Shown: piece after piece, positions 1 through 64,000 of the stretch
Numbering within the stretch: position 1 is the first letter of the stretch
How the letters are laid out: every line of letters begins with the position of its first letter
Source: an uncultured Leptolinea sp.
GTDB taxonomy: Bacteria; Chloroflexota; Anaerolineae; Anaerolineales; Anaerolineaceae
DNA: 64,000 nucleotides
NCBI GenBank assembly: GCA_903828565.1
Contig: CAIKMQ010000003.1
Coordinates: 186,001-250,000 of the forward strand
Direction of reading: 5' to 3'
Notes under the pieces: model-generated
Told to the model about the DNA's origin: nothing
Databases searched by the model: none
The model's input: only the letters and a program-made list of their open reading frames with translations
Program-made: the position numbers and the translations under genes

Positions 1-819
1 GCGGTAATCATGCGCTTCTTCCTTACCTCGCTGGGGAAAGGTGACCCCGGTATCTTCGTTCCAGCCGACCGTTTGCTGCTCCACCAATCCGCCGGAGAGC
101 AGGACTTCCTGCTGACGCTGCATTTCGTAGGTAATCGCGCGCTCCATGGAGCGAAAGCTGTTCAGATTCTTGATTTCAGTGCGAGTCCCCAATAATTGGC
201 TGCCGCGGGGGCGGAGGGATATATTGGCTTCGAACCGGATCTGGCCTTTTTCCATATCAGCGCTGCTTGCTTCAATGGCGCGTAATAATTGCTGTAGTTT
301 CACGGCATACGCGCGGGCTTCAGCCGGGTTGCACAGGTCCGGCTCAGAGACGATCTCTAACAAGGGTACACCGGCGCGGTTTAGATCTACCAGGCTGTAC
401 GCCTGCGGTTGTGTGATGTGGGTGAGTTTACCGGTATCTTCTTCCAGATGGACCCGCCGGATACGGATGACCTTCTCGCCCGCTACAGTACGGATGGTAA
501 ACTTACCATTGACCGCCAGCGGTGTTTCGTATTGCGAGATCTGGTAACCCTTGGGCAGGTCCGGGTAAAAATAATTCTTGCGGGCAAAAATACTGCGGGG
601 CAAAGGGGTACACCCGAGAGCCAGGGCTACCCGCAGTCCCAGTTCAACCGCCTGCCGATTGATCACCGGCAGGGTGCCGGGTAGCCCCAGGCAGACCGGG
701 CAGACCGCACTGTTCGGTTCACTTTTGGCGGGGTCGGTGACTGTGCAGGCGCAGAACATTTTGGTGCGCGTGCTGAGCTCCGCATGCACCTCCAGGCCGA
801 TGACCGCTTCGTAATCCAT
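1..819 (-). CDS. gatB: Asp/Glu-tRNA amidotransferase subunit B (5' part, runs off window)
   Basis: GatB is the tRNA-binding kinase subunit of GatCAB: it phosphorylates the side chain of Glu-tRNA(Gln) or Asp-tRNA(Asn) and takes ammonia from GatA. Only the first 273 residues are in the window; the family is about 475-500 aa. Visible signatures are the opening MDYEAVIGLEVHAEL, the paired cysteines FCACT and CPVCLGLPG expected of the GatB zinc site, and VPLLEIVSEPDL. The ATG lies 6 nt after the aminotransferase stop with no Shine-Dalgarno sequence, so translation is probably coupled. It is separated from gatCA by four genes but is co-directional with them. Confidence 0.95.
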   Translation of the reverse strand, partial: MDYEAVIGLEVHAELSTRTKMFCACTVTDPAKSEPNSAVCPVCLGLPGTLPVINRQAVELGLRVALALGCTPLPRSIFARKNYFYPDLPKGYQISQYETPLAVNGKFTIRTVAGEKVIRIRRVHLEEDTGKLTHITQPQAYSLVDLNRAGVPLLEIVSEPDLCNPAEARAYAVKLQQLLRAIEASSADMEKGQIRFEANISLRPRGSQLLGTRTEIKNLNSFRSMERAITYEMQRQQEVLLSGGLVEQQTVGWNEDTGVTFPQRGKEEAHDYR

Positions 820-825
820 CAGGAG

Positions 826-1989
826 TTATCCCACGCGGCGCATAAAGCGTTCTAGGCGCCGCAGTGCTTCCTCAATCTTTTCATAGGAGGTAGCGTAGGA
901 GCAACGGACAAAACCTTCTCCGCCAGTGCCGAAAGCGGAACCGGGCACCATTGCCACGTGTTCTTCATGAAGTAAACGCTCAGCAAAGGTCTCTTCATCC
1001 AGCCCGCTGAGGGTGATCTGTGGGAAGGCGTAGAAAGCCCCGCGTGGTTCAAAGGTCTTCAAGCCGAGGCTGTTCAATCCGCCGACGATCAACTGCCGGC
1101 GGCGGTCATACTCTGACACCATCTCGCGGACGAACGGCTCACCAGTCTTCAAAGCTTCCAGGGCGGCCAGCTGGCTCATGGTCGGTGCAGACATGACGGT
1201 GTATTGATGAATACGCAGCATGCCTTTGAGGATCTCTGCCGGTGCGGCAGCATAGCCGATACGCCAACCAGTCATGGCGTAAGCTTTTGAGAAGCCACCC
1301 AATAAAATGGTTCGCTCCTGCATGCCGGGGATGGAGGGGAAGCAGACGTGCTGGAAACCGTAAACCAGGCGGTCATAAATCTCGTCCGAGATCACCAGCA
1401 GGTCGTGCTTTTGAGCGACCTTCGCCAGCGCTTCCATGGTCTCGCGGGATGCTACAGCACCGGTCGGGTTGTTGGGATAGCCGAGGAAGAGTACTTTGGT
1501 TCGGGGTGTAATGGCAGCTTCAATATCTGCCGGTACCGGGGCAAAATTATTTTCCAGCCGACAGGGAACTTCCACTGCTTTCCCGCCCGCCAGTTCCACC
1601 TCTGCCTGGTAACTTACAAAGCAGGGTGTTGGAATGATTACCTCATCTCCCTGCTCCAGCACAGCATTAAAGACAAGGTAAAGGGCTTCAGAAACGCCAA
1701 CGGTGAGCATGATCTCTGTATCCGGGTTGTAGCTGACGCCGTACATCTTTTCTAGGTGCGCGGTGAGGGCCCGGCGCAGTTCGATAATCCCTGCGTTGGA
1801 GGTGTAATGTGTTTCCCCGTGTTGGATGGCTTGAATACCAGCAAGGCTGATCGGCTGCGGCGTAGTGAAATCTGGTTCGCCAATGCCAAGCGAGATGACA
1901 TCCTTCATGGTGGCTGCAATATCAAAGAATTTGCGGATGCCGGAAGGCTTTAGGTTGGTGACGCGCTGGTTCAAGAATGATTCTCGCAT
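826..1989 (-). CDS. Class I/II PLP-dependent aminotransferase
   Basis: A 387-aa fold-type I aminotransferase, probably acting on aspartate, aromatic amino acids or a similar alpha-amino acid. Motifs in order: YPNNPTG (about 171-177), SDEIYD with the PLP-ring Asp and Tyr (201-206), the Schiff-base lysine in GGFSKAYAMTGWR (Lys235), and a C-terminal GxGGEGFVRCSYA segment. Length is full for the family. A good ribosome site (GCAGGAGAAACCC before ATG) and a TGATATACT extended -10-like element upstream suggest its own promoter, with gatB downstream. The exact substrate cannot be read from the sequence. Confidence 0.92.
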   Translation of the reverse strand: MRESFLNQRVTNLKPSGIRKFFDIAATMKDVISLGIGEPDFTTPQPISLAGIQAIQHGETHYTSNAGIIELRRALTAHLEKMYGVSYNPDTEIMLTVGVSEALYLVFNAVLEQGDEVIIPTPCFVSYQAEVELAGGKAVEVPCRLENNFAPVPADIEAAITPRTKVLFLGYPNNPTGAVASRETMEALAKVAQKHDLLVISDEIYDRLVYGFQHVCFPSIPGMQERTILLGGFSKAYAMTGWRIGYAAAPAEILKGMLRIHQYTVMSAPTMSQLAALEALKTGEPFVREMVSEYDRRRQLIVGGLNSLGLKTFEPRGAFYAFPQITLSGLDEETFAERLLHEEHVAMVPGSAFGTGGEGFVRCSYATSYEKIEEALRRLERFMRRVG

Positions 1990-2046
1990 GGGTTTCTCCT
2001 GCTGTTGTTTGATCTACCGAGTATATCAAGATAATGACAGAATCCG

Positions 2047-3066
2047 TTAGGTTTTGTTGTTTTTATTCATTACCCTGGAATTATCGCCCAGATCTATCGT
2101 TCCGGCAAAATCCTCCACCAGAACATTACGGCCAATGAGCGAATTGGAGAGCGTAGACCGGCGGATGGTTGTACCAGCATCTACGATGCAGTCAGCCAGG
2201 CAGCTATCTTCCACGACGCAGCGGGCAGCCAGGGAGACATTCGGCCCGATGGTGCTGTTGCGCACGGTTGCCTGAGGGTGTATGGCAACCGGATGGATGA
2301 CTGTGACGCTGGCATCGAGGTTGGGCAGGTTCGGGTGGATGCGCTGCAGCAGATGGCTGTTGGTCTCTAACAGAGCCGGGGTGGTACCCGCATCCAGCCA
2401 GCTGCCGACTTCAATGGTTTTCATGCGGGCGCCGTTGCGGATGTAGATCGTGGTGGCATCTGTGAGGAAGTATTCTCCCTTGAACATGGCTCCACTGGCC
2501 AGCTGTTCTTCGATTGCCTGCAGCAGTTTTTCGCCCTGGCGGTAGTAGTACAGGCCGATGACCACGCGGTTATTATCCATCTCTGTAGGTTTTTCCACCA
2601 GGCGGGTGATGTATCCTGCGGTATCGACTTCGGCAACACCGAAGCGGCGCGGGTCTGGTACCGATTTTACCCAGGCGTACCCATCCACATCCTCGCGGCC
2701 GACCATGGAAAAATCGGTTTCAGCCAGGGTATCGGCGAAGACGACCATCACCGGGCCGTGCATGTATTCGCGAGCCAGCCAGAGAGCCTGAGATTGCCCC
2801 TGCATTTCCGGTTGGGTAACGTAGTGGGCTTTTACGCCGGGGTATTCCTTCGCCATGTATTCCGGTACCTGCTCACCCAGATAACCAATAATGAAGACCA
2901 GTTCGATGTTTTCAGGGTCAGGCAGAGTAGCAAAGCTATCCAACAAGTGGGCAAGAACGGTTTTTCCGGCAACTTGTACCAGCGGTTTCGGTTTGCTCCA
3001 TGTATGCGGACGCAGGCGCGTGCCTAGTCCAGCCATGGGAATGAGTATCTTCAAGGTATCCTTCAT
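2047..3066 (-). CDS. Sugar-phosphate nucleotidyltransferase
   Basis: A 339-aa protein of the glucose-1-phosphate thymidylyltransferase/uridylyltransferase type, transferring a nucleotide from an NTP to a sugar 1-phosphate. The N-terminus carries the pyrophosphorylase loop MAGLGTRLRPHTWSKPKPL (about 12-30). Further on are VVFADTLAETDF, EKPTEMDNN and GEYFLTDA. After residue about 250 a run of hexapeptide-like repeats (PVAIHPQATVRNSTIGPNV and on) suggests a left-handed beta-helix tail. It lies between chrA-like and aminotransferase genes, with no other cell-envelope sugar genes nearby, so the nucleotide sugar made is unknown. Confidence 0.88.
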   Translation of the reverse strand: MKDTLKILIPMAGLGTRLRPHTWSKPKPLVQVAGKTVLAHLLDSFATLPDPENIELVFIIGYLGEQVPEYMAKEYPGVKAHYVTQPEMQGQSQALWLAREYMHGPVMVVFADTLAETDFSMVGREDVDGYAWVKSVPDPRRFGVAEVDTAGYITRLVEKPTEMDNNRVVIGLYYYRQGEKLLQAIEEQLASGAMFKGEYFLTDATTIYIRNGARMKTIEVGSWLDAGTTPALLETNSHLLQRIHPNLPNLDASVTVIHPVAIHPQATVRNSTIGPNVSLAARCVVEDSCLADCIVDAGTTIRRSTLSNSLIGRNVLVEDFAGTIDLGDNSRVMNKNNKT

Positions 3067-3079
3067 TTAACCTCCTGTG

Positions 3080-3640
3080 TTATCTGTATACCAGCAAACC
3101 AAGCCCGGCAGCGCCGAGAATGACGAATACCGGGTTGACTTTTGTGAAGGTCAATAAAGCGAAAGCCGCCAGGGTGATCAGCGCTTTATCCCAGCTTGCG
3201 GTCAAAGCCGGCAGGATGGGCGTTTTACGCGCATTGAAGACAGTCAGAGCCATGTCATAGGCAGTCCATAACAGCAGGCCAACCACCACCGGGCGAACCG
3301 CCTTTAGCATGGATTGCACCCGCGGACTGTCTTTGATCCCAAAAAAGAAAATGACCATGACCATCATTAACACAGTCGTGGGTACGACTGTGCCGACCAC
3401 AGCAGCCACCGCGCCCCAAGCCCCAGCCAGCTTATAGCCAATGTATGCTGAGACCTGCGGAGCGATCGGCCCGGGCAGGGCATTCCCCACGGCCACTGCA
3501 TCTGCAAATTCAGCGGGTGTGGTCCAGTTGGCGGCAGTGACTTCGCGCTGCATGAGTGCCAGTGAGGCAGGCCCGCCGCCCCAGGAAAAGAAAGCTACGC
3601 GGGTGAAGAGCACGAAGATATCCCAGAGAAGTTTCATCAT
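3080..3640 (-). CDS. Half-size chromate (CHR) family transporter
   Basis: A 186-aa hydrophobic protein with the CHR-family N-terminal signature: FTRVAFFSWGGGPASLALM (about 12-30) and VGNALPGPIAPQVSAYIGY (about 50-68). About five to six membrane segments follow. Full-length ChrA is about 400 aa with two such halves. Short-chain CHR proteins usually occur as adjacent pairs, but only one half is encoded here; the neighbours are an unrelated peptidase and a nucleotidyltransferase. Chromate export is the family assignment and the true substrate is unproven. The ATG follows an AGGAGGAATG-type ribosome site. Confidence 0.85.
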   Translation of the reverse strand: MMKLLWDIFVLFTRVAFFSWGGGPASLALMQREVTAANWTTPAEFADAVAVGNALPGPIAPQVSAYIGYKLAGAWGAVAAVVGTVVPTTVLMMVMVIFFFGIKDSPRVQSMLKAVRPVVVGLLLWTAYDMALTVFNARKTPILPALTASWDKALITLAAFALLTFTKVNPVFVILGAAGLGLLVYR

Positions 3641-3645
3641 TCCTC

Positions 3646-5370
3646 CTAGGAGGCTGCCACATTCTCCAACCGGTTGATCTGACTCTCCATCAGGTCCACC
3701 GCGGATTGCAGCGTGCCGGCATCAAATGCCAGGCGCGCACCTGCTGCCTGAAAGAGTTCCGGCAGGGGGCGTGTTCCGGCCAGGGACAGTGCATGGCGAT
3801 AATCGGCAACTGCCTTTGCCTGATCTTTGAGCGCGTTGCCCCAGATCTGAACAGCTCCCAATTGGGCCAGCCCATATTCCACATAATAGAAGGGTACCTC
3901 GTGAATGTGCTGCTTGCGATGCCAACCGGTGACCTTGTACTTTTCGTAACCGGTCCAATCGTACCCTTGCATAAAGCGGTCCCATTGCTTACCCCATTCT
4001 GCATCACATTGATCCGGATCCATTGCATTCTCGGGGTTGGTGTATACCCAGTGCTGGAAGGCATCAACAACAGCCATGTAGGGCCAGAAAAGGAGTGATG
4101 TGAAGAGGTGTTCAGAAACCGCGCGTGCGGCTTCTGCCGGTGAGTAAAAACCACCCTGGCTGCGTTCCAGGTAGGGTGAGGCCAGCAGTTCCATGCCCAT
4201 GGACGCGACTTCAGCAATCTCCATAGTGTATGCCAGTTGCGGGTAGTACGGCAAGTTGGCTGATTCGAAGACATGGAAGGCATGCCCGCTCTCATGGATC
4301 AGCGTCTGGACATCATTGTGGGTTCCGACTGAATTACAGAAAACAAACGGCAACCTCACCAGGTTCATGCTCTGGCAGTAAGCGCCGCCGCCTTTGTTCT
4401 TGCGATTTGGCAGGTCTACCAAGCCACTCTCGATCATCCGGCTAAAATATCTGCCCAGGACAGGATCCACCCGGTCAAAAATGCGGCGCGTGACTTCCAC
4501 CTGTTCATCCACGGTCTTGAAAGGTGCCAGCGCGGGACGGTTAAGCGGGTCTACATAATTCTTCACGTCAATATCCCAGGGGCGGACGGTATCGATGCCC
4601 ATCTGCTCTCCGTGACGTTTCAGCAACCGTTTGACAGCCGGCACCACCACCTTTTCGATGGCTGCGTGAAAACTGAGGCAGTCTGCCGGTGTGTAGTCGA
4701 AACGGTAATACTGCTTCCAGCGGTAGGCGCGGTAATCCGGCTGGCCGGCATTCCTGGCGATCTCCATGCGCAGTTTCAGCGATTTGACCCACAGGTTGTT
4801 GATCGCATCCCGGTCTTCATAGATGCGGGCCATCTGGGCTTCCCAGGCGCGCTGGCGCGTAGCCCGGTCTGGCGAGATGAGGTGCGGCCCCAGTTGGGCT
4901 ATGGTGGTTTCTTTGCCTTCCCAGGTTACCGTCTGAGCGCCTACAATCTCATCATATTCGGTGGAATATTTGAACTCGGTCGCCAACAGCTCCAGGTTTT
5001 CAGCGCGGAATAGGGCGGCATCACTGCGGTAGTTGCGCAGCGGGATCTCAAATCCTTCCGGCTCCAGTTCGCTGCGGATCAGTTTGACTTTCAGGTTTTG
5101 CTCGCAATCCATGGCCTTGGGGTAGATATTATCAAGAAAGTAGGCATAGCCGGCTTTTGCCTGTTCGTCTACAGTGTTGACGGTCGTAGCAGTGTAGCGG
5201 CGGGAGTAGATCTCATCCACGCATTCAGATACACGGGACCAACGGGCAAGCCAGTCGGCCACATTTTCCGCGGTTAGTTCTTCAGTTTCCAGTGCCCGGT
5301 AACCGGGTTCGATGTCTTCCCATTTCCAGGAAAGCAGTTCCTCTGTGTTGGCGGGTAGTTTAAAGGCCAT
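3646..5370 (-). CDS. M3-family oligoendopeptidase (PepF-like)
   Basis: A 574-aa cytosolic zinc metallopeptidase cleaving oligopeptides. The zinc motif HESGH is at residues 359-363 (TLIHESGHAFHVFE), followed about 25 residues later by YTMEIAEVASMGME, which supplies the third ligand. The start at MAFKLPAN is preferred because GAGGAGA lies 10 nt upstream; a longer open frame to position 5457 would run deep into gatA without family similarity. The first 11 nt overlap the 3' end of gatA, so the two are translationally linked. Confidence 0.93.
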   Translation of the reverse strand: MAFKLPANTEELLSWKWEDIEPGYRALETEELTAENVADWLARWSRVSECVDEIYSRRYTATTVNTVDEQAKAGYAYFLDNIYPKAMDCEQNLKVKLIRSELEPEGFEIPLRNYRSDAALFRAENLELLATEFKYSTEYDEIVGAQTVTWEGKETTIAQLGPHLISPDRATRQRAWEAQMARIYEDRDAINNLWVKSLKLRMEIARNAGQPDYRAYRWKQYYRFDYTPADCLSFHAAIEKVVVPAVKRLLKRHGEQMGIDTVRPWDIDVKNYVDPLNRPALAPFKTVDEQVEVTRRIFDRVDPVLGRYFSRMIESGLVDLPNRKNKGGGAYCQSMNLVRLPFVFCNSVGTHNDVQTLIHESGHAFHVFESANLPYYPQLAYTMEIAEVASMGMELLASPYLERSQGGFYSPAEAARAVSEHLFTSLLFWPYMAVVDAFQHWVYTNPENAMDPDQCDAEWGKQWDRFMQGYDWTGYEKYKVTGWHRKQHIHEVPFYYVEYGLAQLGAVQIWGNALKDQAKAVADYRHALSLAGTRPLPELFQAAGARLAFDAGTLQSAVDLMESQINRLENVAAS

Positions 5371-6877
5371 GTTCTTTCGTCTCCTCGGGGATATTTGCAG
5401 CACCCGGCATTTGCCGGTGCCACAGGGTAACCTGCTGGTAAGCATGTGCCATGCCAAGCAGGGTATTCTCGGCGAATGCGTGTCCCATCAACTGGATGCC
5501 TACAGGTAAACGGTTGGAATCAAAACCGGCCGGGAAAGCAATGGCCGGGATGCCTGCCAGGTTGGCCGGAAGGGTGAAGATGTCTCCCAGGTACATGGAA
5601 AGCGGATCTTTGTTGCGTTCTCCCAGCAGGTAAGCCGTTGTCGGCGCGACCGGCGCAGCGATCACATCCACCTGCTGGAATGCCTGGTCAAAATCCCGAC
5701 GGATCAACCCGCGCGCTTTCTGGGCGCGGGCATAATAGGCGTCATAATATCCGGCAGAAAGCGCGTAAGTACCCAGCATAATCCGCCGTTTGACTTCAGG
5801 CCCGAAGCCGGCAGCGCGGCTGGACATGAACTGCTCGATGTAACCAGCGGCGGGTCGATTGATGCCATAACGCGTGCCATCGTAGCGTGCCAGGTTGGCA
5901 CTTGCCTCGGCAGGGGCCAGCAGGTAGTAGGCCGGCAGGGCGTATTCCGTATGGGGCAGGCTGACCGGCACGATCTCCGCGCCTAACTTTTCAAAGACAG
6001 CCAGGGCTGAGCGGATGGCGTTTTCTACTTCAGCCTGCATCCCCGGCAGGAAGTATTCTTGCGGCAGGCCAATCCGCAGGCCCTTCAGGCTGTTTTCCGC
6101 ATAAGGGGTAAAACCCGGTACAGGGATTTCATGAGAAGTGGAATCGCGCGGATCATGCCCGGCTATCGAAGCATAGATCAATGCCGCATCTTCTGCGCTG
6201 CGCGCCATGCAGCCTACAGAATCCAGGGAGGAGCCGTAAGCTACCAAGCCCCAGCGTGAAACCCGTCCGTAAGTTGGTTTCAACCCGGTGATTCCGCAGA
6301 AGGCTGCCGGCTGGCGCACGCTTCCACCGGTGTCGGTACCAAGAGCGCCAAACGCCATGCCAGCCGCAACCGCGGCTGCGCTGCCACCGCTGGAGCCGCC
6401 TGGTACGCGGGCCACGTCCCACGGGTTGCGGGTCGGCCCGAATGCGGAGTTCTCAGTGGTTGAACCCATGGCAAACTCATCGGTATTTGTTTTTCCGAGG
6501 ACCACCATGCCATCTGCCAGTAGTTTATCGACTGCGTGGGCGGTGAAGGGTGGAATGTAGGTTTCCAGCATGCGCGAGCCGCAGGTACAACGGACACCAG
6601 ATAGCGCCAACACGTCTTTTATGGCCAGCGGGATACCCAGCAGGGGGGATGTAGTTTCGGGGGTGATGCCCTTTCGCATCTGCTGGAGGAAGAAATCTGC
6701 CCGATTGGCGCGGAAGAAGGCCTCTTCAGTTGTCAGGGTAAGGAAAGCGTGCAGGCTGCCATCCAGAGATTCGATCTGCTCCAGACAGGCTTGTGTCAGA
6801 TCACGGCTGGAGATCTCTCCGCTACGCAGCAGGTGGGCAGCCCGGGAAATGCCTAACGAAAGCAGGCTGGAGCTCAT
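5360..6877 (-). CDS. gatA: Asp/Glu-tRNA amidotransferase subunit A
   Basis: Glutaminase subunit of GatCAB (505 aa, family-typical). It hydrolyses glutamine and channels ammonia to GatB. The amidase-signature triad is visible as Lys87 (LAIKDV), cis-Ser162 (GGSSGGSAAAVAAG) and nucleophile Ser186 (TDTGGSVRQPA); spacing matches the known GatA triad. The start overlaps the gatC stop by 4 nt (ATGA), a standard coupled arrangement. The M3 peptidase gene begins inside its last codons. Confidence 0.97.
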   Translation of the reverse strand: MSSSLLSLGISRAAHLLRSGEISSRDLTQACLEQIESLDGSLHAFLTLTTEEAFFRANRADFFLQQMRKGITPETTSPLLGIPLAIKDVLALSGVRCTCGSRMLETYIPPFTAHAVDKLLADGMVVLGKTNTDEFAMGSTTENSAFGPTRNPWDVARVPGGSSGGSAAAVAAGMAFGALGTDTGGSVRQPAAFCGITGLKPTYGRVSRWGLVAYGSSLDSVGCMARSAEDAALIYASIAGHDPRDSTSHEIPVPGFTPYAENSLKGLRIGLPQEYFLPGMQAEVENAIRSALAVFEKLGAEIVPVSLPHTEYALPAYYLLAPAEASANLARYDGTRYGINRPAAGYIEQFMSSRAAGFGPEVKRRIMLGTYALSAGYYDAYYARAQKARGLIRRDFDQAFQQVDVIAAPVAPTTAYLLGERNKDPLSMYLGDIFTLPANLAGIPAIAFPAGFDSNRLPVGIQLMGHAFAENTLLGMAHAYQQVTLWHRQMPGAANIPEETKEHGL

Positions 6878-7164
6878 ACGTCCAGCACCGGTGGAACTTT
6901 GAATTGCCGCCCTTCGGTACTGGCAGCATTTCCCAAGGATTGTTCAAGCGACAGGCTGCTGCCGGGAATGTCATCCCGCAGGGGAGCGTTATCTGGAAGG
7001 ATACCCGCTATTTCATCTGCTTGAGCCAGGTCCACCTGCGAAAGGCGGTCGGCATATTCCAGGATATCTGAAAGCTGGCTGCTGAAAAGGGTCAACTCAG
7101 CTTCGCTAAGTTGAAGCCGCGCCAAACGGGCGATATCTGAAATCTCTTTTTTCGTCAGGGGCAT
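6874..7164 (-). CDS. gatC: Asp/Glu-tRNA amidotransferase subunit C
   Basis: The 96-aa stabilising subunit that wraps around GatA and GatB. The family opening MPLTKKEISDIARLARLQLSEAE and the central DILEYADRLSQVD and later LPDNAPLRDDIPG segments are typical. It is the first gene of the minus-strand gat cluster. The ATG lies exactly 6 nt after a TATAAT box and has no Shine-Dalgarno sequence, so its mRNA is probably leaderless. Confidence 0.95.
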   Translation of the reverse strand: MPLTKKEISDIARLARLQLSEAELTLFSSQLSDILEYADRLSQVDLAQADEIAGILPDNAPLRDDIPGSSLSLEQSLGNAASTEGRQFKVPPVLDV

Positions 7165-7170
7165 ATCGCA

Positions 7171-7176
7171 ATTATA
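7171..7176 (-). promoter_or_regulatory. -10 box of gatC, leaderless-type
   Basis: TATAAT on the minus strand, separated from the gatC ATG by six bases (TGCGAT). This places the expected transcription start at or one base from the start codon. No convincing -35 was seen. Confidence 0.65.
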
Positions 7177-7233
7177 CCAATGGAACGAATGGCAGAGGGT
7201 GAGCCGTTTTGTTAGAAATCCGCAGGTGAGTGT

Positions 7234-8580
7234 CTACGGCAGCCAGTTCAGGTTATAAGCTCCAACCAAGATCAGCTGGCGGCTGCCTTCGGCCATGTCC
7301 ATTAACCAGAGGGACCTGCTCCCCGTATAGGATGCAGTGTTGAATTGCAGGTAGGCCAGGTAGCGGCTGTCCGGACTCCAGGCGAAGCCGGTATGATTTT
7401 GTACGGCGAGATGGGTCAATGGGCGGATGTTCGTGCCATCCGCATTCATAGCCCAGATCTGTCTCCCCGGGGTCCAGTTCTGCGCGTTGAGGAAGCGCCG
7501 CGCGAAGACCAATTGTTTGCCATCTGGTGAGTAAGCAGGCTGGACGTCTTCCATGCGGTTATCGCGGGTCAATTCTTCCTGCGTGCTGCTCGCAGGGAGA
7601 TATGTTAGAAGCTGGCTGTAATACCCCGGGGTGATGCCGGTGGCCTGGTTGTAACCGATATCCGGGGCTGTGTACTGGCTGCCATCCGCAGACCAGCTGC
7701 CGGGCTCACCGGTACCATTGGCAAAGCTGATGATGGTTTTGCTGGATGGCTGTTTGAATAGAAAGGCCAATGCTGTCTCATCATAGAAAGCCAACCATCC
7801 GCTGGTTGAAAACATAGGATCGCGGGTGATGTGCCCGGCTTCACCGAGTAGAGTTGGTACACCAGCATGCCCGTTCGTGATAATAGCTGACCAGAGGATG
7901 GCAGCACTGCCGGCAGCAGTCCGCCGATAAACGAGCAGTTTGCCATCGGGTGAGAGGCGCGGTTGAGTGCAGCTGGCGGTTCCGCAATCCAACAGGTCAA
8001 CGGTGGCTGCGGCATCCCGGTCATACAGGCGCAGGCGGGAACCCGTGGATGTCTTTTCACTGTAAAGTACCTGGTCGGAAGAAGTGATGGAGTAATCCAG
8101 GATGTTCGCGTCACCGGGGATCAGGCGAACGACATCCACACCGGCGGGGTCTACCATATACACATGGCTGCCGCTGGTGTCATCCATTTGAAATGCCAGC
8201 CAGGGGTGGCGTGTGGTGAATTGCCATTCCATGCCTTCTGTGAGCGGCAGCCCGGCGGCAGAACGAATGCCTGGTAGCAGGCGGACTGTGACGGCTACAT
8301 CCTGCTCCCAGGGAACGGATGGCGTGAAAATAAGTGTTTGGCCGATCATCTGATAAATGCCGGTCGTGTTCGGTTCCAGAGTCAGGGTGCGACTCAGGTC
8401 TTCCGCCTGCATGTCAGTGGAAAAAGTAATGGTGACAGGCGTTGTTCCCGGCAGGCCGGTCGTGCCATCTTCAGGGGAGACGGAGAGGATCCGCGGTCGC
8501 AGCATAAAATACGCTGTGCTGGCAGCAACCAGTGAAAGCAGCAAGATGGCAGGAATCGCGATGCGGAGAATGCGCTTCAT
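7234..8580 (-). CDS. Membrane-anchored protein with Ig-like and TolB-type beta-propeller domains
   Basis: A 448-aa exported protein. Residues about 7-27 form a signal anchor (ILRIAIPAILLLSLVAAST). Residues about 30-125 resemble the SbsA-type Ig-like domain (SPEDGTTGLPGTTPVTITF). The rest contains repeats of the WD40-like/TolB kind, such as LSPDGKLLVYRR, YSPDGKQLVFARR and WSPDSRYLAYLQF, forming a beta-propeller. This architecture is common in Chloroflexota extracellular proteins; the ligand is unknown. A TATAAT box lies 9 nt before the ATG, close to the leaderless pattern seen elsewhere in the window. Confidence 0.8.
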   Translation of the reverse strand: MKRILRIAIPAILLLSLVAASTAYFMLRPRILSVSPEDGTTGLPGTTPVTITFSTDMQAEDLSRTLTLEPNTTGIYQMIGQTLIFTPSVPWEQDVAVTVRLLPGIRSAAGLPLTEGMEWQFTTRHPWLAFQMDDTSGSHVYMVDPAGVDVVRLIPGDANILDYSITSSDQVLYSEKTSTGSRLRLYDRDAAATVDLLDCGTASCTQPRLSPDGKLLVYRRTAAGSAAILWSAIITNGHAGVPTLLGEAGHITRDPMFSTSGWLAFYDETALAFLFKQPSSKTIISFANGTGEPGSWSADGSQYTAPDIGYNQATGITPGYYSQLLTYLPASSTQEELTRDNRMEDVQPAYSPDGKQLVFARRFLNAQNWTPGRQIWAMNADGTNIRPLTHLAVQNHTGFAWSPDSRYLAYLQFNTASYTGSRSLWLMDMAEGSRQLILVGAYNLNWLP

Positions 8581-8632
8581 ATCATTCGTATTATACAGCG
8601 CCGTAACAGACGGGAGCAGCAGGCAATAAAAA

Positions 8633-8661
8633 ACACCTTCCAGAGATGGACCGAAAGGTGT
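8633..8661 (-). terminator. Rho-independent terminator after the hydroxylase-like gene
   Basis: On the minus strand ACACCTT pairs with AAGGTGT across a 15-nt loop and is followed by a T-rich tract (TTTTTAT). It lies just past the stop of the 8682-9311 gene. Confidence 0.7.
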
Positions 8662-8681
8662 CGGGTGGATGTTCTAAAGGA

Positions 8682-9311
8682 TTAGACAGTGGTTTTGAAG
8701 ACGTAATCCCAGATCGGTGAACTGACACCGAAGATACCATCCGGGTTCTTGTAGTGATGGGCCATGTGGTAGCGTTTGATGTATTTCCAGTAACCGGAAC
8801 GCATGGTGAAGTGATGGGTGGCATAGTGGATCAGGTCATAGGCGAGATAGCCGATCAGGAAGCCGGCGAACAGCGGCCCTACCCACAGGGGAGCAGCGAT
8901 CAATTGGCCCACCACCAGCCAGAAAAGCAGATAGAACAACCCTGCCAGGGGAATACTAAGCGCCAGAGGCATGACCAGGCGCGTTTTGGCTTGCGGCTGG
9001 TAGTGATGCACACCATGGAAGAGGAACGACAAACGTTCCTGGAAGGCATTGCGGGGTTTGAAGTGGAAAAGAAAGCGGTGAAGCAGATACTCTGCTAAAG
9101 TCCATAGAAACAGGCCGAGGACGACACCTGCCGGGATGAGCCACGGGCTGAGGGAGCCGAGTTTGTTGGCGGTGGACCAGATAAAGTAAGCGATCACCGG
9201 AACCCACATGACCACAATGGTCACCGGGCTTACATGCGTAAAAAACTCTAAAAAGTCCGATTTGAAAAGACGTACAGGGGTTTTATCATGATTGATCTCG
9301 TGAGCAGGCAT
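8682..9311 (-). CDS. Fatty-acid hydroxylase / sterol desaturase family membrane protein
   Basis: A 209-aa integral membrane di-iron enzyme candidate. The histidine clusters expected of the family are present in order: HRFLFH (about 79-84), HGVHH (about 99-103), HYATHH (about 168-173) and HMAHHYKNPDG (about 188-198). Four hydrophobic segments flank them. The short length and the terminal SSPIWDYVFKT resemble the fatty-acid 2-hydroxylase/ceramide-hydroxylase-like branch. Its own promoter is suggested by TGATATAAT upstream plus an AAGGAAT ribosome site. Substrate is inferred only at family level. Confidence 0.85.
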   Translation of the reverse strand: MPAHEINHDKTPVRLFKSDFLEFFTHVSPVTIVVMWVPVIAYFIWSTANKLGSLSPWLIPAGVVLGLFLWTLAEYLLHRFLFHFKPRNAFQERLSFLFHGVHHYQPQAKTRLVMPLALSIPLAGLFYLLFWLVVGQLIAAPLWVGPLFAGFLIGYLAYDLIHYATHHFTMRSGYWKYIKRYHMAHHYKNPDGIFGVSSPIWDYVFKTTV

Positions 9312-9364
9312 GGCACAATTCCTTATGAATAATGGATGGTGCAGATTATATCAGTCCAGCTAGA

Positions 9365-9763
9365 TTATTTGGCCAGTTGTTCGGCAGCAACCATAAAATC
9401 GGTGGCGGAGATGAAACCTACCAGTTCGCCCTGCTCATCCACAACCGGCATGTGGTGCACATTGTGTTCTTTCATCAACCTGACGCACTCCTGAAGGCTT
9501 TTATCCTGCCGGATGGTTAGAATGGGGGAATGCATGATCTCATGGACTTTAGTGGCAGCCGGGTTGCGTTGTTCGGCGATAATCTTGTCGCAGATATCGG
9601 TGGATGTCAGAATGCCAAATTCAGGGTGTTCGGGTGTTTTACTGACCAGGATGGAATGAATGTAGCGGCGGCGCATCTGGTGCAGGGCTTCCAGCACGCT
9701 AGCCTCAGGTTCAATAAATACGAGCAGGTCGATCATCCAATCTTTGACATTATGATCCATCAT
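9365..9763 (-). CDS. CBS-pair domain protein
   Basis: A 132-aa protein consisting of two CBS motifs and little else: residues about 5-65 (VLEALHQMRRRYIHSILVS) and about 75-130 (SLQECVRLMKEHNVHHMPVV, then GFISATDFMVA). Such stand-alone pairs bind adenine nucleotides and modulate a partner protein. Which partner is not evident. AAGGAG precedes the start; two consecutive ATG codons exist and either may be used. Confidence 0.88.
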   Translation of the reverse strand: MMDHNVKDWMIDLLVFIEPEASVLEALHQMRRRYIHSILVSKTPEHPEFGILTSTDICDKIIAEQRNPAATKVHEIMHSPILTIRQDKSLQECVRLMKEHNVHHMPVVDEQGELVGFISATDFMVAAEQLAK

Positions 9764-9894
9764 TCCAGGCTCCTTCTACGAATAAGTTGGCACAGGTGTA
9801 CATCAAGTATAGCAGAGTTCAGTTCGAGGCATGCAGCCAAATATCCTTCTTCTGCTTAATATACTGCCCATTTTTTGTGATGCCGCCAGTCAGA

Positions 9895-11061
9895 TTAGTT
9901 GTGTTCTTCAGGGACAGTCGCTGAAAAGAGGCCGACCCGCAGCCCGCCATTGACCAGCGGTAAGGGAGGGGCGAAACGCAGCCTGGTATGGCCTGCCAGA
10001 ATCGAGTCTTCACATAAAAGGCTGACCTGCCATCCGGGGCAGCGCTCGCGCAGCACATCCCCCAGGCGGGTGTACAGGTTACGCAGGTCGGCATTGCGGC
10101 TGATGCGTTCTCCATAGGGCGGGTTGGAAACGACCCATCCCCCGCCTGCCGGTGGAGCGATGTTGGAAACGGCGGCATGGGTGACCGCGATGCTGCCGAC
10201 AACACAGGCTCGTTCTGCATTGGCCTGCGTAATGCGTACAGCGCCTTCATCCCGGTCAGATGCCAGGATGGGGGCGCAATCCGCCACTTCGGCAGCCCTG
10301 GCGCTGTTCAACACCTTTTGCCACAGGCTGGCATTGAAACCCGGCCAGTGGAAGAAGGAGAAATCTCTGTTCCTACCCGGAGCCATCCTCCTCGCAAGCA
10401 TGGCAGCTTCGATGGGGATGGTGCCTGAACCGCAAAAAGGATCCAACAAGGGGGAGCGTGCATCCCACCCGCTTGCCAGCAGCATCGCAGCAGCCAGTGT
10501 TTCACGCAGCGGCGCTTTGGCCGTTTCCAGCCGGTACCCGCGGCGATGCAGGGCTGCCCCCGAGCTATCCACGCTGATCGAACAGACATCCCGGACGATG
10601 CGCACTACGATCAGTGTAGGAGGGTTTTCCGCGTCTTCGGTATATTTCGCGGAAATGCAGGCCGGATTGAGACGGGTATTCACCGCGGTCAGTATCTCCC
10701 TGGCAACCGCGTCGGAGTGATACAGCCGGCTTTTATGACAGGTGACCCTGAATGCCACTTGCTGCCCGGGGAGCAGGTATTGCTCCCAGTAAAGGCGGGC
10801 GGCTTTTTTTCGCAATTCTTCAAAACCTTGTGCGCCAAATTCACCCAGGCGCACAAGAATACGGCTGGCAGTCCGCAGGTGCAGGTTGGCCAGGTAGAGC
10901 CCTTCCGGTCGGGCTTCAAATGCCACACCGCCGGCATCTTCTTTCAGGATGCCAGCGGTGGGATTATTTCCTTCTTGTTCGGGGAGTAACCCCAGTCCGC
11001 GTAGTTCTGCCTGGAGAACAGGCTCCAGCCCGGGCTGGGTGACCGCAAATAATCGGAACAT
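9895..11061 (-). CDS. THUMP-domain rRNA guanine-N2 methyltransferase (RlmL N-part/YcbY-like)
   Basis: A 388-aa protein. The N-terminal half carries a THUMP-like RNA-binding region (about 50-155). The C-terminal half is a Rossmann methyltransferase with LLDPFCGSGTIPIEAAMLA (about 200-218) and the catalytic NPPYGERI (about 308-315), typical of N2-guanine methylation of 23S rRNA. The single-methyltransferase size matches the RlmL-type half rather than the bifunctional RlmKL of enterobacteria. It starts within the stop codon of the upstream ygiQ-like gene, so the two form an operon. Confidence 0.88.
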   Translation of the reverse strand: MFRLFAVTQPGLEPVLQAELRGLGLLPEQEGNNPTAGILKEDAGGVAFEARPEGLYLANLHLRTASRILVRLGEFGAQGFEELRKKAARLYWEQYLLPGQQVAFRVTCHKSRLYHSDAVAREILTAVNTRLNPACISAKYTEDAENPPTLIVVRIVRDVCSISVDSSGAALHRRGYRLETAKAPLRETLAAAMLLASGWDARSPLLDPFCGSGTIPIEAAMLARRMAPGRNRDFSFFHWPGFNASLWQKVLNSARAAEVADCAPILASDRDEGAVRITQANAERACVVGSIAVTHAAVSNIAPPAGGGWVVSNPPYGERISRNADLRNLYTRLGDVLRERCPGWQVSLLCEDSILAGHTRLRFAPPLPLVNGGLRVGLFSATVPEEHN

Positions 11062-12815
11062 CAGTATTTCTTTCTTCCGCTTTCGCGCAGGGTGGTACGG
11101 CGAGATCCCGGCTGGGCAGGTTTTTCCACCACAATCTGTTTCTGGCGGTCCCGTTTAGCCTGGTCTCGCTCCACAAATACCTCTTCCAGGGTGAATGGAT
11201 CCAGTCCGGTGTAATACATCAGGGTAGAGTAGGTGGATGGTGTGGGAGTAAAGATCTGCACCTGTTCCGGGTGGATCTGCAATTCAGAATGCGCAAAGCG
11301 TTTCAACCGCTGCATTTCCATCTCTCCGCAACCGGGATGGGCGGCGATCATGTAATAGGTCAGGAACTGTTTCTTACCGGTACGAGCTGAGAGCTCATCG
11401 AATTTCTGCTTGAACTGCAGCAGGCTTTGCTGATCCGGTTTTCCCATCAATTCAAGCACACGGGAATCCGTATGTTCAGGCGCAACTTTTAGCTGGCCGG
11501 ATACATGGTGCTCCACCAGCTCATCCATATAATCATCGCCGTGGGCTTCATCCGCGGCGATCATATCGTAGCGGATGCCGGATGCAACGAAAGCTTTTTT
11601 GACGCCGGGAATTTGGCGGATCTTGCGCAGGAGCTCCACCTGGGGTAGGTGATCGGGCTTGAGCGCCGGGCAGATCTGCGGGTAGATGCAGCGTTTGTCA
11701 TCACACACGCCGCTTTTTATTTTCTTGCGGCATTCGAAGCCGTACATATTGGCGGTCGGGCCGCCCACATCGCTGATATATCCTTTGAAATTCGCCAGAT
11801 GCGTCAAAGAGGTCGCCTCACGCAGGATCGACTCTTGACTGCGCCAGCGGACAGTGCGTCCTTCATGGACGGCAATAGCGCAGAAATTACATTCTCCATA
11901 GCAGCCCCGGTGGGTACTGATGGAAAAACCGATCGTCTCGAGGGCTTTCACCGGGCCGTATTTTTCATAGTATGGATGCTGGGCTCGTTGGAAAGGCAAG
12001 GCATAGACTGCATCCAGTTCCGCCTGCATGGCATGTGGGGCCGGAGGGTTCTGAATGAGTAACCGGTCGCCGTGTGCCTGAACCAATCCGTGCGCTGTGA
12101 TGGGATCGTTGTTCTCATAGAAGGCATGGAACATACGGATGAATGCCAGCTTATCGGCGCTTACTTCTTCAAAGGATGGTAATTCAATGTAATTCGCGGG
12201 GCGGTCGCGGCTGATATAACACAACCCGCGAATACTGCGCGGGTCTTCCCCGGCATTCAAAGCCGCAGCAAGCGCCAGGGTGGAGTTTTCGGCCATTCCG
12301 TAGAGGATGTAATCTGCCTTGGCATCGAACAGAATGGAACGCCGCAGGCTGTTGGACCAGAAATCATAATGGACTACGCGCCGCAGGGAGGCTTCGATGC
12401 CGCCGAGAACGATCGGGACGGTGTTCTTATGGAAGCGGCGGATCAGGTTGGTGTAGGTGATAACCGCGCGGTCCGGCCGGCGATCATTCTGCCCGCCCGG
12501 GGTGTAATCGTCGCTGCGGCGCGGGAAGCGGTTGGCGGTGTAATTGGCCACCATGGAGTCCACGCTGCCGCCGGTGACTCCCCAGAACAGGCGCGGCTCT
12601 CCCAGCCGGGTGATATCGGCACTTGAGGTGATCTCTGGTTGGGCGATGATACCGACATGGTAGCCGGCATGCTCCAATACACGGCCGATCACGGCCGCGC
12701 CGTTGAAGGGGGTATCAATGTAACTGTCGCCGCTCACCAGGATAATATCCAGAGATTCCCATCCGCGTTGACGGACCTCATCCATGGTCGTAGGCAGGAA
12801 GACATTGTTTTGCAT
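11061..12815 (-). CDS. YgiQ-family radical SAM protein
   Basis: A 584-aa radical SAM protein of the YgiQ (UPF0313) family. The [4Fe-4S] motif CYGECNFC sits at about residues 295-302 within FSISTHRGCYGECNFCAI. The N-terminal half resembles a cobalamin-binding-like region (DIILVSGDSYIDTPFNGAA), and later family segments are VGGPTANMYG and LKVAPEHTD. The reaction of this family is not established. The ATG lies 6 nt after a TACAAT box, indicating a leaderless mRNA divergent from the ubiquitin-like operon. Confidence 0.93.
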   Translation of the reverse strand: MQNNVFLPTTMDEVRQRGWESLDIILVSGDSYIDTPFNGAAVIGRVLEHAGYHVGIIAQPEITSSADITRLGEPRLFWGVTGGSVDSMVANYTANRFPRRSDDYTPGGQNDRRPDRAVITYTNLIRRFHKNTVPIVLGGIEASLRRVVHYDFWSNSLRRSILFDAKADYILYGMAENSTLALAAALNAGEDPRSIRGLCYISRDRPANYIELPSFEEVSADKLAFIRMFHAFYENNDPITAHGLVQAHGDRLLIQNPPAPHAMQAELDAVYALPFQRAQHPYYEKYGPVKALETIGFSISTHRGCYGECNFCAIAVHEGRTVRWRSQESILREATSLTHLANFKGYISDVGGPTANMYGFECRKKIKSGVCDDKRCIYPQICPALKPDHLPQVELLRKIRQIPGVKKAFVASGIRYDMIAADEAHGDDYMDELVEHHVSGQLKVAPEHTDSRVLELMGKPDQQSLLQFKQKFDELSARTGKKQFLTYYMIAAHPGCGEMEMQRLKRFAHSELQIHPEQVQIFTPTPSTYSTLMYYTGLDPFTLEEVFVERDQAKRDRQKQIVVEKPAQPGSRRTTLRESGRKKY

Positions 12816-12821
12816 AGAATG

Positions 12822-12827
12822 ATTGTA
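12822..12827 (-). promoter_or_regulatory. -10 box of the ygiQ-like gene, leaderless-type
   Basis: TACAAT on the minus strand is followed by six bases (CATTCT) and the ATG. No Shine-Dalgarno sequence lies between them. Confidence 0.6.
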
Positions 12828-12970
12828 TCATCCTGCTGTGCCTTGTGGGCTGAAGGATTGGACGGTGCAGCCGTGTTTCCGGTGGGAAGTTGGTTTTAGC
12901 AATCCGGATAAGCGCGAGATCCAACAACACCCTAATTCTTACAGATTCATTAACTGGCATTAAAAGGGGC

Positions 12971-12998
12971 TTGACACCGGCCGGGCAAAGCCTATAAT
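12971..12998 (+). promoter_or_regulatory. Sigma-70-type promoter of the ubiquitin-like operon
   Basis: A consensus TTGACA (12971-12976) and a consensus TATAAT (12993-12998) are separated by 16 nt. This is among the strongest promoters in the window. The expected start of transcription is near 13005, within or beside the palindrome at 13008-13018. Confidence 0.85.
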
Positions 12999-13007
12999 GT
13001 GGATTAG

Positions 13008-13018
13008 TGGTCAGACCA
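13008..13018. promoter_or_regulatory. Predicted GntR/FadR-type operator
   Basis: TGGTCAGACCA is a perfect 11-bp palindrome around a central base and matches the TGGT-N3-ACCA form recognised by FadR-subfamily GntR regulators such as PdhR. It begins 10 nt after the -10 box, so binding there would block transcription initiation. The first gene downstream encodes a FadR-like winged helix, which makes autoregulation the simplest reading. Confidence 0.75.
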
Positions 13019-13034
13019 GCATACCAGGAGAAGA

Positions 13035-14687
13035 ATGCCAGATAAAATCACCCCCCGTAAATCACTTACCGAGCTTGTCACAGGCAAGCTGGCTGCCAAC
13101 ATCCTTGATGGGATCTACCCAGCCGGTTCGCAGATCCCTGCGGAGCGGGAACTGGTAAAAGACCTGGGTGTCTCCCGCTCTACTGTGCGCGAGGCGCTGC
13201 GAATGCTGGCAGAGCACCGGCTGATTGAAGGACGGCACGGTGTTGGTTGGTTCGTGCGCCAACCGGATGACAGCGACCTGCTTTCCTTGCGCGAGCTGGC
13301 TGCAGACGAGCGCGAATCAGCCGCCCCTGCCATCACGCCATCCGTTCCGGCAGAAATCCCCGCCGGGCCGCGCCGTTTACCGGTGAACCCCGAGAAGCCG
13401 CTGCAGATCCCCAACCTCAAAACTGACCGTTTGGGTACATTTGAGCTGATCTCCTGGTGGGAGCGCGAAAAGGTCAGCCAGGCGAATGTGCTGGTGGTGG
13501 GCGCCGGCGCACTGGGGAACGAGGTCATCAAGAACCTGGTATTGATGGGGATTGGACACATTTTCATTCTGGATTTTGACACGATTGAGATGGCGAACCT
13601 TAGCCGTTCCATCCTCTATCGCGAAAGCGATTCAGGCCGCCAGAAGGCGGAAGTAGCCGCTGCCCGTGCGAAAGAGATCAACCCGGATGTCAAGGTGCAG
13701 TATCTGCATGGCGATGTTAACACCCAGTTGGGATTGGGTATCATCCGCCGCATGGATGTGGTCATCGGCTGCCTGGATAACCGCGAGGCGCGCCTGGCTG
13801 TGAACCGCTTCTGCTACTGGATGAATAAACCCTGGGTGGATGGTGCCATCCAGGAATTCCTGGGCCTGGTGCGGGTTTTTATCCCCGGCAAGGGAGCCTG
13901 CTTTGAGTGCACCCTGACCGAACAGGCGCGGCGTGACCTTTCTCTGCGCTATTCCTGCCCGCTGCTGGCTCGCGAGAATGTTTTGCTGGGTAAAGTGCCT
14001 ACCACACCGACCAGCGCCTCCATCATCGGTGCGATGCAGGCGCAGGAAGCGCTCAAGATCATTCATGGCCTGCCGGTGGAAGCCGGGCGGGTGATCCGCT
14101 ATAACGGCATGACCAATGATATGTATACTTCCACCTACCAGCCGAAGGATGATTGTGAAAGCCACTGGACCTACGGTGAGGTACAGGAGTTACCGGCGAA
14201 GGCCAGCCGAACGACCCTTTCGGAGATGCTGCGCGTTGCCCGTCATGACCTGGGACCAGATGCCGTACTGGAACTGGACCAGGAGATATTGCTTACATTG
14301 GAATGCGCCCAGTGCCATACCACCGAGCAGATTTTGCGGCCGATGGCGCAGGTTACCTTTCAGGGTGCCCACTGCCCGACCTGCGGAAATCTGCGGGAGA
14401 TACAGATGGCTCACACCATCAGCGGTGATGAGCCATTCCTGGATCGTACCCTGGCCAGCCTGGGCGTACCGGCATTGCACATTCTGCGGGCATACAATGC
14501 CAGCGAATATCGTTTTTATGAACTGACAGGTGATCTTCCTGAGGCATTGCACTTTTCGCACTTTGATAAATCTGCCACCGCTCCTGCCCGAGATGGATCT
14601 GCCAAGATCCGCCTGGGGGATGAAGTGGCTGCAGTTCCTGAGACACAGCCATCCAATCGTGGCCGTGTGACGCTGCTGGATGATTGA
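13035..14687 (+). CDS. GntR-type DNA-binding domain fused to a ubiquitin-activating E1-like enzyme
   Basis: A 550-aa fusion. Residues 10-75 form a FadR-subfamily winged helix (IPAEREL, LGVSRSTVREALR). Residues about 135-350 form a ThiF/MoeB/E1 adenylation domain: nucleotide loop VVGAGALGNE (GxGxxG at 156-161), DFDTIEMANLSR, Lys204 in GRQKAE and Asp248 in GCLDNREAR. Cys308 in RYSCPLL is the best candidate for the thioester cysteine; Cys289 and Cys292 (CFEC) resemble the E1/MoeB zinc pair. A second CxxC...CxxC zinc ribbon follows (424/427 and 447/450), then an uncharacterised 100-residue tail. It would activate the Ubl at 16557 and pass it to the E2 at 15659. AGGAG precedes the ATG. I know of no standard annotation for this fusion. 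Confidence 0.9.
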   Translation: MPDKITPRKSLTELVTGKLAANILDGIYPAGSQIPAERELVKDLGVSRSTVREALRMLAEHRLIEGRHGVGWFVRQPDDSDLLSLRELAADERESAAPAITPSVPAEIPAGPRRLPVNPEKPLQIPNLKTDRLGTFELISWWEREKVSQANVLVVGAGALGNEVIKNLVLMGIGHIFILDFDTIEMANLSRSILYRESDSGRQKAEVAAARAKEINPDVKVQYLHGDVNTQLGLGIIRRMDVVIGCLDNREARLAVNRFCYWMNKPWVDGAIQEFLGLVRVFIPGKGACFECTLTEQARRDLSLRYSCPLLARENVLLGKVPTTPTSASIIGAMQAQEALKIIHGLPVEAGRVIRYNGMTNDMYTSTYQPKDDCESHWTYGEVQELPAKASRTTLSEMLRVARHDLGPDAVLELDQEILLTLECAQCHTTEQILRPMAQVTFQGAHCPTCGNLREIQMAHTISGDEPFLDRTLASLGVPALHILRAYNASEYRFYELTGDLPEALHFSHFDKSATAPARDGSAKIRLGDEVAAVPETQPSNRGRVTLLDD

Positions 14688-14694
14688 GGTGAGC

Positions 14695-15633
14695 ATGGCC
14701 GGCAACCAGACCCCGCATCGTGGATTATCACCCACTTGGAAGCACTTCCTGGGATTACTGGGACGATTGCTGCTGGTGGTAATTGCGGGTACTGCGCTCG
14801 GATGGGGTTGGTTGTACCTTTTCTATTACACTCCATTCGCACTGACCGCCTTTTACCGGGTCACTGTAGCATTTGTGCTGGGTCTGAGCGCCGGCCTCTC
14901 CGCCAGGGTCTTCTTGCGGCGCAATACGGCAACACTGCGGTGGGTGACGGTGGCACTCAATGCGGCAGCCGGGCTGCCATTCATGTACTATGGCACCCGC
15001 GGCTTGATCGGTTTCTGGTTGTTTGGCGGGGTTTATACCCGCCCCAATTGGGATGGATTGTGGCAAATGGGGTTGACGGCGCTGGCAGGATGGGGGGTTC
15101 TACTGTTGGGCACCAAAAAACCGAAGGGTACTGCAGCTAGCTCTGTTGATATCACACCAGTATCCCGGCAGAGCGAACCCGGCAGGAAAACCAGATCGAG
15201 AGCAGCTGACAATCAGGTAATCGCGCCACAGCGCGCGGTCGCGGCGCCCGGGAAAAAGAAAACGCAACCAGCCAGTACGGCAGCAATCGGTAGAGCAGCT
15301 CACCTGGCAGCGGTTTCTACGCCAGCGCTGACCACCCGGCGGAAGCTGAAGAAAGCAACCAGCCCCAAAGAGCCGGTATTGCGGGTGAAAAAACCCCGCA
15401 AGCAGGCACGGCAGCAGCAAGCGGCTGAGACTCAGCGCCCCAGGGTCGGACGCCAGCGCCGGGCAAAGATCAGCTTGGTGGGGATGGAAGAGCATCGCTG
15501 CCCATTCTGCCTGGAAGAAGTGAACCCGCGTGACCCGGCAGGGGTGGTGACATGCCCGATCTGCCACACCATGCACCATAAAAGTTGCTGGGATGTGACC
15601 GGTACCTGCCAGGTACCGCACAGCCAGAGTTGA
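14695..15633 (+). CDS. Membrane protein with C-terminal RING-like zinc domain (candidate E3)
   Basis: 312 aa. The first 140 residues contain about four membrane segments (LLGRLLLVVIAGTALGWGWL and others). A long Lys/Arg/Pro/Ala-rich linker follows (about 145-260). The last 48 residues hold a binuclear-zinc pattern: CPFC, 14 residues, CPIC, three residues, HH, two residues, C, six residues, C and a final His, as in the Prok-RING-type treble clefs (CPxC...CPxC...HHxxCW...C). In this operon the obvious role is an E3 that recruits the E2 at the membrane. The start at 14695 is chosen for its GAGGTG site; an ATG at 14680 overlapping the E1 end is possible. Confidence 0.82.
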   Translation: MAGNQTPHRGLSPTWKHFLGLLGRLLLVVIAGTALGWGWLYLFYYTPFALTAFYRVTVAFVLGLSAGLSARVFLRRNTATLRWVTVALNAAAGLPFMYYGTRGLIGFWLFGGVYTRPNWDGLWQMGLTALAGWGVLLLGTKKPKGTAASSVDITPVSRQSEPGRKTRSRAADNQVIAPQRAVAAPGKKKTQPASTAAIGRAAHLAAVSTPALTTRRKLKKATSPKEPVLRVKKPRKQARQQQAAETQRPRVGRQRRAKISLVGMEEHRCPFCLEEVNPRDPAGVVTCPICHTMHHKSCWDVTGTCQVPHSQS

Positions 15634-15658
15634 AATCATCTATTGTACGGAGGTATGG

Positions 15659-16504
15659 ATGCCTGATCTTTCTGTGACCATTGTTCTACCCAGCGGGGGT
15701 GCCCGCCGCGCTGAGATCCCCGATGATGTACCCGTGGGTGAGCTGCTGTTGGAGTTAGCCTCCTTGTTAAAGCTGCCGACTGTCGGACCGGATGGGCGAC
15801 CGATGGGTTACCGGCTGGATAGCAAAGCGCTGGGGAAAGAGTTGAGTGAAAAAGAGACACTCGCTCAGGCTGGCGTGCCTCAGGAAGACCGTTTGATGGT
15901 TTCCGCGGATATCACCGCCGGCGGTACATCCATCGATCAAAGCCCGCATATGCGCCGCCTGCGAGCGGACCATCAATTGATCCAGGAGCTGAACAGCCGC
16001 AGCGACCTCATATCGGTCCAACCGGTCAACCCCCGTCCTCCGCTGCCGCCTGAACGGTATATTGCGACCTTCAAATGCAAGAGCATCATCAATGTAGACC
16101 GGGCCGGCAAACCCAAGTACGGCGACCTGCACCAGGTGGAAATCTACCTGCACAACCAGTACCCCCAGCGCTGGCCGGGAATGAACTGGTTGACACCCAT
16201 CTGGCATCCCAATATCAACCACCTTAATGGCAGCGTTTGTATTGATGCCGCGTGGTGGGCAGCCAGCCGTTCACTCGACCGGTTGGTCATCATGCTGGGC
16301 GAAATGCTCCAGTATAAAAACTTCCATGACGACCCCACCCGCCCGCCCTTCCCCTGGGATGTGGAAGCGGCGCGCTGGTGCAGGTCCTATCGGGAAAAGC
16401 ATCCGGATGTTTTTCCCCTGGACAAGCGCGAACTGCTCCGACCGGAGCGGATCAAGCTGACAAAACCGGAAGCCCGTAAGACAGGCACCATCCGGTTGAA
16501 ATAG
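15659..16504 (+). CDS. Ubiquitin-like domain fused to an E2 (UBC-fold) conjugating enzyme
   Basis: 281 aa. Residues 1-89 are a YukD-like beta-grasp Ubl ending ADITAGG, about 70% identical (62 of 88 by hand) to the free Ubl encoded next. Residues about 115-250 form a UBC domain. The canonical HPN motif is His183-Pro184-Asn185 (IWHPNINHLNG) and the catalytic cysteine is Cys194 in GSVCIDAAWW, with the downstream SLDRLVIMLGEMLQ helix and a Pro-rich loop as in eukaryotic E2s. It would take the Ubl from the E1 as a thioester. GGAGGT lies 4 nt before the ATG. The fused Ubl may act as an intramolecular modifier or docking domain. Confidence 0.9.
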   Translation: MPDLSVTIVLPSGGARRAEIPDDVPVGELLLELASLLKLPTVGPDGRPMGYRLDSKALGKELSEKETLAQAGVPQEDRLMVSADITAGGTSIDQSPHMRRLRADHQLIQELNSRSDLISVQPVNPRPPLPPERYIATFKCKSIINVDRAGKPKYGDLHQVEIYLHNQYPQRWPGMNWLTPIWHPNINHLNGSVCIDAAWWAASRSLDRLVIMLGEMLQYKNFHDDPTRPPFPWDVEAARWCRSYREKHPDVFPLDKRELLRPERIKLTKPEARKTGTIRLK

Positions 16505-16556
16505 GCAAAGGCAGTGGTGCCAACCGCCTACCAACAGACAACAAAAGGAGATACCT

Positions 16557-16823
16557 ATGGCAGACAAAAGCATTACCCTCATCCTCCCCTCCGGGGGCAG
16601 CCGCACAGCGGAAGTACCCGATGATGTTCCAGTAAAGGAACTGATCCCCGAACTGGCAACCACACTCGAGTTACCGACCACCGGGCCGGACGGCCGCCCG
16701 ATTAGTTACCGCCTGGACAGCAAAGCCCTGGGCCGTGAGCTGCAGGAAACCGAGACACTGGCATCTGCCAATGTGCCGGCCGATGACCGCCTGATGATCA
16801 CCGCGGATATTACCGCGGGGTAA
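16557..16823 (+). CDS. Free ubiquitin-like modifier (YukD/EsaB-like beta-grasp)
   Basis: An 88-aa protein covering exactly one beta-grasp domain (SITLILPSGGSR, then VPVKELIPELATTLELP, then ADDRLMITADITAG). It ends at Ala87-Gly88, so a C-terminal glycine is exposed without processing, as needed for E1 adenylation. It is a close paralogue of the Ubl domain at the start of the neighbouring E2, which continues as GG. AAGGAGATACCT before the ATG is the strongest ribosome site of the operon, consistent with the modifier being made in excess. Internal lysines at 4, 27 and 56 could allow chains. Confidence 0.88.
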   Translation: MADKSITLILPSGGSRTAEVPDDVPVKELIPELATTLELPTTGPDGRPISYRLDSKALGRELQETETLASANVPADDRLMITADITAG

Positions 16824-16850
16824 CAGGTTTCAAACACAGGAGTGACAGAG

Positions 16851-17504
16851 ATGGGCACTGCTATCCGCCTGATGCCGCGTGAAGAATCCGCAGAGCATAC
16901 CTCACGCATGCCGTTGCACCATGCAGTGCACTGGCGGCCGCGATCTGCTTTACGGCCGGCAAGTGAAGCGGCGGTGTCTGTCTTTGTCACTCCAAAAGCT
17001 TACATGCGTGCCTGCGCCCACGCGCACAGTGATCTGGAAAATGAAGTTGGCGGATGGCTGCTGGGCAGGTACCGGCTGGATAGTGAACGGGGTGAGCGCT
17101 TTGTGGTGGTAGATACCATTCTGCCGGCACGAAATACCCGGCAGGGCAGCGCGTTTCTCACCTTTACCCCTGAGAGCCAGCTGGAGTTGCACCGGGCGAT
17201 CGAAGAGGAGTACCCCGGCAAGGCACTGGTGGGCTGGTTCCACACCCACCCGCGGATGGGGATCTTCCTGTCCGCATACGACACTTTCCTGCACAACCAT
17301 TTCTTCCCTGAGCTGTGGCAGGTTGCCCTGGTGATCGAACCCTTCTCGCGCAGCGCCGGTTTTTTTGTGCGCCAGCCAGGTGGATTGCTCGATCCCCGGC
17401 GGTATTACGGCTTTTATGAGCTGACCACTGACCGCTCCCGCAGTGTTGTGCACTGGCAGAATCTTTCTGCCAGGCGGGCGCAGAAAGAGAGAAGTACACA
17501 ATGA
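16851..17504 (+). CDS. JAMM/JAB-domain metalloprotease (deubiquitinase-like)
   Basis: 217 aa with a complete JAMM zinc site: Glu65 in ENEVGGWLLG, then His131 and His133, seven residues, Ser141 and Asp144 (HTHPRMGIFLSAYD). This is the arrangement of Rpn11/AMSH-type isopeptidases. In this operon it would remove the Ubl from targets or from the E2 fusion. The start at 16851 is chosen because AGGAG lies 8 nt upstream; a GTG at 16842 is an alternative. The stop overlaps the FHA gene start by 4 nt (ATGA). Confidence 0.92.
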   Translation: MGTAIRLMPREESAEHTSRMPLHHAVHWRPRSALRPASEAAVSVFVTPKAYMRACAHAHSDLENEVGGWLLGRYRLDSERGERFVVVDTILPARNTRQGSAFLTFTPESQLELHRAIEEEYPGKALVGWFHTHPRMGIFLSAYDTFLHNHFFPELWQVALVIEPFSRSAGFFVRQPGGLLDPRRYYGFYELTTDRSRSVVHWQNLSARRAQKERSTQ

Positions 17505-18358
17505 CAAGACAAATGCGTTTATTCTTTTACGGCGTTCTGGGAGCGATTGGTGGGTTGATCGGTTGGCATGCCAGCAACCTGCTTGGCCTTTCCTTCGCGC
17601 CGAGTATCTATGTCGCTGAGGTGGTGTTGGGTGCCATGATTGGATTGAGCATTGGCGCCTGCATCGGCCTTGCCGAAGGGATCGTGCGCCGCAACCTGGC
17701 GCAAGGGTTACGGGCATTCGTCATCACCGGCGGCTTGGGCCTGGCCGGCGGGGCGATGGCCCTGCCAGTATCCGAAGGCTTCTTCCAGCTGCTGGGCGGC
17801 GGAGCCATCGGCCGCGTGGTCGGCTGGGGATTGTTCGGCCTGGTTACCGGGTTGGCTGCCGGTTTTACCGCCGGTACTCAACGCTGGAAAGGGGCATTGG
17901 GCGGAATCCTGGGCGGTTTACTGGGCGGAGCCTTGTTTTCAGGCATTTATACCCTCGTCCGCAGCACACAGCTGGGAAAAGCATTAGGTTTCATCCTGCT
18001 TGGTGCGGCTGTGGGCGCTTTCATCGCTCTGATCGCTTACTTGCTTTCCAGGGCCTGGATCGAAGTGAAGTCTGGCAAGATGAAAGGCTCTGAATTCATT
18101 CTGGATAAATTCCTGCCTCTGACCGGCCCGAGCGCTTTCATTGGCAGCGACTCTTTGAAATCCGAGATCGTTCTACCGGACCCGGATATTGCTCCCCAGC
18201 ACGCCATGCTCAAAGGACACGGTACGCATTTCACTTTGAAAGACATGAGCCTGAGCGGTACGTATATCAATGGGAAGAAGATCGAACAAACGAAGTTATC
18301 AGATAAACAGGTCATCCGGGTAGGGAACACGGAATTGATCTATCATGAAAAGAGGTAA
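17501..18358 (+). CDS. Polytopic membrane protein with C-terminal FHA domain
   Basis: 285 aa. Roughly residues 1-195 contain five or six Gly/Ala-rich membrane helices (GVLGAIGGLIGWHA, AVVLGAMIGLSIGA-type repeats, ALGGILGGLLGGALF). Residues about 205-283 match a forkhead-associated domain (FIGSDSLKSEIVLPD, QHAMLKG, SGTYINGKK). The usual phosphothreonine contacts are altered: the Arg of GR is Ser and the Ser of the SxxH motif is Ala, so it may bind unphosphorylated partners. Position and overlap with the JAMM gene make it part of the ubiquitin-like operon. Confidence 0.8.
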   Translation: MTRQMRLFFYGVLGAIGGLIGWHASNLLGLSFAPSIYVAEVVLGAMIGLSIGACIGLAEGIVRRNLAQGLRAFVITGGLGLAGGAMALPVSEGFFQLLGGGAIGRVVGWGLFGLVTGLAAGFTAGTQRWKGALGGILGGLLGGALFSGIYTLVRSTQLGKALGFILLGAAVGAFIALIAYLLSRAWIEVKSGKMKGSEFILDKFLPLTGPSAFIGSDSLKSEIVLPDPDIAPQHAMLKGHGTHFTLKDMSLSGTYINGKKIEQTKLSDKQVIRVGNTELIYHEKR

Positions 18359-18361
18359 ACC

Positions 18362-19516
18362 ATGAACCGGACCCATAGACTCTTGATCTTACCGGTAATG
18401 TTGTTCACACTGCTGTTTGGCAGTGCGGCAGCCCCAATGCAAGACGCTGTACCGGCAGCCGGTGATCTGAACGTCCGCATCACCCAGGTGGATACCAGCC
18501 ACTTCCCGCAGGTGACAGTCTACATTTCCGTGACCGATGCTGCCGGTGAACCGGTGTCGATCAACCCGGCCGCCATTCTTTTGCAGGAAGAAGGTAAGGT
18601 GATCACTCCCAGCCAGGTGAATGGCACCGGGGAAGGCACTCCGCTGACCACCCTGCTTGTGCTGGATATCTCCGGCAGTATGAACCATGCCAACAAGCTT
18701 GAGAACGCGCGTTCGGTGGCCAAAGCGTACATCGGGCAATCCCGCCTTGATGACCAGGTCGGAATTCTGGTATTCAATGAAAGTATTGAGTTGGTGCAAG
18801 GTGTGACTTCGGACCAGGATGCGCTGTATACAGCCCTGGACAATCTCAAAGCCAAAGATGATACAGCAATGTATGATGCCTTGGTACAGGCGATTTCCGT
18901 GCTCAACCCGCTGGACGGGCGCAAGGCTATCATCGTGCTGACAGATGGCATGGATAATCACAGCCGGCACACCGCGCAGGACGTGTTGGAAGCGATCGGC
19001 CAAAGCGGCCTTTCTATCTCCACCATCGGGTTGGGGAATCCGGGCCAAAGTACTGGTAACCTGGCTGCGTTGGATGAAGCCGGGCTGCGTGCCCTGGCAG
19101 AACAAGCCGGCGGTCAATACGGTTATGCCAGTGACCTGGCATCGCTGCAGGCATTATACGAGCTGTACGGCAGGTCGCTGCAAAGTGAGTATGCCATCAC
19201 CTACATCTCTCCCGCAAAGCTGCATGATGGATTCAACCGCAGCCTGAGTGTTTCCCTGGTGGATAGCAATCTGGCTCCGCTTGGTCCAGCAACCGAATCT
19301 AAATACAATCCTGGCGGTTTGTTGCCTGAAACATCCGGCCCTTCATGGCCTCTGTTCTATGGCCTGCTGGCAGCCCTGTTGATCATTCTGGCACTGCCTT
19401 TTGTGTTGCCGAAGATCAGAATGGCAAAGAAAACCCCACCGGGAAAATCCGCGGATAAAGAGCCGATCGTGATGAAAGGCAAACCACCCGCGAAACCACG
19501 GATAAAGTTGAAATAA
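18362..19516 (+). CDS. Secreted, C-terminally membrane-anchored VWA-domain protein
   Basis: 384 aa. A signal peptide (residues about 6-26) is followed by a beta-rich segment, then a von Willebrand A domain (about 95-285) with the MIDAS motif DISGSM and the later ILTDGMDN. A membrane helix (about 335-356, LFYGLLAALLIILALPFVLP) and a short Lys-rich cytoplasmic tail close the protein. The VWA would be outside and the tail inside, where it could be a substrate of the conjugation system. It is the last gene of the operon, 3 nt after the FHA gene, followed by a bidirectional terminator. Confidence 0.83.
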   Translation: MNRTHRLLILPVMLFTLLFGSAAAPMQDAVPAAGDLNVRITQVDTSHFPQVTVYISVTDAAGEPVSINPAAILLQEEGKVITPSQVNGTGEGTPLTTLLVLDISGSMNHANKLENARSVAKAYIGQSRLDDQVGILVFNESIELVQGVTSDQDALYTALDNLKAKDDTAMYDALVQAISVLNPLDGRKAIIVLTDGMDNHSRHTAQDVLEAIGQSGLSISTIGLGNPGQSTGNLAALDEAGLRALAEQAGGQYGYASDLASLQALYELYGRSLQSEYAITYISPAKLHDGFNRSLSVSLVDSNLAPLGPATESKYNPGGLLPETSGPSWPLFYGLLAALLIILALPFVLPKIRMAKKTPPGKSADKEPIVMKGKPPAKPRIKLK

Positions 19517-19536
19517 GTAAGCTGAATAAAAAATAC

Positions 19537-19566
19537 CGGACTGTTGAAACAGTCCGATATTTTTTA
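19537..19566. terminator. Bidirectional terminator between the VWA and kimA-like genes
   Basis: CGGACTGT and ACAGTCCG form an 8-bp stem with a TGAA loop. A-rich sequence precedes it and ATATTTTTTA follows, so it can serve both converging genes. Confidence 0.85.
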
Positions 19567-19597
19567 TCGGTAGCAGCATGGTAAAAACCGGATGGTT

Positions 19598-21535
19598 TTA
19601 TACCTGGTAGGGAACCTCCACGATCACTATGCCGGGCTTGAACAGCAGGGCGAACCGCAGCATCAGGGCTGTTTGATTGTGCAGCAGGCTTTCCCACCAG
19701 CGCCGGGTGACAAATTGCGGCACCACTATGGTGAGCGTCTCATTCGTAGACATCAATGACAGCAGCGTCTCGATGTATTCCACGATAGGCTCCAGCAACA
19801 GCCGGTAGGGTGAATCCAGGATCACAAGTCTTGTTCCGCCTCCCCAACGCATCCATTTTTCTTCTACCTTCCGGGATTCCGCGGGATCGGTGGATACATG
19901 CACAGCGGTGACATCACTCGACAGATTGACGGCGTATTTCAGTGCGGCAAGGGAACCGCGATGCACACTGGCGATCAGAACCACCACACGATGGCGGTTG
20001 GTGCGGGCGACTCCATGGTAATGGTCCAGGGATAACTTTTTCGCCAGGCTCTTATAATGGTGATGGATGCCAAAGAAAACAGTCACCATGGAAGGCACCA
20101 ATAGTACGATGATCCATGCTCCATCTTTGAATTTAGTAATGGCAAAAGTGATCATTACCACGAATGTACAGATGGCGCCGAAACCGTTGATCACCATCTT
20201 GAATTTCCATTGACTGTCAAAGCGTAGGTGAGAACCAGGTTCGATGATCTCTTCATCCTTTTTCAGGTGGCCGGATTTCCACCAGCGTTTTGCCATGCCT
20301 GCCTGCGAGAGAGTAAACGATAGGAACACCCCGATCGCATACAGCGGAATCATACGGGTCACGCTTGCCTGAAAGATAAAGATCAAAAGGGATGCAAAGA
20401 AAGCCAGTGCAACGATACCGCGGGAAAAAACCAGCCGGCTGCCGCGAAAGGTAAGCTGCTTCGGCAGAAAGCCATCGCCGGCGTGCAGTGCTCCCAGTCG
20501 GGGAAAATCCGCAAAGGCTGTATTGGCTGCCATGATCAAGATCACAGCTGTACCAACGATGACCGCCAGGTAAAGGGGGCCTGTCCCCAGGTATACAGTC
20601 CGGGCAAGTTGTGAGATGACAGTCTCCTGTTCGGAGGGTACGGCAGCGATCTTCCCGGACAAATAGGAGATGCCAAGAAAGAGGGTGCCGAGGATGGAAG
20701 CCATCCAGATGAGGGTGATACCGGCATTCTTGCTGCGAGGTTCTTTGAAGGCAGTAATGCCGTTGGAAATAGCTTCAATCCCTGTCAAAGCAGAAGTACC
20801 GCTGGAGAATGCATGCAACAGCATAAAGGGTGTAATCACCTGGAGCACTCCCATAGCCTCAAATTCCGGCGGGTTGATGACTGTACCAAGTGATCCGGTG
20901 AAATACCTGAAAAAGCCCATGCCTACGGTCGCGACCATGATGATCACAAAGAAATAGGTAGGTATGGCGAAGGTGGTTCCGGACTCTTTCACTCCACGCA
21001 GATTGATGATCATCACGAACAATACCAGGGTGATTCCCAAGATGACCCGGTAGGGGTACAGGATTGGGAAAGCGGATATGATCTGCGCCACGCCGGATGA
21101 AATGGAAACAGCCACAGTCAGTATGTAGTCAGTCAGCAGGGCGGCACCGGCGGTTTGCGCGGGGAGTTCACCCAGGTTATCGCGAGCGACAATATAGGCA
21201 CCACCGCCCCCCGGGTAGGCATGAATGGTCTGCTCATACGAGATGGCAACGATCGTCATGAGGGCAACGATTGCAAGGGAGATGGGGAATACATACGATA
21301 ACGCTCCGCTGCCGGCAGCGGCCAGGATGATCATGATCTCCTGGCTGGCATAAGCAGTGGATGAAAGGGCATCTGATGCAAATACCGCCAGCCCGATGGT
21401 TTTACCGATGGTTTGGTGCGGGGCATCGGCTGTCGCTAATGGATGGCCGATGAACCAGTTGCGCCAGGTCTTTTTAGGGCGGACGGATGTCTCCTGATTG
21501 ATGATGGTGGGTCCGCTAAAACTTGTTCTTTCCAT
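19598..21535 (-). CDS. kimA: KimA-like APC-superfamily potassium importer
   Basis: A 645-aa permease with 12 predicted membrane segments and a cytosolic C-terminal domain. From memory of Bacillus subtilis KimA it is similar throughout: SDALSSTAYASQEIMIILA, AYPGGGGAYIVARDNLGE, AFSSGTSALTGIEAISNG, AANTAFADFPRL, IPLYAIGVFLSFTLSQ and, in the tail, VPQFVTRRWWESLLHNQ. KimA is a proton-coupled potassium importer, and the tail is a USP-like regulatory domain. The upstream KdpDE-like pair supports a potassium role. The leader contains a 9-bp hairpin; no c-di-AMP riboswitch was recognised. Confidence 0.82.
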   Translation of the reverse strand: MERTSFSGPTIINQETSVRPKKTWRNWFIGHPLATADAPHQTIGKTIGLAVFASDALSSTAYASQEIMIILAAAGSGALSYVFPISLAIVALMTIVAISYEQTIHAYPGGGGAYIVARDNLGELPAQTAGAALLTDYILTVAVSISSGVAQIISAFPILYPYRVILGITLVLFVMIINLRGVKESGTTFAIPTYFFVIIMVATVGMGFFRYFTGSLGTVINPPEFEAMGVLQVITPFMLLHAFSSGTSALTGIEAISNGITAFKEPRSKNAGITLIWMASILGTLFLGISYLSGKIAAVPSEQETVISQLARTVYLGTGPLYLAVIVGTAVILIMAANTAFADFPRLGALHAGDGFLPKQLTFRGSRLVFSRGIVALAFFASLLIFIFQASVTRMIPLYAIGVFLSFTLSQAGMAKRWWKSGHLKKDEEIIEPGSHLRFDSQWKFKMVINGFGAICTFVVMITFAITKFKDGAWIIVLLVPSMVTVFFGIHHHYKSLAKKLSLDHYHGVARTNRHRVVVLIASVHRGSLAALKYAVNLSSDVTAVHVSTDPAESRKVEEKWMRWGGGTRLVILDSPYRLLLEPIVEYIETLLSLMSTNETLTIVVPQFVTRRWWESLLHNQTALMLRFALLFKPGIVIVEVPYQV

Positions 21536-21579
21536 TTATTCACACTTTCGATGTTATTGCCAAAATGCGGCAACAAAAT

Positions 21580-21601
21580 ATCATCCACACGGGTGGATGA
21601 T
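21580..21601 (-). promoter_or_regulatory. Perfect hairpin in the kimA leader
   Basis: ATCATCCAC and GTGGATGAT form a 9-bp perfect inverted repeat around a 4-nt loop, 45 nt upstream of the kimA ATG. On the minus strand it is followed by ATTTTGTTGCC, so it could attenuate transcription or be a KdpE-type binding site. Function is inferred. Confidence 0.4.
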
Positions 21602-21693
21602 GGTATTCTAATCGTGTGATGCAGGAAAAAAGTTAACAGGCAATAAATGAAAACAATAAAAATATAAAGAAAAAATAAAAAATTCTGGATAGA

Positions 21694-22380
21694 TCAGGCG
21701 ATAAAACGATATCCAATACCTGATTCAGTGATGATCAGCTGGGGGTTATGCGGGTCCAATTCGATCTTCTGACGTAATTGGCGCACATATACGCGTAAAT
21801 ACTCCATCTGGCTACCGTCAGAATATCCCCAGACGTGCTGTAAAATTGCCTTGTGTGTCAATACGCGCCCAGTATTTACTGCCAGGAAAGATAGCAGCTT
21901 ATATTCAGTGGCGGTCAGTTTAACCATCTCACCATCACGCGTGACCATTTGGCGTGCGAGGTCGATCGTCAGGGGACCAGAAGTAATAACGGTATCGCGG
22001 TTACCAGGTACAGCGGAGTTATGCCGCAGAGCCACACGGATACGAGCCAGCAGCTCTTCTGCACTGAAGGGTTTGGTCAGATAGTCATCCGCACCAGCAT
22101 CCAGTGCATTTACCTTCTCTTTTTCTGCATCATGCGCTGATAGGATGATGATCGGGGCGTTATACCAGGTACGCAGGCTGGCGCAAACCTCCACCCCCGG
22201 CATGTCTGGTAAACCCAGGTCCAGGATGATGATATCCGGCAACAGAGTTGCCGCAAGCGCCAATCCCTTTTCTGCAGTATCCGCGGAGTTCACCCGGTAT
22301 CCCTGTTGGCCGAGTATGGTATTCAAGGCTCGTTGTATTTGTTGCTCATCATCGATCACCAGTATCTGCGGCTGATTCAT
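21694..22380 (-). CDS. kdpE: KdpE-like OmpR-family response regulator
   Basis: 228 aa. Residues 1-120 are a receiver domain with acidic pocket DDEQQ, phospho-acceptor in IIILDLGLPDMPG and Lys in DDYLTKPFS. Residues about 130-228 are an OmpR/PhoB winged helix (TATEYKLLSFLAVNTGRVLTH, then VRQLRQKIE), ending in the KdpE-like IITESGIGYRF. The ATG at 22380 overlaps the kinase stop by 4 nt; a longer frame to 22482 lies inside the kinase gene and is unlikely. Confidence 0.9.
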   Translation of the reverse strand: MNQPQILVIDDEQQIQRALNTILGQQGYRVNSADTAEKGLALAATLLPDIIILDLGLPDMPGVEVCASLRTWYNAPIIILSAHDAEKEKVNALDAGADDYLTKPFSAEELLARIRVALRHNSAVPGNRDTVITSGPLTIDLARQMVTRDGEMVKLTATEYKLLSFLAVNTGRVLTHKAILQHVWGYSDGSQMEYLRVYVRQLRQKIELDPHNPQLIITESGIGYRFIA

Positions 22381-23882
22381 AGGCCCTCCTCTTCTTCTAC
22401 TGGCATCTGGGGGGCAGTCCCATCCCAGAGATAAGGCAGCGTAAAGTGGAAGGAAACCCCCACAGGCAGGTTCTCCGCCCAAATGGCTCCACCGTGGGCT
22501 TCGATGATGCCTTTGCAGATCGAAAGGCCCAGGCCGGTACCGCGGGCTGAATCCTTGCCCGGCATCTGATAAAACTTTTCAAAGATATGCTGGATGTGTT
22601 CAGCGGGAATTTTCGGACCTGCATTCCGCACCTGAACATGGATCTGGCCGGTGTCTGCTTTCGCCACGATCTCGATCGGCACACCCAGCGGTGAGTACTT
22701 GATGCTATTACGTGCAAGGTTCAGAAAGACTTGTTCGATCAGAACAGCATCCACCGGTACAAGAGGAAGGTCATCTGGAACGTCCACTCTGGGCGGAGCC
22801 TCACGGGTGATCCGCCGCAACCTCCGCAGGCTGGTATCCACAATCTCCGACAGCGCATTCCATTGACGTTGTAATGTCAGCAACCCGGTTTCAAGGCGAG
22901 ACATATTCAGTAAATTGCCGATCAACTGGGCCATATTCTCGGTTTCTTCCAGCAAGAGGGACTGCAGTTCAGCACTGGCTTCCGGTTCTAATGCAAGCTC
23001 TGGGTTGAACAGGGTGGTGGCAGCAGCCTGAATGGATGCCAGCGGGGTACGCAGGTCATGGGATACAGATGAAAGGATGGCGCTTTTCAACCTGTCGCTT
23101 TCCTCCAATACACGTGTGCGTGTCTCATTCTGGATCAGCATGACGCGGTGCAGTGCAAGGGCACCGAGGCGGGCAATGATCCGCGCCAGTCGTTCCTGTT
23201 CCTGAGCGATCTTTGTCGTGCTTTGCCAGATCCGGATCTCACCCAAGATCATTTCGGGAGTAGTGATCTCGATCACAAGTGGTTCGCTGGATAGGTCTGA
23301 GTGTGAAATGTCATCATCTGAAGGTGGAGCAGTATGCAGTCCATGTACCAGGATCTTCAGATGCGAATCTGGAAACAGGTGAGAGATATTTTGTTCCAGT
23401 ACGCGTAGAATGTCCGCAACTTCATGAAGTTCGCCAAACTCCACACTTAGCTGATAGAGCTGCAGTACTTCCTGCTCGCGTGTCCGGGCGGTCTCCAGGT
23501 TGGTTTGCATCCTTGAGATCAGGGTGCTGATCAGGATCGAAACACCGAGAAACACCATCAAGACCAGCAAATCCTGAGGATGATTCACGCGAAAAGAATA
23601 ATACGGTGCAATGAAGAGATAATTAAAGAAGAGAAACCCTGCTATGGCAGCGGTGATGCCGCACCATCTACCGAGAAAAACAGCAGAAACAGTCACCGGG
23701 AGAATGTAAAGCAGGGCAACGATCGGTGCAGAAAGTACACCGCGCAGCATATACAGCATCAAGCTGAAGAGACTTAATACTCCCAATGTGAGGAGCGTTT
23801 TTACACCCCAGCGGTAGAACTGTCGTGGATGCGGCAGCTCTGAAATGATCCCGGCGGAGAAAGGACGATTCGTGTTAGGCAT
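22377..23882 (-). CDS. KdpD-type sensor histidine kinase lacking the N-terminal KdpD domains
   Basis: About 501 aa. Four closely packed membrane segments near residues 28-115 match the DUF4118 module of KdpD. A GAF-like region follows (about 135-260), then the HisKA box SSVSHDLRTPLASIQ and an ATPase domain with LARNSIKYSP and GTGLGLSICKGI. It lacks the roughly 370-residue KdpD N-terminus with USP domain, so turgor or potassium sensing must come through the membrane part. The start at 23882 is preferred over an ATG at 23894 that lies only 2 nt past a TATAAT box. No kdpFABC genes are near; kimA is the likely target. Confidence 0.88.
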   Translation of the reverse strand: MPNTNRPFSAGIISELPHPRQFYRWGVKTLLTLGVLSLFSLMLYMLRGVLSAPIVALLYILPVTVSAVFLGRWCGITAAIAGFLFFNYLFIAPYYSFRVNHPQDLLVLMVFLGVSILISTLISRMQTNLETARTREQEVLQLYQLSVEFGELHEVADILRVLEQNISHLFPDSHLKILVHGLHTAPPSDDDISHSDLSSEPLVIEITTPEMILGEIRIWQSTTKIAQEQERLARIIARLGALALHRVMLIQNETRTRVLEESDRLKSAILSSVSHDLRTPLASIQAAATTLFNPELALEPEASAELQSLLLEETENMAQLIGNLLNMSRLETGLLTLQRQWNALSEIVDTSLRRLRRITREAPPRVDVPDDLPLVPVDAVLIEQVFLNLARNSIKYSPLGVPIEIVAKADTGQIHVQVRNAGPKIPAEHIQHIFEKFYQMPGKDSARGTGLGLSICKGIIEAHGGAIWAENLPVGVSFHFTLPYLWDGTAPQMPVEEEEGL

Positions 23883-23947
23883 GGGTGATCGCATTCATTA
23901 TAGCCTTATCCCGCTCACATGACAGGCAAAGGCAGTATAAAAACCCC

Positions 23948-23978
23948 TTGACATTAACGTTACGGCAAGGTTTATACT
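23948..23978 (+). promoter_or_regulatory. MerR-type promoter/operator of the tipA-like gene
   Basis: TTGACA (23948-23953) and TATACT (23973-23978) are separated by 19 nt, the long spacing typical of MerR-activated promoters. The spacer is a dyad (CCTTGACATTAACGTTACGG continuing to CAAGG). The -10 ends 6 nt before the ATG at 23985. Confidence 0.82.
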
Positions 23979-23984
23979 GTGGGC

Positions 23985-24725
23985 ATGCTTACCATTCAAC
24001 AGCTGGCAAAACTGGCAGGAATCACAACCCGAACCCTGCGGCATTACCATCAGATCGGGCTGCTGACACCAGCGCGTATAGGTGAAAATGGATACCGTTA
24101 TTATGATGATGCGGATGCCATCCGGTTGCAGCAGATATTGCTGTATCGGGAACTGGGCATCCCGTTGGATGAGATCAGATCTGTACTGGCACAGCCGGGG
24201 TTTCAAGTTTCGCAGGCACTCGAAGAACATCATGACCGTCTGATTCGCCAGATCGCGCATTTGGAACGCCTGGTTCAAACCGTGGAAGATACGCTGGTGC
24301 ATATTAAAGGAGATAAATTGATGAGTACAAAACAATTGTTCGAGCCATTTACAGAAGAACAGCAGGCAGCTTATGAAAAAGAAGCCATGCAGCAATATGA
24401 TCCGCAGGTAGTGAAGGAGTCGAACCGCAAGTGGAAGAGTTACAGTGATGCAGAGAAAATGCGGATTGGCGAGGAAGGCAATGCGGCTTATCAGGCGATC
24501 GTAGATAGCATCCCCTTTGGGCCGGAGTCACTGCAGGCACAGGCTGGCGTGGCACTCTGGCGGAAGCATATGGATTACTTCTGGACGCCAGCACCGGATC
24601 AACTGCTCGGATTGGCACATCTGTACAATGACGATCCACGTTTCAAAGCCAATTTTGATAAGATTGATCCGCGCCTGGCTGCATACATGCTTCTGGCAGT
24701 GGAGGTATACATCAGCCGCCTGTAA
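23985..24725 (+). CDS. tipA: TipA-like MerR regulator with TipAS ligand-binding domain
   Basis: 246 aa. Residues 1-70 form a MerR winged helix (LTIQQLAKLAGITTRTLRHY, NGYRYYDDADAIRLQQI). A coiled coil spans about 75-108. Residues about 115-246 form a TipAS-type domain (LFEPFTEEQQAAYEKEA). This family binds antibiotics and other ligands and activates its own promoter. An in-frame ATG at 24321 with its own AAGGAGAT site would yield the TipAS domain alone (134 aa), as in Streptomyces tipA. The full-length mRNA appears leaderless. A GTG at 23979 is less likely to be the start. Confidence 0.88.
   Translation: MLTIQQLAKLAGITTRTLRHYHQIGLLTPARIGENGYRYYDDADAIRLQQILLYRELGIPLDEIRSVLAQPGFQVSQALEEHHDRLIRQIAHLERLVQTVEDTLVHIKGDKLMSTKQLFEPFTEEQQAAYEKEAMQQYDPQVVKESNRKWKSYSDAEKMRIGEEGNAAYQAIVDSIPFGPESLQAQAGVALWRKHMDYFWTPAPDQLLGLAHLYNDDPRFKANFDKIDPRLAAYMLLAVEVYISRL
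24307..24323 (+). promoter_or_regulatory. Internal ribosome-binding site and start for a TipAS-like short product
   Basis: AAGGAGAT (24307-24314), six bases, then ATG (24321-24323), in frame with the regulator. It starts the product MSTKQLFEPF exactly at the junction between the coiled coil and the ligand-binding domain. Confidence 0.7.
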
Positions 24726-24749
24726 GAACAGCGATGTTGATACCTGGCA

Positions 24750-24755
24750 TATAAT
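24750..24755 (+). promoter_or_regulatory. -10 box of the methyltransferase gene, leaderless-type
   Basis: TATAAT followed by six bases (TAAGCC) and the ATG at 24762, with no Shine-Dalgarno sequence. Confidence 0.6.
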
Positions 24756-24761
24756 TAAGCC

Positions 24762-25370
24762 ATGATACCTTCCTGGGTATGGGTAGCCTTTGCGGCAATG
24801 GATTACGGTGTACTGCATTCTTTGCTGGCTGCGGACTGCGTAAAGAGCGCTGCAGAGAGCCGATACCCTTCGATCTTTCCCCGTTACTATCGCCTGATGT
24901 ATAACATTCTGGCAGGGCTGTTCCTTGTTCCCACTGGATTGCTAGTCTTGTTCCTGCCAGACAAATCTGTCTATTCCATCCCATTTCCATATATATTGGC
25001 AACCCTTGCCGGGCAGGGATTATGCTTGCTGGCTGCCGGGATGGCTTTGAAGGGCACCGGTGTGGATGACCTGCTCGGGCTTTCCACTGCAGCCGGTGCG
25101 GCACAGGCATCTGGTGGTTTGAAGACAGACGGTGCATACCGGTTGGTGCGCCATCCGGTGTATACCCTGGGCTTTATTACCATGTTGCTCTTCCCATGGA
25201 TGACAGCCAACCGCCTGGCTCTGTTCGTCACTCTGACGTTGTATATGGTCATCGGCGCACACCTGGAAGAACAGCGTTTGCTGCGCATCTACGGTGCGGA
25301 TTACGCCAGGTATCGCCAACAGGTTCCCATGTTTTTCCCGCGGCTATTCCCCCGTCCTGATCCGGATTGA
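24762..25370 (+). CDS. ICMT/PEMT-like small membrane methyltransferase
   Basis: A 202-aa membrane protein with about five hydrophobic segments. The C-terminal region carries the isoprenylcysteine/phospholipid methyltransferase signature: LKTDGAYRLVRHPVYTLGFI (about 121-140) and the closing EEQRLLRIYGADYARYRQQV (about 168-187). These enzymes bind SAM at the membrane face. The substrate is unknown. Its stop lies 1 nt before the comEC ATG, so the two are co-transcribed. Confidence 0.85.
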   Translation: MIPSWVWVAFAAMDYGVLHSLLAADCVKSAAESRYPSIFPRYYRLMYNILAGLFLVPTGLLVLFLPDKSVYSIPFPYILATLAGQGLCLLAAGMALKGTGVDDLLGLSTAAGAAQASGGLKTDGAYRLVRHPVYTLGFITMLLFPWMTANRLALFVTLTLYMVIGAHLEEQRLLRIYGADYARYRQQVPMFFPRLFPRPDPD

Positions 25371-25371
25371 G

Positions 25372-27639
25372 ATGCCCTTCGCGTGGATAGCGCTGGCCTT
25401 TGCTGTGGGGATTTTGACCGCCGACCTGGTGGAGGTTCCCGGCTGGTTGGGGTGGGTTGCCAGCGTGGCTGCCCTGCTTGTCGCCGGCATGTCCCTGTTG
25501 GCTGAAAAGAAAGGCTGGCGAGCGGGCATGTTTGCCCTGCGCTTATCAGGGACAAGGCTGTCTGTCAGTTTCCTTCCCTTCCTCTTCTTCCTGGGTTTTT
25601 CACTATATCTGTCAGGTTACCCCGCTGAGAACACCGGTACCCTCTATTATTACAATGACAGCCGGCGTCAGGTGCTCATTCAAGGGAGTATCGTTGAGCC
25701 GCCTGAAACAAGCGCCAACTTCACGCGGATTGTGCTGCGGCTAAAGACATTTACGATTGGAGGGGAGAGTTTCTCTGATCACAGCCGCGTTCAGGTTACA
25801 TTACCTGCCCGCGAGGGACTGCAGTATGGGGATGAGCTCAGCGTAACCGGTACACCTGCCTCCATCGCACAGAGCGAGGAGGATGGCAGCTACGCCCGTT
25901 CACTGGCTGCCCGCCGGGTATTTACCAACCTGGCATCCCCTCAGGTGAAAACGGTAACCCCGGTATCCGGCTTTTCGCTTGCCGGCTGGCTATACAAATT
26001 GCGGGATCGATCGATACAGTTGATCAAGGCGATGTTTCCCGCGCCTGAGTCGGGCTTGATCACAGGGATTCTGCTCGGTTCGCGCGGGGATATCCCGCCC
26101 GAGGTGTACCAGGCTTTTCGCGCGACCGGTACATCGCATATCATCGCCATCAGCGGTTTTAACATGGTCATTTTGGCTGGCTTGATTTCCAGCCTGTGTG
26201 TAAGTCTGCTGGGAAAGTGGCGCGGAGCCGGGGTGGCTATCCTTGCGTTGATCCTCTATAGCGTATTGGTGGGTGGGTCTGCTTCGGTCATCCGCGCAGC
26301 TATCATGGCTTCGCTAGGCATTCTGGCCGCTCTGTTGGGTAGAAAGCAAGCCGGCGTGAATACGCTCTTCCTTGCGGCATTTGTGATGCTGGGTTTCAAT
26401 CCATTCATTCTGTGGGATGTTGGTTTCCAGCTTTCCTTCGCCGCTACCCTGGGGTTGATCTGGTTCGCCGATCCGTTCCAGTCCGGCTTCAAGGCAATTG
26501 CCGGCCGCTGGTTGCCGCCAATCTGGTTGGAAAAGACAGCTGCCGTTGTGGGGGAGTATTTTCTCTTTACCCTGGCAGCGCAACTGACGACCTTCCCGCT
26601 CCTTCTTTTTTACTTCCACAACCTGCCGGTGGTTGCCTTACTGGCCAATCCGCTGGTGCTGCCGGCGCAACCACCACTAATGGTATTGGGCGGATCGGCT
26701 GTCCTTCTGGGGCATGTCTGGCTGCCGTTGGGAAAGGTCTTGAGCCTGGCGGCACTGCCTTTCGCAAGTTACACGCTGCGGGTCAACGGTTGGCTGGCTG
26801 GTCTGCATCTTCCCGGAGTTTGGCTGCCGCAGATCTCAACCGTCTCGATGGCAGCCTATTACGGACTGCTGATTGCGCTGGTCTACTGGAAACCGCTGCG
26901 TGAGCGGGTGAAAAGCCAAATGCTCCCGATCGCCGGGTTGGGGTTGGCTGCACTGGCGGCTTATGGTGCCTGCCTGGCTCTGGCGGAGCGGCCTGACGGC
27001 CGCCTGCACATCTATCTGGCAGATGGCGATGCCAGCGGAGCAGTACTGGTGCGCTCACCTTCAGGCAGGTATGTGCTTGTTGGTACTGGGGAGGATAGTC
27101 TATCCTTGCTGGAATTTACCGGTCAACGCTTACCGCGCATGACACACGCGCTGGATGCAGTGATCCTGGATGGCAGCGATGCCGCCGGCATCCGGTCTTT
27201 GACGGCAGCTTTACCGCAACTGCGGCCGGCATCTATATATCTGACGGGCGATGGAGGAAGCGCTGCGGCGCTTGCTGGCCTTCGCAGTGCGGCAGGTGAA
27301 TATGGATTGGAACCGCTTTCTTTGACTGGCGGGGCTGTATTAAACCTGGGGGATGGCGCTGTCTTGGTATATAAAGACACCCGGGCAGGGGTGGAGCCCA
27401 TCCACATGGAATGGCAGGATTTTTCAATGATGTTCTTCCCTCAGAAGGTGGATTGTGAAACCGGATCGGCTGTGGTGGTGAGCGAGGAGGTGTGGTCCTG
27501 TCCTGCAGGCCCCCCTGCGCTATCCATACTGTTGGATGAAGGTGGGCAGCCGGAGGACGGTTGGATAGACCAGGCAGCGCACGGCTGGATCCACATCCAG
27601 ACCGATGGCAGCCAATTTTGGGTAGAAAGCGAGCATTAG
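25372..27639 (+). CDS. comEC: ComEC/Rec2-family DNA-uptake channel with degenerate metallo-beta-lactamase domain
   Basis: 755 aa. Two N-terminal membrane segments, an OB-like DUF4131 region (about 70-185), then the Competence membrane domain (about 200-520; ATGTSHIIAISGFNMVILAG, SVIRAAIMASLGILAALLGR). This would form the inner-membrane channel for single-stranded DNA. The C-terminal 200 residues align with the beta-lactamase-like domain (LHIYLADGDASGAVLVRSP), but the HxDxDH metal motif is replaced by LDGSDAAG, so nuclease activity is unlikely. The start at 25372 is chosen because an upstream frame lies in the methyltransferase gene. Confidence 0.88.
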   Translation: MPFAWIALAFAVGILTADLVEVPGWLGWVASVAALLVAGMSLLAEKKGWRAGMFALRLSGTRLSVSFLPFLFFLGFSLYLSGYPAENTGTLYYYNDSRRQVLIQGSIVEPPETSANFTRIVLRLKTFTIGGESFSDHSRVQVTLPAREGLQYGDELSVTGTPASIAQSEEDGSYARSLAARRVFTNLASPQVKTVTPVSGFSLAGWLYKLRDRSIQLIKAMFPAPESGLITGILLGSRGDIPPEVYQAFRATGTSHIIAISGFNMVILAGLISSLCVSLLGKWRGAGVAILALILYSVLVGGSASVIRAAIMASLGILAALLGRKQAGVNTLFLAAFVMLGFNPFILWDVGFQLSFAATLGLIWFADPFQSGFKAIAGRWLPPIWLEKTAAVVGEYFLFTLAAQLTTFPLLLFYFHNLPVVALLANPLVLPAQPPLMVLGGSAVLLGHVWLPLGKVLSLAALPFASYTLRVNGWLAGLHLPGVWLPQISTVSMAAYYGLLIALVYWKPLRERVKSQMLPIAGLGLAALAAYGACLALAERPDGRLHIYLADGDASGAVLVRSPSGRYVLVGTGEDSLSLLEFTGQRLPRMTHALDAVILDGSDAAGIRSLTAALPQLRPASIYLTGDGGSAAALAGLRSAAGEYGLEPLSLTGGAVLNLGDGAVLVYKDTRAGVEPIHMEWQDFSMMFFPQKVDCETGSAVVVSEEVWSCPAGPPALSILLDEGGQPEDGWIDQAAHGWIHIQTDGSQFWVESEH

Positions 27640-27896
27640 AGAAGTTTTACGGCTTCTTGTTCTTGCCGCAGCTGCCAGACGCGCGGACGAGTACCGCACG
27701 AACCGGATACGGCGCATCCCTGACAGGCGCCGCTGGCACAAGCTTCAGGTTCTTCGATCGAGTCCAGGTAACCTCTTCGTTGCAGATCTTCCAGCATCAC
27801 TTCTAACAAACGCGGGGAGATTCCCATCTGGCTGGAGAGGGCGGAGGGGGAAATGACACCGTGGTCGCGGATCAGGTTGAGCAGTTTTTCAAGCAT
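27636..27896 (-). CDS. feoC: FeoC-like Fe-S winged-helix protein
   Basis: 86 aa. A winged helix (MLEKLLNLIRDHGVISPSA, LEVMLEDLQRRGYL) is followed by a cysteine cluster (CASGACQGCAVSGSCG) like the Fe-S binding loop of FeoC. FeoC modulates FeoB stability or transcription of feo. It directly follows feoB with no gap and its end overlaps the convergent comEC end by 4 nt. Confidence 0.88.
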   Translation of the reverse strand: MLEKLLNLIRDHGVISPSALSSQMGISPRLLEVMLEDLQRRGYLDSIEEPEACASGACQGCAVSGSCGTRPRVWQLRQEQEAVKLL

Positions 27897-29936
27897 TTAT
27901 ACTCCCATCGCGTTGGCTATGGCATACACGCCGGATGCGATTCCCACGGATAGCGCCAGCATCAAACCGATATTCAGGAAAGTCCAGCGCCAGGACCCCG
28001 TCTCTTGCCGAATGACTGCCACGGTGGCTGCGCAGGGAATGAAGAGCAGCGAAACCGTGAGGAAAGCCAGCCCGGTGGATGCGGAATACGCAGCGGAGAT
28101 CGTCTGCGCCAACCCGGCTTTGGTCAAACCGCCGAAAAGAACACCCAGGGTGGCAATGGAATTCTCCTTGGCCATAAAACTGGTCAGCAAAGCAACGGTC
28201 AAACGCCAGTCCAATCCCATCCAGCGGCCGATTGGCTCGAGCGCGCGTCCCACACTGGCCAGGTAACTCGTTTCCACATTCCCGTTCGGGAGGACAGATA
28301 ATGCCCATACGATCATGGAAATCCCCAAAATGGTGGTTCCGGCTTTCTTAATGAAGGACAGCGATCTTTGCCACACCAGCATGCCGGTCGTGCGCAAGTT
28401 GGGGGTATGGTAGAGGGGCAGTTCCATGACGAAGGCCGAGCGCTCCCCCTTGAAGAGGACACGATTCAAGATCACACCCGCCACAACGAGCAGCACCAAT
28501 GAGAACAGGATAAGCCCCCAGGAAACGATCACAGCATTTGGGCCAAAGAAAGCGGGGGTCAGGAAGGCAAGTACTGCCATTCGGGCAGTACAGGGAACCA
28601 GCGGTGCCAGGATGATGGTGAGCAGGCGTGCCTGGCGTGATTCGATTGTGCGGGTCCCCAATACGGCGGGGACATTGCAGCCAAAGCCCAAGAAAAGTGG
28701 AAGGAAAGATTTACCGTGCAATCCCATCCAGTGCATGAAATTATCCATCACATAGGCTGCACGTGCCATGTACCCAACATCTTCCAAAAGGCTGAAAGCC
28801 CCGAAGAAGATCATCAAAATGGGCAGGAAGGTAAGCACTGAGCCGACACCGCCAATCAAACCATCCACAACCAGGCCGCGCAGCCAGAAAGGCGCGCCCG
28901 CCAGTAGTGTACCTGTCATTGAAGCCAATGGGACAACCACACCTTTGGCGAGTGCATTCTGGATGGGTGAACCGATGGTAAATGTGAGCCAGAAAACCAG
29001 CCCAAGGATACCAGCCAGAATAGCCAACCCGCTAACCGGGTGGGTGGCATACCGGTCGAGCCGGTCGGTGATGCTGATCTGCCCGGCTCGCTGGCCGTGA
29101 ACCGCTGTGCGCAGCATTGATTCGATCCAGGCGTACCGGCCTGAAGCGATCGCGAGAAAAGCATCATCATGTTTGAGGAGAATATCATCCACCTGTTTGG
29201 AGGTGCCTGCGGGTACTGCCGCACGTACCAGGCCTTGCATTTCCGCATCCCCTTCCAGAAGTTTCAACGCGCACCAGGCAGGCGGATACCCGGGCGGCAG
29301 GTAGGGCAGGATCAATACTTCCAGGTCTGACCGCACCTGGCGGTGATCGGCGCGGATATCAGGCATACTGCGCTCTTTTTGAGTTGGTGATTGCAGTTCC
29401 ATGTGGATGGCTTGCAGCAGGTCATCCACACCGCGGGCATGCGTCGCTACCAGAGGGATAACAGGTACTCCGACAGCGGTGCTCAATTTCCCGGCATCCA
29501 CTTCAATTCCCTCCTGGCCGGCGACATCCACCATATTCAAGGCGATTACCAACCGGCAGGGCAGGGCAGCAAGTTCTGAAACGAGGTACAGGCTGCGTTC
29601 CAAATTGGCAGCGCTGACGACTGCCAGCACCAGGTCTGGTTTCTGTCGCAGGATATATTCGCGGGCGATGACCTCTTCGGGGGAGTTGGCTGTCAGACTG
29701 TAGGTGCCGGGCAGGTCCACCAGGTGATATTCCCGCCCGTTATGCTTGAAGAACCCTTCCTTTTTCTCGATCGTTTTACCTGGCCAGTTACCAACATGCT
29801 GGTTGAGCCCTGTGAGCAGGTTGAACAGGGTGGATTTTCCCATGTTCGGCTGACCGGCCAGTGCGATGGTAGGAACACCAGCTACGGCTTGAACAACGGA
29901 TGCCTGGTTGGAGGATGGTGTGTGGCAGTCGCTCAT
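27897..29936 (-). CDS. feoB: Ferrous iron transporter FeoB
   Basis: 679 aa. The N-terminal G domain shows G1 GQPNMGKST (about 27-35), G3 DLPGTYSL and G4 NMVD; a guanine-dissociation-inhibitor region follows. From about residue 290 the protein is polytopic with Gate motifs containing GFGCNVPAVLGTRTIE and VPCTARMAVLAFL. It imports Fe(II) across the inner membrane. The length is somewhat below the enterobacterial 770 aa but normal for the family. The start overlaps the feoA stop by 4 nt. Confidence 0.96.
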   Translation of the reverse strand: MSDCHTPSSNQASVVQAVAGVPTIALAGQPNMGKSTLFNLLTGLNQHVGNWPGKTIEKKEGFFKHNGREYHLVDLPGTYSLTANSPEEVIAREYILRQKPDLVLAVVSAANLERSLYLVSELAALPCRLVIALNMVDVAGQEGIEVDAGKLSTAVGVPVIPLVATHARGVDDLLQAIHMELQSPTQKERSMPDIRADHRQVRSDLEVLILPYLPPGYPPAWCALKLLEGDAEMQGLVRAAVPAGTSKQVDDILLKHDDAFLAIASGRYAWIESMLRTAVHGQRAGQISITDRLDRYATHPVSGLAILAGILGLVFWLTFTIGSPIQNALAKGVVVPLASMTGTLLAGAPFWLRGLVVDGLIGGVGSVLTFLPILMIFFGAFSLLEDVGYMARAAYVMDNFMHWMGLHGKSFLPLFLGFGCNVPAVLGTRTIESRQARLLTIILAPLVPCTARMAVLAFLTPAFFGPNAVIVSWGLILFSLVLLVVAGVILNRVLFKGERSAFVMELPLYHTPNLRTTGMLVWQRSLSFIKKAGTTILGISMIVWALSVLPNGNVETSYLASVGRALEPIGRWMGLDWRLTVALLTSFMAKENSIATLGVLFGGLTKAGLAQTISAAYSASTGLAFLTVSLLFIPCAATVAVIRQETGSWRWTFLNIGLMLALSVGIASGVYAIANAMGV

Positions 29937-30178
29937 ATTGGCAGCGGTAGAACCTGAATGGCACCTGCTTCGCGTCTGCCCAGGGCAACTCGCGCACCAC
30001 GGAGCGCAACCACCAGCGGGCCGCGGCCGTAGTTTTGCATCACGGTTAGTTTTGCGCCAGGCGTGAAACCTAACGCGGTCAGGCGTCCCTGAATACCCGA
30101 GCCCCGTCCCAGGGATGTGATGGTGGCTTGCTCACCGGAGTGCAAGTCAGCCAGAGTGGTGTTTCTTGTTGAGTCCAT
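29933..30178 (-). CDS. feoA: FeoA SH3-like accessory protein
   Basis: An 81-aa cytoplasmic SH3-like protein (LADLHSGEQATITSLGRG, RLTALGFTPGAKLTVM, LVVALRGARVALGRREAGAI) required for FeoB function. AAGGACC precedes its ATG. First gene of feoABC. Confidence 0.93.
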   Translation of the reverse strand: MDSTRNTTLADLHSGEQATITSLGRGSGIQGRLTALGFTPGAKLTVMQNYGRGPLVVALRGARVALGRREAGAIQVLPLPI

Positions 30179-30192
30179 AAGGTCCTTATCAA

Positions 30193-30206
30193 AGCCTGAT
30201 CAGGCT
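30193..30206. promoter_or_regulatory. Perfect 14-bp palindrome upstream of feoA
   Basis: AGCCTGATCAGGCT is an unbroken palindrome within the feoA leader, 15 nt from its ATG. It is a second possible regulator site beside the DtxR-type box, but its binder is unknown. Confidence 0.5.
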
Positions 30207-30238
30207 GGTATAATAATATTATGTAGCACTAAATAGTA

Positions 30239-30256
30239 TATTAGCATGTGCTAATA
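30239..30256. promoter_or_regulatory. Predicted DtxR/MntR-type operator between feoA and its regulator
   Basis: TATTAGCA and TGCTAATA form an 8-bp inverted repeat around TG. It sits between the divergent feoA and regulator genes, next to AT-rich -10-like elements (TATAAC at 30260-30265), and resembles TTAG...CTAA metal-regulator boxes. Confidence 0.7.
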
Positions 30257-30279
30257 CAGTATAACATAAAAGATGGAAT

Positions 30280-30939
30280 ATGGAATCAAAGATCAGTTCA
30301 ACCATTGAAGATTACCTGGGTATCATCTACATTTTGGAGCGGGATGGTGAAGCGGTGCAGGGGGTGCGCCTGGCGGAATTGCTGGGTGTTTCTGCGCCTA
30401 CTGTAACCAATACGCTCAAGCGAATGACGCGTGACGGGCTGCTGGAGATGGGTACGGGCGGCCCGCGATTGACACTCACCGGGTTGGACCAGGCACGCAC
30501 GGTCATGCGCCGACACATGCTGGCCGAGTGGATGTTGGTTCGCATGCTCTCCTGGTCCAAATTACACGGTGAAGCACACTCAATGGAGCATGCCATTTCG
30601 CAGGAAGTGGAGGCCAGCCTGCTGTTGGAATTGCAGGGAAAACAGACCTGCCCGCATGGCAATCCCATCCCCGGGCACGAAGAAGCCGTGAAAGATTGGG
30701 TGGCATTGACCACGCTGGCGGCAGGCGCGCACGTGATCATCCGCAGAGTACATGAGCTGGCGGAAGATACCCGCGGCGTGTTGGCTTTTTTAGAAGAGCG
30801 CGGTATTGCGCCGGGTGTGGCAGCCAGCCTGCTGGAAAATCAGCCGGTAAATGGGACTGTTACACTGGATGTTGCCGGCCAGCCCGTGACGCTGGGCTAC
30901 CCGCTGGCGCGCTACGTTTATGGTGAGGTGGTGGGGTAA
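30280..30939 (+). CDS. DtxR/MntR-family metal-dependent repressor
   Basis: 219 aa. The N-terminal winged helix (TIEDYLGIIYILE, LLGVSAPTVTNTLKRM) is followed by the dimerisation/metal region (HMLAEWMLVRMLSW, HGEAHSMEHAIS, CPHGNPIPG) and a C-terminal FeoA-like SH3 module. The Cys-Pro-His-Gly-Asn-Pro segment is a family hallmark. Placed divergent from feoABC across a palindromic operator, it is probably the iron-responsive repressor of feo and of itself. Confidence 0.92.
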   Translation: MESKISSTIEDYLGIIYILERDGEAVQGVRLAELLGVSAPTVTNTLKRMTRDGLLEMGTGGPRLTLTGLDQARTVMRRHMLAEWMLVRMLSWSKLHGEAHSMEHAISQEVEASLLLELQGKQTCPHGNPIPGHEEAVKDWVALTTLAAGAHVIIRRVHELAEDTRGVLAFLEERGIAPGVAASLLENQPVNGTVTLDVAGQPVTLGYPLARYVYGEVVG

Positions 30940-31033
30940 AATCTCTTAACAGTTTTCAGAAAGTCGTTTCACAACCGGGAGGGGGACGTGGTTCATCAAC
31001 TGTTAGAAATCCATTAGACCTTTGCCCGTGCCC

Positions 31034-31061
31034 TTGACATTACAGGGAGCGGGTTCATAAT
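31034..31061 (+). promoter_or_regulatory. Promoter of the dnaJ-like gene
   Basis: TTGACA (31034-31039), 16 nt, CATAAT (31056-31061), then 6 nt to the ATG at 31068. The mRNA is predicted to be leaderless. Confidence 0.75.
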
Positions 31062-31067
31062 TAAATC

Positions 31068-31982
31068 ATGGAATATAAAGACTACTACAAAACGCTGGGG
31101 GTCGAGAAGACAGCCAGCGATGCGGATATCAAGAAGGCTTACCGCCGGCTGGCGATGAAATACCACCCTGATAAGAACCCCGGGGATCGCAGTGCGGAGG
31201 AGCGGTTCAAGGATATTAACGAAGCCAACCAGGTTCTGGGGGACAAGGAGAAACGCGCCCGCTATGACCAGTTGGGCGATTCTTACTTCAATTATCAACA
31301 GACCGGCGGTGCGCCGGGAGGTTTCAACTGGGGGCAGTGGACAGCCAATGGCAGGCAGGGAGCCGGCCAGGTGAACATGGAAGACCTGGGAGGTATGTTC
31401 GGCGGTTTCTCCGATTTCTTCCGCGCGATCTTCGGGGATGCGGGCGGATATACCCAAACCGGCAGGCCGAACCCGCGCCGGGCACAGATGCAAACCATGC
31501 AGCAGCCGGTCACCATTTCACTGCAAGAAGCCTTCAGCGGCACAACCCGCACACTGCAGGTTGGTCAGCGCCGCCTGGAAGTCAAGATCCCGCCCGGGGC
31601 AAAAACGGGTACCCGCGTGCGTGTGCCCGGGGGTGTGGCTGCCGCGGAACTGCAGGCAGATATCCACCTGGTGATCGAAGTGGCTCCCGATGCCCGTTTT
31701 GAACGGAAAGAGAACGACCTGTATACTGATGTGACGGTGGATCTGTACACTGCCATTCTGGGTGGGCAAGCCATCGTCGCCACACCGGCCGGGAATGTCA
31801 CCCTGACGATCCCTCCTGGCACACAGCCCGGGCAGGCATTCAGGTTATCCGGCCGGGGGATGCCCAAACTACGGGAAAGATCCCAAAACGGGGATCTGTA
31901 TGCCCGCGTGAAGGTGCAGATCCCAAAAACGTTGACAGAAAGTGAACGCGATCTATTTAAGAAACTTGCGCAAAGAAAGTAG
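31068..31982 (+). CDS. CbpA/DnaJ class II J-domain co-chaperone
   Basis: 304 aa. The J domain (residues 1-70) contains the HPD tripeptide in KYHPDKNPG. A Gly/Gln-rich linker (about 75-150) and two beta-sandwich substrate-binding domains (about 150-300; PVTISLQEAFSGTTRTLQV, IPPGTQPGQAFRLSGRGMP) follow. The zinc-finger repeats of class I DnaJ are absent, giving the CbpA-like layout. It stimulates DnaK; here it is in an operon with an HtrA protease. Confidence 0.93.
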   Translation: MEYKDYYKTLGVEKTASDADIKKAYRRLAMKYHPDKNPGDRSAEERFKDINEANQVLGDKEKRARYDQLGDSYFNYQQTGGAPGGFNWGQWTANGRQGAGQVNMEDLGGMFGGFSDFFRAIFGDAGGYTQTGRPNPRRAQMQTMQQPVTISLQEAFSGTTRTLQVGQRRLEVKIPPGAKTGTRVRVPGGVAAAELQADIHLVIEVAPDARFERKENDLYTDVTVDLYTAILGGQAIVATPAGNVTLTIPPGTQPGQAFRLSGRGMPKLRERSQNGDLYARVKVQIPKTLTESERDLFKKLAQRK

Positions 31983-32000
31983 CGCTGCAACGAGGTGGTA

Positions 32001-33164
32001 ATGAGGACTTATAAATACCTGGTACCGGTCCTGATACTGGCGGCAGCTGGCCTGGCGTGCAGTTCCCAGACGATGACTGGCCTAACTGATACTTCTCCCG
32101 CGCCTGACGAGGGTCAGCCAGCTATTGTAGATTCTGCTCCTGTTGCCGCTTCCGGCCTGTCCATTCTGACCGATACAAGCGAACCGCTGGTGGCTCTCTA
32201 TGAGCGCGTCAGCCCCGGGGTGGTGGCCATCCAGGTAACAACTGATACCGGCGATGGGCTCGGATCCGGTTTTGTCTATGATACCGACGGGCACATCATC
32301 ACCAATTACCATGTGGTGGAAGGGGCGACATCCCTCGAGGTAGATTTTCCATCAGGCTTCAAAACGACCGGTGAGGTGATCGGTATCGATACCGATTCAG
32401 ATATCGCTGTCATCCGGGCGGATGCGCCGCCAGAGCAGCTTCATCCCCTCTACCTGGGAGATTCAGACAGCCTCCGGGTGGGGCAATCGGTGGTCGCCAT
32501 CGGCAACCCGTTCGGCTTGAATGGCACGATGACACTGGGGATCGTCTCCGCGTTGGGGCGTACGCTGGATTCCGCGCATGCCGCACCGGATGGGCAGCTT
32601 TACACGGCGGGGGATATCATCCAGACCGATGCAGCCATCAACCCAGGCAATTCCGGCGGCCCGCTGCTCAACTTGCAGGGCGAAGTGATCGGCATCAACC
32701 GCGCCATCCGTACATCCAGTACAGCTGAAGGCGCGGATAGTGGAAATATCGGCATCGGTTTTGCCATCTCTATCAACATAGTAAAGCGCGTCGTACCTGT
32801 CCTGATCGCGGGGGATGCCTATGACTATCCGTATCTGGGCGTTTCCAGCCTGCCGGAGCTTACGCTGGCAGAACAGGCCGCGCTGGGTTTGGATCGGGCA
32901 GTTGGTGCTTATCTGGTGGATGTAGCTGCCGGCAGTCCGGCTGATGCAGCCGGTTTACGCGCAGGCACAGAATCGACCAGCATCCAGGGATTATATAAAG
33001 GAGGTGACCTGATCATTGCGATACAAGGTCAGCCGGTACAGACCTTCGGCGATTTACTGAAATACCTGATCAACCACACATCGCCCGGAGACACAGTCAC
33101 CTTGACGGTGCTGCGCGGGCAGGAAGAGAAAGAGATCGCGCTCATTATAGGTTCACGACCATAA
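32001..33164 (+). CDS. HtrA/DegP-type S1C serine protease, probable lipoprotein
   Basis: 387 aa. An N-terminal signal ends at Cys20 (LAAAGLACSS), a plausible though not ideal lipobox. The trypsin-like domain has the triad His104 (TNYHVVEG), Asp134 (DSDIAVIRA) and Ser218 (NPGNSGGPLL). A single PDZ domain follows (about 275-385; ADAAGLRAGT, GDLIIAIQGQPV). It would degrade or refold damaged exported proteins. GAGGTGG precedes the ATG; the gene follows dnaJ by 18 nt. Confidence 0.93.
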   Translation: MRTYKYLVPVLILAAAGLACSSQTMTGLTDTSPAPDEGQPAIVDSAPVAASGLSILTDTSEPLVALYERVSPGVVAIQVTTDTGDGLGSGFVYDTDGHIITNYHVVEGATSLEVDFPSGFKTTGEVIGIDTDSDIAVIRADAPPEQLHPLYLGDSDSLRVGQSVVAIGNPFGLNGTMTLGIVSALGRTLDSAHAAPDGQLYTAGDIIQTDAAINPGNSGGPLLNLQGEVIGINRAIRTSSTAEGADSGNIGIGFAISINIVKRVVPVLIAGDAYDYPYLGVSSLPELTLAEQAALGLDRAVGAYLVDVAAGSPADAAGLRAGTESTSIQGLYKGGDLIIAIQGQPVQTFGDLLKYLINHTSPGDTVTLTVLRGQEEKEIALIIGSRP

Positions 33165-33191
33165 CGAAAGCTTTGGATCCGGGAGGTTCCT

Positions 33192-34292
33192 ATGTTGCAC
33201 GAATCTGATCTAAAAGAGCTATATACACAAGATTTCAGGGATCCGGTACTCAGCCTGTTCCTGAATACCGCCCCAGAAAACGGAAATGCAGATGCTTACC
33301 GTTTAGAGTTGCGCAGCCTCTTACGAAAGGTGGATGCGCCTGCGGATGCTGAGCAGATAGAAAACTACTTTGATCATGAATATGACTGGTCAGGCCGGAG
33401 CGTTGCGGTTTTCAGTTGCGCGCCGGCCGGCTATTTTAAAGCTTTTCCACTGGCGGTGCCTATCCAGAGCCTGGTTCGCCTGAGCAGCCGGCCGTACATC
33501 AAGCCATTGGCAGATCTATGGGATGCATACGGCGGTTATGCCGTAGCGCTGGTAGACAGGCAGGGAGCTCGCCTGTTTTCCTTCCACATGGGGATGCTGG
33601 AAGAACAGGAAGGATACCTGGGCGAAGAGGTGCGACATATAAAGTCCGGCGAGGCATCCTCCTTAGCTGGTGTGCGGGGTGGAGCGGCCGGCAAGACAAG
33701 CTCGGTGGATGAGCAGACGAACCGGAATTTCAAGGCGGCCGCAGCTTTTTCAGCCAGTTTCTTTGAGAAAACGCGCGCGCGCCGGATCATCCTGGGGGGC
33801 ACGGACGAGAATGTTTCTGTTTTCAGACAGTTGCTGCCAAAAACCTGGCAGAGCCTGGTGGCAGGCACCTTCCACAGCCCGATCACAGCCAGCCAGGCAG
33901 AAGTGCTTGCCAAAGCCATCCGGTTGGGTAGTGAGGCTGAAAAAGCGCAGGAAGCCAGCCTGGTGGAACAGGCAATCACGGCTGCAGCGAAAGGCAGCGG
34001 GGGCGCGGTTGGGTTGGAAGCGGTACTCGCCGCAACTGCAGACCACCGGGTGCATGTGCTGCTGGTGAGCGGCGGGTATTACTCCACCGGTGCGCAGTGT
34101 ACTGCCTGTGGAAGATTGACAGCCAGCGCGGAGATGAATTGCCCCACCTGCGGTGCCGCGTTTCGGCGGGAGCTGGATGTGGTAGACCTGGCAATTACAG
34201 ATGTCTTGCAATCCGGCGGGGATGTGGCTATCGTCCACGAGAATACCCAACTGGAATCCGCCGGCAAGATCGCCGCGCTTCTGAGATACTAA
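33192..34292 (+). CDS. Bacterial eRF1-like (baeRF) family protein with zinc ribbon
   Basis: 366 aa. The layout resembles archaeo-eukaryotic release factor proteins: an N-terminal region, a central RNase-H-like eRF1 domain-2-type fold (YAVALVDRQGARLFSFHMG, then FSASFFEKTRARRIILGGT) and a C-terminal L7Ae/pelota-like domain (VHVLLVSGGY to the end) interrupted by a zinc ribbon (CTACGRLTASAEMNCPTCG). Members of this family are predicted ribosome-associated factors, possibly acting on stalled or hibernating ribosomes. No GGQ is present. GGGAGG lies before the ATG; it follows the htrA gene by 27 nt and may share a stress operon with it. Confidence 0.8.
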   Translation: MLHESDLKELYTQDFRDPVLSLFLNTAPENGNADAYRLELRSLLRKVDAPADAEQIENYFDHEYDWSGRSVAVFSCAPAGYFKAFPLAVPIQSLVRLSSRPYIKPLADLWDAYGGYAVALVDRQGARLFSFHMGMLEEQEGYLGEEVRHIKSGEASSLAGVRGGAAGKTSSVDEQTNRNFKAAAAFSASFFEKTRARRIILGGTDENVSVFRQLLPKTWQSLVAGTFHSPITASQAEVLAKAIRLGSEAEKAQEASLVEQAITAAAKGSGGAVGLEAVLAATADHRVHVLLVSGGYYSTGAQCTACGRLTASAEMNCPTCGAAFRRELDVVDLAITDVLQSGGDVAIVHENTQLESAGKIAALLRY

Positions 34293-34362
34293 AGCGTGCC
34301 AGGGTTTTACCGTTATGGGCAGTAAACAGCCCGGCGGAATATGAAAATAACTGATGATCTGC

Positions 34363-34394
34363 AAGGTCCCCCGGTGATACAACCGGGGGACCTT
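34363..34394. terminator. Terminator between baeRF and the DUF4190-type gene
   Basis: A 13-bp perfect stem (AAGGTCCCCCGGT with ACCGGGGGACCTT) around a 6-nt loop, followed by TTTGTCTTTG. It separates convergent genes. Confidence 0.88.
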
Positions 34395-34407
34395 TGTCTT
34401 TGTAGTA

Positions 34408-34716
34408 TTACTGCCCGAGTGATTGTTGGACGTTCAGGAAAGTCTGTTGGATAATTGGCCCAAGTAGGCTAAAAAGCACTGTGATCCAGACTGGGGTAAG
34501 CCCGCCTAGAACGATACCGGCGATCGCTAATCCACGACCGGATTGGCCGGTTCTTTTGATCTGGTTCAAGGCGATAATACCGCAGGCGATCGCGGCAATG
34601 GCACAAGCAACCCCTACCAGGCCGATGAACGGTATGAGTAAAAAGCCGATCAGCCCGAGGGCAAAGCTGACGGTTGCCAGGGTATTTCTCAGAATGGTTT
34701 GTGTTGTTGATTCCAT
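34408..34716 (-). CDS. Small DUF4190-like membrane protein
   Basis: 102 aa with two or three hydrophobic helices (ATVSFALGLIGFLLIPFIGLVG, GVACAIAAIACGIIALNQI, GLAIAGIVLGGLTPVWITVLF). The Gly-rich paired helices and the intervening IKRTGQSGRG loop match the DUF4190 family of unknown function. GGAGGAACTA directly precedes the chosen ATG. Confidence 0.8.
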   Translation of the reverse strand: MESTTQTILRNTLATVSFALGLIGFLLIPFIGLVGVACAIAAIACGIIALNQIKRTGQSGRGLAIAGIVLGGLTPVWITVLFSLLGPIIQQTFLNVQQSLGQ

Positions 34717-34846
34717 TAGTTCCTCCAGTACAAGTATTGTATATACCATAGTAACACGTACTTAGGATTACACACACCGTGCATAAAACCTCACTGATTC
34801 TCCACTGGTCATTAAGTAACGTTTTTTTATTCTGGTGTTTTATTAA

Positions 34847-34875
34847 TTGACAAACAAGGGCATCCCTTATATAGT
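34847..34875 (+). promoter_or_regulatory. Promoter of the ECF transporter S component
   Basis: TTGACA (34847-34852), 17 nt, TATAGT (34870-34875). The ATG is 37 nt further with AAGGAG in front. No riboswitch fold was recognised in this short leader. Confidence 0.82.
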
Positions 34876-34912
34876 TTATGTGTAATTAACCTATTATCGC
34901 AAGGAGAAAGAT

Positions 34913-35473
34913 ATGAAAGACCTATTTAAAGTAACTACTCGTACTATCGTTGCAGCTGGTCTCGGGGCCGCCATCTTTATGTTGCTTTTTATGTATGTCA
35001 AGGTGCCATCCTGGGTGCCTGAGACCCAGTTCCAGACCGCTTATGGCCTGAGCGCTTTCTTTGGTGTTCTCTTTGGGCCCATCGCCGCATTCCTGATCGC
35101 ATTCATTGGCCATGCACTCAGCGATTTCCTCCAATACGGTTCTCCCTGGTGGAGCTGGGTAATTGCCAGCGGTGTTGCCAGTTTTGTATTTGGCCTTGCC
35201 TTCAAACGTACCAAAGTGGAAGAGGGATCCTTCGGTTTCAAAGATATCCTTACCTTCAACTTATTCCAGGTTCTTGGTAATCTGGTGGCATGGTTGGTCG
35301 TAGCCCCCGTGCTGGATATCGTTATCTATGCTGAACCTGCCAACAAGGTGTTCACCCAGGGTGCAGTTGCCTGCGGCATGAATATCATCAGCGCCGGTGT
35401 CATCGGAACGCTCCTCCTGGTTGCCTATGCAGCCACCCGCACCAAGAAGGGCAGCCTGAGCAAAGGCTCATAA
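34913..35473 (+). CDS. ECF transporter substrate-binding (S) component, UPF0397 type
   Basis: 186 aa with five or six membrane helices. FGPIAAFLIAFIGHALSDF and YGSPWWSWVIASG (about 59-90) are the UPF0397 signature. S components capture a vitamin or related small molecule and hand it to the shared EcfAA'T energising module, encoded immediately downstream. The substrate is not identified; the adjacent SAM-hydrolase-family gene hints at an adenosyl or sulfur compound. A terminator-like hairpin separates it from the ATPase gene, which would keep S-component expression higher. Confidence 0.85.
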   Translation: MKDLFKVTTRTIVAAGLGAAIFMLLFMYVKVPSWVPETQFQTAYGLSAFFGVLFGPIAAFLIAFIGHALSDFLQYGSPWWSWVIASGVASFVFGLAFKRTKVEEGSFGFKDILTFNLFQVLGNLVAWLVVAPVLDIVIYAEPANKVFTQGAVACGMNIISAGVIGTLLLVAYAATRTKKGSLSKGS

Positions 35474-35498
35474 GGGTTCCAGACCTTGACGATTATTT

Positions 35499-35525
35499 GA
35501 ACCGGATGATTATTTCGTCCGGTTC
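35499..35525 (+). terminator. Intrinsic terminator/attenuator inside the ECF operon
   Basis: GAACCGGA and TCCGGTTC form an 8-bp stem with an 11-nt loop, followed by TTCTTTTTC. It lies between the S component and the ATPase. Confidence 0.7.
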
Positions 35526-35572
35526 TTCTTTTTCGTGTAAACTTGTTGCTATCATTAATCACAGGGTGAGCA

Positions 35573-37279
35573 ATGACCGAAACGCCGATCATCGAGTTTA
35601 CTGATTTTACATTCCAATACTTTTGCCAGGCGGAGCCAACTCTGCATGATATTAATTTAAAAATATTCCCTGGCGAGAAGATCTTAATCATTGGACCCAG
35701 CGGAAGCGGAAAGAGCACAATAGGTCACTGCCTGAATGGATTGATTCCCTTCTATTACAAAGGCGAAACCCGGGGAAGCCTGAAGATCAAAGATCAGGAA
35801 ACAGCAAGTCAGGATATATTCTCCCTCTCCAAGATCGTTGGCACGGTCCTTCAAGATTCTGACGGCCAATTCGTTGGTTTATCTGTTGGAGAAGATATCG
35901 CCTTCGCCATGGAAAATGATTGTGTTCCAGGGACTGTAATGCACGAAAGAGTGGAACGGGTATCCCGGATGGTGGATATGGACCATTTTCTGGCCTCATC
36001 ACCTTACGAGTTATCCGGAGGCCAAAAGCAGAGGACAGCTCTGGCTGGTGTAATGATTGATGAAGTGGATATTCTATTATTCGATGAGCCGCTTGCCAAC
36101 CTTGATCCGGCTACAGGGAAGACTGCCATAGAGATCATTGATGATATTCACCGTTCATCCGGCAAAACGGTTATCATTATTGAGCACCGGCTGGAAGATG
36201 TGCTGCATCGTCCTGTGGACCGGATCATCCTCATCAATGAAGGGCGGATACTGGCGGACATGGACCCTCACGCTATGGTCTCGTCCGATCTATTACGCCA
36301 GAACGGGATTCGTGAACCACTTTATGTCACTGCAATGAAATATGCCGGGATACCTGTAACACCGGATCTATTACCGGGCCATTTGGATACCCTGGACATT
36401 CAGAAAGTTGCGCCTCGATTAGAAACCTGGTTCAAGGAAGTCAAACCGATCCCTCCAAAACAATATGAAGACACCTCGCTTGATTTGCATGGGGTAACTT
36501 TCTCTTACGATGGGATCACAAATGTGCTGGAGAACATCCAAGTCAATATCCATAAGGGTGAGATGCTGGCTGTAGTCGGAAGGAATGGCGCGGGGAAATC
36601 CACACTGGCGAAACTCCTGTGCGGGTTTATTCATGAGGATACAGGTACCATTACCTTTGAGGGAACCAGCCTGTCTAAGCAATCGATCAAAGAGCGCGCC
36701 GAAGTGATCGGCTATGTGATGCAGAACCCCAACCAGATGATCTCGAAGGCGATGATCTTTGATGAGGTGGCTCTAGGCTGCCGGCTTCGCGGAGTGCCTG
36801 AAGAGGAGATTAGACCCCGGGTAGAGAAGGTGCTTAAGGTCTGCGGATTGCTTCCATTCATGACCTGGCCGATATCAGCTCTTAGTTACGGTCAAAAGAA
36901 ACGGGTGACCATTGCATCGATCCTGGTATTGGATCCCCGGGTGATCATCCTGGATGAACCTACAGCGGGGCAGGATTTTCGACACTATACAGATATCATG
37001 CAATTCCTGCGCGAGATCAATCGTTCAGGGGTAACGATCCTGCTGGTGACACATGATATGCACCTGATGCTGGAATACACTCCCAGAGCCGTCGTATTAA
37101 GCGATGGCAAAATGGTGGCAGATGCCCGGGCAGCGGATGTACTGACAAATATGAAAGTGATCTCTCAGGCAAATCTGAAAGAAACATCGCTTTACCATCT
37201 CGCCCAAAAAGCCGGTCTACAGGATGCCACTAGCTTTGTCCAGCACTTCATCGATCATGAAGGCAAGGTGCGCGCATGA
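35573..37279 (+). CDS. ECF transporter fused dual ATPase (EcfA-A')
   Basis: 568 aa with two ABC domains. First: Walker A IGPSGSGKSTI (about 39-49), signature LSGGQKQR (about 145-152), Walker B ILLFDEPLANLDP. Second: Walker A VGRNGAGKSTL (about 337-347), signature LSYGQKKR, Walker B VIILDEPTAGQD. Both sites look intact. The fusion of EcfA and EcfA' in one chain is common for UPF0397-linked systems. It powers uptake with EcfT (next gene, 4-nt overlap). Confidence 0.93.
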   Translation: MTETPIIEFTDFTFQYFCQAEPTLHDINLKIFPGEKILIIGPSGSGKSTIGHCLNGLIPFYYKGETRGSLKIKDQETASQDIFSLSKIVGTVLQDSDGQFVGLSVGEDIAFAMENDCVPGTVMHERVERVSRMVDMDHFLASSPYELSGGQKQRTALAGVMIDEVDILLFDEPLANLDPATGKTAIEIIDDIHRSSGKTVIIIEHRLEDVLHRPVDRIILINEGRILADMDPHAMVSSDLLRQNGIREPLYVTAMKYAGIPVTPDLLPGHLDTLDIQKVAPRLETWFKEVKPIPPKQYEDTSLDLHGVTFSYDGITNVLENIQVNIHKGEMLAVVGRNGAGKSTLAKLLCGFIHEDTGTITFEGTSLSKQSIKERAEVIGYVMQNPNQMISKAMIFDEVALGCRLRGVPEEEIRPRVEKVLKVCGLLPFMTWPISALSYGQKKRVTIASILVLDPRVIILDEPTAGQDFRHYTDIMQFLREINRSGVTILLVTHDMHLMLEYTPRAVVLSDGKMVADARAADVLTNMKVISQANLKETSLYHLAQKAGLQDATSFVQHFIDHEGKVRA

Positions 37280-38109
37280 AAGCCAGGTTATTTTCTTATA
37301 ACTTTGTCAATACCTACATACATAGACTGTCCGGGTTGACCAAGCTGGCGTGTTTCCTTTTTTTAACATTTGCTGTGATGTTTTCATACGATCTACGGGT
37401 CATCATGGTCATTCTGGTCATTTCCACCTGCTTGATGGTGATTTCGCGCATCAGGTTTTCGCAGATCCGCACCATGGTCTGGTATGTTGCCGGCTTTCTC
37501 CTAATCAACGCGATCCTCACGTATTTCTTTGCACCGGAGTATGGTGTCAGTATCTACAAAACCCGCCATGAATTGGTGGATCTGTTTGGTAAGTACTCGC
37601 TTACAAGCGAACAACTGTTTTATCAGTTGACGCAGGTGATGAAATATGCGAGTGTGATCCCGCTGGGTATGATCTTCATCCTGACGACCAATCCGAGCGA
37701 GTTTGCATCATCCTTGAGCGGAGTAGGCGTGAATTACAAGATCTCTTTTGCAGTATCCCTAACCCTGCGATATTTCCCTGATATTCAGCGGGCTTACACC
37801 GATATCAGCCAGGCACAACAGGCACGCGGTATGGAAATGAGTGCCAAAGCGAACCCCTGGAAACGGTTTAAAAGCGCGCTGCTCATTATTATTCCATTGA
37901 TATTCTCCACTCTTGAACGCATTGATTTGATCACGAATGCCATGGATCTGCGGGGTTTTGGCAAAAGAAACAAACGTACCTGGTACATCAGGAAAACTAT
38001 GAACCATGAGGATTGGACCGCATTGTTGTTTTGTGCATTCCTTTTCTTTGGCACCCTGGCAGTATCCACTTATATTAACCACAGCCGTTTTTACAACCCA
38101 TTTATTTAG
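37276..38109 (+). CDS. ECF transporter transmembrane component EcfT
   Basis: 277 aa with about five or six membrane segments. The coupling-helix motifs with short side chains, AQQARGMEM (about 178-186) and NAMDLRGFGKR (about 222-232), are the EcfT Ala-Arg-Gly signatures that contact the ATPases. It links the S component to the dual ATPase. Confidence 0.92.
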   Translation: MKARLFSYNFVNTYIHRLSGLTKLACFLFLTFAVMFSYDLRVIMVILVISTCLMVISRIRFSQIRTMVWYVAGFLLINAILTYFFAPEYGVSIYKTRHELVDLFGKYSLTSEQLFYQLTQVMKYASVIPLGMIFILTTNPSEFASSLSGVGVNYKISFAVSLTLRYFPDIQRAYTDISQAQQARGMEMSAKANPWKRFKSALLIIIPLIFSTLERIDLITNAMDLRGFGKRNKRTWYIRKTMNHEDWTALLFCAFLFFGTLAVSTYINHSRFYNPFI

Positions 38110-38118
38110 GATAAAACT

Positions 38119-38964
38119 ATGAAACCCATCCTGGTTTTTCAAACAGATTTCACCTATAAAGAGGGCGCTGTCGCGGCTATGTATGGCGTGGTCAAATCTG
38201 TCGATCGTGAGTTGGAGATCATCGATGCCACCCATGAAATACCTCAGTATGACATCTGGAGTGCATCTTACCGGCTAAGCCAGTATATGCAGTTCTGGCC
38301 GGAAGGTACGATCTTTATCTCAGTAGTTGATCCCGGTGTTGGCACCAACCGCCGCGCCTGCGTAGCCCTGACGAACAGCGGATATTTTGTGGTCACACCG
38401 GATAATGGAACCTTGACCCATGTGATGGAGCAGTCAGGAGTCTCTGAAATTCGTGAGATCGATGAGCAGGTAAACCGGTTACACGGTAAAGGCACTGAGG
38501 AGACAAGTGTCTTCCACGGGAGGGACTTGTTCAGTTACACAGCCGCAAGACTGGCAAGCGGAATAATTGATCATCCCGGCGTTGGGCCTAAATACCCTGT
38601 GAAAGAGATCGTCCAGCTGCCGATTCACAAGCCTGAGTTCAGAAAAGGGCTTGTTCTTGGCATCTTTGAGATCGGAGACCCTAATTTTGGTAATCTCTGG
38701 ACGAACATCCCTCTGGCAGATTTTCAATCTGCTGGTTTCAGGTATGGTGATAAGGTGAAGTTTTCCGTCACGCATGCCGGCACAATTGTCTATAAAGAAG
38801 TATTGCCATTCCATCAAACTTTCGGGGAGATCAAACCGGGGGAACCTTTGTTGTATAACAATGAACTGAACCGGGTTTCAGTGGCTATCAACCAAGGAAG
38901 TTTTATGGAAAAATACCATCTTGGATATGGACCTGATTGGCTTGTGGAGATCGCGCCAGCATGA
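38119..38964 (+). CDS. SAM hydroxide adenosyltransferase (DUF62 / SAM hydrolase family)
   Basis: 281 aa. Motifs of the fluorinase/SAM-hydrolase superfamily are clear: ILVFQTDFTYKEGAVAAMYG at the start, FISVVDPGVGTNRR (about 69-82), VTPDNGTLTHV (about 93-103) and SVFHGRDLFSYTAA (about 131-144). Non-halogenating members split SAM into adenosine and methionine using water. It is 9 nt after ecfT, so it belongs to the transporter operon and may act on the imported compound or a product of it. Confidence 0.88.
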   Translation: MKPILVFQTDFTYKEGAVAAMYGVVKSVDRELEIIDATHEIPQYDIWSASYRLSQYMQFWPEGTIFISVVDPGVGTNRRACVALTNSGYFVVTPDNGTLTHVMEQSGVSEIREIDEQVNRLHGKGTEETSVFHGRDLFSYTAARLASGIIDHPGVGPKYPVKEIVQLPIHKPEFRKGLVLGIFEIGDPNFGNLWTNIPLADFQSAGFRYGDKVKFSVTHAGTIVYKEVLPFHQTFGEIKPGEPLLYNNELNRVSVAINQGSFMEKYHLGYGPDWLVEIAPA

Positions 38965-39027
38965 TGATTTGATGGAGTGGGTTACACCTCCCGCTCTGCA
39001 TAGAAACTGAACAGAGCAATATCCCCG

Positions 39028-39057
39028 CCGCAGAAGTTTTCACCCTTCTGCGGTTTT
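39028..39057 (+). terminator. Terminator after the SAM hydrolase gene
   Basis: CCGCAGAAG pairs with CTTCTGCGG across an 8-nt loop, then TTTT. It ends only 4 nt before the next gene's -10 box. Confidence 0.82.
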
Positions 39058-39061
39058 CCCC

Positions 39062-39067
39062 TATAAT
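39062..39067 (+). promoter_or_regulatory. -10 box of the AddB-like gene, leaderless-type
   Basis: TATAAT, then six bases, then the ATG at 39074. TTCACC 17 nt upstream is a possible -35 lying inside the terminator hairpin. Confidence 0.65.
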
Positions 39068-39073
39068 ACCTGT

Positions 39074-41224
39074 ATGCTTCCCCGGGATCCACTCACCGCT
39101 GACCAACAGGCGATCCTTGATCTGCCTGCGGATGCGCGCGTCTGGGTGGAAGGCTCGGCTGGCAGTGGAAAAACGACGGCAGCGGCGGCACGGGTAGCGA
39201 TGCTAGTTCAGCAGGGCATCCCCGCGCAGCAGATCCTGATCCTGTTGCCGCAGCGGACTCTTGCAGGGCCATACCAGCAGGTGATGGATAGCCCTGAGTT
39301 CCCCACCGGCGGCCGGCCGGATATTTTAACGCTCAACGGCCTGGCTCAGCGCTCGTTGATGCTTTTCTGGCCGCTGGTGGCAAAAGCGGCCGGGTTTGCC
39401 AGCCCGAACAGCCCCCCCGTTTTTCTGACGATGGAAACCGCCCAGTACTACATGGCGCGGGTTGCGGAACCCCTGCTGCGGAAGGGCTATTTCGCAGCGA
39501 TTAAACTGGCCCCCAACCGCCTCTATAGCCAGCTGTTGGACAATCTGAACAAGTCGGCACTGGTAGGCTTCCCGCATTCCGAGATCGGCAGCCGGCTGGC
39601 ATCAGCCTGGACCGGGCCATCATCCCAAATGAGGGTATATGAACAGGCACAGGAAGTGATCTCCGCATTCAGGCAGGAATGCCTGGCACGCAATCTGCTG
39701 GATTTTTCTTTGCAGATCGAGATCTTCAATAAGCAGCTTCAGCCAGCTTTGTTGTTTCAACAGTACGTTCAGACGCGTTATCGCTACATCATTGCTGATA
39801 ATTTGGAAGAGGATACCCCGGCAGCTCATGATATGCTGCTGAACTGGCTGCCGGCAGTGGATGGCGCTTTGCTCTTGTATGATACCGCCGCCGGATACCG
39901 GCGTTTTCTGGGGGCAGATCCGGAAGATGCGCGGAAGCTCAAAGATCACTGCCAGGTATTGAACTGCGATCCGCTGCCATCTCAACCCGCCGGCTTGCGC
40001 GTGTTTACCTCAGCCTTTTCCGCGGCCCTGGGTTTGCCGATAGATGAGCCAATAGGTGAAATACCGGCCCCTCCCTTGCCGGAAAGCGAAGTGCTGGCAG
40101 CCATCCGGCCGATCTCTACGCGCTTTTACCCGCAGATGCTGGAAACCGCAGCAAAAGAAGTGGCCAGAGTGATCGAGAATGGCACGCCGGCTGCGGAGAT
40201 CGCGATACTGGCACCATACCTGACGGACCGTCTGCGGTTTTCATTGACCGAACTGCTGGCGGCAAAAAAGGTCAACACCCGTGTGCTGCGGCCTTCCCGC
40301 ACAATGCAGCAAGAGAGCGCCATACGCTGCCTGCTGGTGCTGGCGCGGGTCGCCCATCCGGGCTGGCAGATGCCTCCCCTGCGGGCAGATTTTACCGCCA
40401 TGCTGTCAACAGCCATCAAGGACCTCGACCCCATCCGAGCCGGCATACTCGCAGAGATCGTTCAGCCGCGCAGGGATGATGCTGCGCTCCCGGGGGATTT
40501 TGCCAGCATCCACCTCTCAGCCAAAGAAAGGATCACCTTCACCTTCGGTGAGCTGTATTCCGAGCTGCGCGACTGGCTGATCAATTACGCCACGGAGCCT
40601 CCCCTGCAGCTGGAATACTTCTTTAGCCGGATTTTCGGGGAACTGTTGACCCGCCCGGGTTTTGGTTTCTTTGGCGACCAAGAAGCAGGGAAGGTGACAG
40701 CTAACCTGATCGAATCTGCCAGGAAGTTCAGGCAGGCGGTTCAGGGTGTGCTGGCTTCAGATGAGATCCCGCAGGAGTTTATCAGCGCTGTGGATCAAGG
40801 CCTGATCTCGGCGCAGTATTTACGCAGTTGGGAAGCGCCGCAGGAAGCCGCAGTAACGCTGGCGCCAGCGTATTCCTTCCTGCTGCAAAACCGTCCTGCA
40901 GCAGTTCAGGTCTGGCTGGATGTCGGAAGCAATGCCTGGTATGAACGCCTGGAACAGCCGCTGACGCACCCGTTTGTGCTTAGCCGCCAGTGGCAGCAAG
41001 GTGATGTCTGGGATGATGCTCGGGAGGCACAGGAAAACCGCCAGGCGCTCCTCCGGCTGGTTCAGGGTTTGGCTCGCCGTTGCACCAGCCAGATATTGTT
41101 GATGCACTGTGAGGTGGGTGAGCAAGGTTACGATCAATCCGGGGCGCTCATACGCAATTCCGCCTTTGCCTACACACGGGTCCGCCGGGCAGCCAATCAA
41201 CCAACAGAGGCCAGCGATGTTTGA
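39074..41224 (+). CDS. AddB-like / SF1 helicase-related repair protein, probably helicase-dead
   Basis: 716 aa. The N-terminal Walker A is intact (VEGSAGSGKTTAAAAR, about 28-43), and UvrD-like segments follow (ILILLPQRTLAGPYQQV, DILTLNGLAQRSL). The expected DExQ of motif II appears as YIIADNLEED, lacking the catalytic Glu position, and the late helicase motifs are not recognisable. This resembles the role of AddB or AdnA as a scanning, non-translocating partner. The last 8 nt overlap the next helicase gene. I find no nuclease motif in it. Confidence 0.7.
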   Translation: MLPRDPLTADQQAILDLPADARVWVEGSAGSGKTTAAAARVAMLVQQGIPAQQILILLPQRTLAGPYQQVMDSPEFPTGGRPDILTLNGLAQRSLMLFWPLVAKAAGFASPNSPPVFLTMETAQYYMARVAEPLLRKGYFAAIKLAPNRLYSQLLDNLNKSALVGFPHSEIGSRLASAWTGPSSQMRVYEQAQEVISAFRQECLARNLLDFSLQIEIFNKQLQPALLFQQYVQTRYRYIIADNLEEDTPAAHDMLLNWLPAVDGALLLYDTAAGYRRFLGADPEDARKLKDHCQVLNCDPLPSQPAGLRVFTSAFSAALGLPIDEPIGEIPAPPLPESEVLAAIRPISTRFYPQMLETAAKEVARVIENGTPAAEIAILAPYLTDRLRFSLTELLAAKKVNTRVLRPSRTMQQESAIRCLLVLARVAHPGWQMPPLRADFTAMLSTAIKDLDPIRAGILAEIVQPRRDDAALPGDFASIHLSAKERITFTFGELYSELRDWLINYATEPPLQLEYFFSRIFGELLTRPGFGFFGDQEAGKVTANLIESARKFRQAVQGVLASDEIPQEFISAVDQGLISAQYLRSWEAPQEAAVTLAPAYSFLLQNRPAAVQVWLDVGSNAWYERLEQPLTHPFVLSRQWQQGDVWDDAREAQENRQALLRLVQGLARRCTSQILLMHCEVGEQGYDQSGALIRNSAFAYTRVRRAANQPTEASDV

Positions 41225-43454
41225 GCCGCGCCCTTCTCAAAAGGAGATACTGGCTTACACCGGTGGTTATATGGGGATATCCGCCGTGCCGGGCAGCGGG
41301 AAGACGCATACCCTTTCCGCCCTGACTGCCGGCATCATCGGCTCGGGCGTATTGCTGGAAGATCAGGAAGTTCTGGTAGTTACGCTGGTCAACTCGGCGG
41401 TCACTAATTTTTCGCGGCGGGTGGAACTCTTTCTCAAAGATACCGGTACGCTGCCGGGTTTTCAGTACCGGGTACGGACGTTACACGGCCTGGCCAATGA
41501 CATCGTCAGAGAACGGCCCGCTCTATGCGGCCTCTCCAGTGAGTTCACGATCCTGGATGAGCAGGAAACAGGGCGGGTGATCCGCCAGTCCGCAGCTGCC
41601 TGGCTACAAACGCATGCCACCGAAATGGAAAAATACCTGTCACCCACCCTGTCGGCTGGCTCCCTTTCCAAAGCTCGGCAGCAGGATCTGCCGAAGCTTG
41701 TGCAAGAAATGGCCACCGCTTTCATTCGCACGGTGAAAGACCGGCGTTTGACGGATGAACAGGTGGCCGAAATTGGCCAGCAGGCTCGCTTGGTTGGCAT
41801 GGACGCACTGGTGGTGTGCACCGGTATTTACGCGGATTACGAACGCGCTCTGAATTATCGCAATGCCCTTGATTTTGACGACCTGATCCGCAATGCGCTG
41901 GCAGCCCTGCATTCCGACCAGAGCCTGCTGGAAAGGCTGCGGCATCGCTGGCCGTACATTCTGGAAGATGAAGCGCAAGACAGCAGCCTGCTGCAGCAGG
42001 AGATCCTGCGCTTGCTGGCAGGGGAACCCGGCAACTGGGTACGGGTGGGTGACCCCAACCAGGCCATCTATGCTACTTTTACCACCGCGAACCCGGCATA
42101 CCTGCGTGGTTTTATGCAGATGGAAGGGGTGATCGCCCGGGACCTGCCTGAAAGCGGACGTTCTACCGCATCTATTATCGAACTGGCTAACCACCTGGTC
42201 ACCTGGACGCGAGAAATGCACCCGAACCTGGAAGCCCGGGAAGCCCTGGAGATACCGCTGATCCACCCGGTGCCGGCAGAGGATGCCAGCTCCAACCCGG
42301 ACGATTCAAGGACGATCATTCGTCTGTTGGATAAAAAACTCTCTCCGGATGAAGAGTTGGAAAGGATCGTAGATTCGCTCACAACCTGGCTGCCCCAAAA
42401 TCAGCAGCGTACGGTGGCTGTGCTCAGCTCCCTGAATGAACATCTGGAAAACCTGGCAGAAAAGTTGAGGGCACGCAAGATCCCCGTCGTAGAGCTGCTG
42501 CGTTCGACCAGTTCCTCCCGGCTGGCTGCCCGCCGGATCTCTGCCTGGCTTTCCTTCCTGGCAGACCCGCGCAACAGCCAGAAGATGGTTGCGGCTTTTC
42601 TGGCATGGCGCAACGTAGAGGAAGATAGCAGCCAGGCTGTGGTGCGCGCGTGCGCCACTTTGCTGCGTAAATGCTTAAAAACGGAAGAGTACCTCTTTCC
42701 ACAGATCGTCAACTGGCTGGAGCAGCAACCTCTGGCTTCGCAACCTGAGATGGAGCTTTTATTGCTCGATTTTCGCACCTACGCAGTCAAGATGCTGAAG
42801 GTGAGCGACCTGCCCGTGGACGAGCTGACAATCTCTCTGGCCAGTACTTTGTTTACGGAACCGGCTGACCTGGCGGTCGGTTTCAAGCTGGCCGGCATTC
42901 TGCGGACTTCCGCGCAGCTCTACCCGGCGTGGCGCCTGCCGGACATGTCGCTCGAAGCTGCCAGTTTCGCCGAGGGGCGGAAGTTCTCAGGGTTCAGTGA
43001 GGATGATACCGGGTTTGATCCCGGGCAGCACAGGGGCAAGGTGGTGCTGGCTACCATCCATAAAGCCAAAGGGCTGGAGTGGGATCGCGTCTATCTGAGC
43101 TCGCTGAACAACTATGATTACCCGTCCGGTGCGGAAGGGGACATGTATAAAGGCGAGAAGTATTTCTTGCGTAATCAGCTGAACCTTCAGGCGGAGGTTT
43201 TGCATCAATTGCAGCTTGCTCTGGACGGCCGGGAGGATGAGTATTTTGAAGGGCTGGCAGGCATGGAGGACAGGAAGCAGTACATCCGCGAGCGGCTGAG
43301 GGTGCTGTATGTGGGCATTACCCGCGCGCGGGAGGAATTATTGCTCTCATGGAATAGCGGTAAGCGGGGAACATCCAATGAAGCGGTGGCGCTGACCGAG
43401 CTGAAAGATCACCTGGTGCAGCGTGATATGATTCCGGGTGGAAGCACAAGATGA
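41217..43454 (+). CDS. UvrD/AddA-like SF1 DNA helicase
   Basis: 745 aa with all major SF1A motifs: I SAVPGSGKTHTLSAL (about 20-34), II ILEDEAQDSS, III VGDPNQAIYATF, V VVLATIHKAKGLEWDRVYL and VI RLRVLYVGITRAREELLLSW. A 3'-5' translocase is expected. No C-terminal nuclease domain is fused; a separate nuclease follows (4-nt overlap). The start at 41217 matches the UvrD opening PSQKEILAYTGG; the frame extends upstream inside the AddB-like gene. Confidence 0.9.
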   Translation: MFEPRPSQKEILAYTGGYMGISAVPGSGKTHTLSALTAGIIGSGVLLEDQEVLVVTLVNSAVTNFSRRVELFLKDTGTLPGFQYRVRTLHGLANDIVRERPALCGLSSEFTILDEQETGRVIRQSAAAWLQTHATEMEKYLSPTLSAGSLSKARQQDLPKLVQEMATAFIRTVKDRRLTDEQVAEIGQQARLVGMDALVVCTGIYADYERALNYRNALDFDDLIRNALAALHSDQSLLERLRHRWPYILEDEAQDSSLLQQEILRLLAGEPGNWVRVGDPNQAIYATFTTANPAYLRGFMQMEGVIARDLPESGRSTASIIELANHLVTWTREMHPNLEAREALEIPLIHPVPAEDASSNPDDSRTIIRLLDKKLSPDEELERIVDSLTTWLPQNQQRTVAVLSSLNEHLENLAEKLRARKIPVVELLRSTSSSRLAARRISAWLSFLADPRNSQKMVAAFLAWRNVEEDSSQAVVRACATLLRKCLKTEEYLFPQIVNWLEQQPLASQPEMELLLLDFRTYAVKMLKVSDLPVDELTISLASTLFTEPADLAVGFKLAGILRTSAQLYPAWRLPDMSLEAASFAEGRKFSGFSEDDTGFDPGQHRGKVVLATIHKAKGLEWDRVYLSSLNNYDYPSGAEGDMYKGEKYFLRNQLNLQAEVLHQLQLALDGREDEYFEGLAGMEDRKQYIRERLRVLYVGITRAREELLLSWNSGKRGTSNEAVALTELKDHLVQRDMIPGGSTR

Positions 43455-44293
43455 TACCGGAAGATTTCACCTTCAGCCAGCACAGCCTGGCGGACTTCAA
43501 TACCTGCCAGTGGCGTTTCCTGCTGCGGCATGTAGAGCATGTCGCCTGGCCGGCTGCTGAGATGCAAGACCAGGTGACAGCGGACCGGCGGCAGGAGCAG
43601 GGTGTGGCATTCCACCTGCGGGCTATGCAGTATTTTTCCGGCTTGCCGGTGGACCAATTGACCGGCAGTTCAGCGGATGTTGAGCTGGAAGCCTGGTGGC
43701 AAGATTTCCTATCCATCGAGCAGAAACTGCCGTACCGGGTGGAAGGCGGATCAGGCTGGCGTTTGATGCCTGAGCTGCAGTTGAATGCCAGGCTGGGCCG
43801 GCATCGTGTGACGGGAAAATTCGACCTGCTGGCAGCACTCCCCGGTGATGCCTACCAGGTATATGACTGGAAATCCGGTGCACGAGCGCCAGCCAGGGAC
43901 GTGCTGGAAGGACATCCACAGACCAGGCTGTACAGCTGGTTGGTGACCGAAGCCGGCGGGCACGCCCTGGGGTTGGAACAGGGTGGGTTGGACCCCGGGC
44001 TGGTGAGCATGACCTACTGGTATGCCGGCCAACCGGGTACCTGGATCCGTTTTGATTATTCAGCTGCGCAGTTTCAGGCGGATGCCGAACAACTTTCCGC
44101 CCTGCTTGATTACATTGCCAGCTTGCCGGAAGACGGGTTTCGCAAGACCGAGGATACCCGCGCCTGCCGTTTCTGCCTCTACCGCTCGTATTGTGAACGC
44201 GGTTATCGGCCCGGCGCAGCGGATGCGGTGGATGAAACTGCGACCGCCCTCGAGCTCCCCTCATGGGATGAGATCGATACGCTGGAGATCTGA
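43451..44293 (+). CDS. Cas4/AddB-type PD-(D/E)XK nuclease with Fe-S cysteines
   Basis: 280 aa. The nuclease core is GKFDLLAAL followed by YDWKSG (Asp...Asp-x-Lys) and the QTRLYSWL helix Gln. Cysteines at 19, 239, 242 and 248 (FNTCQWRF; CRFCLYRSYC) match the four ligands of the [4Fe-4S] cluster in Cas4, AddB and Dna2. In this operon it likely supplies the end-resection nuclease for the two helicase-like proteins. The stop overlaps the recJ start (TGATG). Confidence 0.88.
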   Translation: MIPEDFTFSQHSLADFNTCQWRFLLRHVEHVAWPAAEMQDQVTADRRQEQGVAFHLRAMQYFSGLPVDQLTGSSADVELEAWWQDFLSIEQKLPYRVEGGSGWRLMPELQLNARLGRHRVTGKFDLLAALPGDAYQVYDWKSGARAPARDVLEGHPQTRLYSWLVTEAGGHALGLEQGGLDPGLVSMTYWYAGQPGTWIRFDYSAAQFQADAEQLSALLDYIASLPEDGFRKTEDTRACRFCLYRSYCERGYRPGAADAVDETATALELPSWDEIDTLEI

Positions 44294-46596
44294 TGCAGCA
44301 GCTCATATCCCGAATCTGGAAAGACCCGGAGCCTGTCGCGCCATCTGATGAGCTGATCCGGCTGACTGGCAGCCGGCTGGCAGCCGAGTTGCTCTGCCGT
44401 AGGGGTTACAGCCAGACGGCAGATGCAGAAAAATTCCTTTTTCCTGAAAGATACATCCCCGCATCCCCGTTCGAACTGCCAGGCATGGCCGAAGCGGTGG
44501 ATTGCCTGACCCGCGCCGGCAGGAATGGAGAGCCGATCTGCGTTTGGGGTGATTTTGATGTGGACGGCCAGACATCCACCACCATCCTTGTTTCCGCATT
44601 GCGTCGCCTGGGAGCGCGGGTATCTCATTTCATCCCGGTGCGCGCCAGGCATTCGCATGGTGTCCACATGGAGCCATTACGTGACCTGGCAGCCGCGGGT
44701 GTGAAGGTATTGCTGACGTGTGATACCGGTATTTCGGCTGCCGCGGAAGTGGAATGGGCGCGCTCGCAGGGGATGAAGGTGGTCATCACCGATCATCATG
44801 AGCTGCCAGCAGTATTGCCGGTGGCTGAGGCCGTGGTCAATCCCCGCTTTCTGCCACCTGGCCATCCACTGGATTCACTGCCGGGCTGTGGGGTGGCTTA
44901 CTTGCTGGCACAGGCACTGCTGCCCGCGCACGCCGCTGAAGATCTGCTGGACCTGGTAGCGCTCGGTCTGGTGGCTGATGCGGCTGAACTGCGTGGTGAA
45001 GCGCGCTACCTGCTGCAGCGCGGGTTGGCAGCGCTGCGTTCGACACAGCGGGCTGGGCTGGTACAGTTGTTCCTGCGGGGCGGGATCAATCAGTCTGCCA
45101 TCAATGAGGAGACGATCAGTTTCACCCTGGCACCACGTTTGAATGCCCTGGGGCGCCTTGAAGATGCCGCCGGCGTGGTGGATTTCTTCACAGCTACCTC
45201 GGCTTCTCAGGCGGCTTTCTTCGCTGAAAGGCTGGAGGGTTTGAATATACGCCGGGTGCAGGCGGTGCGGCAGATCTTGCTGTCCGCAGAGGAAATGATA
45301 CAACGCTCACCCGGATTGTTGGATCTACCGGTACTTGTACTGGCAAACCCGGCATGGGAAAGTGGGGTGTTGGGGATAGTGGCTGCCCGCTTGGTCGAGC
45401 GCTACCATCGGCCGGCCATCCTCTTCCGTGAGAGTGACGGCATGGCAGCCGGATCTGCCAGGTCTGTGAGGGGTATCCATATTACCCAGGCGATCAGCGC
45501 ACATTCGGATATGCTATTTCGTTTTGGCGGGCACCCCATGGCGGCGGGCATAAGCATGCCGGCGGATCGGATTCCTGAGTTCCGCCAGGCGCTGGCATAT
45601 ACCTTACGGTCGCTGCCGGGTGGAATCCCGCAAAATACCCTGCAACTAGACGCGGAAATGCCGATAGCTGAGATATCCATAGAAACCGCGCGCAGCCTGG
45701 AGGTGCTTTCACCATTTGGCGTTGGCAACCCGGCACCGGTTTTCCTCAGCCGTGATCTGAGGGTACGTTCGATCAAACCCCTGGGCAGGGAGAAAGAGCA
45801 TACGCTCTACATTCTGGAAGACAGGGACGGCAAGGTGTATGAAGTAGTCCGCTGGCACTCGATGGGGCAGGATTCACCAGATTTTCAGTTCGACCTGGCA
45901 TATACGCCGCGGATGTCATCCTACCGTGGGGAGGTGAAGCTGCAGTTGGAGTGGGTGGATATCCGCCCGGTACCGCAGCAAGGCGTTGTGAGCCGTCGTC
46001 CGGCGTTGGATGTGGAGGATTGGCGTGACCGCGATGTGCTGTCGGCTCGTGTGGTGGCTGCCGGTGAGCCGGCGGCGCAGATCTGGTGCGAACCGCCGGA
46101 TGCATCCGGGTATGCAGACCGGGGAAGCCTGTTACAGGCCGGCACGCTGTTCATTGCCTTTAACCCTCCCGGGCCGGCAGAGATAGCTGTGGCTTTGCGG
46201 GCTGCCAATCCACGCCGGGTGGTGTTAATGCCTGTCGCCCCTGTGGATGATTCTCCGCAAACCTTTATTCTCCAGTTGAAGGCCGCGGTGAAACCGTACC
46301 TTGCGCCGGGGAAACCACCGGTGTCTGTGGATGGGTTGGCCGCCCGGCTTGGGCATACCGCCGCTACCGTGAATACGGGCCTGCTTTTCCTCGAAGCTTG
46401 CGGCTTGATAGCGCGAACCATTGCTGGTGAGGGGTTGGTCACGCTCAGCCTGCCAGCCTCTTCGATGGTGGCGCTGGAAAGAAAAGCTCAGCTGGAGGTG
46501 AACTTGAGGCGCTTGCTGAAAGAGACAGCGATGTTCAGGAGGAATTTTGCAAGAACATCGGCAGATCAGCTGAAGGTGGATTACTTCACCCGTTGA
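44293..46596 (+). CDS. recJ: RecJ single-strand-specific 5'-3' exonuclease
   Basis: 767 aa. DHH-family motifs: GDFDVDG (86-92), CDTGIS (about 143-148), ITDHHELP (DHH at 167-169), then the DHHA1 domain with FGGHPMAAGISMP (about 412-424) and an OB fold (about 450-560). About 200 extra C-terminal residues include a winged-helix-like region (VDGLAARLGHTAATVNTGLL). It degrades single-stranded DNA in recombination and mismatch repair and closes the repair operon. Confidence 0.94.
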   Translation: MQQLISRIWKDPEPVAPSDELIRLTGSRLAAELLCRRGYSQTADAEKFLFPERYIPASPFELPGMAEAVDCLTRAGRNGEPICVWGDFDVDGQTSTTILVSALRRLGARVSHFIPVRARHSHGVHMEPLRDLAAAGVKVLLTCDTGISAAAEVEWARSQGMKVVITDHHELPAVLPVAEAVVNPRFLPPGHPLDSLPGCGVAYLLAQALLPAHAAEDLLDLVALGLVADAAELRGEARYLLQRGLAALRSTQRAGLVQLFLRGGINQSAINEETISFTLAPRLNALGRLEDAAGVVDFFTATSASQAAFFAERLEGLNIRRVQAVRQILLSAEEMIQRSPGLLDLPVLVLANPAWESGVLGIVAARLVERYHRPAILFRESDGMAAGSARSVRGIHITQAISAHSDMLFRFGGHPMAAGISMPADRIPEFRQALAYTLRSLPGGIPQNTLQLDAEMPIAEISIETARSLEVLSPFGVGNPAPVFLSRDLRVRSIKPLGREKEHTLYILEDRDGKVYEVVRWHSMGQDSPDFQFDLAYTPRMSSYRGEVKLQLEWVDIRPVPQQGVVSRRPALDVEDWRDRDVLSARVVAAGEPAAQIWCEPPDASGYADRGSLLQAGTLFIAFNPPGPAEIAVALRAANPRRVVLMPVAPVDDSPQTFILQLKAAVKPYLAPGKPPVSVDGLAARLGHTAATVNTGLLFLEACGLIARTIAGEGLVTLSLPASSMVALERKAQLEVNLRRLLKETAMFRRNFARTSADQLKVDYFTR

Positions 46597-46609
46597 GCCG
46601 TGGCCGTCA

Positions 46610-46638
46610 TTGTCAAGGCGGTGGCTTTCTGCTATAAT
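46610..46638 (+). promoter_or_regulatory. Promoter of tRNA-Val
   Basis: TTGTCA (46610-46615), 17 nt, TATAAT (46633-46638), 11 nt before the tRNA 5' end. Confidence 0.8.
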
Positions 46639-46649
46639 CCCGTTACCCA

Positions 46650-46724
46650 GGGCGCGTAGCTCAGCTGGTCAGAGCGCACGGTTCACATCCGTGAGGTTCG
46701 GGGGTTCGAGCCCCTCCGCGCCCA
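46650..46724 (+). tRNA. tRNA-Val (CAC anticodon)
   Basis: 75 nt. Acceptor stem GGGCGCG/CGCGCCC, D arm GCTC...GAGC, anticodon stem CACGG/CCGTG with loop TTCACAT (anticodon CAC, valine GUG), T arm GGGGG-TTCGAGC-CCCTC with one G-U pair, discriminator A. CCA is not encoded. The 3' part is repeated 70 bp downstream. Confidence 0.95.
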
Positions 46725-46842
46725 CTTTCTCTTTAACTCATAGTAGGTTCGAGGGTCCCCACGGGGGGATGATATCCGAGCCCCTCCGCGCCCACTTTCT
46801 CTTTAACTCATAGTAGGTTCGAGGGTCCCCACGGGGGGATGA
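46707..46842 (+). repeat. 66-bp tandem direct repeat including the tRNA-Val 3' end
   Basis: 46707-46772 and 46777-46842 are identical over 66 bp and are separated by TATC or so. Each copy begins with the last 18 nt of tRNA-Val (CGAGCCCCTCCGCGCCCA) and includes a CTTTAACTCATAGTAGG core and a TCCCC...GGGGGA hairpin. This is either a local duplication or a collapsed attachment-site pair left after element loss. Confidence 0.9.
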
Positions 46843-46848
46843 AACCTG

Positions 46849-46905
46849 CCCCGGGTGCTCTTTCCCGGGGTCCGAGCCCCCCAGCCCCGGGAGCCGTTGC
46901 CGGGG
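46849..46905. repeat. Two adjacent GC-rich hairpins
   Basis: CCCCGGG/CCCGGGG (46849-46870, 8-nt loop) and CCCCGG/CCGGGG (46885-46905, 9-nt loop). Between them CCGAGCCCC echoes the tRNA-derived repeat. No T-tract follows, so they are not typical terminators. Up to 46980 nothing else is seen. Confidence 0.6.
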
Positions 46906-47017
46906 TCCGCGCCTCGAGGTTATTCCTCCCTCAAAATATTTATCCATTTAATGTGACCGAGGGAGACTGAAAAGCCCGATGTCGGGAGCGAAGGGGGGAT
47001 GTGCCTGATCTGGAGGT

Positions 47018-47110
47018 TCCCGACAAAGACCGTTTTGAACCCCCCATATATGAGGGTTAACCCCACCTAAAAGTGCATATTTGAGGTGGTTTTTAGGGGT
47101 TTTGTCGGGA
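47018..47110. repeat. 93-bp inverted-repeat element
   Basis: Bounded by perfect 10-bp inverted repeats TCCCGACAAA and TTTGTCGGGA, with nested complementarity inside (AACCC/GGGTT, CCCCACCT/AGGTGG). TGTCGGGAGCGA just past the right end recurs at 46980. It encodes no plausible protein and may be a non-autonomous mobile element or a folded RNA. The flank 47111-47247 shows no gene and may hold the CRISPR leader. Confidence 0.55.
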
Positions 47111-47247
47111 GCGACAGAGGAAATTTGATAGTTGGATCGCTTCCGCCATTGAAGTTCTACCCCCACAGGTTGCCATTAAACGGCAAGAATCCCCCAAAGG
47201 TTGCACAGAACGAGGTAAAATAGAGCCAGAAACCGGCAAATATGGCA

Positions 47248-47436
47248 GTTGCAAGACACCACCGTCGCAAGACGGTATTGAAACATCCAATGCAATACTT
47301 GAAATAAATTTCCCATAGTATGGTTGCAAGACACCACCGTCGCAAGACGGTATTGAAACTACTCGGTTTTTGAGCGCATCGTTGCTATAATATGGCAGGG
47401 TTGCAAGACACCACCGTCGCAAGACGGTTTTGAATT
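47248..47436 (+). CRISPR. Orphan CRISPR array: three repeats, two spacers
   Basis: Repeats of 37 bp at 47248-47284, 47323-47359 and 47400-47436; spacers of 38 and 40 bp. The repeat starts GTTGCAAGACACC and ends ATTGAAAC, the usual crRNA 5' handle, and contains a 6-bp stem with a GCAA tetraloop (ACCGTC-GCAA-GACGGT). The third copy differs at three positions (30, 36, 37), marking it as the distal end. No cas genes lie in the window. Repeat type suggests a class 1 system. Confidence 0.9.
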
Positions 47437-47437
47437 A

Positions 47438-47474
47438 TTAACCAGGGACGAGGTACCACCTCGTCCCTGGTTAA
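47438..47474. terminator. Perfect 17-bp hairpin directly after the CRISPR array
   Basis: TTAACCAGGGACGAGGT and its exact complement flank a 3-nt loop ACC. Only C-rich sequence follows rather than a T-tract, so it may be a structural end of the array transcript, a terminator, or an insertion remnant. Confidence 0.55.
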
Positions 47475-47527
47475 ATCCCCCCTACTTCGACGAAAAAACC
47501 ACGGGAATAGATCCGTAAAGATAGATT

Positions 47528-47533
47528 TATAAT
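47528..47533 (+). promoter_or_regulatory. -10 box of the lipoprotein gene, leaderless-type
   Basis: TATAAT, then six bases (AGGCAC), then the ATG at 47540. Confidence 0.6.
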
Positions 47534-47539
47534 AGGCAC

Positions 47540-48031
47540 ATGATCAAACGAATCGCACTGCTTCTGTTGATACCATTCCTCCTGGCTGCCTGCTCCCCCG
47601 CGCCAACGGTTGTGGAGCCCGCGCCGGTGACCCTGGAACCCCTGCCGGTCACCGCGGAAAGTGCTGCCTGCCCATCCCTTACCACGCCAATCGCTTCCCC
47701 GGCCCTCTACGGCCTGTGGGTCAAAGACCTGCCGGATAGTCAGCGGGATCTGCTCACCATTACCGAGAGTGCCTTCTACCGCGTCGAGTATGATGCCTCC
47801 GGTGACGGCATGGTACGGGAATCTTACTATGCCATCACCGGGGTGGATTGGGTGAACGGTGTCTTGCAGCTGCGGTTGCAGTGGGTGCGGGTAAACGGGC
47901 GCTACGGCGGGTTTGATTCACCATCCAAACAGGCGCGCGTGGTTGTGGATGGCGACACGCTCTACTTCTCACTCGCTGACGTCGGATTGGAACTTCCACC
48001 GGCCGGGGATGGCCCCTGGCACCGGCAGTAG
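47540..48031 (+). CDS. Small lipoprotein of unknown function
   Basis: 163 aa. A clear lipoprotein signal ends in FLLAACSP (Cys18), followed by a Pro/Val-rich spacer (about 20-45) and a beta-rich domain (YGLWVKDLPDSQRDLLTITE, YYAITGVDWVNGVLQLRLQW). Three further cysteines are few. It resembles small lipocalin-like or DUF-type extracellular domains but I do not recognise the family. It sits between the CRISPR array and decayed genes, with codon use like the core genes. From 48032 to 48180 nothing is seen. Confidence 0.75.
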   Translation: MIKRIALLLLIPFLLAACSPAPTVVEPAPVTLEPLPVTAESAACPSLTTPIASPALYGLWVKDLPDSQRDLLTITESAFYRVEYDASGDGMVRESYYAITGVDWVNGVLQLRLQWVRVNGRYGGFDSPSKQARVVVDGDTLYFSLADVGLELPPAGDGPWHRQ

Positions 48032-48180
48032 GTATTGACAGATATGCCAATATGGATAACGCAGGCATTATGATTATCGCAGTAATACAAGACTAACTTT
48101 ATATAGACTAAAACCTTACAGGTATTGAGAGCCCCCATATCATCAGAAGGGGCAGTAAACCCACTAGGAACCAGGAGAAA

Positions 48181-49026
48181 AAAATTATTGTTGGTGGTGG
48201 CCCGGCGGGGTTATCAGCGGCTATCCAATTACGGCATACCGGCTATGATCCACTCCTATTCGAAGGACGTCAATTAGGCGGGTTACTGTTGAATGCACAT
48301 TGTGTGAGCAATTATCCCGGGTTCCCGAATGGAGTATCTGGTATTTCCCTTACCGATACTTTATAAAGCATGCTCAGTTTGCACATATTCGGATCAATCA
48401 GTCTCGAGTCAAGACAATCTCCTTTCAGGGTTTTTATATTACACAGTGAAAGCGGGGAAGAATATTCCTGCCGGCGTTTGATTCTGGCGTGCGGTACGAA
48501 AGCAAAAAGACTTGATATTCAATGCGATGCACCAGAAGTGATTAATAATGTTTTCTCAGAAGTATTCCCAATTCTGCAGGTGAAAGATAAACACATCGCT
48601 ATTGTGGGTGCAGGCGATGCGGCTTTCGATTATGCAATGAGCCTCTCTGGAAAGAATAAGGTGACTATCCTTTATCATGGATCCAGGCGAAATTGCCACC
48701 CAAGATTATGGCAGACAACATCCTCCATTCCAGCGATCCTTTATAAAGAGAATATCGTGATCGAAGGTGTACCGAGGTTTCCTGTTTCACGGTTAATCCT
48801 GCGTTGCAGACAAAAAGGCGAATTGATCGATCTGGAGGCTGACTACCTGCTGACTGCAATTGGCAGAGAGCCAGATATGGATTTATTTTCCCCTGATTTA
48901 TGTGCCCGGCAAGAGGAATTAGTTCGGGATGGAAGATTATTTCTGGTGGGTGATATTCACCAGGTATTTTCAGACAAACCGCTATCGCTGTTGGTGATGG
49001 AGTCAAGGCAGCTATGCGAATACTAG
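48181..49026 (+). pseudogene. Thioredoxin-reductase-like FAD/NAD(P) oxidoreductase, disrupted
   Basis: The frame opens with the FAD loop IIVGGGPAGLSAAIQLRHTG (about 48184-48243) and continues to a stop TAA at 48364. The protein then resumes in the -1 frame (IKHAQFAHIRINQSRVKTIS, from 48363) and returns to the first frame near 48445 (SGEEYSCRRLILACGTKAKR), through the NAD(P) loop IAIVGAGDAAFDYAMS to YLLTAIGREPD and a GDIHQ end. Two compensating shifts and the lack of a clear start codon argue for decay. The redox CxxC of true thioredoxin reductases is absent. AT content is higher than in neighbours, suggesting transfer. Confirming needs re-sequencing of 48355-48450. Confidence 0.8.
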
Positions 49027-49048
49027 TAGATGACAAGGATATGAACCC

Positions 49049-49380
49049 ATGAAGATCATCGCTACAACAGGAAACGAAGAGATCGCTAAGGTGTACATCA
49101 TGGAACTGGCCGTAGACAGGCTGGTGGAATGTGTTGAATCCCTCCAGCCACAGCTTCCGATCGAAAACAAAATGGTCTCTCTTCATATATTGACCCTTAT
49201 GACAAACAGAGCGATTACCCTGTAGTTGATGAATTGCGTGAAGCCGGTTTTGATGTCATTCTCAGTATTGGCGAGACAGAAGAGAATCTGATCGGCAGCA
49301 ATTGTGGTCAGTATATTCGTACACATCACAAAGCGAATGATAGTCTACCGCGTGGATATACCTATCAGATAGGTGGTTGA
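49049..49380 (+). pseudogene. Radical SAM protein remnant lacking its core
   Basis: The 5' part encodes MKIIATTGNEEIAKVYIMEL and on to PIENKMVSLH, resembling the start of a radical SAM protein just before its cluster motif. The 3' part, in another frame, encodes DPYDKQSDYPVVDELREAGF and SIGETEENLIGSNCGQYIR, resembling the end. The cysteine motif and barrel between are missing, so an internal deletion plus frameshift has occurred near 49186. Together with the preceding oxidoreductase remnant it looks like a lost two-gene unit. From 49381 to 49518 only a weak CAAAG/CTTTG hairpin with a T-tract is seen. Confidence 0.7.
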
Positions 49381-49518
49381 TTTGGAAGAAGATCAAAGAC
49401 AGGATGAGTCACTGCACCTACCTGGATAGTTATGGCAAATGAGATTGAGTTAGGGTATAAAGGCGGCTAACTTTAAGATTGCCATATGTCTTTAAGGTCA
49501 AAGTCAGCTTTGTTTTTT

Positions 49519-50418
49519 TTATTTTTCCTTGAAGATCACCAGCACACTGCCCTCATAGGTGGAGCCATCGGCGGCACGGCAGACAGGCGCGGTCAGGCTG
49601 GCCACGGTCTCACTGCCGGCAGCCAGGCGCAGGTTGTACACACCACCGGGCTGCATGCGGAAATCAGCATATCCCGAGCCGGCGCGCGGCTTCAAGCCGG
49701 TGTAGAACACCTGCAAACCTTCCGACCCTGATATCTCAATTCCCTGGCCGGGGAAGGCATTTCCCTGCCTGTCCTGGATCTCTACCCGCAGCAGGCGTTC
49801 CAGCGTGCGCTCACATTCAGTGGAGCGCTCCAGCAGCGTGAAGGAGGATCCGCTGGCCGGGGGTGGTGTGAGGGACGGTGTCGGCTGATCCGCTGTGGGA
49901 GTCGCGGAAGCGTGAACCGTGGTGGGTGTTCTGGATGCTGTCGGGGAGGCGGGTACCGGGGTATGGGTTTCAGCCGGCTGTGCCGCTGTCGGGATAGATG
50001 CTGCTGCTTCCGGTGCCTGGGTGCTGCTGGCTGTTGGCAGTTCCACCGATACAGCTAAAGTGGCAGGCGTGCTGCCTGGCTGTGATGCGCCTAAGGCGCT
50101 CGCCAAGCGGGCGAGGGCTTCCGCCTCATCCAGCGGATGGCCTGCTGCCAGGGCTTGCTGCGCCTGGGCAGACAGAGCAGCAGCGCTGCCGCCATCATCC
50201 AACAGGGTCAGGCGGGAAGAGGCCCGTCCGCTGTCCCCACTGGCGTTGTATGCGCGTGCGATTAGGATACGGTAGGCATTCTGCCCGACGGTGGATAGTT
50301 CCCGTGGGGAGCTGGCGGCAGGCCGCACCGGCCAGATAGCCACCGATGCCAGCAGCCCGGCTGTCAGCCCCAGAATGGCAGCTGTCAGGATGTATAGATT
50401 CCCGCCCCTGGCGCTCAT
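49519..50418 (-). CDS. Membrane-anchored protein with Pro/Thr-rich linker and beta-sandwich end
   Basis: 299 aa. One N-terminal membrane helix (about 8-28, LYILTAAILGLTAGLLASVA), an Ala-rich helical region (about 40-110), a low-complexity Ala/Thr/Pro/Ser linker (about 110-190) and a compact C-terminal domain (about 195-299) with two cysteines that may pair (TECERTLERLL; APVCRAADG). Probably surface-exposed. It overlaps the next upstream gene by 4 nt and shares its N-terminal layout. No family recognised. Confidence 0.75.
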   Translation of the reverse strand: MSARGGNLYILTAAILGLTAGLLASVAIWPVRPAASSPRELSTVGQNAYRILIARAYNASGDSGRASSRLTLLDDGGSAAALSAQAQQALAAGHPLDEAEALARLASALGASQPGSTPATLAVSVELPTASSTQAPEAAASIPTAAQPAETHTPVPASPTASRTPTTVHASATPTADQPTPSLTPPPASGSSFTLLERSTECERTLERLLRVEIQDRQGNAFPGQGIEISGSEGLQVFYTGLKPRAGSGYADFRMQPGGVYNLRLAAGSETVASLTAPVCRAADGSTYEGSVLVIFKEK

Positions 50419-50768
50419 GGGGTGCCATCCAATTCAACCGGGAGATAAGCCTGCATGGCACGCGCCAGGTCCATCAACAGCGCCTGGTCGGTTTCGGGGT
50501 ATCCTGCCTGGCGGGCGTAAGCCGCAGCCAGCAGGGCGGCAGTCGTCGGGGAGTCTGCGTCTAGTTCCCTCAGCCGGTCAGTTCCTGCCTGGATGTCCCC
50601 ATCCGCAGCGAAGATCTCGGCGGTCATCAACACATAATCGGCGCGGTAATCTTCACGCAAGTCTGCCAATGAACTGGCAGACCGTAATGCTGGTAGAGCC
50701 ACCCAGCCGGAGGCGAATCCCGCAGACAGGCTGAAGAGCAGTACGATGACGAAGATCAACCGCCGCAC
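50415..50768 (-). CDS. Small membrane-anchored helical protein
   Basis: 117 aa. A signal anchor (about 3-23, LIFVIVLLFSLSAGFASGW) precedes an Ala-rich helical region (about 30-115; ADYVLMTAEIFAADGDIQAG, LLAAAYARQAGYPETDQALL) suggestive of TPR-like packing. It begins 1 nt after the hutU stop and overlaps the following gene, so the three are translated together. Function unknown. Confidence 0.72.
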   Translation of the reverse strand: MRRLIFVIVLLFSLSAGFASGWVALPALRSASSLADLREDYRADYVLMTAEIFAADGDIQAGTDRLRELDADSPTTAALLAAAYARQAGYPETDQALLMDLARAMQAYLPVELDGTP

Positions 50769-50769
50769 A

Positions 50770-52425
<1,656 letters not shown>

Positions 52426-52607
52426 GGAGCCTCCTCGGATGTGAACTACTGATTAATTATAAACGTTTATGTACAGACGTGACGGGCATGGATGCAGACC
52501 TGATCACGCGCCTGTATCCATCCGCTTTCTTCCGGGTTCAATTCCGCTAAGTATACAGTGCCTAAATCTGGCAAATCTCATTGTATTCATCCGGTTATTA
52601 TCTTTGC

Positions 52608-52616
52608 TGATATAAT
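52608..52616 (+). promoter_or_regulatory. Extended -10 promoter of the nuo operon
   Basis: TGATATAAT carries the TG dinucleotide one base upstream of a consensus -10, which compensates for the weak -35. The leader is about 30 nt with GGAAGGTG before nuoA. Confidence 0.65.
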
Positions 52617-52652
52617 ACCCAAAATCCATCTGAATTCCCGGAAGGTGTATTT

Positions 52653-53006
52653 ATGCTTGAATACTTACCGCTTGTGATCCTCATATCCCTGGCTGCCGGA
52701 TTGGCTGTGCTGGTGGTTATCCTCGGTCACTCTTTTGGGCCGCACCGCCCAACTGCCAAAAAAGGGCTGCCGTATGAGTCCGGTATGACGCCTTACGGAC
52801 CAGGGACACGCCGCATGTCTGTGCGTTATTACCTGGTGGCAGTGCTCTTCATCCTCTTTGACATTGAAGTTGTGTTCTTTTTGCCCTGGGCGGTAATGTT
52901 CAGAAAGCTGGGCGTTTTCGGTTTGGTTGAAATGCTGATCTTTATCGGTATCCTGCTGGTGGGTTATGTGTATGCGTGGAAGAAGGGAGCACTGGAATGG
53001 GAATAG
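52653..53006 (+). CDS. nuoA: NADH dehydrogenase I subunit A
   Basis: 117 aa, three membrane helices. Family motifs: [36 protein letters not shown]-type stretch (about 41-76), where the acidic FDIE lies in helix 2. Part of the junction between the hydrophilic arm and membrane arm. First gene of the operon; nuoB starts 10 nt before its end. Confidence 0.96.
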
Positions 53007-53479
53007 AGCAAAAAGCCGCCAACCTGGGCGTGGTGACCACCACGCTAGAGCAGGTGGTGAACTGGTCGCGCACCAACGCCATGTGGCCGATGCTCTTCGG
53101 TCTGGCTTGCTGTGCCATTGAGATGATGGCTGCTGAAGGGGCCACCTATGACATGAGCCGCTTTGGCATGGAGCTGATGCGTGCTTCACCGCGCCAGTCG
53201 GATCTGATGATCGTCGCCGGGCGTGTCAGCCGCAAGATGGCGCCGGTCTTGCGCAACCTGTATGACCAGATGCCTGATCCCAAGTGGGTCATCGCTCTGG
53301 GTGATTGCGCAGCCTGTGGCGGTGTCTTCAATAATTATGCGGTCATGCAAGGTGTGGATGAGCTCGTGCCTGTGGATGTTTACATCTCTGGCTGCCCGCC
53401 GCGCCCTGAAGCCTTGCTGCACGGTGTCATCACCCTGCACGAAAAAGTCAAAAAAGAAAAACTGACTACCTGGAAGTAA
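52997..53479 (+). CDS. nuoB: NADH dehydrogenase I subunit B
   Basis: 160 aa. Carries the terminal [4Fe-4S] cluster N2 that reduces quinone: cysteines in [19 protein letters not shown] and SGCPPRPEA. The ATG at 52997 is preferred to an in-frame one at 52976 because the family begins near this point; either start lies inside nuoA. Confidence 0.96.
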
Positions 53480-53488
53480 GGAATGGCC

Positions 53489-54001
53489 ATGAAAGAATCC
53501 CTGAAACCTGTTGTAAAAGCCATACAATCGCGCTGCAATGTTACGCTACAAGAATTTCGCGATGAGGTGACCATTCTGTTGCAGCCGGAATGCCTGGTCG
53601 ATCTTTGCCGCGCGCTGCGCGATGAATTCTCCTTTGACATGCTGGAAAATGAGACGGCAGTGGACTACTGGCCGCAGCAGGAGCCACGTTTTCACATGGT
53701 GTATCACCTGCTCTCTCTGAAACGCGAAGCTATCCTGTGCCTGCGCGTACCCCTGAATGGAAACGCGCCCGTCATCCCCACGCTGGAAACCGTCTACCCG
53801 AACGCCAACTGGCAAGAGCGTGAAGTCTGGGATATGTTCGGCATTTGGTTCGAAGGCCACAGCGATATGCGCCGCATTTTGATGCCGGCAGACTGGAAAG
53901 GCCATCCGCTGCGCAAGGATTACCCGCTGGGATACGAAGAGGTGCAGTTCACCTTCAACTACGACAAGATCAGCGTCAAGAAACCGGCACCTCAGGAATA
54001 G
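53489..54001 (+). CDS. nuoC: NADH dehydrogenase I subunit C
   Basis: 170 aa. The 30-kDa subunit signature is visible near residues 108-140: EREVWDMFGIWFEGHSDMRR, LMPADWKGHPLRKDYPLG. It is separate from NuoD, not fused as in Escherichia coli. Two ATGs (53483, 53489) are possible; 53489 gives better spacing from TAAGGA. Confidence 0.95.
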   Translation: MKESLKPVVKAIQSRCNVTLQEFRDEVTILLQPECLVDLCRALRDEFSFDMLENETAVDYWPQQEPRFHMVYHLLSLKREAILCLRVPLNGNAPVIPTLETVYPNANWQEREVWDMFGIWFEGHSDMRRILMPADWKGHPLRKDYPLGYEEVQFTFNYDKISVKKPAPQE

Positions 54002-54015
54002 AGGTGGAGCGAGCC

Positions 54016-55245
54016 ATGACAGAAAAACAAACGATCGAATTAGGCGGCATGAATCACCTCTTCTCAGAGCGGGCGCTGACCGGCGAGACCATGGTCTTGA
54101 ATATGGGTCCACAGCATCCCTCCACCCACGGCGTCTTGCGCCTGGTGCTCGAGCTGGATGGTGAGATCGTGCAGAATGTGGTGCCGGACATCGGTTTTCT
54201 ACACACCGGCATTGAAAAGAATATGGAAGCCAAGACTTACCAGAAGGCTGAGGTGATGACCGACCGCATGGATTATATGAATACCATCGGTAACAATCTC
54301 GCTTACTGCCTGGCGGTCGAAAAGCTGTGTGAGCTGGAAGTTCCGGCACGCGCTCAGGCCATCCGTGTGATCCTGACTGAGCTGCAGCGCATTGCCAGCC
54401 ACCTGATCTGGATGGGCACTTCCGCGCTGGACCTGGCCGCGATGTCGGTCTTCCTTTACGCCATGCGCGAACGCGAAATGATCATGAACATCTTCGAGCT
54501 GGTCTCCGGCCAGCGTATGATGACCACATACATCCGTCCCGGCGGGTTGTGGCGCGATGTACCCGTGGAATTTGAAGCCGCGGTGCGTGAGTTTATTGAG
54601 ATCTTGCCGCGCCGGGTAGATGAATATGAATCGCTGTTGACAAACAATCCCCTCTTCAAAGAACGCACGGTGGGCATTGGCATCATCAGCGCGGAAGAAT
54701 GCATCCGTTGGGGTATCACCGGCCCGGTATTGCGCGGTTCGGGAAAAGCCTACGATCTGCGCAAAGCCCGCCCGTATTCCGGTTATGAACAATACGATTT
54801 TGATATTCCCACCGCCACCGGCGGCGATATCAATGCGCGCTACACCGTCCGCGTGGCAGAGATGCGCCAGTCTGTGCGCATCATCCGCCAGGCGCTGGAT
54901 AGCCTGCCGTTTGGCCCGGTACGCTCGAATGATCGCAAGTACATCCCCCCGCCGCGTTCCGAGATCGGTACGAGCATGGAAGCGCTCATCCACCACTTCA
55001 AACTGTGGACTGAGGGCTTTACCCCGCCCGCTGGCTCTGTATTCACCGCGATTGAAGGCCCGCACGGTGAGATGGGTGTCTTCCTTGAATCGGACGGCAG
55101 CCCGAAACCTTACCGAATCCACTTCCGCACGCCTTCCTTTGCTAATTTGCAGATCATGTCCCTGCTGTCGCGCGGGCATTTTGTCGCCGACCTGGTAGGG
55201 ATCATTGGTAGTATTGATATTGTTCTGGGAGATTGTGACCGATGA
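54016..55245 (+). CDS. nuoD: NADH dehydrogenase I subunit D
   Basis: 409 aa, the 49-kDa subunit forming the quinone pocket with NuoB. Motifs: MGPQHPSTHGVLRLVLELDG (about 31-50), GFLHTGIEKNMEAKTY (about 63-78), DRMDYMNTIGNN and the C-terminal LVGIIGSIDIVLGDCDR. A start at 54016 follows GAGGTGGAG; an upstream open extension into nuoC is not expected. Confidence 0.97.
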   Translation: MTEKQTIELGGMNHLFSERALTGETMVLNMGPQHPSTHGVLRLVLELDGEIVQNVVPDIGFLHTGIEKNMEAKTYQKAEVMTDRMDYMNTIGNNLAYCLAVEKLCELEVPARAQAIRVILTELQRIASHLIWMGTSALDLAAMSVFLYAMREREMIMNIFELVSGQRMMTTYIRPGGLWRDVPVEFEAAVREFIEILPRRVDEYESLLTNNPLFKERTVGIGIISAEECIRWGITGPVLRGSGKAYDLRKARPYSGYEQYDFDIPTATGGDINARYTVRVAEMRQSVRIIRQALDSLPFGPVRSNDRKYIPPPRSEIGTSMEALIHHFKLWTEGFTPPAGSVFTAIEGPHGEMGVFLESDGSPKPYRIHFRTPSFANLQIMSLLSRGHFVADLVGIIGSIDIVLGDCDR

Positions 55246-55748
55246 ATCAGACCGCGACGAAATATGCCCGCGAGATCGAGGACTTGTTTGCCAAATATCC
55301 CGCGGACCGCAAGCAATCTGCTGTTATGCCTCTTCTGCACCTCATCCAGAGGGATTTTGGCTTCATCAATAAACAGGCTGTTCGGGATGTTGCCGAGATC
55401 GTCGGGATCACACCGACCGAAGTAGCCTCGGTGGTCGGTTTTTACACACTGTACCACGACACCCCGCAGGGGAAATACCGTTTTCAGATCTGCAATGATC
55501 TGCCGTGCGCGCTGCGCGGCGCCGATCAATTCCTGGCTGAACTATGCAAATCCCTGGGCATCCAACCTGGTGAAACGACCCCAGACGGCATGATCACGGT
55601 AGAAGCGGTGATGTGCCTGGCAGCCTGTGACAAAGCACCGATGTTCCAGGTGCAAGGTCCGCAGGGGATCACATACCATGAGAACCAAACCGTAGAGGGT
55701 GCCTTGCAGCTGACAAAAGAACTGGCGGGCAAGGAGGTGAAGGCATGA
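55242..55748 (+). CDS. nuoE: NADH dehydrogenase I subunit E
   Basis: 168 aa. Thioredoxin-like [2Fe-2S] (N1a) subunit: Cys pairs in ICNDLPCAL (C-x4-C) and MCLAACDKAP (C-x3-C). Overlaps nuoD and nuoF by 4 nt each. Its presence with F and G indicates NADH as electron donor. Confidence 0.96.
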   Translation: MNQTATKYAREIEDLFAKYPADRKQSAVMPLLHLIQRDFGFINKQAVRDVAEIVGITPTEVASVVGFYTLYHDTPQGKYRFQICNDLPCALRGADQFLAELCKSLGIQPGETTPDGMITVEAVMCLAACDKAPMFQVQGPQGITYHENQTVEGALQLTKELAGKEVKA

Positions 55749-56992
55749 GCAATCTCCTGTTATTGCGCCACCGTGAGATCCCCAACCTGAACCGGTTGGA
55801 TATATATGTAAAGAACGGTGGTTTCAAGGCATTCCAAAAAGCTGTTACGGGTATGCAATCCCAGCAGGTGATTGATGAGGTCAAAACCTCCGGCTTGCGT
55901 GGCCGCGGCGGTGCTGGTTTCCCTACCGGCATGAAGTGGTCTTTTCTACCCAACAATCTCTGGCCGCATTATGTTGTGGCAAATGCCGATGAAAGCGAGC
56001 CCGGCACCTTCAAAGACCGCGAACTGTTAGAACAGAACCCATTCCAGTTTCTGGAAGGGTTGGCGATTGCATCTTTTGCTGTTCAGGCACATACCGCTTA
56101 TGTTTATCTGCGGGGTGAATTCTGGCAGCAGGCTGCCTTTTTGGATGCCTGCATAGCGGATATGCAGAAAGCCGGATACCTCGGCGATAAGTTGTTCGGT
56201 AGTGATTATTCCCTGCGTATCTATACCCACCTCGGCGCGGGCGCTTATGTTTGCGGTGAAGAGACCGCCCTGCTGGAAAGCATCGAAGGCAAGATGGGCC
56301 AACCCCGCTTGCGCCCGCCTTTCCCGGCGATAGAAGGGCTGTACGGAAAGCCGACAGTGATCAACAACGTTGAGACGCTGGCCAACCTGCCTTACATTAT
56401 TGAGAATGGCGCTGTTAAATTCATGCAGTACGGTACCGCGAAAAGCCCGGGTGTCAAGATATTCTCGCTGTCTGGCTGTGTCAACAAACCGGGCAATTAT
56501 GAACTCCCCCTTGGAGCCACATTCCGCGAGCTGATCTTTGGTCTCGGCGGAGGCATTCCCGCAGGCCGCAAGATCAAAGCCATCCTGCCGGCAGGCGCTT
56601 CCTCCTCCATCATTTTTGCGGATGAGAAGGCATTGGATACACCGATGGATTATGAATCGGTGCCTGCCCTGGGTGCTCAGCTGGGATCCGCCTCGGTGAT
56701 TGTTGTGGATGACTCAATCCGGATGGATTGGCTGGTCAACAAGACCGTACATTTCTTCCGGCATGAATCCTGCGGCAAATGCACACCCTGCCGCGAAGGC
56801 ACTTACTGGATGTCGCACCTGACCGAGAAGATCGTGCATGCCCACCGCAAGGAAGATGTGCAGTTACTGAACACAGTGGCGCGGCAGATGCAGAATAAAT
56901 GTCTGTGCGCGCTGGGAGAATTCTCTATCATGGCGGTGATGACTGCCATAGAGAAATTTCCTGAAGATTTCACCGCATCCAAAGGTAGATAA
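55745..56992 (+). CDS. nuoF: NADH dehydrogenase I subunit F
   Basis: 415 aa. FMN and NADH binding: GLRGRGGAGFPTGMKW (about 50-65), YICGEE-like AYVCGEETALLESIEGK (about 168-184). The N3 [4Fe-4S] motif is ESCGKCTPCREG (about 340-351) with a later Cys in NKCLCALGEFS. Full family length. Confidence 0.97.
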   Translation: MSNLLLLRHREIPNLNRLDIYVKNGGFKAFQKAVTGMQSQQVIDEVKTSGLRGRGGAGFPTGMKWSFLPNNLWPHYVVANADESEPGTFKDRELLEQNPFQFLEGLAIASFAVQAHTAYVYLRGEFWQQAAFLDACIADMQKAGYLGDKLFGSDYSLRIYTHLGAGAYVCGEETALLESIEGKMGQPRLRPPFPAIEGLYGKPTVINNVETLANLPYIIENGAVKFMQYGTAKSPGVKIFSLSGCVNKPGNYELPLGATFRELIFGLGGGIPAGRKIKAILPAGASSSIIFADEKALDTPMDYESVPALGAQLGSASVIVVDDSIRMDWLVNKTVHFFRHESCGKCTPCREGTYWMSHLTEKIVHAHRKEDVQLLNTVARQMQNKCLCALGEFSIMAVMTAIEKFPEDFTASKGR

Positions 56993-56994
56993 AT

Positions 56995-59475
56995 ATGGCT
57001 AATGAAATTACCCTGACCATAGATGGCAAACAGGTCACCGTCCCTGCAGGGACGCTGATCGTGGACGCGGCTCGTGAACTTGGGATAGATATCCCCGTCT
57101 TCTGCTACCACCCCAAGATGGAACCGGTGGGTATGTGCCGCATGTGCCTGGTGGAAGTCGGCCGCCCGATGGTGGATCGCGCGACCAACCAACCGGTTAT
57201 GGAAGCAGACGGAACCCCGAAGCTGCAATTCGGTCCCAAAATGGAAACAGCCTGCACCACTCCAGTTTCCGCCGGTATGGTGGTGATCGGCATGAGCGAT
57301 AAGGTAAAGGCTGCCCGCAATGATGTACTCGAGTTCCTGCTAACCTCGCACCCGCTCGATTGCCCGATCTGCGACAAAGGTGGTGAATGCCCGCTGCAGA
57401 ACCTGACCATGGGCTTCGGCAAAGGCAGCAGCCGTTTCGAATTTGAAGATAAACAGCATAATCAAAAGCATGTACCGCTAGGCGAATTGATCTACCTGGA
57501 CCGCGAGCGCTGTATTCAGTGCGGACGCTGTGTGCGTTTCCAGAAAGACCTGGCAGATGACCCCGTGATCGGTTTCTACCAGCGCGGGCGCAACCTGGTG
57601 ATCGATACCAGCTCCGAACCCGGTTTTGATTCGATCTTTTCCGGCAACACGACCGATATATGCCCTGTCGGCGCACTAACGACAGCTGATTTTCGCTTTG
57701 GTGCCCGCCCCTGGGAATTAAAATCTGCTGCTTCACTATGCAATCACTGCGCCGTCGGGTGCAACCTGACGTATAACACCCGGCGTGAAGCAAAGAGCGA
57801 CGGCAATGTGGTCATCAAACGCGCCATGCCGCGCCAGAATGAAGCTGTGAACGAGATCTGGCTGTGTGATAAAGGCCGCTTTGGCTATCACTTTGCAGAA
57901 AGCCACCAGCGATTGGAAAAACCGCTCATCCGTAAAGACGGTGAGCTGGTCGAGAGCACCTGGGACGAAGCCTTGGACATGGCCGCGAAAGAGTTGCGTG
58001 CTTATGGCTTCCGCTTCGTTTCACTGGCAAGCGGCAGGTTATCCAATGAAGACCTGTATGAGATCAAGCAGCTGACCGAGAATCTCCACGGCCAGGCATG
58101 CTTGTACAGCCCGATGGCTGGCGGAGATTTGACCCCGCTAATCGGTTATGCCGATCCGCAAGGACTCTCACGGGTAGGAAAAGGCACCGTGATCGTAGTG
58201 GCAGCATCCAATCTGCATCAGGAAGCTCCTATCTGGTGGATGCAGGTGCGCGCCGCTGTGAAGCGCGGGGCGAAATTGATCGTAGTGAATGCCCGCTCCA
58301 CCCGGTTGGATAAATTTGCCTCTGCTGTCGTCCGCTACCGCTTTGGCCGTGAAGCTGAAGCAGTTCTTTCGCTGGTACCGGCAGCTGAAACTTCCGGTGA
58401 AAGCGGCAAGATAATCGCAGCAGCGGAGAATCTGGTTGTCCTGTACGGCTCAGATGGCATCGGATTGGAAGGTTCACGCCAGGTTGCAGCTGCCAGTGCA
58501 GAGCTCCTGCGTGCTTCAAACCTGCTTGGTAAACCTGGCAGCGGGCTGCTGCCCGTCTGGCAGCGCGCCAATGACCAGGGTGCCTGGGATACAGGGTTTA
58601 CCCCGGTTGATGATCTGGCCAAAGTGGTGTCCGAAGCTGATGGAGTTCTCATCGCTGGTGCAGACCCTGCGGGTGACCACCCGGCTTACGCTGCAGCATT
58701 GAAGAAGGCTAAATTTATCATCGTCCAGGAACAGTTCCTGACAAAGACCGCGCAACTGGCGGATATTGTCTTCCCGGTCCAATCGATGCTTGAACGGGAT
58801 GGAAGCTATACCAATGGTACACGTCGGGTTCAGCGCTTTATGCCTGTTGTTGAAAAATTGCCAGGCACCCGACCGGATTATCTGGTGACTGCCCAGGTGC
58901 GCCAGAAAGTGGTCCATTCCAATCTGGAGTTCATCTCTGCGGCACAGGTGTTTATGGTGCTGGCAGCGCACCTGCCGGACTACCAGAATCTGACTTATGC
59001 CACTTTGATGGAAACCGTTCCTCAGCATCCCATTCTCGGGCGAAGTGATGTGTATTACGGCGGCACCTCATTCGAGAACCGACAGGGGCTGGGTGTTCAA
59101 CTGGGTACGGCCGCGAACCGGCGTGATAAATATTCCCTGCCTGCTGCACCATCCACGCAGAATCAACTGCCAGACCTGGAACATGCGGAAGAACTGATGG
59201 CTGTGCCGGTAGCGGAGCTGCTGGATACTGGCACCATCACACAGAAATCGGTATTGCTCGGAAAACGTACCAGTACGCCCTTCGCGCTGATGCATCCGAA
59301 GACAGCACAGCAGAAAGGCCTTGCGGCTGGTGATAAAGCGAAGATCTCACTCGCTGGTGTGACTTACCAGGCGGTCGTCAGGGTTGATGAAAGCGTTCCG
59401 ACACTGCATGTATTATTGCCGCGTTCTCTGGGCATCCCGCTGGATAAACCAGTGCTGGTCAAAGTAATTCAATAG
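56995..59475 (+). CDS. nuoG: NADH dehydrogenase I subunit G
   Basis: 826 aa. N-terminal [2Fe-2S] ferredoxin fold (PVFCYHPKMEPVGMCRMCLV), the His-Cys3 site (SHPLDCPICDKGGECPLQN), a [4Fe-4S] site (RCIQCGRCVRF...NTTDICPVGAL) and an additional CNHCAVGCNL motif matching the N7 cluster of some complex I enzymes. A molybdopterin-oxidoreductase-like region fills the rest, including VVNARSTRLDKFAS and a C-terminal barrel (MHPKTAQQKGLAAGDKAKI). Catalytic molybdenum binding is not expected. Confidence 0.95.
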   Translation: MANEITLTIDGKQVTVPAGTLIVDAARELGIDIPVFCYHPKMEPVGMCRMCLVEVGRPMVDRATNQPVMEADGTPKLQFGPKMETACTTPVSAGMVVIGMSDKVKAARNDVLEFLLTSHPLDCPICDKGGECPLQNLTMGFGKGSSRFEFEDKQHNQKHVPLGELIYLDRERCIQCGRCVRFQKDLADDPVIGFYQRGRNLVIDTSSEPGFDSIFSGNTTDICPVGALTTADFRFGARPWELKSAASLCNHCAVGCNLTYNTRREAKSDGNVVIKRAMPRQNEAVNEIWLCDKGRFGYHFAESHQRLEKPLIRKDGELVESTWDEALDMAAKELRAYGFRFVSLASGRLSNEDLYEIKQLTENLHGQACLYSPMAGGDLTPLIGYADPQGLSRVGKGTVIVVAASNLHQEAPIWWMQVRAAVKRGAKLIVVNARSTRLDKFASAVVRYRFGREAEAVLSLVPAAETSGESGKIIAAAENLVVLYGSDGIGLEGSRQVAAASAELLRASNLLGKPGSGLLPVWQRANDQGAWDTGFTPVDDLAKVVSEADGVLIAGADPAGDHPAYAAALKKAKFIIVQEQFLTKTAQLADIVFPVQSMLERDGSYTNGTRRVQRFMPVVEKLPGTRPDYLVTAQVRQKVVHSNLEFISAAQVFMVLAAHLPDYQNLTYATLMETVPQHPILGRSDVYYGGTSFENRQGLGVQLGTAANRRDKYSLPAAPSTQNQLPDLEHAEELMAVPVAELLDTGTITQKSVLLGKRTSTPFALMHPKTAQQKGLAAGDKAKISLAGVTYQAVVRVDESVPTLHVLLPRSLGIPLDKPVLVKVIQ

Positions 59476-59483
59476 AGGTGGAT

Positions 59484-60500
59484 ATGGTGATAGATTCTGC
59501 AATGATCTGGGAATGGGTGATCAAGTCCGTAGCCATCTTGATATTCTGCACGGCCGGGTTTGCTTACACCACCCTGTATGAGCGCAAGGTACTGGCACGT
59601 ATGCAGGTACGCTGGGGGCCAAACCGTGCCGGACCGCGCGGTATTCTGCAGCCGGTGGCGGATGGCATCAAACTTATCTTCAAAGAAGAGCTAATTCCCG
59701 CGAAAGCCGATAAGCTCATCTTCGTAATCGCGCCGGTGATTACCGTAATCCCCGCGTTGATCATCACAGGTGTGGTTCCGTGGGGTCCCGACATTACCAT
59801 TGGCGGGCGGACGATCCACCTGTACCTGGCCAACATCAATGTGGCAGTGCTGTACATTATGTCCATCACGTCTATTTCGGTGTACGGCATTACCCTTGCC
59901 GGTTGGTCTTCCAACAATAAGTATGCCACCCTCGGCGGGCTGCGCTCCACCGCGCAGATGATCAGTTATGAACTGGCGCTGGGGTTGGCATTTGTCGGCC
60001 CGATCTTGCTGGCAGGCTCGATGAGCCTGCAGGACATTGTGGCAGCACAGGCTAAGAGCGTGCCCTTCATCCTGCTGCAGCCATTGGGAGCGGTCATTTA
60101 CATGATCGCTGTCATCGCTGAAGTGAACCGTGCGCCGTTCGATATGCCTGAGGCGGAACAGGAATTGACCGCCGGCTATCACACAGAATACTCCGGAATG
60201 AAGTTCGCGTTGTTTTTCATGGCTGAATACATCAAGATGATCGCGGTATCCACTATTGGCGCAACTTTGTTCCTGGGCGGGTATCTGGGGCCTTTCCTGA
60301 ATGTGGCTCCCTGGTTAGGGCCGGTTTACCTGATCGGTAAAGTGGCCATCCTGCTTTACGGGTTGATCTGGCTGCGGGCGACCCTGCCGCGCATCCGTTA
60401 CGACAGGCTGATGGCATTCGGCTGGAAGGTGCTCTTCCCGCTGGCGCTGCTGAACGTCGTGCTGACGGCTGCCGGTATCACCCTTTTTGGAGGTAAATAA
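59484..60500 (+). CDS. nuoH: NADH dehydrogenase I subunit H
   Basis: 338 aa, eight membrane helices. Family motifs: ERKVLARMQVRWGPNRAGP (about 33-51), GGLRSTAQMISYELALGL (about 151-168) and NRAPFDMPEAEQELTAGYHTEYSG-type loop (about 212-235). It shapes the quinone chamber. GAGGTG precedes the ATG; a GTG at 59478 would overlap that site. Confidence 0.96.
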   Translation: MVIDSAMIWEWVIKSVAILIFCTAGFAYTTLYERKVLARMQVRWGPNRAGPRGILQPVADGIKLIFKEELIPAKADKLIFVIAPVITVIPALIITGVVPWGPDITIGGRTIHLYLANINVAVLYIMSITSISVYGITLAGWSSNNKYATLGGLRSTAQMISYELALGLAFVGPILLAGSMSLQDIVAAQAKSVPFILLQPLGAVIYMIAVIAEVNRAPFDMPEAEQELTAGYHTEYSGMKFALFFMAEYIKMIAVSTIGATLFLGGYLGPFLNVAPWLGPVYLIGKVAILLYGLIWLRATLPRIRYDRLMAFGWKVLFPLALLNVVLTAAGITLFGGK

Positions 60501-60501
60501 G

Positions 60502-61014
60502 ATGGCGAATGGCGTATATGAAATGATGCGCGGCCTGTGGCAGACCTTCCGCTCCGCGTGGACGAAACCAGTCACCATCCAGTACCCTGAGGTCAAGCGG
60601 CAGGTCAGCAAGCGGTATCGCGGACGGCATGCCCTCAAGCGGTATGCAAACGGGCTGGAAAAATGTATCGGCTGTTCCCTGTGTGCAGCTGCCTGCCCGG
60701 CGGATGCCATTTTTGTGGAAGCCTCTGAACAGACGGACGAGAACCGCTACTCCCCCGGGGAACGGTACGCCAGTACATATGAGATCAACTACCTGCGCTG
60801 CATATTCTGCGGATTGTGCGAAGATGCCTGCCCGACTGAAGCGATCGTACTGGAAGATAATTACGAGCTTTCCTTCGAGACGCGCGAATCCGCGATCTAC
60901 ACCAAAGATATGCTGCTGGACGCTGTCTCTGCGCCAAATCAGCCAACCCCGCGCAAGGTCAAACCGGGCAGTTTCAATCGCTCGGTGCCTGAAATGAAAG
61001 ACCCCGTGGATTAA
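60502..61014 (+). CDS. nuoI: NADH dehydrogenase I subunit I
   Basis: 170 aa with two [4Fe-4S] ferredoxin motifs: CIGCSLCAAACP (about 56-67) and CIFCGLCEDACP (about 96-107), carrying N6a and N6b. GGAGG lies 9 nt before the ATG. The C-terminal 35 residues are Pro-rich. Confidence 0.96.
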   Translation: MANGVYEMMRGLWQTFRSAWTKPVTIQYPEVKRQVSKRYRGRHALKRYANGLEKCIGCSLCAAACPADAIFVEASEQTDENRYSPGERYASTYEINYLRCIFCGLCEDACPTEAIVLEDNYELSFETRESAIYTKDMLLDAVSAPNQPTPRKVKPGSFNRSVPEMKDPVD

Positions 61015-61023
61015 GGAGAACCA

Positions 61024-61569
61024 ATGCCTGTGATCACTCTCCAATTGGTCATTTTCATCACCGTGGCTGCCCTGGCGATCGCCTCTGCCCTGGGAATGCT
61101 TTTCAGCCGCAATACGGTCTATTCCGCGTTGCTGCTGGTATTCAACTTTACCACGGTGGCTTTTTTATATTTTATGATGGGAGCCCCTTTCATCGGACTG
61201 GCGCAGATCACTGTCTATGCCGGCGCGATCATGGTTCTTTTCCTCTTCGTAATCATGCTGCTCGGTACAGAACAGATCGCGCGGATCGAACAGCTCAGCG
61301 CACAAAGCGTTGCGGCGGTACTGCTTGGACTGGTGATCATCACAGAAGCAGTGGTCGTTTTCTTGCTGCGCAACCCAACTTCTCTGGTGGTCACAAGTGG
61401 CGGGGATGTTGTGAGCGTCAATGAGATCGGCGGCCTGCTTTACAGCCAGTATCTTCTGCCGTTCGAGATCACGTCGTTTATCCTGCTGGTGGCAGTAGTC
61501 GGCGCGATCATCCTGACCAAGCAGGAGAAGCCCGCTGGTAAGGCTGTTGAAGGTGAGGTGAAGAAATGA
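61024..61569 (+). CDS. nuoJ: NADH dehydrogenase I subunit J
   Basis: 181 aa, five membrane helices. Typical stretches are [20 protein letters not shown] (about 37-56) and [20 protein letters not shown] (about 58-77). It ends with a 4-nt overlap with nuoK. Confidence 0.95.
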
Positions 61570-61874
61570 ATACCATCCCGATGAGCTATTACCTGGTACT
61601 TTCAGCGGTGATGTTCACCCTGGGAGCCATCGGTGTGATCATCCGGCGCAACCCGCTGGTGATGTTCATGTCGCTGGAACTGATGTTCAATGCGGCCAAT
61701 CTCACTTTTGTGGCCTTTTCGAATGCCTTTGGCAATGCCAACGGTCAGATCTTTGTGTTTTTTGTGATGGTTGTTGCGGCAGCTGAAGTTGCGGTAGGCC
61801 TGGCTTTGATTGTTGCCATTTTCCGCACCCGCCACAGCATTGATATCGACCTGATGAATACCCTGAAGAACTAG
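61566..61874 (+). CDS. nuoK: NADH dehydrogenase I subunit K
   Basis: 102 aa, three membrane helices. The conserved Glu residues lie in [15 protein letters not shown] (Glu37) and [18 protein letters not shown] (about 69-86), part of the proton path shared with subunits A and J. Confidence 0.96.
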
Positions 61875-61890
61875 GCAGAAGGGAAAGATT

Positions 61891-63864
61891 ATGGAAAACG
61901 CAACAACAACCCTTTACTTTCACCTGGTTCCGCTGGTGGTCTTCCTGCCCCTGGCTGGCCTGGTGATCAACCTGTTGATCGGAAAAAAGCTCGGCGAGGT
62001 GGTCAGCGGAACGATCGCCAGCCTGGCATCCGGCGCGGCATTTGTGGTAGCCTGTCTGCTGATGCTCTCCCTGCGTTCCAACCCGGAAGCTGTGGTCGTT
62101 CCCTTCGCAGAGTGGATCCGCGTTGGCGGACTGGCCGTGGATTGGGCCTTCCGGGTCGACACGCTCTCGGTCACCATGATGCTGGTGGTTTCCGGCGTCG
62201 GTACACTGATCCATATCTACGCGATTGGGTACATGCACGAAGATGTCCGTCTGAACGAAGACCCCGGCCGGTTTACCCGCTTCTTTATTTATCTTAACCT
62301 GTTCATCGCAATGATGATGATCCTGGTCAGCGCGGAAAGTTACTTGATGACATTCGTTGGCTGGGAAGGTGTGGGTCTCTGCTCTTACCTGCTGATCGGT
62401 TTCTGGTTCGAAAAGGGAAAAGAAGGCACAGGTAATGCCATAGCTGCAAAGAAGGCTTTCATCACCAACCGCGTGGGCGATTTCGGCTTTCTGGTTGCGA
62501 TGTTCATGATATTTTTACAGTTTGGGACATTATCTTTCAGCGAACTGGCACACGTTTCTGCGCCGGTGGGCGCGCTGGGGACGGTGGTTGTGGCAGGCAT
62601 TGGACTATTCCTGCTGCTGGCCGTAACAGGAAAAAGTGCTCAGCTGCCGTTGTTCGTCTGGCTGCCGGATGCCATGGCTGGCCCGACACCTGTCTCTGCG
62701 CTGATTCATGCGGCGACGATGGTGACCGCCGGTGTGTACCTGGTTGCCCGCTCAGCTCCGCTGTTTGAGCTCAGTCCGGTGGGTCCGCAGGCTGTTGCCT
62801 GGGTTGGCACCCTGACCGCTCTTTTTGCTGCGACCATTGCTGTCGGCCAGTATGATATCAAGAAAGTGCTGGCTTACTCCACCATCAGCCAACTGGGCTT
62901 TATGGTGGCGGCAGTTGGGATGGGCGCTTATGTTGCCGGTATGTTCCACCTGGTGACGCACGCTTTCTTCAAAGCGCTCCTCTTCCTTTCCGCAGGTTCT
63001 GTCATCCAGGGCGTCGAACACGGACACCACCACGATCCCCACGCAGATCATTATGCGGAGTTTGACCCGCAGGATATGCGCAATATGGGGGGGCTGGCTG
63101 GAAAGATGAAGGTCACGACAGCGGTGTATATCATTGGCGCGCTGGCACTGGCTGGCGTAGCCCCCCTGGCGGGTTTTTTCTCAAAAGACGAGATTGTTGC
63201 CTTTGCCTTCGGTAAAAACCCGGTGATGTTTACCATGCTGCTGCTGGCAGCCTTCTTTACGGCGTTTTACATGGCACGCCAGGTGTGGATGGTCTTCTTT
63301 GGCAAGGCTCGCACCACTGCCGCGCAAGGCGCACGTGAAAATCCCCTCGTTATGACCATCCCCCTGATGGTGCTGGCAGTTCTTTCGCTGGTGGGTGGAG
63401 CCCTCAACCTTCCCCATGTAGAAACACTCGGTAAGTGGTTGGAGCACACCATGGAAGGGCTACACCCGGCTGAGTTTAACTGGCTGGTCGCGGGTATCTC
63501 TTTGGCAGTCGCCTTCACAGGGATCGCAGCCGGCTGGTTCTTTTACGGAAGAAGGTCCTGGCAGCCTGGCCAGTCCGATCCGATGAAAAAGCTGCTGGGC
63601 CCGCTCTTTACGGCCTTCGAGCGAAAATGGTGGGTGGACGAGATCTATAACGCCCTGCTGCTGCAGCCGTATAAAGACCTTTCAGCAATTCTGGCTGAAC
63701 CTGTGGATCAGAAGCTCATCGATGGGTGCGCGAATGGCCTGGGCAGAATGACGGGCTGGTTCTCTCGGGGTATCGGCGTTTTGCAGAATGGGTTGGTGCG
63801 TTCCTACGCGCTGGTGATCCTTGCCGGTGTAGCCGCCATTCTTGGATATCTGATCTTACGGTAG
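61891..63864 (+). CDS. nuoL: NADH dehydrogenase I subunit L
   Basis: 657 aa antiporter-like proton-pumping subunit with about 15-16 membrane segments and the long lateral helix at the end. Motifs: FVGWEGVGLCSYLLIGFWFE (about 152-171; Glu of helix 5), PLFVWLPDAMAGPTPVSALI (about 250-269), and the lysine/histidine region AYSTISQLGFM and HLVTHAFFKALLFLSAG. A His-rich loop (GHHHDPHADHY, about 373-383) follows. Confidence 0.96.
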   Translation: MENATTTLYFHLVPLVVFLPLAGLVINLLIGKKLGEVVSGTIASLASGAAFVVACLLMLSLRSNPEAVVVPFAEWIRVGGLAVDWAFRVDTLSVTMMLVVSGVGTLIHIYAIGYMHEDVRLNEDPGRFTRFFIYLNLFIAMMMILVSAESYLMTFVGWEGVGLCSYLLIGFWFEKGKEGTGNAIAAKKAFITNRVGDFGFLVAMFMIFLQFGTLSFSELAHVSAPVGALGTVVVAGIGLFLLLAVTGKSAQLPLFVWLPDAMAGPTPVSALIHAATMVTAGVYLVARSAPLFELSPVGPQAVAWVGTLTALFAATIAVGQYDIKKVLAYSTISQLGFMVAAVGMGAYVAGMFHLVTHAFFKALLFLSAGSVIQGVEHGHHHDPHADHYAEFDPQDMRNMGGLAGKMKVTTAVYIIGALALAGVAPLAGFFSKDEIVAFAFGKNPVMFTMLLLAAFFTAFYMARQVWMVFFGKARTTAAQGARENPLVMTIPLMVLAVLSLVGGALNLPHVETLGKWLEHTMEGLHPAEFNWLVAGISLAVAFTGIAAGWFFYGRRSWQPGQSDPMKKLLGPLFTAFERKWWVDEIYNALLLQPYKDLSAILAEPVDQKLIDGCANGLGRMTGWFSRGIGVLQNGLVRSYALVILAGVAAILGYLILR

Positions 63865-63874
63865 AGGAAGGGCT

Positions 63875-64000
63875 ATGACCAACCTACTCAATCCACTGGT
63901 ATTACTTCTGCTCATCCCGCTGGCTGGAACTTTCCTGCTCTGGCTGATCCCCGGCGGACGGAAATCGCTGGTACGCTGGGTGGCTCTGCTGACCAGCCTG
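63875..64000 (+). CDS. nuoM: NADH dehydrogenase I subunit M (5' end, runs off window)
   Basis: Only 42 codons are present: MTNLLNPLVLLLLIPLAGTF followed by a hydrophobic stretch. Family assignment rests on position after nuoL and the expected first membrane helix. GAGGAAGGG precedes the ATG. Confidence 0.85.
   Translation, partial: MTNLLNPLVLLLLIPLAGTFLLWLIPGGRKSLVRWVALLTSL

Follow-up and report, generated by a model that had tools for sequence, protein, structure and literature searches.

Does a run of seven adjacent genes of an uncultured Leptolinea sp. encode a whole ubiquitin-like cascade, and what would such a cascade serve in a bacterium? The genes occupy positions 13035-19516 of the window, i.e. 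the complete stretch of 64,000 nucleotides that was analysed. We think it probable that they form a complete ubiquitin-like (Ubl) conjugation module that represses its own expression and works on the cytoplasmic side of the membrane, most likely to regulate envelope proteins or to control their quality. The operon and its borders comprise the following features (protein limits in residues, Pfam matches in brackets).

12971..12998, plus strand: sigma-70-type promoter, TTGACA - 16 bp - TATAAT, predicted from its match to the consensus (12/12 positions)
13008..13018, unstranded: putative palindromic operator of FadR/GntR type, TGGTCAGACCA, between promoter and E1 start
13035..14687, plus strand: E1, with GntR winged helix 13-74 (GntR, 7.8e-19), adenylation domain 138-374 (ThiF, 3.6e-60), UFD-like C-terminal domain about 383-500 and disordered tail
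14680..15633, plus strand: membrane RING protein, with at least two hydrophobic segments (23-41, 53-71), basic linker and C-terminal Prok-RING_1 (PF14446, 3.4e-8, residues 271-311, above cut-off)
15659..16504, plus strand: E2, with YukD-type Ubl domain 1-88 (YukD, 1.7e-10, residues 6-80), UBC domain about 96-262 (UQ_con, 1.4e-10, residues 155-224) and basic tail ending TIRLK
16557..16823, plus strand: free Ubl of YukD type, 88 aa (YukD, 2.3e-11), mature C-terminus ..ITADITAG
16842..17504, plus strand: predicted JAMM isopeptidase (JAB, 5.6e-9), N-terminal motif AIRLMP
17501..18358, plus strand: FHA protein, with about five hydrophobic segments and a degenerate C-terminal FHA domain (FHA, 2.8e-13)
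18362..19516, plus strand: VWA protein (VWA_2, 3e-16), with signal sequence, extracytoplasmic VWA domain with MIDAS, C-terminal membrane segment 331-349 and basic cytosolic tail ending PRIKLK
19537..19556, plus strand: terminator-like hairpin of intrinsic type 3' of the VWA gene, with a stem of 8 pairs and then a run of T

The seven open reading frames have the coordinates and strand that an earlier, sequence-only reading of this DNA had assigned to them, and they are one unit. Across 94 loci the order E1-RING-E2-Ubl-JAMM-FHA-VWA is unbroken in all sufficiently long relatives except one, L122; the 'Ubl E2Ubl' orders in the locus listing correspond to the Ubl query matching the Ubl domain of E2 itself. 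Of 61 relatives, 14 have both the FHA gene and the E2 gene, and the remaining 47 have neither. The FHA and VWA genes and the GntR fusion, which the same reading had put forward as distinctive, are indeed constant parts of this near-invariant set. In L122 the JAMM gene is present without adjoining FHA and VWA genes, so that these two may be dispensable, or the L122 contig may be rearranged. Since the terminator-like sites found in the scanned region (8) barely outnumber those expected (6.4), the terminator call is founded mainly on its position.

Catalytic residues are invariant or near-invariant in 66-81 relatives, depending on the gene. The active sites noticed earlier in E2, JAMM and RING proved real, being conserved in at least 97% of homologues: HPN 183-185 and C194 of E2 (81 homologues); E68, H134, H136, S144 and D147 of JAMM (75 homologues); and the RING zinc ligands C274, C277, C292, C295, H299/H300, C303, C310 and H314 (79 homologues). 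In E1, residues E37, R38, R48, R52, G71 and C308 are invariant among 37 sequences, and C308 is likely the thioester cysteine. The AF2 model of E1 matches ThiF, MoeB, UBA3, SAE2 and UBA1 (VIA), and its C-terminal region, as predicted, aligns through the UFD end of UBA1, UBA3 and SAE2, to residue about 500 (VIA). The AF2 model of E2 matches eukaryotic E2s (Foldseek). The expected UBC and E1 adenylation folds are thus present in the predicted structures, the JAMM and RING folds being judged by family models. The claimed E2-Ubl fusion stands as well, with a refined layout: the Ubl comes first, the UBC domain second, and the Ubl is of YukD type. The Prok-RING_1 domain occurs once in the whole Leptolinea genome and makes its bearer a candidate E3. 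By hydropathy, membrane segments are confined within the operon to the RING, FHA and VWA proteins; E1, E2, Ubl and JAMM carry none, and reconstitution should be feasible. Altogether, Pfam domains, conserved residues and hydropathy uphold the proposal of a complete, membrane-linked cascade of E1, E2, RING, Ubl and JAMM. The operator, the loss of phosphothreonine residues from the FHA domain, a shared terminal motif, the mostly vertical inheritance and a sister operon type go beyond the earlier note.

The N-terminus of E1, which in the PDB matches PdhR and chains of the FadR family, fits a GntR/FadR-type regulator by its winged helix, its conserved arginine pattern and a putative TGGTnnnACCA-type operator at its own promoter. 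The sequence TGGTCNGACCA, with at most one mismatch, is found between -60 and +20 relative to the E1 start in 64 of 67 relatives, where shuffles would give 0.22 of 67; in the Leptolinea operon it is directly downstream of the perfect sigma-70 promoter. Scoring HTH presence by reading E1 N-termini, we found the exact operator with an HTH-bearing E1 in L250, L251, L253, L254, L157 and L122. L251 and L253 show it only when a longer stretch is considered, because the called start codons of both lie too far upstream. No operator occurs near the E1 start of L252, itself uncertain, and the nine operons with an HTH-less E1 have none. Given this regular pairing of operator and E1 start, and its loss together with the HTH, E1 apparently acts as its own repressor. 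A wider regulon was considered and rejected: the two other exact copies in the Leptolinea genome lie inside open frames, as do most of those checked in four relatives.

The operon is carried by a group of Anaerolineae; its distribution among relatives is patchy (14/61), which is compatible with accessory functions in general. Its cultured carriers include Leptolinea tardivitalis YMTK-2 and Pelolinea submarina MO-CFX1. The sharing of flanking genes declines smoothly as E2 divergence grows, which fits vertical descent, and inheritance is mostly vertical. A mobile origin was discarded, as a search of plasmids, phages and viral contigs returned no copies of the operon. Another Anaerolineae family carries a sister operon (L153, L154, L241-L248), made of genes for a dynamin-like GTPase, a 400-aa protein, a CAP-like protein, E1, Ubl, E2, a JAB protein with a membrane segment, a second JAB and RING. 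Its E1, its E2 (about 45-50% identical to the E2 of the Leptolinea type), its Ubl, ending VTAG, its RING and its JAMM are homologous to those of Leptolinea. In contrast, its E1 has no HTH, and it lacks the operator, the fused Ubl, FHA and VWA; it has an extra GTPase, a second JAB and an acidic E2 tail where that of Leptolinea is basic.

Bacterial enzymes of these classes invite comparison with Bil and type II CBASS, and the operon could be a gained defence cassette that attaches the Ubl to phage structural or immune proteins. The enzyme classes are identical, the patchy occurrence would suit such a cassette, and E1 and JAMM show partial-length matches to the PADLOC models for E1-E2 and JAB. 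We nevertheless regard an anti-phage system as unlikely. The operon contains no Bil or CBASS effector gene, and no cGAS-like nucleotidyltransferase is found among its seven proteins. PADLOC gives no match to E2, Ubl, RING, FHA or VWA, and BilC is the only Bil component recognised by family models, at E=0.0072. The neighbours in the window look ordinarily chromosomal (rRNA methylase-like, radical SAM-like, APC-type transporter, KdpE-like), the flanks track descent with no phage or plasmid copies, and an extracytoplasmic VWA domain and a membrane RING are ill-suited to cytosolic phage targets.

The free Ubl ends exactly in ..TAG, with Gly88 as its last residue, in all 75 of 75 homologues of 88 aa, and we infer that it is conjugated through this C-terminal glycine. 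A single Gly instead of GlyGly could also befit a Ubl that stays unconjugated, as a sulphur carrier or as a scaffold: the Ubl would be a YukD-like structural core on which E1 and E2 build a complex in the membrane, on the model of type VII secretion. Bacillus YukD is reported to be unconjugated and is encoded in ESAT-6 secretion clusters, beside an FtsK-type ATPase (PMC1779556). For the Leptolinea operon this is decidedly doubtful: the invariant catalytic residues of E2 and JAMM would have no obvious use absent a conjugate, the exact ..TAG ending is that of a pre-matured terminus, and the operon, examined for an FtsK/EccC ATPase or a WXG100 protein, contains neither.

Two of the membrane proteins stand beside the enzymes. 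The MIDAS residues D102, S104, S106, T168 and D195 of VWA are conserved in at least 97% of 66 homologues. The FHA domain, judged by alignment of 71 homologues, is non-canonical and devoid of its phosphothreonine residues: the canonical Arg (GR) is Ser in 71/71, the Ser position of SxxH is Ala in 50, Asp in 12 and Ser in 6, and in nearly all homologues Ser, Lys, Ala, Thr or Gln takes the place of the Asn of NGT. That it reads phosphothreonine all the same, coupling Ser/Thr kinase signalling to Ubl tagging, is highly improbable despite the clear family match, given these replacements, an operon without a kinase and a domain that matches the YscD cytoplasmic domain too.

A strand-like [IV]-basic-[LIV] motif recurs at the termini of E1 (in its tail, GRVTL), E2, JAMM and VWA. 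It is found at the C-termini of 67/81 E2, 57/67 VWA and 50/79 E1 proteins, against 21/443 flanking ORFs, and at the N-terminus of 43/75 JAMM proteins, against 27/443. The RING copy is weak (2/79 in strict form; 29/79 in loose form, which composition alone yields in 11% of basic 14-mers). The net charges of Ubl and E2 tail are opposite in the Leptolinea operon (-8 and +6.5), and both shift together in the sister operon, to about 0 and -5. The terminal motifs of E1, E2, JAMM and VWA probably serve to dock these proteins on one shared partner, for which the Ubl is the likeliest candidate; the FHA domain may be an alternative binder in the Leptolinea operon. Intramolecular docking, with the E2 tail bound to the Ubl of the same protein, found no support, the tail being disordered in the AF2 model (pLDDT about 49). 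A role of the motif as lysine acceptor site is disfavoured, because the last Lys is often missing from the E1 copies (GRVTLLDD) and E2 tolerates both Lys and Arg at the motif's second position. Further partners were sought genome-wide with a strict DNA pattern, which occurs at six places, three of them matching TGG rather than a stop, as the pattern is degenerate; the VWA gene alone ends a recognisable ORF. The motif and the predicted operator are readily checkable features of the operon model, for which cultured carriers exist.

In the membrane-module reading that we prefer, an E1 homodimer would adenylate Gly88 of the YukD-type Ubl, which would then move onto Cys308 of E1 and be passed, aided by the UFD, to Cys194 of E2. 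Charged E2 would be recruited by the membrane RING protein, and tagging would take place at the membrane, on lysines of proteins in or near it, perhaps of the VWA tail itself; JAMM would take the tag off. VWA, with a sensor or binder outside and its basic tail inside, and the multi-pass FHA protein would make up a membrane platform. The GntR part of E1 would bind TGGTCWGACCA just 3' of the strong promoter and repress the operon, probably with feedback from the state of E1 or Ubl. More tentatively, it is possible that the motif binds Ubl noncovalently, as a bacterial analogue of the SUMO-interacting motif in which the charges are swapped, the motif being basic and the Ubl acidic, and that E1 doubles as a transcription factor reading the Ubl supply and setting pathway expression. 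Topology alone points to the role and targets, which are most likely those of envelope-protein regulation or quality control, not phage defence.

How does this operon compare with known systems? Burroughs, Iyer and Aravind (2011) reportedly predicted, computationally from gene neighbourhoods, bacterial operons of E1, E2, JAB and YukD-like Ubl with a RING E3, in which the YukD-like Ubls would be conjugated. The Leptolinea operon is a variant of this kind, and has in common with it an E1 with UFD-like domain, E2, JAMM, YukD-type Ubl and Prok-RING_1. Set against that description, its own features appear to be the constant FHA and VWA, the GntR HTH on E1 with its operator, and the second Ubl fused to E2. 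With Bil (BilABCD) and type II CBASS Cap2/Cap3 it shares E1, E2 and JAB chemistry, and with Bil also a Ubl; neither of the two is known to have a RING or membrane partners. The E2 HPN and catalytic Cys context, the adenylation-UFD order of E1, the RING E3 and JAMM resemble those of eukaryotic ubiquitin, NEDD8 and SUMO cascades, but this E1 has a DNA-binding domain and no IAD/AAD pair, and all is encoded in one bacterial transcription unit. YukD and EccD of type VII secretion belong to the same Ubl family (PF08817). Bacterial Ubl systems studied experimentally are mostly anti-phage (PMC12687455, which, like PMC11354881, has the 2011 work as a reference). By its mostly vertical chromosomal inheritance, candidate RING E3, fixed membrane pair and own regulator, the Leptolinea operon could therefore reveal tagging outside phage defence, and suggests that bacterial protein tagging is possibly a regulated process of the cell, beyond an antiviral weapon.

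Seven tightly packed genes encode, in Pfam terms, a GntR winged helix joined to ThiF (E1), Prok-RING_1 (RING), YukD joined to UQ_con (E2), a second YukD (the free Ubl), JAB (JAMM), FHA and VWA. The operon is single-copy in its own genome: both YukD matches and the only Prok-RING_1 match lie inside it. Its features in the window are:

5' of the first gene, plus strand: predicted promoter TTGACA-16-TATAAT, a perfect consensus match
13008-13018: putative operator TGGTCAGACCA, about 10 bases downstream of TATAAT
13035-19516, plus strand: the seven genes
15659-15925: N-terminal Ubl domain of E2
17501-18358: gene of the FHA protein
3' of the last gene (VWA): hairpin with a T run, found by sequence scan

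The catalytic parts are invariant or nearly so among homologues, namely HPN 183-185 and C194 of E2, E68, H134, H136, S144 and D147 of JAMM, the eight zinc ligands of RING and the MIDAS residues of VWA. Against PDB sequences, the E2 profile matches eukaryotic E2s (best UBE2K, 2e-9), which its model also resembles by fold. For the E1 profile, the scores of 132 bits with UBA7 and 112 bits with UBA1 exceed those with ThiF (93 bits) and MoeB (86 bits); by fold, ThiF, MoeB and UBA3 are near each other (Z 29-30). Structure alignments of E1 with UBA1, UBA3 and SAE2 reach residue ~500, spanning a UFD-like C-terminal domain. C308, in the motif RYSCPL, is invariant among E1 homologues and would occupy the position of the thioester cysteine of eukaryotic E1s; the surrounding loop 301-313 is modelled with low confidence.

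Hydrophobic segments occur in the RING, FHA and VWA proteins, and none was found in the sequences of E1, E2, Ubl and JAMM. In the FHA domain, a serine replaces the phosphothreonine-contacting arginine in 71/71 homologues and the remaining two contact residues are changed as well; annotation of the domain as a reader of phosphothreonine should therefore be avoided.

Of 67 relatives, 64 have the operator motif TGGTCNGACCA, allowing at most one mismatch, between -60 and +20 relative to the start of E1, against 0.22 for shuffles. The least variable GntR residues of E1 are E37, R38, R48, R52 and G71, with the spacing of the DNA-contacting arginines of FadR. Among further operons, sorted by eye from their N-terminal sequences, the exact operator is present in 6/7 with the HTH and 0/9 without it. 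Other exact copies in the operon's own genome are inside open frames. The operator's position and conservation, the GntR residues and the linkage of HTH to operator make it our best-supported new inference that E1 may repress its own pathway.

E2 is present in 14 of 61 genomes, its own included, with 68-89% identity in the relatives. A separate search with the FHA protein returns exactly the same 14, and FHA is for this reason a constant part of the system, as VWA is by synteny. A scan with one genome per species gave 121 related stretches, of which 80 were kept, all Chloroflexi/Anaerolineae records; among them are the cultured Leptolinea tardivitalis and Pelolinea submarina, and Leptolinea sp. 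HRD-7. Where the contig is long enough, relatives keep the order E1-RING-E2-Ubl-JAMM-FHA-VWA. The sole exception is locus L122, in which a solute-binding-protein-like frame follows JAMM, and FHA and VWA are missing. Flanking genes are common to 21/22 pairs at 90-95% E2 identity and to 24/1415 pairs at 70-75%; this sharing between close relatives, dropping as E2 diverges, suggests mainly vertical descent. No relatives were found in plasmids, phages and viral contigs, and a phylum-wide sample gave matches, several of them weak, in 20 of 400 genomes. Distant members of the same operon type (L249-L251 and L253) carry a tandem pair of JAMM genes; in L249, E1 lacks the HTH and the gene order is rearranged.

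Of 81 copies of the Ubl fused to E2, 79 retain TAG at residues 86-88; the next residue is nearly always Ala, Gly or Ser, a small one that would fit a cleavable precursor. The fused domain could be either a precursor that JAMM cleaves or a regulatory Ubl built into E2; the lineage of loci L125 and L157 has an E2 without it.

A sister operon is found in another Anaerolineae family, ~30 genomes of which hold a close homologue of the E2 of L154, one of its loci. Read in the ten operons L153, L154 and L241-L248, some lacking some genes, its set comprises a dynamin-like GTPase, a 400-aa protein, a CAP-like protein, E1 without HTH, Ubl ending in VTAG, E2, two JABs (the first with a membrane segment) and RING. 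A short repeat motif, ~I-x-I-T-x-x-D-I, which differs from the terminal motif of the present operon, recurs in its RING, CAP-like and 400-aa proteins at 2.5-4.9 hits per 1000 aa, against a background of 0.1; in L153 it lies at RING residue 50, CAP-like residue 7 and residues 241 and 262 of the 416-aa protein. L155, a short contig belonging to a different class of the phylum, has genes for a RING-like membrane protein, E1, a Ubl-like protein and an E2 that shares just 27% identity with the sister type.

Several proteins of the present operon type share a short terminal motif, [IV]-basic-[LIVF], at the C-termini of E2 and VWA (both ..PRIKLK) and E1 (..GRVKLRD) and at the N-terminus of JAMM (..IRLLP). 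A copy before RING is weak, and the ends of the Ubl and FHA proteins lack the motif. The loose pattern occurs in 67/81 E2, 57/67 VWA, 50/79 E1 and 43/75 JAMM sequences, in 21/443 C-termini and 27/443 N-termini of flanking ORFs and in 52/459 basic-rich 14-mers; as it was picked after the sequences had been seen, these counts, from relatives that share descent, are descriptive and not a test. Here a basic E2 tail (+6.5) accompanies an acidic Ubl (-8); the sister operon pairs an acidic E2 tail (DDLGINIL) with a near-neutral Ubl. Such a joint change, seen between the two clades compared, is what contact between tail and Ubl would give, and the motif may serve for docking.

Our best reading of the operon is an autorepressed Ubl-conjugation system aimed at the membrane, in which a thioester cascade would act on membrane targets, possibly with a role in the envelope. 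Operons of this general kind were reportedly predicted in a paper of 2011. Earlier, Iyer et al. (2006, PMC1779556) had reported gene neighbourhoods of JAB, E1 and Ubl and assigned YukD to secretion clusters.

Follow-up and report, generated by a model that had tools for sequence, protein, structure and literature searches.

Four overlapping genes and their surroundings

The window, i.e., the whole stretch of 64,000 nucleotides that was analyzed, comes from a genome of 2.22 Mb in 48 contigs with a completeness of 99.25%, and carries four consecutive genes on the forward (+) strand, here called P1 to P4. P1 (39074–41224, +) encodes a helicase-like protein of 716 amino acids that has a Walker A motif and a motif II altered to DNxEED, without a nuclease domain. 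P2 (41217–43454, +), also without a nuclease domain, is a UvrD-type SF1A helicase of 745 amino acids when read from the ATG at 41217; the list of open reading frames gives a GTG upstream, at 41109, as an earlier possible start. P3 (43451–44293, +; 280 amino acids) is a free PD-(D/E)XK nuclease with four invariant cysteines and a predicted Fe–S module of the AddB/AdnA/Cas4 type, and P4 (44293–46596, +; 767 amino acids) is a RecJ paralogue with ~210 extra C-terminal residues. The first-pass annotation had described this layout with overlaps of 1 to 8 nt, and the coordinates bear it out: P1 and P2 share 8 nt, P2 and P3 share 4 nt (ATGA), and P3 and P4 share 1 nt (TGATG), all on the + strand.

A promoter-like site (TTCACC-17 nt-TATAAT; 39039–39067, +), with 10 of 12 matches, ends 6 nt 5′ of the P1 ATG and, if real, would make the P1 transcript nearly leaderless; six such sites were found against 3.7 expected, which makes the site weak evidence. 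The next good promoter-like site (46610–46638) lies 5′ of a tRNA-Val gene, and the position of these two sites, one before P1 and one past P4, suggests that P1–P4 form one transcription unit.

Several other features lie nearby. From within the 3′ end of the tRNA-Val(CAC) gene (46650–46725), 66 nt are repeated exactly 70 nt on (46707–46772 and 46777–46842); this may be a duplicated tRNA end of the kind that integration leaves behind, or simply a tandem duplication. Three CRISPR-like direct repeats (47240–47434), spaced by 75–77 nt, lie 650–840 bp downstream of P4; none of the seven further window proteins scanned had a PADLOC match, and the repeats are perhaps an orphan or decayed array. The contig that holds the window also encodes a PDDEXK protein of 171 amino acids with a C-terminal cysteine motif (locus L006, 4462–4977, − strand; match C3:70473–70820), which may be a solo-Cas4. 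Solo-Cas4 is mentioned for many Chloroflexi in PMC5704561.

Domains and folds of the four proteins

The first-pass annotation read the first three proteins as a helicase-like chain with a Walker A motif and a degraded DExQ, a full UvrD helicase, and a free Fe–S nuclease, and each of these assignments holds. In P1, the altered motif reads DNLEED, from residue 242. Pfam recognition of the protein is confined to the first ~65 residues, with PF00580 matching residues 9–57 only (36.5 bits), and none of the NCBIfam models matches it. Full-length homologues with 31–51% identity, i.e., far beyond chance, occur across the class, and the closest named relative among the best 80 of 345 named loci is on an Anaerolinea sp. 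contig (64% identity). We aligned P1 from 30 loci, reduced to 28 rows by leaving out L041 (inner stop) and L023 (odd N-terminus), with the window standing for L013. In these 28 sequences, D242, N243, E245, E246, and D247 are invariant, and G27, A29, G30, G32, K33, T34, and T35 of the Walker A motif (GSAGSGKTT, from residue 27) are conserved at ≥90%, which argues that the altered motif II is a retained trait rather than decay. Profile alignments with AddB, AddA, and P2 place DNxEED at motif II, without the Glu that follows the Asp of DExx; the Gln of motif III and the Arg of motif IV are seemingly lost too, the alignments covering the motifs before V and VI. With Walker A kept and the motif II Glu missing, ATP binding by P1 is probable, but the protein should make a poor motor.

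An AlphaFold2 model of P1 (mean pLDDT 86.7) has a complete SF1A helicase fold. The highest Z-scores are for UvrD-type chains (4c30_I, Z 29.2, 565 residues, rmsd 8.3; 4c2t_D, Z 29.0, 471 residues, rmsd 3.4); AdnB (9np6_B, Z 24.9, rmsd 4.8) aligns over 628 residues, more than the UvrD-type chains, and residues 21–704 of the model align with residues 2–696 of AddB (4cei_B, Z 21.6, 603 residues, rmsd 6.0). Foldseek was also run on this model, and the models or profiles of P1 and P2 both match the RecB helicase. As modeled, P1 corresponds in fold to the portion of AddB and of AdnB that precedes the nuclease. By sequence, P1 has no preference, with profile alignments scoring 95.0 for AddA, 94.8 for AddB, and 94.4 for P2; given this equal nearness, and given that UvrD has the best Z, an AddB-like role for P1 would rest on fold coverage and context. 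Neither a nuclease domain nor, at 1e-3, a match to ADDB_N (PF21445) was found in P1.

P2 matches PF00580 with 146.7 bits and UvrD_C with 78.8 bits, and all the motifs sought are present (Walker A, DEAQD, GDPNQA, GRS, HKAKGLEW, and ITRA). Its sequence matches are UvrD first, followed by AdnB and AddA chains. P2 falls below the NCBIfam cut-offs for AddA (73.5 bits vs. 707.65 for addA_Gpos and 65.7 vs. 860.75 for addA_alphas) and for recB (94.7 bits vs. 696.05), and no nuclease is fused to it. The P2 alignment drew on 30 loci and kept 24 rows (L075, L078, L080, L083, L084, and L098 were omitted); L073 is represented there by the window, whose row starts one codon upstream of the ATG. Since P1 lacks an ADDB_N match and P2 is under the AddA cut-offs, the set is AddAB-like rather than AddAB.

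In P3, PDDEXK_1 covers residues 7–249 (82.6 bits), and C19, C239, C242, C248, H55, D125, K141, and Q157 are invariant in 30 of 30 aligned sequences, all 30 loci being included. The four invariant cysteines predict an Fe–S cluster. The relatives likewise encode the nuclease as a protein of its own. With the nuclease domain of AddB from the class, P3 aligns at an hhalign probability of 96.5 and all four cysteines pair, whereas it hardly aligns with that of AddA (8.4). The P3 model (pLDDT 83.5) is closest to the nuclease domain of AdnA (Z 18.1, 222 residues, rmsd 2.7 Å), followed by Argonaute-associated Cas4-family proteins (Z 14.7), residues 783–1135 of AddB (Z 13.6), and RecB (Z 9.9); the match to the PADLOC Cas4 model is weak (20.9 bits). 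From the two fold matches, P1 and P3, though encoded apart, would jointly cover the length of AddB.

P4 is a RecJ, with the DHH, DHHA1, and RecJ OB Pfam domains over cut-off and TIGR00644 at 468.7 bits against 396.9. Its C-terminal extension of ~210 residues has weak winged-helix matches only, and this tail alone found no match among PDB chains. An ordinary RecJ of 564 amino acids is encoded elsewhere in the genome, so P4 may be spare for a dedicated role. According to PMC4663267, the C-terminal domain of Deinococcus radiodurans RecJ binds HerA, and P4 resembles that protein in having an extra C-terminal domain, there linked to a helicase partner; the D. radiodurans RecJ (5f54) differs in that it aligns with P4 to residue 562 only and in that the set is without HerA or NurA.

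Co-occurrence, gene order, and the conventional AddAB

We searched 150 Anaerolineae genomes. P1 was found in 81 at an E-value of 1e-3, or in 80, about half, after one short match was removed (G068; E 4.3e-4, 71 residues); P2 was found in 80 (E 1e-30) and P3 in 73. P1 and P2 are both present in 78 genomes and both absent from 68, with two genomes that have P1 only and two that have P2 only. For P1 and P3, the corresponding counts are 71 with both, 68 with neither, nine with P1 only, and two with P3 only, and all three genes are present in 69 of the 150. Exceptions thus exist: P3 was not found in 9 of the 80 P1 genomes, and a long RecJ is not among the matches listed in 24 of them. We chose the eight families in which P1 is variable to limit the effect of shared ancestry; there, P2 and P3 accompany P1 in 17 of 17 positive genomes and occur in 1 of 11 negative ones (G109, which has both). 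The phylum was scanned with the P1 profile, three candidates per genome being scored, and 31 of 301 genomes match at 1e-20; these matches apparently all fall in the class (31 of 38 genomes inside and 0 of 263 outside, among the matches listed and with kinship read from the ordering). Distance matrices of the four proteins agree (r 0.84–0.93), no more than a shared species history could give. P1, P2, and P3 are a real conserved unit, and the coupling persists where the genes are separated, as in a genome made of a single 4.4-Mb contig (G027) in which P1 lies at ~3.468, P2 at ~3.480, P3 at ~3.598, and the long RecJ at ~2.723 Mb.

RecJ of any kind occurs in 142 of the 150 genomes. Defining a long RecJ as a listed match that reaches query residue 638, we found one, among the matches listed, in at least 56 of the 80 P1-positive genomes and in 0 of the 70 P1-negative ones; G005 and G109 were left uncounted, their best matches running only to residues 493 and 402, where the contigs probably end. 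In the eight variable families, the long RecJ is present in 16 of 17 positive genomes and in 0 of 11 negative ones, again among the matches listed. As a long RecJ was seen only in P1-bearing genomes among the matches listed, RecJ is probably more than a bystander and the set is better named four-part. The earlier description of the locus as a three-part AddAB-like complex plus RecJ stands as to the AddAB-like folds and the behavior of the genes as a unit, but gives way on the number of parts.

The four-gene block of the first-pass annotation also recurs in relatives with its order kept. In the best 80 of 345 named loci, P1–P2 are adjacent in 51, P1–P2–P3 in 37, and all four genes in 28; restricted to the 53 of them where 5.5 kb or more follows P1, the counts are 40, 34, and 25, respectively. 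These counts required a P2 match of at least 250 bits, and elsewhere in the analysis P2 matches below 33% identity were dropped. The best 80 named loci carry titles of Chloroflexota or Anaerolineae groups, and Anaerolinea thermolimosa IMO-1, a cultured organism, is among them. At several loci (e.g., L117, L118, L145, and L148), P1 is alone despite 10 kb of available sequence, without P2, P3, or RecJ, and a linkage tally of the 34 genomes with both positions entered found 19 linked within 12 kb and 15 not, some of the latter perhaps reflecting contig breaks.

Outside the phylum, Salinibacter ruber M8, a member of the Rhodothermota, carries P1–P2–P3–recJ in the same order on its plasmid pSR56, at identities of 41, 39, 35, and 37%, and this order is the strongest single sign that RecJ belongs to the set. 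It suggests that the whole set was transferred between phyla. Walker A is present in the Salinibacter P1 and the DNxEED pattern was not found in it, so that pattern is not fixed outside the class. Plasmid records with P1 relatives come from Salinibacter and Ilyobacter: Ilyobacter polytropus plasmid pILYOP01 (L204, 7944–9917) encodes a distant P1 homologue (20% identity across 91% of the P1 length, E 6e-28) that stands by itself, no nuclease or RecJ being annotated next to it. The 50,697 phage records gave no match, and the viral contigs gave 23 pattern matches, none of them a relative; a phage or viral origin was rejected on these grounds.

A conventional addAB elsewhere in the genome, which the first-pass annotation had set down as counting against its reading, is present, and the stronger claim falls. 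Contig C1 of the same genome (locus L005) encodes an AddB of 1011 amino acids (ADDB_N, 82.6 bits, and PDDEXK_1) that overlaps by 28 nt an AddA of 1107 amino acids with UvrD domains and PDDEXK_1, which makes the set additional to AddAB in this genome. AddB and AddA were aligned in 13 and 11 rows, respectively. Single-sequence and profile searches both found AddB in 43 of the 150 genomes: 29 have P1 and AddB, 51 P1 only, 14 AddB only, and 56 neither, a slightly positive association (Fisher p 0.03). Replacement of AddAB by the set as a rule is unsupported, with AddAB in this genome and AddB in 29 of the 80 P1 genomes. Some of the 56 genomes without a match to either are incomplete. Just upstream of addBA, two open reading frames (L005, 29–2897) read, from their translations, as an SbcD/SbcC-like pair of exonuclease and ATPase.

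Relation to known end-processing machines and possible function

Each of the known machines shares part of the set. The mycobacterial AdnAB (PDB 9np6, 7sjr, and 6ppr) is alike in that P3 resembles the Fe–S nuclease of AdnA, P1 covers the AdnB motor, and P2 resembles AdnB by sequence. It differs in that each AdnAB chain joins a motor to a nuclease, whereas here the nuclease is only in P3, as a free protein. AdnAB is not known to include a RecJ. AddAB (PDB 3u4q and 4cei, and the pair at L005) shares with the set one active motor, a helicase-like partner with a Walker A motif, and an Fe–S nuclease that aligns with that of AddB; here, however, the nuclease is detached from AddB, the AddA nuclease domain and ADDB_N are absent, and RecJ is added. 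RecBCD is alike in the RecB helicase matches of P1 and P2, but the set has no RecD-like domain or second motor, and P3, which has an Fe–S module, scores lower against RecB. Cas4 and the Argonaute-associated Cas4-family proteins (9iac and 9iab) are free Fe–S PD-(D/E)XK nucleases comparable to P3 in size and fold, differing in that no cas or argonaute gene accompanies the set and that P3 scores weakly as Cas4. Also known is an unfused operon of UvrD and a Cas4-like protein, mostly in Clostridiales and outside defense contexts (PMC5704561), in which a free PF12705 nuclease lies beside a UvrD-type helicase; no second helicase-like protein or RecJ is mentioned in that account of the operon. No description of the four-gene set was found in what was read of the main texts of open-licence PMC papers, so the set appears to be undescribed as far as those texts go, the unfused pair of UvrD and Cas4-like protein being already known.

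Our main reading, to which we give a probability of about 0.6, is that the set is a dedicated machine for processing DNA ends, similar in kind to AddAB and AdnAB but divided among separate chains, and additional to AddAB in this genome. Gene order, co-occurrence, folds, and motif conservation are its observed basis. By analogy, P2 would be a 3′–5′ translocating motor that draws DNA in from an end. P1 would act as a weak or non-translocating scaffold with its own ATP site, holding the DNA and docking P2, much as AddB holds DNA and docks AddA in AddAB. P3 would replace the C-terminal Fe–S nuclease domain of AddB or AdnA and cut the strand delivered to it, while the long RecJ, perhaps anchored to the complex through its C-terminal extension much as D. 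radiodurans RecJ binds HerA, would degrade the 5′-ended strand and so provide RecA with a 3′ single-stranded tail. The reading predicts that the proteins form a complex, as well as which chain moves, the strand polarity, resection, a response to Chi, and service in break repair rather than in defense.

The main rival, which we consider unlikely, is an anti-phage or anti-plasmid defense module, Gabija-like or otherwise of UvrD type, that attacks the ends of incoming DNA with RecJ as an auxiliary. It draws on the further cargo of pSR56, where the cassette travels with type I restriction genes, BrnT/BrnA, and a DUF262 protein, on the patchy presence of the set within some families, and on the best PADLOC match of P2, which is GajB (139 bits). 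GajB models also match ordinary UvrD helicases, however, and no GajA-like partner appears among P1, P3, and P4. Nor do the Anaerolineae neighbors resemble a defense island, which was rejected as the setting, the Salinibacter plasmid leaving it partial support: 111 neighboring open reading frames at 29 loci gave few PADLOC matches at 1e-10, headed by DEDDh and PDC-S48 with four each, the other neighbors belong to housekeeping or varied Pfam families, and no relatives were found in phage records or viral contigs.

The four proteins might instead work one after another in a single repair pathway, as independent enzymes outside any complex: a UvrD paralogue, a helicase-like protein, a Cas4-like nuclease, and RecJ. 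The wide spacing of the genes in some genomes, such as G027, fits this, as does the occurrence of the UvrD and Cas4-like operon without the other parts in Clostridiales (PMC5704561); the near-perfect co-occurrence of P1 and P2, the translational overlaps, and folds that correspond to domains of one known complex make it rather improbable. That the locus is a broken-up or frameshifted addAB, as parts resembling AddB in two pieces and an AddA without its nuclease might suggest, is very improbable and was rejected: an intact AddAB exists besides, the split arrangement and its invariant motifs are maintained across the class, and ADDB_N, which the AddB of this genome matches, is missing from P1.

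We consider it possible, at somewhat below an even chance, that the set represents, in the Anaerolineae, a further machine of the RecBCD class beside RecBCD, AddAB, and AdnAB, with motor, silent scaffold, Fe–S nuclease, and dedicated RecJ kept separate, working in parallel to AddAB in some species and as the main resection enzyme where AddAB is absent, and with its four-gene cassette mobile between phyla. AddAB, AdnAB, and RecBCD all have their active nuclease joined to a helicase chain. With a naturally unfused set, one could add or omit the nuclease, the silent helicase-like chain, and the 5′-strand nuclease singly, which would bear on how a strand is handed over to the nuclease in such machines. 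The set also suggests a role for the P1 family, of which Pfam covers the first ~60 residues only and which about half of the sampled Anaerolineae possess, and might explain the retention of a second, longer RecJ in these bacteria. In the neighborhood of the set (29 loci, L103–L181), RNase_T/DEDDh exonucleases are the commonest Pfam family, accounting for 4 of the 111 neighboring open reading frames.
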